Positions 1 to 37,309 of a stretch of 37,309 nt of DNA are shown one piece after another. Positions within the stretch are counted from its first letter, which is position 1. Every line of letters begins with the position of its first letter. Origin of the DNA: an uncultured Eubacterium sp. GTDB taxonomy: Bacteria > Bacillota > Clostridia > Lachnospirales > Lachnospiraceae. The notes under the pieces were generated by a model, which saw only the letters and a program-made list of their open reading frames with translations, did not search any database and was not told the DNA's origin. The position numbers were made by a program, and so were the translations under genes. The stretch is from positions 1 to 37,309 of the forward strand of contig CAJOPA010000030.1 of NCBI GenBank assembly GCA_905236235.1, in the 5' to 3' direction.

Positions 1-57
1 AGTAAGCGTTGTAGTTGCATACAACTCATCCTCTGAAACCCTTGATTTTACGGCATT

Positions 58-1671
58 TTATTTGTCCAACTGTTTCAATGTCGGGAACAGCAGTACATCG
101 CGGATGGCTGCAGAGTCGGTCAAAAGCATCACCAGACGGTCGATACCGTAGCCGATGCCGCCCGTAGGGGGCATACCGATCTCTAAGGCGTTGAGGAAGT
201 CCTCATCCGTATGCTGCGCCTCATCATCACCCGCTGCCGCGTTAGCATCCTGCTGTGCAAAACGCTCGCGCTGGTCGATCGGATCATTGAGCTCGGAGTA
301 GGCGTTGGCCATCTCCCAGGTGTTGATAAAGAGTTCGAAACGCTCTACCTTTTCCGGATCGTCCGGCTTTTTCTTGGTCAGAGGGCTGATGGCCAGCGGA
401 TGATCCATAATAAAGGTCGGCTGGATCAAATTTTTCTCACAATACTCCTCAAAGAAAAGATTGATGATATCGCCCTTGGTATGGCGCTCCTCGTACTCGA
501 TATGGTGCTCCTTGGCGAGCGCCTTGGCCTCTTCGTCGGATGCCACGGCGTCAAAATCCACACCGGCATACTGCTTGATGGCATCATTCATGGTCAGCCG
601 TGCAAAAGGCTTACCAAGGTCAATCTGCGTTCCGTTATAGGTGATCGTGGTCGTCTTGCAAACCGTCTCGGCCAGATAGCGGAACATCTCCTCCGTCAGG
701 TCCATCATGCCGTTGTAGTCCGTGTATGCCTGATAAAGTTCCATCAGGGTGAACTCCGGATTGTGACGCGTATCCACACCCTCATTACGGAACACACGAC
801 CGATCTCGTAGACGCGCTCGAGGCCGCCCACGATCAGTCTCTTTAAGTAAAGCTCCAAAGAGATCCTGAGTTTGACATCTTCATCCAATGCATTGTAATG
901 CGTCTCAAAGGGGCGTGCTGCCGCACCGCCGGCATTGGATACAAGCATCGGCGTCTCCACCTCGATGAATCCCTTATCATCCAGGAAATTACGGATCTCC
1001 TTGATGATCCGGGAACGCTTTAAGAAGACCTCCCGGCTGTCTTTATTCATCACAAGGTCCACATAGCGCTGACGATAACGAAGATCCGTATCCGTCAGTC
1101 CATGGAATTTCTCGGGCAGGATCTGCAGACTCTTGGTCAGCAACGTTATCTCATCCGCATGGATGGACACCTCGCCCGTCATGGTGCGGAAAAGATATCC
1201 CTTGACACCGTAGATGTCACCGATGTCGGATTTTTTGAAATCCGCATAGGACTCTTCGCCCACGGAATCCCTGGCCACATAAACCTGGATATCGCCCTCG
1301 AGATCACGAAGATTGCAAAACGAAGCCTTGCCCATGACGCGTTTAAACATCATACGACCTGCGACGGATACGCGGATCGGGTCCGCATCCATCAGCGCGC
1401 GACGCTCTTCGTAGTCCGCTTTTTTGGCTGCTCTTGCCGTCTCTTCATCCATGCCGTTTGTGTCAACTTCTTGACGACCGGCAAGAATTTCTGATTCTTT
1501 TGCTTCGTATAATCGGTGCGCTTCCTGACTGTGATGCGTCTGATCATACTTTGTGATCACAAAGGGATCTCTCCCTGCTTCCTGCAGGTTTGCCAGTTTT
1601 TCACGGCGCACCTTCAATAACTGATTCAGATCCTGTTGCGGTTGCGCATTGTTCTTCGTCTGCTCTGCCAC
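58..1671 (-). CDS. lysS: Lysyl-tRNA synthetase (class II)
   Basis: 537-aa ORF with class II aaRS motifs ([49 protein letters not shown]). Confidence 0.97.
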
Positions 1672-1689
1672 CTGGACTCTCCTTGTCTG

Positions 1690-2169
1690 TTATGCTCTCT
1701 CAATATTGAGAATACGATAGGTCACATTCCCTGCGGGGGTCTCGATTACCACTTCTTCACCCACATGCTTGTGCAAAAGTGCGCTGCCCACCGGGGACTC
1801 GTTGGAAATCTTACCCTTCAGGCTGCTGGCCTGCGTCGATCCAACGATGGAAAAAACAATTTCTTCATCATAGTCACAGTCAAACACTGTTACCTTGCTA
1901 CCGATATTAATCTCATCCGGCTTGATGTCATCCTTGTCGATGACCTCTACATTTTTGAGCAAAGCCTCGATCTCTGCGATCCTTGCCTCAATATCACGTT
2001 GCTCATCTCTGGCCGCATCATACTCTGCATTCTCGGAGAGGTCGCCCTGCTCTCTGGCTACCTTGATCTCCTCTGCGATCTCGTGTCTGCGTACCCCGAT
2101 AAGATGATTCAACTCTTCCTGCAGTTCGGCCAGACCTTCCTCTGTCAGGTATTTCTTTCCTTCCGCCAT
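1690..2169 (-). CDS. greA: Transcription elongation factor GreA (start moved to MAEGKKYLTEEG)
   Basis: GreA sequence KYLTEEGLAELQEELNHL...DLSENAEYDAARDEQ...IGSKVTVFD; the ORF-track N-terminal 73 aa look non-coding and overlap the dusB terminator. Confidence 0.95.
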   Translation of the reverse strand: MAEGKKYLTEEGLAELQEELNHLIGVRRHEIAEEIKVAREQGDLSENAEYDAARDEQRDIEARIAEIEALLKNVEVIDKDDIKPDEINIGSKVTVFDCDYDEEIVFSIVGSTQASSLKGKISNESPVGSALLHKHVGEEVVIETPAGNVTYRILNIERA

Positions 2170-2244
2170 GTGTTTTCCTTCCCGCTGCGTCTTTAGTTCA
2201 CAGCCTTCCTCTTTTTTCCTTAACCAAAGTCCTTTTTTCACTGC

Positions 2245-2270
2245 AAAAAACAAAGAGTGGATACTCTTTG
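2245..2270 (-). terminator. Rho-independent terminator downstream of dusB
   Basis: Minus strand CAAAGAGT-ATCC-ACTCTTTG followed by TTTTTT. Confidence 0.8.
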
Positions 2271-2299
2271 CTCGCAATTTCTGTATTATATAGGAAAGC

Positions 2300-3310
2300 T
2301 TACGGAATGTCAATGCAACCGTAAAGCGCCTGCGCAAGTTCCTCATACGTGGAAATCTCATTAAGCCTCCGCCGCAAACCGGACGCATTGCGCATGCCCC
2401 CCACGTACCATCCGGCGTGCTTGCGCATTTCCCTCATGGCCGTGTACTCGCCTTTTTCCTCGATCATCATCCGCGTGTGCCGAAGGATCATCCCGATGAT
2501 CTCCTGCACATCCGGCACCTTCGGTCCGGTCGATCCCTGCAGGCCGTCTGCACCCGCGCCTTTCTCCCAGTGCTCCCATCCGCAAGCCGCCAGGGCACGA
2601 AAGATCCATGGGTTTCCGCGCGCTGCCCTGCCGACGGCGATCCCATCGCAACCCGTATGCTTCCACATCGCATAAGCACTCTCCGGCCCCGTTGCGTCGC
2701 CGTTGCCGATTACAGGGATGGAAACGGCCTCTTTGACCGCTGCAATGATATCCCAATCCGCCTTTCCGCTGTAATACTGCTCCCTGGTGCGACCATGCAC
2801 CGTCACGGCTGCTGCGCCGGCATCTTCCATTCGCTTTGCAAAATCCACGGCATTAACATGCGCATCATCAAATCCCTTGCGAAATTTGACCGTGACGGGC
2901 TTTTGCACGGCACGGCTGATCTCCCTCACGATCGTCTCCGCAAGCTTTGGATCCTTCATGAGCGCCGATCCCTCCCCGTTGTTGACCACCTTCGGGACCG
3001 GGCAACCCATGTTGATGTCAAGCACGGCAAAGGGGCGTTCCTCGATCTGCGCGGCGATCTTTGCCATGAGCTTCGGCTCCGACCCAAACATCTGCAAAGA
3101 GACCACGCCTTCCCCCGGTGCGATATGCAACAGTGACTCGGTGTTACGATTACGGTAATGGATGGCTTTGGCGCTCACCATCTCCATGCAAACCATGCCC
3201 GCGCCCATTTCCGCGCACAGCAAACGAAATGGCAGGTCACTCACTCCTGCCATTGGTGCCAAAATAAACGGATTGTGAAGGGAAACCTCCCCGATCTTCG
3301 GTGCCTGCAT
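2300..3310 (-). CDS. dusB: tRNA-dihydrouridine synthase (DusB type), start MQAPKIGEVSL
   Basis: Dus motifs PFILAPMAGVSDLPFR, DINMGCPVPKVVNNGEGSALM, VTVHGRTREQYYSGKADWD. Confidence 0.95.
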   Translation of the reverse strand: MQAPKIGEVSLHNPFILAPMAGVSDLPFRLLCAEMGAGMVCMEMVSAKAIHYRNRNTESLLHIAPGEGVVSLQMFGSEPKLMAKIAAQIEERPFAVLDINMGCPVPKVVNNGEGSALMKDPKLAETIVREISRAVQKPVTVKFRKGFDDAHVNAVDFAKRMEDAGAAAVTVHGRTREQYYSGKADWDIIAAVKEAVSIPVIGNGDATGPESAYAMWKHTGCDGIAVGRAARGNPWIFRALAACGWEHWEKGAGADGLQGSTGPKVPDVQEIIGMILRHTRMMIEEKGEYTAMREMRKHAGWYVGGMRNASGLRRRLNEISTYEELAQALYGCIDIP

Positions 3311-3320
3311 CCACTGCTCC

Positions 3321-4091
3321 TTATCGTTTCTGCTTTTCGTAGACGATCCGCAGTCCATGCATAGTCAATGCCGGATCATAAACGTCGATCATCTCCGTCT
3401 CTTCTTTGAAGATATTGCCCAAACCGCCCGTCGCCACAACGCGACATTCCTTCAGCCCACACTCCTTCTTAATCATCTTGATGATATACTCGATCTGACC
3501 CACCTGTCCAAAAAACAAACCGGCCTGCATACAGCTGACGGTATCCTTTCCCAGGATACTCTTCGGCCGCTTGATCTGCACCTCCGGCAACTGCGCCGTC
3601 TGCTCCCACAAAGCGTTTGCGGATGCGAGGATGCCGGGCGCGATCACGCCGGAGCTAAACTCTCCGTTTTCCGCCACGAAATCAAACGTCGTCGCCGTAC
3701 CAAAGTCCACAACGATCACAGGGCCGCCATACATCTCATACGCCGCCACCGCGTCAACGATCTTGTCCGCGCCGACCTGCCGGGGGTTTTCCATGTTAAG
3801 CTTAAGCCCCGTCCGGATCCCGGCCTCCACGATGACCGGCTCAATGCCAAAGTATTTGACCATGGCATTGTTTAAAGAATGCATAATATTCGGCACAACG
3901 CTCGCCACAATGATCCCATCGATCAGGGACGGCTCCAGGCCGTTTGACAACATCAGCGTATTCATCAGCATACCAAACTCATCCGACGTACGCGGCTGCT
4001 TGGTCGTCAAACGAAAAGATGTCTTGATCTCCTTTTTTTCAAAAACCGCACAGGTAATATTGGTATTTCCTACATCTACCGTCAGTAACAT
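3321..4091 (-). CDS. coaX: Type III pantothenate kinase
   Basis: MLLTVDVGNTNITCAVF; GADKIVDAVAAYEMYGGPVIVVDFGTATTFD; GVIAPGI. Confidence 0.96.
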   Translation of the reverse strand: MLLTVDVGNTNITCAVFEKKEIKTSFRLTTKQPRTSDEFGMLMNTLMLSNGLEPSLIDGIIVASVVPNIMHSLNNAMVKYFGIEPVIVEAGIRTGLKLNMENPRQVGADKIVDAVAAYEMYGGPVIVVDFGTATTFDFVAENGEFSSGVIAPGILASANALWEQTAQLPEVQIKRPKSILGKDTVSCMQAGLFFGQVGQIEYIIKMIKKECGLKECRVVATGGLGNIFKEETEMIDVYDPALTMHGLRIVYEKQKR

Positions 4092-4101
4092 GCTTTCTTC
4101 C

Positions 4102-4428
4102 TCATTCCTCTCCGAGACAAAAAACCCGATAATACATCTCCAGCGCCTCCAGCAATTCCTGCTTGGTCTGCTGGTATTGCTTGATCTTCAGGACGCTGCC
4201 GATCTCATCATACAGATAATCTCCCTCATCCGCTTCCGGACGAAAACAAAGGTGCCCATCCGCATCAAAAAACATCTGCAGGATCCCGCCCACGTCTTCC
4301 GTGTACAGTACGCACATAATCTTCAGCTCGTCCTTCACCTGCGATGGCAGCTGTTCAAAATCCGGATTCAGATAAAATTTTTGCTCATATGCGCTGGCTG
4401 CGCACAACACTACTTCGTCGTCGTACAT
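4102..4428 (-). CDS. Small conserved hypothetical protein (DUF6145-like)
   Basis: 108-aa ORF, start overlaps the argF 3' end by 19 bp (coupled); family name is from memory. Confidence 0.65.
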   Translation of the reverse strand: MYDDEVVLCAASAYEQKFYLNPDFEQLPSQVKDELKIMCVLYTEDVGGILQMFFDADGHLCFRPEADEGDYLYDEIGSVLKIKQYQQTKQELLEALEMYYRVFCLGEE

Positions 4429-5426
4429 AACGCCTCCTCGACGCCCAAAGTTGCCGCCATCACTGCTTTGATGGTGTGCATACGGTTCTCCGCCTCTTCA
4501 AACACACGGCTGTAGGAGGATTTGAAGACTTCGTCCGTAACTTCCATCTCCTTTAAGCCGTATTTTTCGTAGATCTCCCTGCCGATCCCGGTCTCGCAGT
4601 CATGAAACGCCGGCAGGCAGTGCAAAAAGATGGCGCCGGGCTTTGCCATACGCATCAGATCCATCGTCACGCGGTACGGAGAAAGCACACGGATACGCTC
4701 CTCCCAGACAGCCTCCGGCTCGCCCATGGAAACCCATACGTCCGTATAGACGATATCCGCATCCTTCATCGCTTCCTCAGGATTGCTGGTAAACAGGATG
4801 CTCCCGCCGGACTCCTCTGCCCAGGCAAGACACTCCCTGCGCAGCTCTTCGCCGGGGAAGTAGCCTTCCGGCGCACAGGCCACAAAGTGCAGACCAAGCT
4901 TGGCGCAGCCGATCATTAAGGAATTGCCCATGTTATAACGCGCATCTCCCATGTATACCAGCTTTTTACCACGCTCATCGCCCAGACACTCCCGAATGGT
5001 CAGCATATCCGCCAGGATCTGCGTGGGATGGTACTCATTGGTCAGACCGTTCCACACGGGCACGTCCGCGTAGCGCGCAAGCTCCTCTACGATACTCTGC
5101 CCGAAACCACGATACTCGATCCCTTCAAACATACTGGCAAGCACCTGCGCCGTATCTGCAATGCTTTCCTTCTTGCCGATCTGCGAACCCGACGGATCCA
5201 GATAGGTTGTCCCCATGCCCAGATCGTGCGCTGCCACCTCAAAGGAGCAACGGGTCCGCGTACTCGTTTTTTCAAAAATAAGGACGACGTTCTTCCCACG
5301 AAGAACGTCCATCCTCTCACCTGCTTTTTTCTTGGCTTTTAAGACCGCAGCCAGATCAAGAAATCCGCGGATTTCCTGCGGGCTGAAATCTTTTAATGTT
5401 AAAAAGTCCCGGCCTTTTACGTTCAT
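4410..5426 (-). CDS. argF: Ornithine carbamoyltransferase
   Basis: FEKTSTRTRCSFEVAAHDLGM, EYHPTQILADMLTIRE, FLHCLPAFHD. Confidence 0.95.
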   Translation of the reverse strand: MNVKGRDFLTLKDFSPQEIRGFLDLAAVLKAKKKAGERMDVLRGKNVVLIFEKTSTRTRCSFEVAAHDLGMGTTYLDPSGSQIGKKESIADTAQVLASMFEGIEYRGFGQSIVEELARYADVPVWNGLTNEYHPTQILADMLTIRECLGDERGKKLVYMGDARYNMGNSLMIGCAKLGLHFVACAPEGYFPGEELRRECLAWAEESGGSILFTSNPEEAMKDADIVYTDVWVSMGEPEAVWEERIRVLSPYRVTMDLMRMAKPGAIFLHCLPAFHDCETGIGREIYEKYGLKEMEVTDEVFKSSYSRVFEEAENRMHTIKAVMAATLGVEEALCTTTK

Positions 5427-5468
5427 GCCAGTCTCCTGTTCCTGCCGGCCTTATCACGGCATAGTTTA

Positions 5469-6401
5469 TTACTGCACGTTTTTATCCTTGCATACCTCGG
5501 CGAGCCCGCTTGCAAGTCCTGCCAGCCCCTGGATCTCCGAGGGGATGATGATCTTGGTCGCCTTGCCGTCCGCTGCCTTTGCAAATGCCTCTAAGCTCTT
5601 TAACTGCAATACGGCGTCATCCACATTGGCTTCTCTTAAGAAACGAAGACCGTCCGCATTTGCCTGCTGGATCTTTAAGATGGCTTCCGCCTGACCTTCC
5701 GCTTCCTTGATGGTTGCCTCTCTTCTCGCTTCCGCACGAAGGATCGCTGCCTGCTTCTCTGCCTCCGCATCGAGAATCGCAGACTCCTTCTTACCTTCTG
5801 CCACAAGAATGGTGGCCTTCTTCTCACCTTCTGCTCTCGTAACCGCCTCACGACGTTCACGCTCTGCCTTCATCTGACGCTCCATGGCATCCTGAATCTC
5901 CGAAGGCGGAATGATGTTTTTAAGCTCTACACGGTTCACCTTAATGCCCCAGGGATCCGTTGCAACATCGAGTGCCGAGCGCATCTTTGTGTTAATGATC
6001 TCACGGGACGTCAGCGTCTCATCGAGTTCCAGATCACCGATGATATTTCGCAGTGTCGTCGCCGACAGGTTCTCGATCGCCATGATGGGATTTTCTACGC
6101 CGTAAGCATAAAGCTTCGGATCCGTGATCTGGAAAAATACGACCGTATCGATCCGCATGGTAACATTATCCTTGGTGATCACCGGCTGCGGTGCAAAATC
6201 CACAACCTGCTCTTTTAACGGCACTCTGCGTGCCACGCGGTCGATAATGGGCATCTTAAAGTGCAAACCAACGCTCCAGGTCGCCTGGTATCCGCCGAGG
6301 CGCTCCACTACGAAGGCGCTGGCCTGCGGTACGATCTTGATACATGAAACTAGGATCAACAATATAATAACCAATAAAACGATCAAAAATATAAATGGCA
6401 T
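5469..6401 (-). CDS. SPFH/Band 7 (stomatin/QmcA-like) membrane protein
   Basis: N-terminal TM, VVERLGGYQATWSVGLHFKMPIIDRV, Ala/Glu-rich coiled coil. Confidence 0.93.
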   Translation of the reverse strand: MPFIFLIVLLVIILLILVSCIKIVPQASAFVVERLGGYQATWSVGLHFKMPIIDRVARRVPLKEQVVDFAPQPVITKDNVTMRIDTVVFFQITDPKLYAYGVENPIMAIENLSATTLRNIIGDLELDETLTSREIINTKMRSALDVATDPWGIKVNRVELKNIIPPSEIQDAMERQMKAERERREAVTRAEGEKKATILVAEGKKESAILDAEAEKQAAILRAEARREATIKEAEGQAEAILKIQQANADGLRFLREANVDDAVLQLKSLEAFAKAADGKATKIIIPSEIQGLAGLASGLAEVCKDKNVQ

Positions 6402-6404
6402 CTT

Positions 6405-6887
6405 TTAGTCCTCCTTTTCCGCCGTTTCCTTTTTTACCACCGGTTTTACAATGAGCTTCACCCCGCGGATATCCATAACCTCTACTCTCGTCCCCTCCGG
6501 GATCACCTCGTCGGACACATAGGAACGGGCGCTCCAGACCATACCTCCGATCACGGCTTCCCCCGTCTCGCCGGCATTGTCGACCGTGATCGTCACCGTA
6601 GCCCTCTCCCCGATCAAACTCTCCGCGTTCGTCCTTACCCGCTTGTCGTTAAAATACCGCACGGCAATGGGTCGTGTAAAGATCATAAGCACTGCCGAAA
6701 TCACGATAAATGCGCCAATCTGTAACAAGATCGGAGCGTTAAACAGGGAAAGAATCCCCGCCACAAGCGCGCCGCCTGCAAACCAGATAGTGGTCAGCCC
6801 CAGGGTAACAACCTCAATGGCGAGCATGATGATAAAGACACACAACCACCAAACCGGAACGACCGCTGCAACATCCAGTATCTCCAC
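6405..6887 (-). CDS. NfeD-like membrane protein (GTG start VEILDVAAVVPVWW)
   Basis: TM segments plus OB-like C-terminus (ESLIGERATVTITVDNAGETGEAVIGG...EGTRVEVMDIRGVKLIVKPV); adjacent to SPFH gene; GGGAG SD upstream of GTG. Confidence 0.85.
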   Translation of the reverse strand: MEILDVAAVVPVWWLCVFIIMLAIEVVTLGLTTIWFAGGALVAGILSLFNAPILLQIGAFIVISAVLMIFTRPIAVRYFNDKRVRTNAESLIGERATVTITVDNAGETGEAVIGGMVWSARSYVSDEVIPEGTRVEVMDIRGVKLIVKPVVKKETAEKED

Positions 6888-6943
6888 ACACTCACTCCCT
6901 TTCCTTATGATATGCTCTATCTTATCATATTTCCCTGTAAATA

Positions 6944-6988
6944 CAAAGAAAAAAAGAAATCCCGCCCTCGCACGATCGCGGGGCGGGA
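6944..6988 (-). terminator. Rho-independent terminator of the SleB-like hydrolase gene
   Basis: Minus strand TCCCGCCC...GGGCGGGA hairpin followed by TTTCTTTTTTT. Confidence 0.8.
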
Positions 6989-6996
6989 AGAACTCT

Positions 6997-8220
6997 TTAA
7001 TAGTAAAATACATGCGTACCGATGATGATTCCTTCGATCGAACCGTCATAGGTGTTGAAATCCGTTCGGTCGCCTACATAGCTGACGCCGCTTAAAGCCT
7101 CGACCGCAGCCTGGTAGCTGCTCTCCGACCAGGACCGGTTTTCCAGTACGCGCTGCAGCTTGCCGGAACTTGCCGGGCCAAACTGACCGGACTGATAGAT
7201 GACATCCACCATGTTGTCCGGGTAATACGGGCTGTAAATCCTGTTCACGATCACGGCACCTACCGATACACGACCTTCATAAGGCTCAACGCTCTCATCG
7301 CCGGCTTCGCAGTAGATAAGCGCTGCCAAAAGCTCTACCTCATCATACGTCGCCGCCAGCGCTCTGCCGTCCGTGCGCGTGGCCGCCGAGGCCGCTGCCT
7401 GCTCCTCCTCGATCGAGATCGCTTCGTCCAGATCAAGGAATACCTCTACATATTCCTCTGCTACATACAGCGTTTCCCCGGAAATACGGATGGCAACCCA
7501 TCCATCCGGCGCCTCTTCGTTGGCTTCTTCCTCTACGTAATACACTTCGTCGGTATCCAAGGATGCCTCTACGCCTCCGTCAATCGAAGGTTCGGTTCTG
7601 GCGCGCAGGCCGTCGGTCTGCGCCCGGATCTTCCATACACCGTACTCCTGCGCAAGTGCTTCCGCATCCGCGCCAAAGGCAAGGTAATCATTGTGAACGT
7701 AACCCTCTACACTGCCGGAGGAGATCTTCGTCCATTCTCCGTCCTGCTCTAAGATCTCTCCCACAGCACCGGCGTACAGCTTACCGACCACTTCACAGTC
7801 GGTATTGGGCTCTTCGCGGATATTCACATAATCATCCACATCGGCGATCACGCGATTTTGCCATTCCTCGGAGACTGCAACTGTCTCCTCTTCCGTTGTC
7901 TCTGCAGCAGTCTTCGTACCCGATGCCTCTGCCACAGCTCCCACGGAAGTCTCCTCCACGGATGCTGCCTGCTCAACATCTGCACTCTCTGCCACTGTAT
8001 CGCTTGCATTTGCCGCTACCGTAAGCGCGTCACTTACGCCGGCCGTGCCGTTTGCCGCTGCCGCCTCGGCATCGGTGGTATCCGTCGTCACGGCGGTCAT
8101 CTCCGCTTCCGCATCCTCCTCGGATCCCAGCATCTTCTGTCCAAAATACGCACCCAGTCCCAAGACGAGCACCAGACAGACAGCCGCCAGCACCTGCAAG
8201 CCCTTTCTGTTTAAATTCAT
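6997..8220 (-). CDS. SH3-domain cell wall hydrolase (SleB/Hydrolase_2 C-terminal domain)
   Basis: N-terminal TM, two SH3b-like segments (YVNIREEPNTDCEVVGKLYAG), C-terminal AALIYCEAGDESVEPYEGRVSVGAVIVNRI. Confidence 0.9.
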   Translation of the reverse strand: MNLNRKGLQVLAAVCLVLVLGLGAYFGQKMLGSEEDAEAEMTAVTTDTTDAEAAAANGTAGVSDALTVAANASDTVAESADVEQAASVEETSVGAVAEASGTKTAAETTEEETVAVSEEWQNRVIADVDDYVNIREEPNTDCEVVGKLYAGAVGEILEQDGEWTKISSGSVEGYVHNDYLAFGADAEALAQEYGVWKIRAQTDGLRARTEPSIDGGVEASLDTDEVYYVEEEANEEAPDGWVAIRISGETLYVAEEYVEVFLDLDEAISIEEEQAAASAATRTDGRALAATYDEVELLAALIYCEAGDESVEPYEGRVSVGAVIVNRIYSPYYPDNMVDVIYQSGQFGPASSGKLQRVLENRSWSESSYQAAVEALSGVSYVGDRTDFNTYDGSIEGIIIGTHVFYY

Positions 8221-8277
8221 GCTCTATGGCCTCCTGTAAACATCTTGTTTCAATTATTACGAAAATGTTACGCGGCC

Positions 8278-8306
8278 ATTCTATCAGATTGCAACAATCT
8301 TGTCAA
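8278..8306 (-). promoter_or_regulatory. Sigma-A type promoter for the SleB-like hydrolase gene
   Basis: Minus strand TTGACA-N17-TAGAAT; the spacer contains AGATTG-TTG-CAATCT. Confidence 0.75.
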
Positions 8307-8318
8307 ATTTGGATATAA

Positions 8319-9641
8319 TTAATACCCCGGTTTGCCCAAAAGCGCAAACATATTTTTCTTGTAAAACTCCACGCCGGGCTGGTTGTAGGGATTAACATCC
8401 AACATGGCCGCGGAAATCCCGCAGGCAAACTCAAAAAAGTAGAAAAGCGCGCCGAGACTGGCTTCGTCGTCCTTGTCGATATCGATCTCCATCACCGGAA
8501 CTTCGCCCTCCGTATGGGCTGCCACCGTGCCTCGCATCGCATTTTTATTGACAAAATCCATATCCTTGCCGGCCAGATAATTCAGCCCGTCCAAATCCTC
8601 ATCCTCCGGGCGGATGATCACGCTCGCGCGCGGCTCTTTAACATTTAACACGGTCTCGATCAGGATCCGCTTGCCGTCCTGGATATACTGCCCCATCGAG
8701 TGCAGATCCGTGGTCAGATCCACGGACGCCGGGAACAGGCCCTTGCCGTCCTTGCCCTCGCTCTCTCCGTAAAGCTGCTTCCACCATTCACTCAGGTAAT
8801 GTAGCCCCGGCTCATAGTTGGAAAGCAGTTCCACATCATAGCCTTCCTTATAGAGAGCATAGCGGGAAATAGCATAGCGCATGGCGTCATTTTCCTGCGC
8901 GGACAGAGACAATGCCTCCTTGCGCGCCTGTCGCGCACCTTCCATCAAGGCATCGATATCCGCACCGGAAACGGCGATCGGAAGCAGCCCCACCGCGGTC
9001 AGTACGGAATACCGTCCTCCCACGTCATCCGGCACCACGAAGGTCTCGTAACCTTCCGCGTCCGCCAGGCTCTTTAACGCGCCCTTCTTGGCGTCCGTCG
9101 TGGCATAGATCCGTCCGGCCGCTGCCTCCTTGCCGTACTTCGCCTCCATTTTCTCCTTAAACACACGAAAAGCAATGGCCGGCTCCGTCGTCGTGCCCGA
9201 CTTGGAAATGACATTCACGGAAAAATCGCGGTCACCCACAACCTCGAGCAGCTCCTTTAGATACGTGCCACTGATGTTATTGCCTGCAAAATAGATCTCC
9301 GGCGTCTTACGGATCTCCTTAGATACACTGTTGTAAAAACTGTGGCGCAAAAAAGAGATCGCCGCCCTCGCTCCCAGATAGGAACCGCCGATCCCTATCA
9401 CGATCAATACCTCGGAATCCGCGCAGATCTTCGCCGCTGCCTGCTTGATCCGGGCAAACTCCTCCTTGTCATAGTCCTCCGGCAAATTGACCCATCCGAT
9501 ATAGTCGTTACCTTTACAGGTCCCGTTCACCAGATTTTTCCTGGCCTCCTCCGCCATGGCTTCATAGTCTTTCAGCACCTCGCCGCCGGCAAGATCCGCT
9601 GTCTTTAAGGCAGCTTCTTCATTTAAACGTACGTATTTCAC
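8319..9641 (-). CDS. pgi: Glucose-6-phosphate isomerase
   Basis: [47 protein letters not shown]. Confidence 0.96.
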
Positions 9642-9686
9642 AAGACTTCCTCCCTTCCGTCTTTTAAGGCTTCATCAACTTCCTAC

Positions 9687-9692
9687 ATTATA
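9687..9692 (-). promoter_or_regulatory. Extended -10 element for pgi
   Basis: Minus strand TGG-TATAAT; -35 is weak. Confidence 0.5.
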
Positions 9693-9703
9693 CCACCCGT
9701 CTC

Positions 9704-9734
9704 TTGACTTTTCGACGTGTTTTGTGACTATAAT
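9704..9734 (+). promoter_or_regulatory. Putative murG promoter
   Basis: TTGACT-N19-TATAAT about 50 bp upstream of murG ATG; the spacer is longer than optimal. Confidence 0.5.
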
Positions 9735-9782
9735 TGTAACGATCAAAAAAGCTTTTCGCCAACGCGGCAGAACGGAGATCTT

Positions 9783-10856
9783 ATGAAAAACATCGTGCTT
9801 ACGGGAGGCGGTACCGCCGGCCACGTCACCCCGCATATCGCATTGCTTCCCTCTTTGCGGGAGGCAGGCTATACCATCAGCTATATCGGGTCCAAAAAAG
9901 GGATTGAACGGGAACTCATCGAAAAAGAGGGACTGCCCTACTATCCCATATCCTCCGGCAAGTTGCGCCGCTACTTCAGCCTGCGCAATTTTACGGATCC
10001 TTTCCGTGTGCTGGCCGGGTATTTTTCATCTCTCCGGTTGTTAAAAAAGCTAAAGCCCGATCTGGTCTTCTCGAAGGGCGGCTTCGTCTCCGTCCCCGTT
10101 GTGCGTGCTGCCGGCAAACTGCAGATCCCCGTAATCATCCACGAATCCGATATGACACCGGGGCTGGCCAACCGTCTTTCCTACGGCTGCGCCACCAGGA
10201 TCTGCTGCAATTTTCCGGAGACCCTGCCCTATCTGCCCGAAGCCAAAGCCTGCCTGACCGGCTCCCCGATCCGCCAAGAACTGCTTACCGGTGACAAAAA
10301 TGCCGCGCTAATGCGCTGCGGCTTTACCGAAGATAAACCCGTTCTCCTCGTCATCGGCGGAAGCAGCGGTGCCAAGGCGATCAATGATGCCGTACGTGCT
10401 TCGCTGGATACGCTTCTTGCCGATTATCAGGTGTTGCATCTGTGCGGCAAAGGGATGCTCGATCCGGCGCTTTCCGATACGCCGGGCTATCACGAACAGG
10501 AATACGCCGGCAAGGAACTCAAGGATTACTTTGCAGCCGCCTCCCTCGTGATCTCCCGAGCCGGGGCCAATTCCATCTGCGAATTCGTCGCCTTGGGACT
10601 CCCGAATCTCCTGATCCCACTGCCGGCTTCTCAAAGCCGCGGCGACCAGATCCTAAACGCCAAATCCTTCCGTAAGCAGGGCTTTTCTGCCGTCCTTCCG
10701 GAGGAAGAACTCAATGAAAAAACGCTGCCTACGGCCGTATCCGACCTCTATGCAAACAGGCAGCGCTACATCGATGCCATGCAAAAAGCTCCCGCTTCCG
10801 ACAGCATCGCGATCTTTATGAATCTTTTTGAGGAATGTCGCAAAAAAACGTCCTGA
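9783..10856 (+). CDS. murG: UDP-N-acetylglucosamine--N-acetylmuramyl-(pentapeptide) pyrophosphoryl-undecaprenol N-acetylglucosamine transferase
   Basis: MKNIVLTGGGTAGHVTPHIALLPSL, VFSKGGFVSVPVVRAA, VIGGSSGAKAIND; start moved to ATG 9783. Confidence 0.95.
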   Translation: MKNIVLTGGGTAGHVTPHIALLPSLREAGYTISYIGSKKGIERELIEKEGLPYYPISSGKLRRYFSLRNFTDPFRVLAGYFSSLRLLKKLKPDLVFSKGGFVSVPVVRAAGKLQIPVIIHESDMTPGLANRLSYGCATRICCNFPETLPYLPEAKACLTGSPIRQELLTGDKNAALMRCGFTEDKPVLLVIGGSSGAKAINDAVRASLDTLLADYQVLHLCGKGMLDPALSDTPGYHEQEYAGKELKDYFAAASLVISRAGANSICEFVALGLPNLLIPLPASQSRGDQILNAKSFRKQGFSAVLPEEELNEKTLPTAVSDLYANRQRYIDAMQKAPASDSIAIFMNLFEECRKKTS

Positions 10857-10884
10857 CCTTGACCTCCCGGTCTACGCCCCTCCT

Positions 10885-11877
10885 TTACAGGAAGGCAAAG
10901 ACCTCGTCGAGCTTTTCGAGCAAACGCATGCTTCCGCGGGCCGTGATGGCTCCACCCATAAAGGACCTCTGGAACGTCGTCTCTCCGCGCATGATGGAAT
11001 CCAAGATGTTTAACTCCATGCGGGCGATGATGTCCGCCTGCTCCACATCCTCAAAGAAACACTCCATAGATTTATTATCCACGCGCAAGATCAGCGGCGT
11101 GGAAAGTCCGTCCAAATACAGCTTATAGGTAGCATTCACGCCCATGCCCTTTACAAATGCGGCATGGAATCTGTCCATGATCTCCTCTTCCTTGGTCCCG
11201 CTCTTTCCTTTTAACAGGCCATTGAAAAGATCCGCCAACTCTTCGATATCTTCCTTTTGCTGCTTTACATAGTCCTCATCCGACACGTACTTTGACAGCT
11301 GTGCACTCTCCTGCGGCGTCAATTCCACCTGCGCCGTGCGCATGATACTCTGCTTTACGGCAGCGTTGCTTGACGGAAGGGCTTTGTATTTTTGATGGAC
11401 GGTACGGTAGAGATTTTCCGCAAGCTGCTCAATGATCACCGTATACCCGCGGTTCATCTCAAACGTACGCAGATCCTCCACGTATCCGCAAATCCCCGCA
11501 CAGGGCAATCCTCCGAGAAGCTCCCATGCATTTTGCAAAAACAGCATGCCCTCCTTCTCACCGCAGGTCGTGGACATCACCACGGGTTGCATATACAGGC
11601 GGCTTAAGGTCTCCTTGTCTCCGTAAAGCCAGCAGGCGTCCAAAAACTCCTGCATATATCCGCCGACCCCGATCCACTCCACCGTAGAGGCCAGGATAAT
11701 GGCATCCGCCTCTTTTAGCGTCTGCGGCAAGGTCGCAATCGTCGTCCGGATCTCATACAGGTTGTACCGCATCACATTGACATGCAGCTCATCCAGCACT
11801 TCCTGCATCTTATTGATCACATAGAGCGTGGGATCATCAATGGCACCTCGTCCCCCGTAATAAATATTCACATTCAT
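10885..11877 (-). CDS. Flavodoxin-fold NAD(P)H/FMN-type oxidoreductase fused to SCP2-like domain
   Basis: N-terminal flavodoxin-like fold (ADAIILASTVEWIGVGGYMQEFLDACWLYG); C-terminal SCP2-like segment ending ITARGSMRLLEKLDEVFAFL. Confidence 0.75.
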   Translation of the reverse strand: MNVNIYYGGRGAIDDPTLYVINKMQEVLDELHVNVMRYNLYEIRTTIATLPQTLKEADAIILASTVEWIGVGGYMQEFLDACWLYGDKETLSRLYMQPVVMSTTCGEKEGMLFLQNAWELLGGLPCAGICGYVEDLRTFEMNRGYTVIIEQLAENLYRTVHQKYKALPSSNAAVKQSIMRTAQVELTPQESAQLSKYVSDEDYVKQQKEDIEELADLFNGLLKGKSGTKEEEIMDRFHAAFVKGMGVNATYKLYLDGLSTPLILRVDNKSMECFFEDVEQADIIARMELNILDSIMRGETTFQRSFMGGAITARGSMRLLEKLDEVFAFL

Positions 11878-11894
11878 ATGGCCCGTCTCCTTTG

Positions 11895-12551
11895 TCAGCG
11901 TTTCCCTGCGGGTAGTATATCATATTTTCCATCGAGAATAAACGTGACCAGAGCACCGCCCAAAAGTCCCGCCACGTGCGCAACATTATTTACCCCGCTC
12001 GAAACAAATCCCATGTATAAAGACAGAAGGATCATGATCCCCAGGCGCTTAAAGCTCACGTACTCGTACCGTCCGTGCGCACGCAGGGTCACCACCACCA
12101 TGCCTCCGACAAAGGCAAAGACCGCGCCGCTGGCACCCGCCGAGATCACATCGTACCCCTCCGAGATATAATACACGTAAGAGGCCACATTGCCGATCAG
12201 TCCGCCCAACAGATAGACCATAACGATCCTTACCGGTCCCAGCTTTCTCTCCAGGGTCTCCCCCAGCAAAAGCAACAACAGCATATTGTTCAAAAGATGC
12301 GGCAGATCAAAGTGCAAAAACATGGCCGTCACCAAACGGTACCACGCATGCGTCACCGACATCTCCGGGAGCACCAAGGCGCCCCACTTCTCCATCACGC
12401 TGTCCGTGATCTCCCGCGCCGTGATCAGCATCAAAAAGAAAACCACCACATTGATCCCTACCAGGACCTTGGTCGCCGTAAGATAAGGCGCTACGATATC
12501 CGACGCATTTCTGCGGGGTTGTCTCGATTGCTCGGGCATGTTATCCTCCAT
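11895..12551 (-). CDS. Rhomboid family intramembrane serine protease
   Basis: HAWYRLVTAMFLHFDLPHLLNNMLLLLLLGETLE; GASGAVFAFVGG catalytic Ser motif; NNVAHVAGLLGG catalytic His. Confidence 0.92.
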   Translation of the reverse strand: MEDNMPEQSRQPRRNASDIVAPYLTATKVLVGINVVVFFLMLITAREITDSVMEKWGALVLPEMSVTHAWYRLVTAMFLHFDLPHLLNNMLLLLLLGETLERKLGPVRIVMVYLLGGLIGNVASYVYYISEGYDVISAGASGAVFAFVGGMVVVTLRAHGRYEYVSFKRLGIMILLSLYMGFVSSGVNNVAHVAGLLGGALVTFILDGKYDILPAGKR

Positions 12552-12594
12552 TCTCCAGTCATGCCTCGATTATACCACACCCGTGCAAGCTTCT

Positions 12595-13800
12595 CTATCC
12601 CGCCAGATCCTCGGCGTATTTATACTCCACCCTGCCAAAGCGAACGATATCCCCGGTTTTAAGGCGCTGCTTTTTCTTTAACTGCAGCAGCTCTCCGTTG
12701 ACGTAGGTACCGTTTAACGAATTTAAGTCCTCCAGATAGCAGGCGCCGTCCTTATTGTAGAGCATGGCATGCATCCTGGAGACCGTCGCATCCCGAAGGA
12801 TCATATCCGCATACTCCGGCTGTTTTCCCACGACACGGCTTTCTCCGGCGATGGTATAGCTCATACCTCCTTGCAGCGGGATCAGCTTACCCCCGGTCGT
12901 CTGCGTCGGGGCAAAGAACGTGGTTTCCCCCGCTTCCGGCAGTTTTTCCTCATCCGGATAAAAGAAATACGTCTCCTCCGTTCGCTCTGCCTTCTTTTCC
13001 TTTTTCAAAAGATGATCCGTCATCCATCCTCTTACGCGCTGAAACGGGGTGATCACGCACTTCTCCTCGGTATCCATTTTCCAATCCTCCGCGGAAGCGT
13101 CGTGGTCCTCGATCTCACGCGACGCCAAGCTTGACGGAGCAACGTCTCCAAGATCTGTCGGCGTAGACATCACGCTCGCCCGGCCTGTCAGTTCCTCTTT
13201 CTTTCTGTCCGCAATCCTGTCCGCATCTCTTTCCGTTCGACGCTCCTCCAGGTATTCGCGCAGCGAAAATCCCACATCACGAGACGCATCATAAAGATCG
13301 TACATCAAAGAAACCTGCCGTTCATCCCGATGGTCGATGTGCATCAAAAGATACTCCAAAAGCCCCTGCATCATGGTTTTGGCCTCCTCTCCCACGTGAT
13401 CGCGCAGATCATAGCAAAATCGCACCATCTCCGCGGATGCGTCCATATAGACATACTCCGGCCCATACAAAATCTTTTCATCCTTCAACAAATACCGCAT
13501 CGTCTCCTCCTGCATCCTTGCCATGCCCAAAATAAAATTCCACAAAACATCATAGGTCAGCATCTGTCGTTCACAATAAAAATGCAACGACTGCATATGC
13601 GTGATGTCATACAGATATTGCCTCTCGCCATCCACGGTCACCATCTGACAGGGAAGCAGTCCGCCGATGGCGTTGCGAAGCACCATTTCCTTGTCATACG
13701 CCATATAACCCCGTCGATTAAAAAGCCCCCGGTCTCCCGCATTTTGTTCATGCAATACCAGGTAACCGCCCCTTCCGTTTCGCTGATATGTCACATTCAT
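12595..13800 (-). CDS. DUF6382-like N-terminal domain plus C-terminal FHA domain protein
   Basis: C-terminal FHA motif (SRVVGKQPEYADMILRDATVSRMHAMLYNKDGACYLEDLNSLNGTYVNGE); N-terminal family name from memory. Confidence 0.85.
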   Translation of the reverse strand: MNVTYQRNGRGGYLVLHEQNAGDRGLFNRRGYMAYDKEMVLRNAIGGLLPCQMVTVDGERQYLYDITHMQSLHFYCERQMLTYDVLWNFILGMARMQEETMRYLLKDEKILYGPEYVYMDASAEMVRFCYDLRDHVGEEAKTMMQGLLEYLLMHIDHRDERQVSLMYDLYDASRDVGFSLREYLEERRTERDADRIADRKKEELTGRASVMSTPTDLGDVAPSSLASREIEDHDASAEDWKMDTEEKCVITPFQRVRGWMTDHLLKKEKKAERTEETYFFYPDEEKLPEAGETTFFAPTQTTGGKLIPLQGGMSYTIAGESRVVGKQPEYADMILRDATVSRMHAMLYNKDGACYLEDLNSLNGTYVNGELLQLKKKQRLKTGDIVRFGRVEYKYAEDLAG

Positions 13801-14003
13801 TTCTCCGTGTCCTCCTTTATCTTCCACAACCACAACACCTCTGTCGGCTGCAATCCTTCGTTTTCCGTCGCCACCATCTGCTCGGATGATGCCGCCGTCT
13901 CTTGATACAAATACTTCCCCGCCATAAACAAAAGCAGCATCACCGCCAGCACCATGGGGATCAGCAAAGACGCCTCCACCGTGTAGGATGCTTTGAGTGC
14001 CAT
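13797..14003 (-). CDS. Small TadE-like pseudopilin (68 aa)
   Basis: MALKASYTVEASLLIPMVLAVMLLLFMAGKYLYQ, a TadE-type N-terminus; only the C-terminal part of the ORF-track entry is real. Confidence 0.75.
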   Translation of the reverse strand: MALKASYTVEASLLIPMVLAVMLLLFMAGKYLYQETAASSEQMVATENEGLQPTEVLWLWKIKEDTEK

Positions 14004-14023
14004 GGCTTCCTGTCTCCCTTTTT

Positions 14024-14479
14024 TCACGAGATCACCCCCTCTCCCAACAGCATGCACAGGTACGCAATCAACACAAACGGCACGAACACCATCTCGTAAT
14101 TTCTCTCCTTTTTCTTGACGATCAGCAAATAAATTCCGCAAACGGATGCTATTATCACAGACAAAAAAAGCAAAAGAAAATTTCGCGCACCGCCGAGATA
14201 GACCCCTGTTGCCGCAAATAACAATGCGTCTCCCATGCCGATTTTCTCCCGGGTCAAAACCGCAAGGAGCGCGAGAGCGCCTCCGACGCACATACCGCAA
14301 AGCATCTGCACGCCCGTGATCTCCTGTACAAATATATGCAGGATGACGCCCGCCACGGCGAACAATACCGGGGTCCGCACCAGCAATTTTTTTCTTCGCA
14401 GATCCTGCAGACTGCAAAGAGACAATAATCCTATCATCATATACGTTTGCATTTGCATCCTTTCCGTCATTGCGCGCAA
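14024..14479 (-). CDS. Prepilin peptidase, A24 family (TadV/CpaA-like); true start may be an internal Met
   Basis: SLQDLRRKKLLVRT and GMGDALLFAATG, the two catalytic-Asp motifs, in a polytopic membrane protein. Confidence 0.8.
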   Translation of the reverse strand: MRAMTERMQMQTYMMIGLLSLCSLQDLRRKKLLVRTPVLFAVAGVILHIFVQEITGVQMLCGMCVGGALALLAVLTREKIGMGDALLFAATGVYLGGARNFLLLFLSVIIASVCGIYLLIVKKKERNYEMVFVPFVLIAYLCMLLGEGVIS

Positions 14480-15405
14480 TAACTGCAGGGACGGCGTCCG
14501 CCCACATCCGTAATCGGTACGGCCATAACCGTCCGCGTCAGATCACTGCATGACAATCGACTGTGATATCTGGTTCCATACTCCGTGATAAAATAGGTCC
14601 TGCTCTCGCTATCCGCAGAAACGCAGTGACTGCAGGGGTAATATCGCTTACCGTCCATATTGCGATATGCATCGATCTCCTCACGATCCACCGACAGGAT
14701 CGCCAACCGCAATGCGCGACACCCGAGATCCCTATGATACACACTCCCCGTCGGCGTAATATAAACAAACTCCCCCTCGTCCGCATTCTCCCCGGGCACA
14801 CAGCCGGTCCACTGCCGCAACGCTACCCGATCCTGCACTTGCAACCATTTTTTTCCAAAATAGGTCACGGGGAGACACAGGCAGTAATCCGCCCGCAGTT
14901 CCAATACGTCCCCTTCACTGACCTCCGCACTGCAAAGGATTCCCATCCTTCCGCCAAAGATCATTTCCTCCGCAAAATCCTCGGGAAGATTTTTTTGAAG
15001 AAGCGCGTTGGCCTCAAGCATCTCCGCCCCGGCAAAGGTCAGGCCTTCCTCTAAGGGAAGCGCGTAGACGGCCATGGTCTCGGCGCTCCTTAAAAGCGCA
15101 TGATGGATCATCGCTTCTGCCCGCAACAGATGAAACATGCTAAACACCATGAATGCTGCGAACAAAAAGATCGGCAACGTCACCGAGGCTTCGATCGTCA
15201 GACTCGCTTTCAGTGCGTGCTCCGCCGGACGTGTTCCGAAAAAGAGCACTCGAACAGAAGTATATAAAGGTGTTTCCCGACGAAAGAGAAATGTTCGATC
15301 AGACAAAATAGATTTGAGAGAGACTGTTTGGATCATTCGCATCAAAAAAGCATTCACACACACTTCGTGCCATAGAATTATGATAAAGAACAGATCGGGA
15401 AACAC
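14467..15405 (-). CDS. TadE-like pilus assembly protein with tandem C-terminal His/Cys motifs; exact start uncertain
   Basis: HALKASLTIEASVTLPIFLFAAFMVFSM TadE-type segment; C-terminal YHRDLGC...PCSHC and YHSRLSC...PCSYC. Confidence 0.75.
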   Translation of the reverse strand: MFPDLFFIIILWHEVCVNAFLMRMIQTVSLKSILSDRTFLFRRETPLYTSVRVLFFGTRPAEHALKASLTIEASVTLPIFLFAAFMVFSMFHLLRAEAMIHHALLRSAETMAVYALPLEEGLTFAGAEMLEANALLQKNLPEDFAEEMIFGGRMGILCSAEVSEGDVLELRADYCLCLPVTYFGKKWLQVQDRVALRQWTGCVPGENADEGEFVYITPTGSVYHRDLGCRALRLAILSVDREEIDAYRNMDGKRYYPCSHCVSADSESRTYFITEYGTRYHSRLSCSDLTRTVMAVPITDVGGRRPCSYCAQ

Positions 15406-15445
15406 CTCTATATACTCCTGCTTTTCATGATTACCCTGTTACTTG

Positions 15446-16981
15446 CTACGTTTCGTACGCATAAGACGTTGTCACGTCGAATCCGTAAAATTTTTCACCA
15501 CCGATAAACCCGGCAAATACCGGTACGATGTGATGGGAGACCGTATAGGACAATCCATATACGCATGTCTCCATGCGCAATTGTCCCTGCGATCGGCCGA
15601 GAGAAATATTTTTCTCAATAAGATCCAGACTGCGCAGCGCACTTTTGTCCGTCGCCTGCAAGAACAGAAGACTTTTTAAATACCCCTCATAGGAGATGTC
15701 TGTCAGACTGTCCTCCCTATCATTCGATGCCGATCGCGCCATCGTTTCCGACAAATGATACACGTCCGTCTGCCAGTCCGATGCGGTCTTGATCACCGGG
15801 ATCTTTTCCCCCGCCAAAAGCCTTCGGACATCCGCGATACTTTCCGCATAGGCCCATCCGATCCGCAAGGCATAATCCACCGCCTCAATGATGATCGGAT
15901 TGAGTGTAAACCCGGCGATCGCCGTGGCAAGCGATGTGCAAACCGCCTTTTTCTCGACGTCTGTCAATAAATAGGCTGTATTTATCGCTGTCCGAATTCC
16001 AAGGATACGGTGCAGCACATAAAGCAGATTCTCCGAATCCGAGGTTTTGCCGCCCAGGATATACTCCAATTCATACGCCAGCGCCGTTGCACTTTCTTCA
16101 CCTTCGTCCTCCGCCGCTGTAGCACCCTCTTGCTCCGTAAAGCTGGAAAAATGATCTGCCAGATACTGCACAAATACGATATGCTCTACCGTCCCCGTCG
16201 CAGCTGCCTCCGTCACGGCTTCCTCCCCACTCCCGATCCCGACTGCATCCTGCAACCGCATGGTATACGGGTCCGCGATACTGCGATTGCTGATCGCCGT
16301 CCCGTCTTCCAAAACCAGCGCCAAAATCCCTTTCTCCGCCAAGTCTTTCAGCGTGTGATAAATCCCCTTGGCTTCCCGGCGTTTGACTTCATCCACCTCC
16401 GGCTCTCCTTCCGACGGTTCCGTTCCCTCGGCTGTTGTAGTCTCCCCTTCCGACGTTTCCGTCTCCTCAGCCGCTGCTGCCTTCTCCCCCTCTTGCAGAG
16501 AAGATTCCGCGCGGTCAAACGCTGCCTTTACATCGGGCTCATCTTCCTCTGCCACCGACGACAACACTTCTTCCGCAAGCGACGCTGCCATATGGTATTT
16601 CTCCCACGCACACGCCTGCCCGATATAAGCTGCGGCTCCATTCTGTGCCACATATCGGATCTTTGTGCAGCAAACCTGCTGTGCCGTAGGCAGCGTCAGC
16701 ATCCCCTTCGCCTGTCCGTGGATCTGTGAAAGCCGCGTGAGATAACGTGCATCCGCACCCCCCGCCGTGTCCGGATCGATCTCCAAAAAGAAAACGCCGT
16801 ATCGGTCAAACACATCCCTGTCGTACTCCGCAAATACGGACTCCAAGGCCAGCCTGTCCTCCGTCTCGGCCGTGGCCCTGATCCAGAGCATCCGACTTCC
16901 TTCCAGAAAGATCAGTAAAAGTCCTCCGATCGCCAACAGCATCATGGTCAGAAAAATGGTAATGGATCCCTTATTTTCCAT
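15446..16981 (-). CDS. DUF5702-like (TadG-like) pilus-associated protein
   Basis: MENKGSITIFLTMMLLAIGGLLLIFLEGSRMLWIRATAETEDRLALESVFAEYDRDVFDRYGVFFLE; located within the tad locus. Confidence 0.8.
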   Translation of the reverse strand: MENKGSITIFLTMMLLAIGGLLLIFLEGSRMLWIRATAETEDRLALESVFAEYDRDVFDRYGVFFLEIDPDTAGGADARYLTRLSQIHGQAKGMLTLPTAQQVCCTKIRYVAQNGAAAYIGQACAWEKYHMAASLAEEVLSSVAEEDEPDVKAAFDRAESSLQEGEKAAAAEETETSEGETTTAEGTEPSEGEPEVDEVKRREAKGIYHTLKDLAEKGILALVLEDGTAISNRSIADPYTMRLQDAVGIGSGEEAVTEAAATGTVEHIVFVQYLADHFSSFTEQEGATAAEDEGEESATALAYELEYILGGKTSDSENLLYVLHRILGIRTAINTAYLLTDVEKKAVCTSLATAIAGFTLNPIIIEAVDYALRIGWAYAESIADVRRLLAGEKIPVIKTASDWQTDVYHLSETMARSASNDREDSLTDISYEGYLKSLLFLQATDKSALRSLDLIEKNISLGRSQGQLRMETCVYGLSYTVSHHIVPVFAGFIGGEKFYGFDVTTSYAYET

Positions 16982-16993
16982 CGATGCTCCGCC

Positions 16994-17173
16994 TTATACG
17001 CTGCCGCTTCTCTCTACGACCGTCGACCACAGACTGTTCATGAGGGTCGTCAGCTTAGTCTTAAAGATAAGTACGAGGCCAATGAGCACAACCAGGATCA
17101 ACACCACCTCGATCACGCCGATGGCGTCGTCTTCCTTCCAAAATCTCCCTATCTCCCGTATGATATTTTGCAT
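16994..17173 (-). CDS. Flp1-family type IVb pilin (59 aa, absent from the ORF track)
   Basis: Translation of the minus strand: MQNIIREIGRFWKEDDAIGVIEVVLILVVLIGLVLIFKTKLTTLMNSLWSTVVERSGSV*; AAAAGGAGG-type SD upstream; lies between tadC-like and DUF5702-like genes. Confidence 0.9.
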   Translation of the reverse strand: MQNIIREIGRFWKEDDAIGVIEVVLILVVLIGLVLIFKTKLTTLMNSLWSTVVERSGSV

Positions 17174-17197
17174 TTTGCTCCTCCTTTTTCATTACTG

Positions 17198-18490
17198 TCA
17201 CGAGACAAATGACCAAAACCCCGGTGCCACGACCATCACCATCAGGATCACGAGGCAGATCCCCATGGGGATCAGCAGCTTGGTGCTTGCCTCCTCGCCC
17301 TTACGACAGGCGTAAGCCTTTCTTTCTTCAAATGCCTGCCGCACCTCCAGAAACAAGGCATCCCTTACCCCCTTGCCGCCCTTCGTTATGTTCTGCGTTA
17401 GCAACGCGGCGAATTTTCTGTAGTTTCGCCGATCGCACCTTCGACCATATTCCTCGATCGCTGTCACGATACTCCGTCCCGTCATAAGCTCCCGCTCCGT
17501 CACCAGCATCTCCTCATAGGTGTAGGAGATCCCTTCATGTCGTCGTTTCTTATACCCTTCACACATTCTCTGCCAGGCGCTTAATACGGACATTCCGGCG
17601 CCCAACAACAACGTCATTTCATTGACCGCCTTGGCATAATCCGCCGTCAGGCTCTCTTCCCGGGTTTTACACTGTTTCTTCAATCCATCAACCCGATGCC
17701 ATACAAGAAGCGCTCCTCCGGCTACGCACACAACGAGCAATAACAACAGATGGCTCTGCTCTGTCGACCGCCAGGTGATCTGCTCTCCCCCCACCTCACG
17801 CGGCAGGGCCAGTTCCTGCTCCGCTGCCGATCGGCTGTCCGCTTCCGTAACCGCTGCCCCCAGCGCCTCCTCTGTCAGGCTCCGGGCGTCTTTTTCTTTG
17901 GGCAGGATCCGCAAAGCAAAACTTGTAAAGGCCTGCTGCTCTCCGCAGGCAAGCTCCGCTGTCAGATGCAGGATCTCTCCCTCCTGTGACGTGACGGTAT
18001 CCTTGTGTGTGCCATCTGCTTCCACAAGATCATACCGATCAAACTCCCATGTTACCTGCAGAAGCCCGTCAAGCGCCGTTTGGGGTAAGACCAGATCTGT
18101 TACGATCTCCTCGGCCGACCGGTTGTCTCCGAGAATGGTTTCCTTAAGCTCTTTCGTTGCCTGCGCACAAAGCTCTGCAAACTCACTTGGCGTCGGTTCC
18201 CGCTCATGCACAACCAGAGGATAAGCATAGGCGTCCCCGTCGATCTCTGCCACAAGTTCGACCTCATAATCTCCTTCTCCCACGTCCCTTCGTTCAAATA
18301 CAAGCTCCCCTTCCAACTCCGTTTGTGCCGCCATAAAGAGTCCTCCTGCAATCAACAGCAAAGAGCCTATGCCGCTTAATATAATCGTTTTTACTTGACG
18401 TTTGACAAATAAATCTGTCTGCTTGTCCGGTTGTTCCAATGGATAGATCTGTAAAAAATATGCCCAGATTTTCTTTTTGATTCGATGCAT
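17198..18490 (-). CDS. TadC-like type II/IV secretion F-family membrane protein with long N-terminal extracytoplasmic region
   Basis: Start MHRIKKKIW preceded by AAAAAAGGAGG; C-terminal GMSVLSAWQRMCEGYKKRR...FAALLTQNITKGGKGVRDALFLEVRQAFEERKAYACRKGEEASTKLLIPM. Confidence 0.82.
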   Translation of the reverse strand: MHRIKKKIWAYFLQIYPLEQPDKQTDLFVKRQVKTIILSGIGSLLLIAGGLFMAAQTELEGELVFERRDVGEGDYEVELVAEIDGDAYAYPLVVHEREPTPSEFAELCAQATKELKETILGDNRSAEEIVTDLVLPQTALDGLLQVTWEFDRYDLVEADGTHKDTVTSQEGEILHLTAELACGEQQAFTSFALRILPKEKDARSLTEEALGAAVTEADSRSAAEQELALPREVGGEQITWRSTEQSHLLLLLVVCVAGGALLVWHRVDGLKKQCKTREESLTADYAKAVNEMTLLLGAGMSVLSAWQRMCEGYKKRRHEGISYTYEEMLVTERELMTGRSIVTAIEEYGRRCDRRNYRKFAALLTQNITKGGKGVRDALFLEVRQAFEERKAYACRKGEEASTKLLIPMGICLVILMVMVVAPGFWSFVS

Positions 18491-18522
18491 GGCGCCTCCT
18501 TTTTTGACTTGCTCCGACAACG

Positions 18523-19332
18523 TTAAACACAGATATTTAAGATCCTCTCCCCCAGCCACCACGCAACCAGGTACCCCATAAGCAGCACCGCCATCACCGC
18601 TGCCCCCGCTGCCTCCGCATACAACGGCTCCATATACTCCGGAGATGCCAGTCGCAAATACAGAAGGATTGCCGGCGGCGTGATCCGCATGATCCACAAC
18701 TCCAACTTTTTTTGCGCGACCATGGTTGTGATCTCCCGTTCGACATCCATCTTTTCCTGCATCTGCTCCACCGTCTGCCGAATGATCTCAACAAAATTTC
18801 CGCCGCTTCTTTTGGCAAATCCCACAATCTCCGTAAATACCGAAAAATCTTCGTTTTCCAATTCCTTCGCCGCCTCCTCCATTAACTGCGTCATGGGAAT
18901 ATTCTGCCGCATCCCCTCGATCATCCTCCGAAAGGTCTTGCCTGTCACACTTTTGCTTCCGTATAAGCCTTCTAACCCCTTATAGGCTTCCACCCACGCA
19001 TTTTCCAAAGCGTAGCCTACCTGCACGGACGCCGCCAACCCCTGCAGGATCTCCATGACTTCCTTCTGCACCTGATCCCTGCGGCGCCTCCTTCTTGCCT
19101 TTTTGCACTCTTTTACGAAAAGAGGAAGTAACAACCACACCGCCGCTTCCAGCAAGAGCGGGCGGAAAAACAGCCGGCCGAGCAACGCACACCCAATAGC
19201 ACCCGGGAGGATGTCCCCCATATCCTCCAAGCGTACGCCGCTCCTATGCCGGGAGGTGCCATCCCGAAAAAGCCAGCTTCGACGTGTCCTTGATGTCCCC
19301 CTTTTTTTGCCACGTCCCGTATATTCTTCCAT
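18523..19332 (-). CDS. TadB-like type II/IV secretion F-family protein; start uncertain
   Basis: LQGLAASVQVGYALENAWVEAYKGLEGLYG...FGFAKRSGGNFVEIIRQTVEQM-type T2SF domain and C-terminal TM segments. Confidence 0.82.
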   Translation of the reverse strand: MEEYTGRGKKRGTSRTRRSWLFRDGTSRHRSGVRLEDMGDILPGAIGCALLGRLFFRPLLLEAAVWLLLPLFVKECKKARRRRRRDQVQKEVMEILQGLAASVQVGYALENAWVEAYKGLEGLYGSKSVTGKTFRRMIEGMRQNIPMTQLMEEAAKELENEDFSVFTEIVGFAKRSGGNFVEIIRQTVEQMQEKMDVEREITTMVAQKKLELWIMRITPPAILLYLRLASPEYMEPLYAEAAGAAVMAVLLMGYLVAWWLGERILNICV

Positions 19333-20494
19333 TGACTTCCCCTTCCTCGCAAAATGAAAACAACTCTCTTGTTAGGATCTCTCCGTTTTCCATACCTGCA
19401 ATTTCCTCTACGGAGAGAACTTTTCTTGTGCGGTCCCGCAAACGTCCCAGATGCACCATCACATCGATCCCCGACGCGATCTGCCTGCGTACGGCTTCCA
19501 TGGGCAGGTCCGCTGCCCCGGTCAACACCATGGTCTCCAACCTCGCCAGCATGTCCCGGCAGGAATTGGCATGTCCCGTAGAAAGCGAACCGTCATGTCC
19601 TGTATTCATCGCCTGTAACATATCAAGCGCCTCCGGCCCCCTTACCTCCCCGACCACTATACGGTCCGGCCGCATCCGGAGGGCCGTGCGGATCAGGTCT
19701 CGAATAGAGATCTCCCGGTTGCCTTCGGCATTGGCCTCCCTCGTCTCCAGGCGCACCAGGTTTTCCACTTCCACCAGTTGTAGCTCCGCGGAATCTTCGA
19801 TCGTGATCACCCTTTCCCCCGGCGGGATCTCTCTTGCCAGAACGTTTAAAAACGTGGTCTTGCCGGAGCCCGTTCCGCCGCTGATAAAGATGTTATAACC
19901 GCTCCTTACCAGGCACCCCAGATACTCCGCCACCTCCGGCGACAACGTCCCCCGGGCGATCAGGTCCTTCATGGTAAAAGGATGCTTTGGAAAACGGCGT
20001 ATGGTCATCACCGGACCGTTTAAAGCCGCCGGTGCAGTGACGATATTGACACGGTCACCGCTTGCAAGCCTCGTGTCCACAATCGGACGGCTTTCATTGA
20101 CCTGGCGGTTGGTCCCGGCCACGATCCTTTGAATGATCTGCATCAGTTCATCCTCCGAGAAAAATCTTTTTTCCCAACGCGAGATCACACCGTTTCTTTC
20201 CACAAACACATTCCTGTGTCCATTGACCATGATCTCCGATACGTCTTCGTCATCCAGCAGCTCCTGCAGGATACCCAGGCGTCGGATACGATTAAAAATG
20301 TCTCCGGCAATCTGCTCTTTTTCCCGCAGGGACAGCCCCTTACTGCCACCCCTCGCCAGCACGCATTCATGAATATAATCCCGCAGCTGTTCGTCCGACA
20401 GATCTCCCGCCATGCGGATGTTTTCCATCAGGTTTTCCCGAAAATCATCCTGCAGGATCTCCCCTGCCTCTATACTTTCCTTATCCCGCCACAT
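19244..20494 (-). CDS. cpaF: CpaF/TadA secretion ATPase
   Basis: Walker A ISGGTGSGKTTFLN, Walker B/Asp box RMRPDRIVVGEVRGPEALDMLQAMNTGHDGSLSTGHANS. Confidence 0.95.
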   Translation of the reverse strand: MWRDKESIEAGEILQDDFRENLMENIRMAGDLSDEQLRDYIHECVLARGGSKGLSLREKEQIAGDIFNRIRRLGILQELLDDEDVSEIMVNGHRNVFVERNGVISRWEKRFFSEDELMQIIQRIVAGTNRQVNESRPIVDTRLASGDRVNIVTAPAALNGPVMTIRRFPKHPFTMKDLIARGTLSPEVAEYLGCLVRSGYNIFISGGTGSGKTTFLNVLAREIPPGERVITIEDSAELQLVEVENLVRLETREANAEGNREISIRDLIRTALRMRPDRIVVGEVRGPEALDMLQAMNTGHDGSLSTGHANSCRDMLARLETMVLTGAADLPMEAVRRQIASGIDVMVHLGRLRDRTRKVLSVEEIAGMENGEILTRELFSFCEEGEVNGRIYGTWQKKGDIKDTSKLAFSGWHLPA

Positions 20495-21476
20495 GCATAT
20501 ACTCCCTTACCACGTCTCCCCATTCGCCGTAGATCCACTGTTCCCCGAGGTTTTCTCCGCTATAGGGAACGCGCATGGGTGCGATCGTTACTTTCTCCGG
20601 TCGTACGCTGTCATGACATCGTGCGGTAAACGCCTCACAAAAATCTTCCAGGCGCGCGCCGTCAAACGGTCTGTCTTCACCGATCAGAAAAATCTCCGAA
20701 GCCTGCTTCATGTAAGACATCATCCCCGTGAGCACAGCGTCCATATCAAAGACGACGCAATCATACCGCACCTCTGTCGCAAGCTTCTCCAGGAAGGCCT
20801 CCCACTCCTGCCCGGATACATCAGCACGATCCAAAGGATGGCGCATGGGCGGGATCACATCCATACGATCCTGCATCACCGCTACCTGTTCCAGGATCTC
20901 TCCCATGGATTTTTTTGACTGCTTCATGAGGAAGATCACGTCCGCAAGGTCGCTCTCGTAGGTCCTTCCGAACATCTTCCCAAAAGCACCGTTTTCCGAA
21001 AAGTTGATATACAAAACCTTTTCCCGGCGGGCACGAAGCGCTGCGTAGGTGTAGGCAAACGGCGTGGCAAAACGGCTCGCCGTCGGGCTGTATACCCATA
21101 CGTTCTCCGGTTCTCCTTCCCGGATCGCGGCGGACTCCCTTCCCTGCGGAAAACCTGCTGCCCCCTGCAGATGTCGCACCAGCTCATCTGCAGGCCGGTA
21201 TTTGCCGAGACAGATCATCCCTTCGCCTTCCTCCGACGTCGCTGACGCATCCTCTGCCTTTGCCGGCTCTTCCTCAAAAACGCAGCATAGATACCGTCCT
21301 CCGGCACCTTCTCCCGCGCCGTCGCGGTTTCTCACATACTCCCGAAAGGCCGCTTCCGTCGTAAAGGCTGCCACTTCAAAGTCTTTTCCGTGATTCGCCA
21401 AAAGATATCCCACAAAAGCTTCCACATAAGCTTCCTCGGGATCATAAAAAGCCAAATGTATCTTTGGCACGATCAT
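20481..21476 (-). CDS. CpaE/TadZ-like protein with degenerate P-loop
   Basis: N-terminal receiver-like fold, C-terminal MinD-like segment (VLYINFSENGAFGKMF...YDCVVFDMDAVL), upstream of and overlapping cpaF. Confidence 0.7.
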   Translation of the reverse strand: MIVPKIHLAFYDPEEAYVEAFVGYLLANHGKDFEVAAFTTEAAFREYVRNRDGAGEGAGGRYLCCVFEEEPAKAEDASATSEEGEGMICLGKYRPADELVRHLQGAAGFPQGRESAAIREGEPENVWVYSPTASRFATPFAYTYAALRARREKVLYINFSENGAFGKMFGRTYESDLADVIFLMKQSKKSMGEILEQVAVMQDRMDVIPPMRHPLDRADVSGQEWEAFLEKLATEVRYDCVVFDMDAVLTGMMSYMKQASEIFLIGEDRPFDGARLEDFCEAFTARCHDSVRPEKVTIAPMRVPYSGENLGEQWIYGEWGDVVREYMHVAG

Positions 21477-21482
21477 CCCCCC

Positions 21483-21968
21483 TTAATGCACCAAATTCCA
21501 CACCAAAAACGACACAAACAAATACACTGCAAATGGTAAAACATGAGACTCCTCCACGGGATAGGGAAGCACGCGACGCCTCCTTGCCGCTTCGGAAATG
21601 TAGGAAAAAAATACAGATATTCCGGAAATCAACAGGCCTCTGCGGACCAGTTGAATCCCACCCCAGATAGCCGCTATACATGCGGCGAGAAATACGATCT
21701 TAAGCCCTTCCGCCATTCCTACGAATCCCCCCAATACGGAAATCAGCTTAACATCCGCGGCTCCTAAAACACGAGCCCAATAGAAAAGAAAAAACAGAGT
21801 GATCATTACCCCCACCCGGAGCAGGAACGTCCCAATCCCCGCCATTCCCCGTTCCCCAACGAGAAACAGTACTCCGAGTATCCATCCGCAACCTATGATC
21901 TTATTGCGGACGCGAAAAGTTTTGTAATCAGAGATTGCCGCGACCAGGAAAAAAACACTCGCAACAAT
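21483..21968 (-). CDS. Prepilin peptidase, A24 family (CpaA/TadV-like); N-terminus extended from ORF-track MAGIG start; start codon unresolved
   Basis: In-frame upstream translation IVASVFFLVAAISDYKTFRVRNKIIGCGWILGVLFLVGERG|MAGIG supplies the first Asp motif; GAADVKLISVLGG is the second. Confidence 0.75.
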   Translation of the reverse strand: MVASVFFLVAAISDYKTFRVRNKIIGCGWILGVLFLVGERGMAGIGTFLLRVGVMITLFFLFYWARVLGAADVKLISVLGGFVGMAEGLKIVFLAACIAAIWGGIQLVRRGLLISGISVFFSYISEAARRRRVLPYPVEESHVLPFAVYLFVSFLVWNLVH

Positions 21969-21982
21969 CTCTTTCCCTTCCC

Positions 21983-22013
21983 CGATGTCACATCACCTCA
22001 CTTTGTGACATCG
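21983..22013. repeat. 9-bp perfect inverted repeat upstream of the tad operon
   Basis: CGATGTCAC-N13-GTGACATCG. Confidence 0.85.
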
Positions 22014-22043
22014 AATTTACCACAAGCTCTTTCTTTTTGTCCA
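22014..22043 (-). promoter_or_regulatory. Putative tad operon promoter with extended -10
   Basis: Minus strand TGGACA-N18-TAAATT, with TGG directly before the -10. Confidence 0.45.
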
Positions 22044-22105
22044 TACCTTTTTTTCGATTTGGCAATTCCTACGGAAAATCCTTTTTACACCCTCTTTGCA
22101 ACATA

Positions 22106-22132
22106 AAAAACCCCGAAAATATCGGGGTTTTT
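22106..22132. terminator. Bidirectional rho-independent terminator between fliC-fliS and the tad operon
   Basis: AAAAACCCCGA-AAATA-TCGGGGTTTTT. Confidence 0.88.
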
Positions 22133-22245
22133 CAATGTCAAACATTCGTTTCTTTTAAAATAAAATCTACTATATGAGCGGCTCTTTACGATTCGGAACT
22201 TTTCACAAATGGTTTTCGTTCAAATCCCTTACGCTTTGAAGGAAC

Positions 22246-22716
22246 TTATGCAAAGAATCCTCTCTTTTCCAAATTCCCTCCGGTCGCGGTCTCGCCCATG
22301 CGATTGCGACCGTAGGTCAGTCCTTCGTAGATCTGCTGCGTATGCGTCATGAGCGGCGCACTGTCATCCTTTTCTGCGAGCTTTTCGTACGCAGAGGAAA
22401 CATTGTGCAGGATCCGGCGCAATGCCGGGATCTCCTTCGTGTCTTTTTTTACGATGCACATGGAAAGACTGCGCAGCATAAATTCATACAGATTGTCCAA
22501 AAGATGCGCGATCTCATATTGAAAATCCAAGGTGTTTCGAAAATACCGCAGAATGGTTTCCGCATGGTGGACGGCGTCTTTCATTTCCTCATAATCCTTC
22601 GCCGTCTCCACTTCCCCGAGGTAGCAGTCGCACACATCATACAGCACGACCAGCAGCTCGGTGCGATTGCTCTGCGAGATCCGCATGGTAAAATTTTTCT
22701 TTTGCTCGTTCGTCAT
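22246..22716 (-). CDS. fliS: Flagellar export chaperone FliS
   Basis: MRISQSNRTELLVVLYDVCDCYLGEVETAKDYEEMKDAVHHAETILRYFRNTLDF; directly downstream of flagellin. Confidence 0.88.
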   Translation of the reverse strand: MTNEQKKNFTMRISQSNRTELLVVLYDVCDCYLGEVETAKDYEEMKDAVHHAETILRYFRNTLDFQYEIAHLLDNLYEFMLRSLSMCIVKKDTKEIPALRRILHNVSSAYEKLAEKDDSAPLMTHTQQIYEGLTYGRNRMGETATGGNLEKRGFFA

Positions 22717-22737
22717 ATTCCGTCCTCTGCGATCACA

Positions 22738-24117
22738 TTACTGCAGCATCTGCAAAGTCTGCTGGGGCACCTGGTTGGCCTGCGCCAATACGCTGGTACC
22801 TGCCTGCGTCAGCACCTGCAGGTTGGTATAGGTCGACATCTCCTCTGCCATATCCACATCCGTCAGACGGGAAAGTGCGGACGTCATATCTTCGATCGTC
22901 TCCTCGAGGCTGTTAAAGGTATAATCCAGACGGTTCTCATACGCACCGATCTCCGAACGCACATAGCTGAGCTTGGTGATGGCGTCATCCAGTTTTCCGA
23001 TCGCCTTGGTGATCCCGATCTCGTTTAAGAGATTCAGATGATCAACGCCGAGACTCTCTGCGCCCATGTCCGGAATCTTCACGTCGATCGTCTGTCCCTT
23101 GTTGGCACCGACCTGAAGCGTCATCGTGCCGATTCCCGTCACATTGATGTTTACCTGGTCTCCTGCAGCCACGTCCGTCGCCTTGGCAATGATCTCAAAG
23201 CCGCCCTTGTCCGTCATCTTGATCACGTTTCCCTCGCCTACGATGGTGGCCGTGTCTCTAAAACCATTCACCGCATGTGCGCGAATATCCGTACCGGCCG
23301 CCGTGATCTCACCCAGTGAAAGTCCGAGGTAAGTAGCCAGATCGCCGTCACACACGATGGAAACCGTATTATCTGCGCCGGGCTCATCCGCCGTAAAGAC
23401 GTAATGTCCGCCTTCCACCGTCACATCGGTTCCGCCGCTTTCCGCAGCTTCGCGGATCTTCATGTAGATCGCTGCCTGGCTGTCGGTTTCTACAACCGCC
23501 ACAGAAATCCCGTTAATGGTAATATTGCCAGTCACACCTTGATTGGGCGTATTGTCTGTTTCGTTTACTGACCCGGTACCGTTAATGGTTGCACTGGTGG
23601 CCGGGGCATCGATTTCGATCACATAATCTCCCGCTGCCACATGGGAGGTGACATCCGTTACGCGCACGCCGGCATGATCGGTGTATACCTTTGTATCCAT
23701 GCTGCCGTCAAAAATCGTCGTGCCGTTAAATTCCGTATCCTTGGAAATACGATCGATCTCTTCCGCAAGTGCGTCGATCTCCTGCTGGATGGACTCACGA
23801 TCCGAAAGAGAATTGGTACCGTTGGCTGCCTGGATGGCAAGCTCTCGCATACGCTGTAGCATACTTGCCACTTCGTTTAATGCGCCGTCTGCGGTCTGCA
23901 AAAGAGAAGTGCCGTCCTGGCTGTTGTCCGATGCCTGATTGAGGCCGTCGATCTGTGCATTCATGTTGATGGACATCGCCATCCCCGACGGCGAATCCTT
24001 TGCGGAATTAAGTTTTAATCCGGAGGAAAGTCGCTCTAAGGATGTGGTTAATCTGTCCTCGTTGATCATCAAATTGTCATTGGCTACGATCGCGGATAAG
24101 TTATGATTGATTTTCAT
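22738..24117 (-). CDS. fliC: Flagellin
   Basis: Conserved N-terminus MKINHNLSAIVANDNL...ERLSSGLKLNSAKDSPSGMAMS and C-terminus MAEEMSTYTNLQVLTQAGTSVLAQANQVPQQTLQMLQ. Confidence 0.96.
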   Translation of the reverse strand: MKINHNLSAIVANDNLMINEDRLTTSLERLSSGLKLNSAKDSPSGMAMSINMNAQIDGLNQASDNSQDGTSLLQTADGALNEVASMLQRMRELAIQAANGTNSLSDRESIQQEIDALAEEIDRISKDTEFNGTTIFDGSMDTKVYTDHAGVRVTDVTSHVAAGDYVIEIDAPATSATINGTGSVNETDNTPNQGVTGNITINGISVAVVETDSQAAIYMKIREAAESGGTDVTVEGGHYVFTADEPGADNTVSIVCDGDLATYLGLSLGEITAAGTDIRAHAVNGFRDTATIVGEGNVIKMTDKGGFEIIAKATDVAAGDQVNINVTGIGTMTLQVGANKGQTIDVKIPDMGAESLGVDHLNLLNEIGITKAIGKLDDAITKLSYVRSEIGAYENRLDYTFNSLEETIEDMTSALSRLTDVDMAEEMSTYTNLQVLTQAGTSVLAQANQVPQQTLQMLQ

Positions 24118-24156
24118 GAAGGATACCTCTCTTTCTACGCAACAACTCTAATGTAT

Positions 24157-24183
24157 ATATCGGCACCATCCATGGTTTTCTTA
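24157..24183 (-). promoter_or_regulatory. Sigma-D (sigma-28) promoter for flagellin
   Basis: Minus strand TAAG-N15-GCCGATAT, about 40 bp upstream of the flagellin ATG. Confidence 0.88.
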
Positions 24184-24211
24184 GGGATTTTTTCCTTTTT
24201 TCCCCGATATT

Positions 24212-27200
24212 TTACTGATTTCTTCCCGTACGGATCACGCTTGCGATAAAGGCTTTGGCCATGGCATACAGACTTGACGTCTGTGCCCGATACGCCTCCG
24301 ATGACGGATCTGTCTCAGCGCTGCCACGACCGCCCACGGTCTCAAACTGTGTCAGATCCAGCTCCGGCTCCTGTGCCACGTGGATCTCCGCCTGCTTTTC
24401 CTCGGTGGAGATTTCAGCCGTAAGAGTTCGGGCTATGCTTTCCAGGAAATCTGCCGCCTGCGGATCGCTCCCGACGATCAGGCCCTCTACCCGGCTTCCG
24501 AGATCCGACAGCTCCGCTGCGATCCTGCCATAAAGCTCGGTCTCCAAGGTGATCTCTACTTTTCCTTTTTCACGCGTTCCTCGAACGATCTCCAGATGCA
24601 CGGTCGCCGTTTCGTCCTCGACCATCACGGGGATCGCATATTTCTCGCTTCGGGCAAGCGACGTATGCAGCTGCAGTTCATTTTGCATCATGCGCAACTC
24701 GCGCACATCCAGGGACGTCACTTTATCTGCGGGCGGAAGCATGTTGCGAAGCACGTTTTCGGCGATCTCCGCCAGTGCCTCCTGCGCCTCGGCCATCTCC
24801 TTCGGCGAGGACATATCCTCTGCCATGCGCTCAAGGATCGTCTGCTTTGCCGCTGCAAACGTATCTTCTTCCTCGCCAAATGTTATGCCAAACACCTGCT
24901 GATACAGGCGATTTCTTTTTTCAAAATAATCCTGCGCGGCGTAAACCATATTGACGCTGGTCACCACACCGTGATCCGCCAACAGACGCATCACGCTTTC
25001 CTCTGCATCGACGCATTCTGCCATCCTTGCCGTCTGCGCTTCAAGGTAAGCTTCCTTGGCATCGTAGGTTTCCCGCTCGGCCGCCTCCATATAGGCATCA
25101 TACGCATCATAGGACATCTCGTTAAAAAAGCTTTCGCCCTGCGCTGCGCTCTGTCCGTTTTGCTGTAACAGATTCCGGATCATCTCGGGCTCTGCGGATC
25201 TTTGCCTTGCTCCGCCAAATCCGGCTGCAAGCTGGGAAGCGATGGTGCTTCCTTCAAAGCTAACGCTCTCTGTCACGCCAAAGTCATCATCCACATCGGC
25301 GCTGACGCTAGCTCTTTGTCTGGTCTTTACGGAGGTGAGCAGGTTCTTTAACGACAGCTCCGCTCCCTGTTTTACCAGCGCGCCGATCACTGCGCCGTCC
25401 GATTTTTCGATCTGATGGATCAGACGATACATGCCAATGTAGGCTTGTCTGTCCCGGTCCTCAATCCCTTCCGTATGCTCCATCTTCCAAAGGAATTCCG
25501 CATAATCTTCATCATCCGCATAACTGTTTTCTTCGCGGATCTTTTCGATCTCCCCGGTAAGCTTTGTGATCTCCGTCTCGATCGGGTTGATCCCATTTTT
25601 GATCAGATGCATGGTGGTGGCGGGCGTCAGATTTTTCAACAACGCCTGCACCCGGCTGTCTGCCACGCGGATCTCCGCAACGGAATCCCTTGTGATCTCC
25701 GTCTCGTTGTAAGCAAGGATCCGAACGGCACGTTCGTTTTGCGCACTCTTCTCCAGCTGCAGATCTTCGAGGATATCATCCACATTGCGAAACGCCTTCT
25801 GCATGGAATCTCCCAGATCCGCACGCGGCGCCGTCATCATGGTCTCATAGCGACCGGTTGCTTCGGCGTACATGCTCTCGCTTCTGCCTGCCTCCGATAC
25901 CAATGTTTCATATGTACGCGCGGAAGCTTCCATCTGCAACCGCATCGTTTGCGAAGATTCATAAAGAACACGGATGCTGAGCTGTGAGGATATCTGCATT
26001 CCCAGAGTTTCCGCCGGAGCGGATTTTAAATCCTCCACCATCTCGCGGGTCTGCGACATCAGATCAAAGGAGGCATCATCAAACGCCACGCCGTTTTGCT
26101 CAAACATTTCTTTGCAGAACGACTTCTCCGCCTCTTTCAGATCCTCTACGAGCTGTGCCAGCGGTCTCGTCTCGATCGAGATCCCCTGTCGGATCAGGCG
26201 GAAGTTTGCCTGTACGCTCATGGCCAGTCTCGCTTCTTCGAGCTGCCGTCTTGCCGTGATCTGCGTAACTTCCGTGACTTCTATGGAAAGGGACACAGCG
26301 ATTTCTTCATAGACCGCCGTCCGTTTTTCTTCTTCCGTGTTTTCTGCCTTTTTCTTGCTTGACGTCAGGTTTTCTGCGCGTTTCTGCGCCTGCTCCTGCA
26401 GTGTCTTGACGGTGATGGGCTCGGTCTTTTCCACCAGCGCATCGACATCTTCGGGCGTTGCGTTCTGCAATACTTCATAGGCATCTTTCGCGCGTACAAG
26501 CTCCGATTCCTCTGCGATGATGCATCCGTCTTCCGGACGCTTTCCTCTTAACAATGCATCCGTCACACTTGCCGTTGCTTCCTCTTCGGACATGGGAAGG
26601 GAAAGCTCCTGCATCCTCCGCACTCTTGTAAGCGTCTCCGGCGTCAGGGGCAATCCCTGATCCACCATCCAGCATGCCGTCTCCATACTCTGCTCGCCAA
26701 GGTCTCCCGCTTCCTTTACGATCTCCCGGATCTGATCCTCCAGTTCGTCGGACCGATTCGTCCGCCGATTCGTGGCAACCATTGCCTCCGAAGATGCTGC
26801 ATGCTGTGCCTTATATACATTTCCGATGGTCAGGTCCATCTCGTTTTCCATAAGATATTGGATGTGATCATCCGATAACGGGGGCAGTCCCTCTGCCATC
26901 GCGATGGCTTCCGTCCCCTGCTTGAGATTATCCTCGCTTACCGGCAGGTCCTGCGCCTCAAGCGCCGCGGAGAGTCTCGCATACTCCGCGCTCCCGCCCG
27001 CCATTTGCTCCAGCTTTTGCGTAGAGGGCGTATCTCCGAAAATACGGATATCCATCCCCGCTTCCGCAAGCTTCATCTTGATCTGATCCATCACGGTCAC
27101 AATGGCGTGTACATCCGTATCGGCGGGATCGAAGCCTTCCTTCATCATCTCACCGTAGTCCTCTGCCGTCATCGTATTGGAAAGCACTGCCAGCTGGTCC

Positions 27201-27421
27201 TTCATGGACTCCAGATCCACCTGTCCCGCCGCCTGCATGATCTCTTCCAGAGATTTTGCAGACAAAAAAGACCCTTTATCCACATTCGTGGAGCAGACAC
27301 CGTGCGGTGTCACACTAAAGGTCTTTGGAACGTCAACCTCCCCGGTCTCGGCTCCTTTGGCCTGCCCGGGGGTAAACGATGTATGCATCTGCTCAGTTGT
27401 GAGATTTTGTTCAATGCGCAT
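24212..27421 (-). CDS. Large helical-repeat protein (DUF6240-like) with FliK/Flg_hook-like C-terminal region
   Basis: Start MRIEQNLTTEQ; repeated (L/I)hxxGhxhTxxNL-type units; C-terminal TVHLEIVRGTREKGKVEITLETELYGRIAAELSDLGSRVEGLIVGSDPQAADFLESIARTL. Confidence 0.75.
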   Translation of the reverse strand: MRIEQNLTTEQMHTSFTPGQAKGAETGEVDVPKTFSVTPHGVCSTNVDKGSFLSAKSLEEIMQAAGQVDLESMKDQLAVLSNTMTAEDYGEMMKEGFDPADTDVHAIVTVMDQIKMKLAEAGMDIRIFGDTPSTQKLEQMAGGSAEYARLSAALEAQDLPVSEDNLKQGTEAIAMAEGLPPLSDDHIQYLMENEMDLTIGNVYKAQHAASSEAMVATNRRTNRSDELEDQIREIVKEAGDLGEQSMETACWMVDQGLPLTPETLTRVRRMQELSLPMSEEEATASVTDALLRGKRPEDGCIIAEESELVRAKDAYEVLQNATPEDVDALVEKTEPITVKTLQEQAQKRAENLTSSKKKAENTEEEKRTAVYEEIAVSLSIEVTEVTQITARRQLEEARLAMSVQANFRLIRQGISIETRPLAQLVEDLKEAEKSFCKEMFEQNGVAFDDASFDLMSQTREMVEDLKSAPAETLGMQISSQLSIRVLYESSQTMRLQMEASARTYETLVSEAGRSESMYAEATGRYETMMTAPRADLGDSMQKAFRNVDDILEDLQLEKSAQNERAVRILAYNETEITRDSVAEIRVADSRVQALLKNLTPATTMHLIKNGINPIETEITKLTGEIEKIREENSYADDEDYAEFLWKMEHTEGIEDRDRQAYIGMYRLIHQIEKSDGAVIGALVKQGAELSLKNLLTSVKTRQRASVSADVDDDFGVTESVSFEGSTIASQLAAGFGGARQRSAEPEMIRNLLQQNGQSAAQGESFFNEMSYDAYDAYMEAAERETYDAKEAYLEAQTARMAECVDAEESVMRLLADHGVVTSVNMVYAAQDYFEKRNRLYQQVFGITFGEEEDTFAAAKQTILERMAEDMSSPKEMAEAQEALAEIAENVLRNMLPPADKVTSLDVRELRMMQNELQLHTSLARSEKYAIPVMVEDETATVHLEIVRGTREKGKVEITLETELYGRIAAELSDLGSRVEGLIVGSDPQAADFLESIARTLTAEISTEEKQAEIHVAQEPELDLTQFETVGGRGSAETDPSSEAYRAQTSSLYAMAKAFIASVIRTGRNQ

Positions 27422-27514
27422 AGGTCTTGCCTTTTGACGAAAATTTGCCCATCCATGTGCGCGTCCGAATCCATTCACGTTGTATTTCGGACAAAAAGTC
27501 AAAAAGCATAACCG

Positions 27515-30061
27515 TCAGGCGAAATCTTTCTCCCGAAGAATGACGCGATCCTGGTCGTCAAGCTTGTGCGAGAAGATATTGGAGAGTCTCGGCTTCTCTG
27601 CATTCTTGATGGCGCTATCGATAAATTCCTTGACTTCCGTCAAGGTAGTACCCTCGTTGTGACGTCGGATGTTGCCGATCTTTTTATACAATGCCAGCAC
27701 CGCCATCTCCTCCATGGCATAGCCCAACTCATCCGCATAGGACTTGCCAAAGCTTACCAGCTCGTCATTCGTAAAGATGGGGATCCGGATCTCCTCGGTG
27801 AATTTCTCCGCCAATGCGGGGGAAGCGTCAAGCACCTGGCCCATGCCCTTGCGGGTATCTTCCATGAAGACGACAAGGTCGTCCGTAGGACCGCTCATGG
27901 CCACAGCCAGCTCGTCCATCGTCTCCGGGGACATCTTGCTTGCATGTTCTATGATCAGATATCCACCGCGGATCCTTTCCACGATGTTCTTGATGTTCTT
28001 GTTGTTTAAGGTGTCTCCGGACACACGACCGACCTTTCTGTGGTTATGGTCCTTAGGTTGCAACACCTTGATAAAATTCGTTGCCAGCACAGTCTTACCC
28101 GTCCTGATACCGCCCTCGATCAGAACGTTACCGCTGTTGGATGTGCCGTCCTTTTCGCGGCTGCGCACGCCCTGCAGCACGGCGCAGATCTGCTTCTCCA
28201 TACCGCTGACCGGCACGAAATACGAAAAGATCTCCTTCTCCTCGGGCGTAAGGAATTCCAGGGACAGGGTATCCCATTTATTGGGCTTGTCCTTCTTGGG
28301 TGCCGCCTTCTCCGGGCTCTCCCCGATCTCTCGCAAAAGACCTTCCGCTACGGCGTCCGCGATCGCGTCCTCCCGCTCGTCTTTGACGATCTTGGCAACG
28401 GCATCCTCTACCAGGGTCTCCTCATTGACGTCCTCACTCTCAAAAAGCATCTCCGGCTCGTCCTCACCCTGCAGTTCACTCTCATCCTCCTGCATGCTGA
28501 TCGTTGCATGCATCAAAACTTCATCCGAGATCTCCGCGCTGCGTTCCGGATCTTCTCCGATGACTTCTTCTGCGGGGAACCCGTCTTCCATGCCGGTTTC
28601 AAACGCATTCTCAAACGCTTCCTCAGATGCTTCCTCAGACGCATCCTCGGTCGCTTCCACCGGCATCTGCTCGGACATGGGCGGGAGATTACCCGTATCA
28701 TTGATCCACGTGGGAACATCCAGCTCTGCCGTCTGCGTCAACGGAAGCTCCATCGTATGGGCAATGGGACGCTCCGGCGTCTCAAACTCGCGTGCCTTCT
28801 GGCTGTTTTCCACGATCTGTGCCACGTCCTGCGCAACAGATCCGATGGCATGCCCGCTCGAAAGCGCGTCCATCTCGGCAACGATCGCCTCCACTTCCGC
28901 GAGCTTGTCCATGATGTTACCGGTCTCTGCCAATGCTCTTGCCTTGGCGTTTTCCAGGCGCTTCTGCTTGGCTTCCTCCATGATGTTTTCTACGGCATGC
29001 TGCGTCTTTTCCCAGTCAGCCAAAATATCCGGGATCGACATCTGTCCCGTGATCTGCTTTTCCACCATGGCGTCTTCATCCACGGAGAAGCTCAGCTGTC
29101 CGCCGTTTTCCTCCGCAAGATATTCCGCAAAATCCGAGGTCATGCCCCGGTCGATCTCCTCGTCGGATGCGATATTGTCATACAGATCCGCCGGCTGCTC
29201 GATCTCCTGCAGCATGGGAATCCGGCTGTCCTCCACCATACGATGGATATTGTCCATCGCTGCGGTTACTTCTTCTTTTTCCGTGGCATCCATGATCTGC
29301 TGCATGCTCTTGGCAATCTCCTCCTGCAGATTCATGGTGTTGTATCGGTCAAAATCCGTCCGAATCGTGGGAATCGTGACGTCATTGTGCAGGATCTCTC
29401 CGGAAGCGTGCACATCCGCCGGTCCTACCCGCACGAATCCCTGCTGCCGCATCTTGATCTCTTCGTATAATTTTTTCTGCGAAGAAGTAAGCGGTGTGTA
29501 TAACAACTTTAATTCCAAAGCCTTTTCCACATATTCGCTGTCGCCGAACCAGAGCACGATCTCATCGCACAAAGCCACGCACTCCTCCGTGCGTCCGGAT
29601 TTGTGATACAGCTGTGCCAGCTCGTAGGCCCACTTGGGCTCAAAATCTCTTGCTTTTAACTGCTCCAATACGCCGATCAGTTCCTCGGCGGAAGCGCCTT
29701 TATTCTTGTCCAGGCGATACCGCAGTTCGTAACGCTTGCTGTTACGCGGTGCCACCTCGATATAATCGCGATAGTAATCCTCTGCCTCTTCGAATTTGCC
29801 TTCATCCATCGCAAGTTCCGCAAGGGCATAGATGACCGTCCTGCCCTCCGGGGAACGATCATATGCCATAAGAAGCAACTCCTTGCCTTCCTCAAAACGG
29901 CCGGCCTTGCCCATAACGCTTCCTACAAAACAAAGTGTTGCAGCACTGCGTACGCGCTTCCAGTTGATCTCAGCGATCTCGTCGGCCGCTTCGGCATATT
30001 GATGCTGTTCCGCCAGTTCGCGGATCTTTTGCATCTTGTCCTGGTATTCTACTCTGTCCAT
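27515..30061 (-). CDS. N-terminal TPR protein with C-terminal CbbX/SpoVK-like AAA+ domain
   Basis: N-terminal TPR units (KFEEAEDYYRDYIEVAPRN); acidic linker; C-terminal Walker A EGGIRTGKTVL, degenerate Walker B GGYLIIEHAS. Confidence 0.8.
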   Translation of the reverse strand: MDRVEYQDKMQKIRELAEQHQYAEAADEIAEINWKRVRSAATLCFVGSVMGKAGRFEEGKELLLMAYDRSPEGRTVIYALAELAMDEGKFEEAEDYYRDYIEVAPRNSKRYELRYRLDKNKGASAEELIGVLEQLKARDFEPKWAYELAQLYHKSGRTEECVALCDEIVLWFGDSEYVEKALELKLLYTPLTSSQKKLYEEIKMRQQGFVRVGPADVHASGEILHNDVTIPTIRTDFDRYNTMNLQEEIAKSMQQIMDATEKEEVTAAMDNIHRMVEDSRIPMLQEIEQPADLYDNIASDEEIDRGMTSDFAEYLAEENGGQLSFSVDEDAMVEKQITGQMSIPDILADWEKTQHAVENIMEEAKQKRLENAKARALAETGNIMDKLAEVEAIVAEMDALSSGHAIGSVAQDVAQIVENSQKAREFETPERPIAHTMELPLTQTAELDVPTWINDTGNLPPMSEQMPVEATEDASEEASEEAFENAFETGMEDGFPAEEVIGEDPERSAEISDEVLMHATISMQEDESELQGEDEPEMLFESEDVNEETLVEDAVAKIVKDEREDAIADAVAEGLLREIGESPEKAAPKKDKPNKWDTLSLEFLTPEEKEIFSYFVPVSGMEKQICAVLQGVRSREKDGTSNSGNVLIEGGIRTGKTVLATNFIKVLQPKDHNHRKVGRVSGDTLNNKNIKNIVERIRGGYLIIEHASKMSPETMDELAVAMSGPTDDLVVFMEDTRKGMGQVLDASPALAEKFTEEIRIPIFTNDELVSFGKSYADELGYAMEEMAVLALYKKIGNIRRHNEGTTLTEVKEFIDSAIKNAEKPRLSNIFSHKLDDQDRVILREKDFA

Positions 30062-30073
30062 AGATTCACCCCG

Positions 30074-31402
30074 TTATTCCTCTTCTTCCGACACCTTTTT
30101 GCTTTTCGCAGAGGCCTTTTCCTCCGGCGTCACGTAGAACAGTTCTTTGGTATCCTCATCGATCCCGCCGACATCAACATAGCTCGGCAGATCGATGGGT
30201 AGATTTTTCTTCTTTAAATTGGTATTGATCAATTTACGCAAAATATTGTAAATGCTTGCAAACAACGGAACACCGATCAGCATGCCCACAAAACCGAACA
30301 ATCCTCCGAAAAGCAGGATGGCAAATACCACCCAGAAGGAAGACAGCCCCGTGGCGGGTCCCAAAATATGCGGTCCGATGATATTGCCATCGATCTGCTG
30401 CAAGATCAGGATCAAAACCAAAAACAGCAAGCCCTGCAACGGATTGTTGATGATCACCAGAAACGCGCAGGGGATCGCGCCGATAAAGGGACCGAAGAAC
30501 GGTATGATATTGGTGATGCCGATCACCACAGAGATCAACGCGATATACGGGAATTTGAAGATCGTCATCAGAATAAAGGTCAGTACTCCTATGATCAGTG
30601 AATCCACGATCTTACCGACGACAAATCCCGTAAAGATCATATGCGTCTCTTTTGCCGTTTCAAGGATCGCATTGACTGCGCGCGGCTTAAAGAGGAGACA
30701 AACAATCTTTTTCATCTGAGAGACAAATTTTTCTTTATCAAACAATACATAGACCGCCACCACAAATCCGACGATGATATTGATGAGGATCTTTACCACG
30801 CTGAATACGCCGCTTGTCACCTGCAGTGCGATCTCGCCGAGCTTTGCCGTCCAGTCACTGCCCAGAATGGATTGCAGATAGCCGGTAAAGTTTTCCGTAA
30901 TCTGATCGATGTATTGCGCGATGTCCGACTCCTCACCCACGATGCCTTTGAGCCACTCGGAGAAACCAACTGCCTGGGACGGGAGGTTCTTGGACAAAAG
31001 TACGATACTCTCCACGATCTGAGGGATCAATACCCGCAACACGCCCGCAATGACCAAAAGCACAAGCACCAGAGAAATGGTGATGCTGATCATGCGTGTA
31101 ACGCGAACCGCGGTTATCTGCTTCTTGCAAGACTTCTTAAAAAGCGGCAATATTTTTCTGTCGAAAAAATTGACCATGGGAGACGTGGCGTATCCCACCA
31201 CGATACCGATGATGACCGCCTGCAAAGCCGTGCAGACCAGATCAATCTGTTTCTTGATGGCCGGCAGGTTGGAAACGATCAAAAACATCAAAACCGTCAG
31301 AACCGCCACCACCAAGATGGCCAGCATGATCCCCTGGTACGGCTTTAAGATGCGCCCGCGTTCGTTTTTGGTCTCGGTTGCTTTCTCCTGTGTTTCTCCC
31401 AT
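30074..31402 (-). CDS. AI-2E family transporter (PerM/YtvI-like)
   Basis: Multiple TMs with IGITNIIPFFGPFIGAIPCAFLVIINNP and DGNIIGPHILGPATGLSSFWVVFAILLFGGLFGFVGMLIGVP. Confidence 0.93.
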   Translation of the reverse strand: MGETQEKATETKNERGRILKPYQGIMLAILVVAVLTVLMFLIVSNLPAIKKQIDLVCTALQAVIIGIVVGYATSPMVNFFDRKILPLFKKSCKKQITAVRVTRMISITISLVLVLLVIAGVLRVLIPQIVESIVLLSKNLPSQAVGFSEWLKGIVGEESDIAQYIDQITENFTGYLQSILGSDWTAKLGEIALQVTSGVFSVVKILINIIVGFVVAVYVLFDKEKFVSQMKKIVCLLFKPRAVNAILETAKETHMIFTGFVVGKIVDSLIIGVLTFILMTIFKFPYIALISVVIGITNIIPFFGPFIGAIPCAFLVIINNPLQGLLFLVLILILQQIDGNIIGPHILGPATGLSSFWVVFAILLFGGLFGFVGMLIGVPLFASIYNILRKLINTNLKKKNLPIDLPSYVDVGGIDEDTKELFYVTPEEKASAKSKKVSEEEE

Positions 31403-31444
31403 GTCCCCATATCCTCACATTTTACGCCCCCGAAGCGTATATCT

Positions 31445-33745
31445 TTAACCCTTATAGTAATTGATCAGGCATCCTTTTTCGATGATCTCGCGTTCATCAT
31501 CCGTAAGATCTCCCATGAAAAGCGGGATCTTTACCAGCTTGCCGTCGCGAACAACGTATGCCTCGATCTCCTGCTTCTTGTCCGCTACCGCCTTGGCGAT
31601 CTCCGGAAGGAAAATATAATCTTCCTTGTGGAACGGAAGGTCCGTGTCTTTGGTTAACAACGGCAGCATGCCCCAGTTGATCAGGTTGGAACGATATCTC
31701 TTTGTTGCATATTCCCTCGCGATATTGGCCCAACCGCCCAATACCTTCTGGCAGGATGCTGCCTGCTCTCTTGCCGATCCGTCGCCGGGCTTTACGGCAA
31801 AGATCGTACTGCCCACGCCGAGGTTGTCCTTCGATACATCCGGGTACTGCGTCCGGATAGCCGCCAGTACCGGGGCAAGCTCCGCAAACGCCTCCTCCGG
31901 CTGTCTGCCTTCCTCAATGGCCTTCTGCGCCGTCTGTACCGCCTTGGCTTTGCCTACGTATTCAGGATCCTTGCGGGACAGGGTAAACTCCGCGAGTCCC
32001 AACGGATTGGAACGATAGGAAGACGTCTCCCCGGAGGGGATCAACTCATCCGTGGTGGTAACGGGATCATGGATCTCGGAAACCACCTTCAAAACCATAT
32101 GCTTTGGCAATGCGCTCATCGCCGGCCAGTCTTTGATGTTCGGTCCGAACTGCACTTCGCAGGTGGGATCTGCCACACCCTTGCTGTCAAAAACGCGTTT
32201 CTCATAGATAGTGCTGTCAAAGAAATACGCCGGTGCCTTGTAGGTCACGTCCACTTCCGTTGCCGGCGTCAGACGTCCTTTGTTTTTCGCCGTTGCAGCG
32301 ATGGAACGCGCATCCATAAGCGCCACGGAAGCGATCTGGCCGCTCTGCAGCTTGCTTCCCTCCCTGTTCGGGAAATTTCTCGTGGAATGGCGAATGGAAA
32401 ATGCATTGTTGGCGGGTGTGTCTCCCGCGCCGAAACATGGTCCGCAGAACGCCGTTTTTAATACAGCGCCCGTGCCCATCAGTTTTGCGGCCGCGCCGTT
32501 TTTCACCAGTTCCATATAGATCGGCATACTTGCCGGATAAACACTGAGCGTAAACGCATCGCAACCGATGCTGGCATTCTCCAGAATGTCCGCTGCCGCG
32601 CAGATGTTTTCAAATCCGCCGCCGGCGCATCCCGCGATAATGCCCTGCTCCACGTAGAATTTGCCGTCACGTACTTTGTCCCGCAGGGAGAAATCCACCG
32701 CTCCCTCCAGGCTGACTTTGGCTCTCTCTTCACAATCATGCAATACGTCGTCAAGGTTGGCGTTCACCTCCTCGATCGTGTACGCATTGCTCGGATGGAA
32801 CGGCATCGCGATCATGGGGCGGATCGCGGAAAGGTCTACCTCGATCACGCCTTCGTAGTAAGCCACCTCGCCCGGATGCAGCTCCTTATAATCCTCGCTT
32901 CTGCCGTGGATATCGTAGAATTCGCGGATCTTTTCGTCCGTGCTCCAGATAGAGGACAGGCAGGTCGTCTCCGTTGTCATGACATCGATCCCGATCCTAA
33001 AGTCCGCGGAAAGATTGGCAACGCCCGGTCCCACGAATTCCATGACCTTGTTGTTGACATAGCCTTTTTCAAATACCGCGCCGATGATCGCCAGCGCCAC
33101 GTCCTGCGGGCCGACGCCCGGTACCGGTTCTCCGGTCAGGACCACAGCCACCACATCAGGGAGATTGATATCATAGGTCTTGCCCAAAAGCTGTTTTACA
33201 AGCTCCGGTCCACCCTCGCCCATCGCCATGGTGCCCAGCGCGCCGTAGCGGGTGTGACTGTCGGATCCGAGGATCATCTTGCCGCCGCCTGCCAGCATCT
33301 CTCTGGCAAACTGATGGATGACCGCCTGGTGCGGAGGCACATACACGCCGCCGTAACGCTTCGCGCAGGTCAGTCCAAACATGTGGTCATCTTCGTTAAT
33401 GGTACCACCCACCGCGCACAGAGAGTTATGACAGTTGGTCAGCACATAGGGAACCGGAAATCTCTCCAGACCCGATGCCCGCGCCGTTTGAATGATCCCC
33501 ACAAAAGTGATGTCGTGGGAAGTCAGTTTGTCAAATTTGATCTTTAACTTCGCCGGATCCTGCGATGTGTTGTGCTCCTGCAAAATCCCATAGGCCATGG
33601 TATTTTGCTTGGCCTCCTCTTTTGACACCGCCTTGCCGTACGCATCGGCAATCCGCGCTGCGCTCGCACCGCTTTCCGGAATGATCTCCTGTTCTCTTAT
33701 GATATAGGCTCCGCCATCGTGTAATCTAACCATGTCATCCTCCAT
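31445..33745 (-). CDS. Aconitase-superfamily hydratase (YbhJ-like)
   Basis: Aconitase features: [62 protein letters not shown]-terminal swivel domain. Confidence 0.85.
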
Positions 33746-33760
33746 CTTGATATTACTTCT

Positions 33761-33790
33761 ATTATACTATATCTATGTACCAAAGCACAA
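33761..33790 (-). promoter_or_regulatory. Putative promoter for the YbhJ-like gene
   Basis: Minus strand TTGTGC-N18-TATAAT. Confidence 0.4.
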
Positions 33791-33815
33791 GCAAACCACT
33801 TGTTTTTGTGCCTTT

Positions 33816-34649
33816 CTAGTTTAAAATACCCGCTGCCAGCAAAACCAGGACATTGCAGTTATACAATAGCGATGTCACCGGGTTGGCATTGGCAAGCTCC
33901 GCCACCTGTGCGCCAAACTCCGTATAACTGAACACGCTGACCAAAAGGAACAAAAGCCACACGGCAATCACGCCTTCCACGATGCCGAGCGCAAGGCCCG
34001 CCCCGTGATTGACCTCCCGCAGTCCGGGCAGGTCAGCGATCCTGCTGATCAATGCAAAAAGCAGCCGCAGCACCAGATAAACCACCCAGAACATCGTAAA
34101 ATACACCAGCGCCGAAAAAAGCAGGGTTGCCATGTTTTCTGCCATATCGTCGATCAGGCCCGTCGCTTCCGCCGCATCTGTCACACCTTCCACCAGGCGC
34201 TGTGCCGTACTTTGCGTAAGCTCTTCCTTGGCATTCTCCGGCAGTTCCACGCCCGACTGCTCGAGCAGGATCTGCTGCGCCGCGAGCTGTTCCTCCGTTG
34301 TCCCACCGCCCTCTAGCGCCTCGCTGTAGTCCACGATCTCCGGCAGGACGATCTCTGTATCCGCCCCTTCTTCGATCGCGCTTTCAAGCACGCTCTCGGC
34401 GCTGTCCGTTACGGTCTCCTCGATGATATCCCTGCATTGATCAAGCAGTGTCGCATACCAGTCCGTATTCGTTTTTAAATACCCGGTCACCTGCGGCGTA
34501 ACCACCGTTACCACCACCAGTGTTACCACGATACAGACCAGTGAAAATGCGACCTTGACCAGTCCCTTGCGATATCCTCGAAACGCAAACGCCGCCAAGA
34601 TCAGCAACGTCACCCAAAACACGCTGTTTTGCAGCCACAAAATATCCAT
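33816..34649 (-). CDS. CvpA family protein
   Basis: Polytopic membrane protein: FRGYRKGLVKVAFSLVCIVVTLVVV...YFTMFWVVYLVLRLLFALISRIADLPGLREVNHGAGLALGIVEGVI. Confidence 0.88.
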   Translation of the reverse strand: MDILWLQNSVFWVTLLILAAFAFRGYRKGLVKVAFSLVCIVVTLVVVTVVTPQVTGYLKTNTDWYATLLDQCRDIIEETVTDSAESVLESAIEEGADTEIVLPEIVDYSEALEGGGTTEEQLAAQQILLEQSGVELPENAKEELTQSTAQRLVEGVTDAAEATGLIDDMAENMATLLFSALVYFTMFWVVYLVLRLLFALISRIADLPGLREVNHGAGLALGIVEGVIAVWLLFLLVSVFSYTEFGAQVAELANANPVTSLLYNCNVLVLLAAGILN

Positions 34650-34667
34650 TCCGTCCTCCTGTATAAA

Positions 34668-35810
34668 CTATAGCAAACGGATCCTGTCCGTATGATCTTC
34701 AAATACGATCTCATAGATGGGAAGGATCCCCACATTTCGAACGCACAATATCGTATCTTCAAAAGTGTAGGCAAATTTCTCGATCCCAAAATGCGTAAAG
34801 ATCACCAGGTCGTGGTCGCCGTATACGGCAATCTGACCGTTGGCCAATACCTGCACCTTTTTGTAATTGATATCCAACCCTTCGGAAAAAATCTCCTTGC
34901 CTTTGGTCGAATACAAAGTCATCTGATAAGCAGCCGTTCCTTCCGCATTCCCCGATGCCGTGGCAACGCTTATGGAATTGCGGGTAACGGTGCCAAAAAC
35001 ATGATTGCCGTAAAAAATGCTCTCCGGCTCCTCCTCCGGCACGATCTCGTTTACAAGCTCCGGCTGTTTTGTGCCGTTATATACATAGATCCCGCCGTCG
35101 GTATAAACCACCAGCGTCGTATCCGTAATAAACGCCACCTTCGCGATCATGGTGTCCTCAAAGGCAAACGTCCCTACCAGGTTGTCGATCTCATTTTGGC
35201 CCACGGAACTGAAATTATAGAAAGCAAGCGTACTGTCCACCTTGCCCGCGGAAAGAGACAAAAATCCCACCGCTAACGTCGTGCCGTCCTCGGAGATCGC
35301 AATGCTCATGGGATATCCCGAATTTTCCATACGGATGGTTCCCTGCGCGATCTGTGTGCCATCCTTTCCGTAGACGCACAGATAGTAAACGCCGTCATTA
35401 ACGCAGACCGCTGCCACCGTCCCCTTCTCAGAGACGCTCACCTGCAGGATCTCACTGCCCGTCTCCATCTTGCCGGCAAGCCCGTCCTTATCCAATACGT
35501 AGATCTGACGGCCGCCCCACTCTCCTACGGCAATATAATCATCCCCTACGGAAAGCAGGGGCTCATCCATCTCATAACTCTGATTCCATACCGTGTTGCC
35601 GTCACTGTCTACGCAGGTAATACCGTCGCTGCCGTACTTCACAAACCGGTTTCCGAAAGCAACATACCGGGTAGACTGCGCATCCGTATGCCGCAGGGAC
35701 TGTATCACGTCGTAAGACGAATAGCTTCTTACCTGCAAAAAAAGCAGGAAAGCCACGATCGCCAACACAACGACCCCTATGCATATCCAACCCAATCTGA
35801 TCCGCTTCAT
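34668..35810 (-). CDS. DUF5711-like single-TM beta-propeller protein
   Basis: N-terminal TM, repeated beta-blade segments (YVAFGNRFVKYGSDGITCVDSDGNTVWNQSYEM); family name from memory. Confidence 0.75.
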   Translation of the reverse strand: MKRIRLGWICIGVVVLAIVAFLLFLQVRSYSSYDVIQSLRHTDAQSTRYVAFGNRFVKYGSDGITCVDSDGNTVWNQSYEMDEPLLSVGDDYIAVGEWGGRQIYVLDKDGLAGKMETGSEILQVSVSEKGTVAAVCVNDGVYYLCVYGKDGTQIAQGTIRMENSGYPMSIAISEDGTTLAVGFLSLSAGKVDSTLAFYNFSSVGQNEIDNLVGTFAFEDTMIAKVAFITDTTLVVYTDGGIYVYNGTKQPELVNEIVPEEEPESIFYGNHVFGTVTRNSISVATASGNAEGTAAYQMTLYSTKGKEIFSEGLDINYKKVQVLANGQIAVYGDHDLVIFTHFGIEKFAYTFEDTILCVRNVGILPIYEIVFEDHTDRIRLL

Positions 35811-35830
35811 ACAACCTGTCCTTTACAGGG

Positions 35831-35858
35831 AAAAAGAGCTTCGCTCTCCGAAGCTCTT
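35831..35858 (-). terminator. Rho-independent terminator downstream of recR
   Basis: Perfect 10-bp stem AAGAGCTTCG/CGAAGCTCTT with T5 on the minus strand. Confidence 0.85.
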
Positions 35859-35860
35859 AC

Positions 35861-36457
35861 CTATAACTCCGTCCGCCCTTCCAGCGCACGCAAAAGGGTT
35901 ACTTCGTCAATATATTCGATATCGCCGCCCACCGGAACACCGCTCGCGATCCTTGTGACACGGATCCCCGTAGGCTTTACCAAACGGCTGATATACATCG
36001 CCGTCGCCTCTCCCTCAATACTGGAATTGGTGGCGATGATCACTTCATCCACATCCTGCTGCAATCGCACGAGCAGTTCCTTTAATCGTATATCCTCCGG
36101 ACCGATCCCCAACATGGGAGAAATGGCGCCGTGCAACACGTGATACACGCCATTGTAGCGCCCCGTCTTTTCATAAGCCACCAGATCGCGGGTATTTTCC
36201 ACTACCATGATCTGTCGGTGGTCGCGGTTTGGATTGCTGCAGATCGGACATACCTCTTCATCCGTAAGGGTCAGGCACTCCTTGCAATATCGCACATGCT
36301 CCCTTGCATCCGTCAGAGAAAACGCCAGATCCTCCACCTCTTCCTTGGGCATGGACAACACATGAAACGCCAGTCTTTGCGCCGTCTTGCTGCCGATACC
36401 GGGAAGTCGTGAGAGAGATTCAATGAGTTTCGCGATCTGTTTGCTGTAATACTCCAT
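35861..36457 (-). CDS. recR: Recombination mediator RecR
   Basis: [20 protein letters not shown], zinc finger [16 protein letters not shown], Toprim region. Confidence 0.97.
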
Positions 36458-36474
36458 GCATCTACTCCATAGGA

Positions 36475-36813
36475 TCAGAACGGAAATCCGCCGCCCGTGA
36501 TCTTTGACATCGCATTGCTGGAATACTCTTCCACCATGCGAAGCGCCTCATTGGTTGCCGCAACAATAAGATCTTCCAGCATCTCAATATCCTCGGGGTC
36601 TACCACTTCCTCGGAAAGTTTCACCTTAACGATCTCCCGTTTCCCGGAAACCGTAACCTCCACCGCGCCGCCGCCGGCGGTTGCGGTCATTTCCATTTCT
36701 TCGAGTTCCTTCGTCGTCTCTTCCATTTGACGCTGCATCTTTTGCGCCTGCTTCATCAGCTGGTTCATGTTCGCCCCGCCCATTCCGCCGGGGAATCCTC
36801 CTCTTTTCGCCAT
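36475..36813 (-). CDS. YbaB/EbfC family nucleoid-associated protein
   Basis: [50 protein letters not shown]; adjacent to recR. Confidence 0.96.
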
Positions 36814-36830
36814 GATCGGCTCCTTTCTCC

Positions 36831-37309
36831 TTATACTTCCTCACCCAGCCTGAAATCGTCCGGGTGATCATCAACCTCAATCTCTATATCCATGCGGGCC
36901 CGGTACTCCTCCGGCGCTCCGAGCAATGCGCCCTTTGCCTGCGATCGCATCCGCACCACCACGGGTACCTCTGCATTCTTTATCTTCAAGATCGCCTGCT
37001 TCATATCCTCCACAGACTCCTGCCGGTTTAACTGTTCGAAAGCCTGTCTGTCGTCCGTAAGTAGCTCCAGCTGATCTTTGTTGGCATAGTTCACGCCGGT
37101 CTTTTGGATAAACATCCGCGTAAGACTCGTCAAAGATAAAACGATATCCTCCCAGGCATCAAGCACCTCGCCCAGTACCCCGGGGTCGTCCTTTAAGCTT
37201 CGGATGGCCTGCTCTTTTTGCGCCTGCATCTGACGGTCCTGCTCTGTCCCGTCATCCGCCGCCGCGCCGGATCGTCTCGGCGCACTTGCGCCTCCCGTTG
37301 CCCGACCGC
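36831..37309 (-). CDS. dnaX: DNA polymerase III subunit gamma/tau, C-terminal part (5' end outside window)
   Basis: Open frame continues to the window edge (GRATGGASAPRRSGAAADDGTEQDRQMQAQKEQ...); dnaX-ybaB-recR order; the call is mainly synteny plus tau-like C-terminus. Confidence 0.85.
   Translation of the reverse strand, partial: GRATGGASAPRRSGAAADDGTEQDRQMQAQKEQAIRSLKDDPGVLGEVLDAWEDIVLSLTSLTRMFIQKTGVNYANKDQLELLTDDRQAFEQLNRQESVEDMKQAILKIKNAEVPVVVRMRSQAKGALLGAPEEYRARMDIEIEVDDHPDDFRLGEEV

Follow-up and report, generated by a model that had tools for sequence, protein, structure and literature searches.

A tad prepilin peptidase gene probably begins at a near-cognate AUC codon, in keeping with an apparent family-wide habit of AUU, AUC and AUA starts

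Where does translation of the first gene of a tad operon begin when its reading frame offers no standard start codon ahead of the active site? The question is raised by a prepilin peptidase gene on the minus strand of the window, our term for the whole 37,309-nucleotide stretch of DNA that was analysed, which belongs to a draft genome (134 contigs, 87% complete). Direct reading bore out the original prediction that the frame of this gene, which runs uninterrupted from 21992 to its stop codon (21483-21485) and is bounded upstream by a TGA (21995-21993), contains no ATG, GTG or TTG before the catalytic Asp; the first such codon, ATG 21845, lies downstream of that residue. The extension upstream of ATG 21845, CDIGEGKEIVASVFFLVAAISDYKTFRVRNKII, was also found to carry the first catalytic-Asp motif of A24 peptidases as predicted, the Asp being present in all 159 loci analysed. 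The second motif, GAADVK (G-A-A-D-x-K), shares this frame and is a Gly to Ala variant of GxGD that is seen in 8 other loci. A match to Pfam Peptidase_A24 (PF01478) covers P0001 residues 10-111 (E 1.1e-12, 48.8 bits against a curated cut-off of 26.5), and no NCBIfam family was found for these proteins. Homologues align across the extension, and the matches in G205 (the best) and G081 start at residue 3, the ATC codon. Together with the shared frame of the two motifs, this sets the extension apart from a chance open frame.

The second gene of the operon is tadZ/cpaE-like (20481..21476, minus strand) and begins at ATG 21476 or at GTG 21470-21468, which is better spaced from a G-run; a tadA/cpaF-like ATPase gene (T2SSE; 19244..20494, minus strand; E 2e-53) also follows. 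The opposite end of the tad region holds a second Peptidase_A24 gene (14024-14446, minus strand). A promoter scan returned a single weak match, and an Rfam search of 21800-22300 returned no match near gathering scores.

An 8-nt match to the anti-Shine-Dalgarno complement, GAGGTGAT (21992..21999, minus strand), was confirmed just upstream of GTG 21991-21989, and the frame read from that GTG (21893..21991, minus strand) closes at a TAG after 32 codons, again as predicted. In the peptidase frame, where no ATG, GTG or TTG is usable, an ATC codon (21984..21986, minus strand; GTGAGGTGATGTGAC-ATC-GGGGAAGGG) sits at Shine-Dalgarno (SD) spacing, the aligned distance being 9. Counted from this ATC, the catalytic Asp is residue 20, the commonest position among genes with ATT, ATC or ATA (ATH) starts and the second commonest among canonical genes, a placement that follows the family pattern. 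Residue 2 is Gly in most non-canonical genes of the window's length class, and the N-terminus predicted for the window, MGEGK, resembles the MGEVK, MGEIK, MGDIK and MGDLK of relatives. Non-standard initiation was among the candidates put forward by the original prediction, and that part stands, with comparative evidence pointing to ATC 21984-21986; the ATT at 21966-21968 that it had proposed is not the codon favoured. ATG 21993-21991, which had been missed, is followed directly by TGA, and a +1 shift at this ATG-TGA (21993-21988) was rejected as unneeded, the ATG being too near the SD. Judged by sequence pattern and statistics, translation most likely initiates at the ATC, and we re-annotate the gene as 21483..21986 (minus strand; 167 amino acids plus stop). 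We hold with considerable confidence that this is an intact tad prepilin peptidase gene, with a near-cognate ATC start (21986-21984) placed by a strong SD, and that it exemplifies a habit seen across the family.

The extent of this habit was evaluated in 397 genomes of the family, 217 of which gave a match; from loci shared with named genomes we infer that the family is Lachnospiraceae. A profile HMM located the catalytic Asp in each A24 locus, and with this residue as anchor the start region was read. An SD-linked canonical start was absent in 50 of the 159 loci. Among the 43 loci with a clear SD and no SD-linked canonical start, an ATH codon 5-10 nt past the SD core matched the phase of the A24 frame in 30 loci, against 4 and 1 for the two remaining frames, whereas the phase in the canonical genes was unbiased (19/13/17 of 106; Fisher p 3e-14). 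Canonical codons were wholly lacking in the stretch from 31 to 9 residues ahead of the Asp in 17 of the 159 loci, the window included, one of these (L029) being a longer, different A24 type. Across 246 distinct loci, comprising the family loci, named genomes and order-level matches, starts were canonical in 167 (80 ATG, 53 TTG, 34 GTG), unclear in 18 and ATH at normal SD spacing in 61 (36 ATT, 14 ATC, 11 ATA), the last being a mechanical call in which some of the 61 are ambiguous. The catalytic G-x-x-D-x-K was kept in 61/61 of the ATH genes. As a control, the tadZ-like next gene was read by the same procedure, giving canonical starts in 110 of 125 loci and about 3 credible ATH starts. Together these data indicate that roughly one in four Lachnospiraceae genomes most likely starts its tad prepilin-peptidase gene with ATT, ATC or ATA, and that TTG is often used in the others; the alignment of start sites across related genomes that had been called for recovered the near-cognate arrangement in about a quarter of them. 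In the window's six genus relatives the start was TTG in five, ATG in one and ATH in none. Start class changed 41 times on the tree, against a shuffled mean of 51, and this frequent switching indicates that no particular start codon is strictly maintained.

Examples include GCGAGGTGATGA-ATT-GGGGAA (L072), GTGAGGTGATGA-ATT-GGGGCT (L097), AAAGAGGTGAAGCCT-ATC in a single-contig genome (L065) and AAGGAGGCATAGAGC-ATA (L048). This last locus belongs to Mobilisporobacter senegalensis DSM 26537 (L160 = L048), and ATT starts were found in Roseburia inulinivorans DSM 16841 (L229), Eubacterium sp. 14-2 (L183) and Eubacterium plexicaudatum ASF492 (L213). The complete genome of Hungatella hathewayi DSM 13479 (L227 = L144) has an ATC start with a weaker SD. 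Since ATH starts occur in named isolates and complete genomes, neither draft assemblies nor a single lineage account for the pattern. Some loci show variations on it. GTT stands where relatives have ATT in four genes (L031, L033, L171, L185), and in an ATT-GG group (L072, L097, L079, L229 and others) the sequence [AG]TTGG makes an overlapping +1 TTG frame that usually stops within a few codons. L044 and L119 have a well-spaced ATG after the SD outside the A24 frame, in a frame that stops early, and neither has a near-cognate codon in the A24 frame at the SD. The tadZ-like gene has its own usage in the 125 loci, with TTG commonest (60, compared with 36 ATG) and ATT, ATA or ATC in three (L048, L057, L058).

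The run of seven T residues at 21949..21955 (minus strand), confirmed by direct reading as the place where the GTG and A24 frames meet, allows other explanations to be proposed. An indel introduced by sequencing or assembly, or a genuine frameshift of the strain, might have separated the A24 frame from a true start at GTG 21991-21989; that codon has a strong SD at an aligned spacing of 4, inside the range of canonical relatives, the genome is a draft, and a homopolymer sits at the frame junction. We consider this unlikely, given that, for the peptide preceding T7, the ATC frame (MGEGK, score 1.05) agrees more closely with the family profile than does the GTG frame (MTSGKGKRLL, score -2.57), values reached by 3.5% and 12% of the out-of-frame background, respectively. 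The lower score runs against the earlier suggestion that the slipped GTG-frame peptide supplies a normal CpaA-like N-terminus. In addition, the active site is intact, and the same arrangement is found in about a quarter of relatives, nearly all of them without T7. The proposed comparison of tract length across related genomes showed that T7 is not conserved, runs of seven T being present in just 3 of the 60 ATH loci other than the window's; the genomes searched included no relative of the same species and no close one.

The same count bears on programmed or transcriptional slippage at T7, or phase variation, which would link the two frames, GTG and A24, and which we regard as very improbable. 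Although the tract lies at the meeting point of these frames and a strong hairpin holds it in its loop, the slip site is not conserved, the zero-frame codons GTG TTT TTT TCC form a poor tandem slippery site, and the peptide ahead of the tract is in better agreement with the ATC frame. With the T tract not conserved in like relatives, the original view that it separates the frame from a true GTG start, whether by slippage, phase variation or assembly indel, finds no support. We give slightly less credence still to translation from MAGIG at ATG 21845, the first standard in-frame start, which would yield a shortened protein of 120 aa that lacks the first catalytic Asp, or to a pseudogene. The frame upstream of that codon encodes both the first membrane-spanning segment and the catalytic Asp, the latter invariant in a 40-row alignment as well as being found in 159/159 loci; a strong SD stands at the ATC, and the operon is intact. 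Initiation at the ATC is the reading that we prefer.

Folding of the window's start region gave a z of -4.8, second in rank among 228 loci, and revealed two hairpins absent from the original prediction. Hairpin 1 (21981..22015, minus strand) is formed by UUCGAUGUCACA, a loop, AAGUGAGGUGA, holding the SD, and UGUGACAUCGGG, which contains the GUG and AUC; folded alone it reaches -14.7 kcal/mol (z -4.0), and its inverted repeat is unique in the genome. Hairpin 2 (21930..21972, minus strand; z -5.0) covers the first codons of the gene and has 14 bp, including two G-U pairs, with T7 in its loop. A start hairpin was not found as a family trait, the family mean z being -0.25, and we treat the predicted hairpins as species-specific and the family as unstructured at this position. 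Hairpin 1 might alternatively represent an operator palindrome in the DNA; the one exact copy of the inverted repeat in the genome means that there is no repeated exact operator.

A further peculiarity was observed in relatives. Six genomes of the family, from five genera, have TGA as the codon that immediately follows the catalytic Asp (D-TGA-[RK]-Y-x-K) in an otherwise open A24 frame (L008, L042, L060, L061, L062, L063). A tRNA-Sec above cut-off and selA were adjacent on one contig in 4 of the 6 TGA genomes and in 0 of 8 controls (Fisher p 0.015); the two TGA genomes without the pair are 59% and 97% complete. Folding of the TGA genes for a bSECIS element gave no consistent or convincing structure. 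These data suggest selenocysteine as a candidate residue adjoining the catalytic Asp in TGA-bearing prepilin peptidases.

The infC gene provides evidence on the use of such codons by these bacteria. Its start is ATT at SD distance in 19/19 genomes in which infC was found, the window's genome included (L276-L294), with one further genome giving no match; AUU initiation therefore probably operates in the window's organism. The infC start reads ATT-AGC or close variants, and most of these genes have an ATG in frame a few codons downstream. Non-canonical starts are repressed by IF3, whose own gene, infC, initiates at ATT or ATC (PMC5472188). In an in-vitro survey IF3 tolerated Watson-Crick pairs only at codon positions 1-2 and was laxer at the third (PMC10158994), a laxness that fits AUN starts.

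These data allow us to propose a mechanism. First-gene position, a strong SD and an IF3-disfavoured codon would together keep the output of this catalytic membrane protease low and possibly tuned by IF3, with the downstream pilus genes using their own ribosome sites. Very weak, possibly IF3-sensitive initiation would probably keep the peptidase scarce, the low yield and the IF3 sensitivity both being predictions. In the window's species, we infer from the modelled hairpin, with its buried start and its SD in the loop, that initiation may be lowered or gated further. A broader and more doubtful proposal, which we offer tentatively, is that the tad prepilin peptidase is the second broadly distributed start-codon-controlled gene after infC in Lachnospiraceae, where IF3-sensitive AUU/AUC/AUA initiation would set pilus maturation and species-specific hairpins would act as an added gate.

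To our knowledge, starts other than ATG, GTG and TTG are considered near-absent. A survey of start-codon switches recorded a change to AUU in 1 of 61,358 ancestral AUG starts (PMC5622118), and our literature search found no paper joining prepilin peptidase with AUU starts. The ATH-start genes, about one quarter of those in a large bacterial family, would make a ready collection for work on IF3 discrimination, and annotation programs that accept ATG, GTG and TTG alone will miss or truncate the A24 enzyme.

Among known systems, the likeness to infC, with its AUU/AUC start and IF3 autoregulation, lies in a strong SD followed by a codon matching AUG in its first two bases only, and in a start conserved across genera, the ATT infC being present in these same genomes. 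The A24 peptidase is, however, not a translation factor, so there is no evident feedback loop of the infC kind, and its start varies among ATT, ATC, ATA, TTG, GTG and ATG between genera. In Streptomyces, the GTC start of sigR is repressed by IF3 (PMC5472188); there too a gene is held low by a non-canonical start, as we propose here, and is mis-annotated by gene finders, whereas the gene, phylum and codon differ and IF3 control is shown for sigR but predicted for A24. Finally, the window's gene resembles Tad/CpaA-TadV type A24 prepilin peptidases in its PF01478 domain, its two catalytic Asp residues and its tad operon context, and differs from them in a predicted start outside ATG, GTG and TTG.
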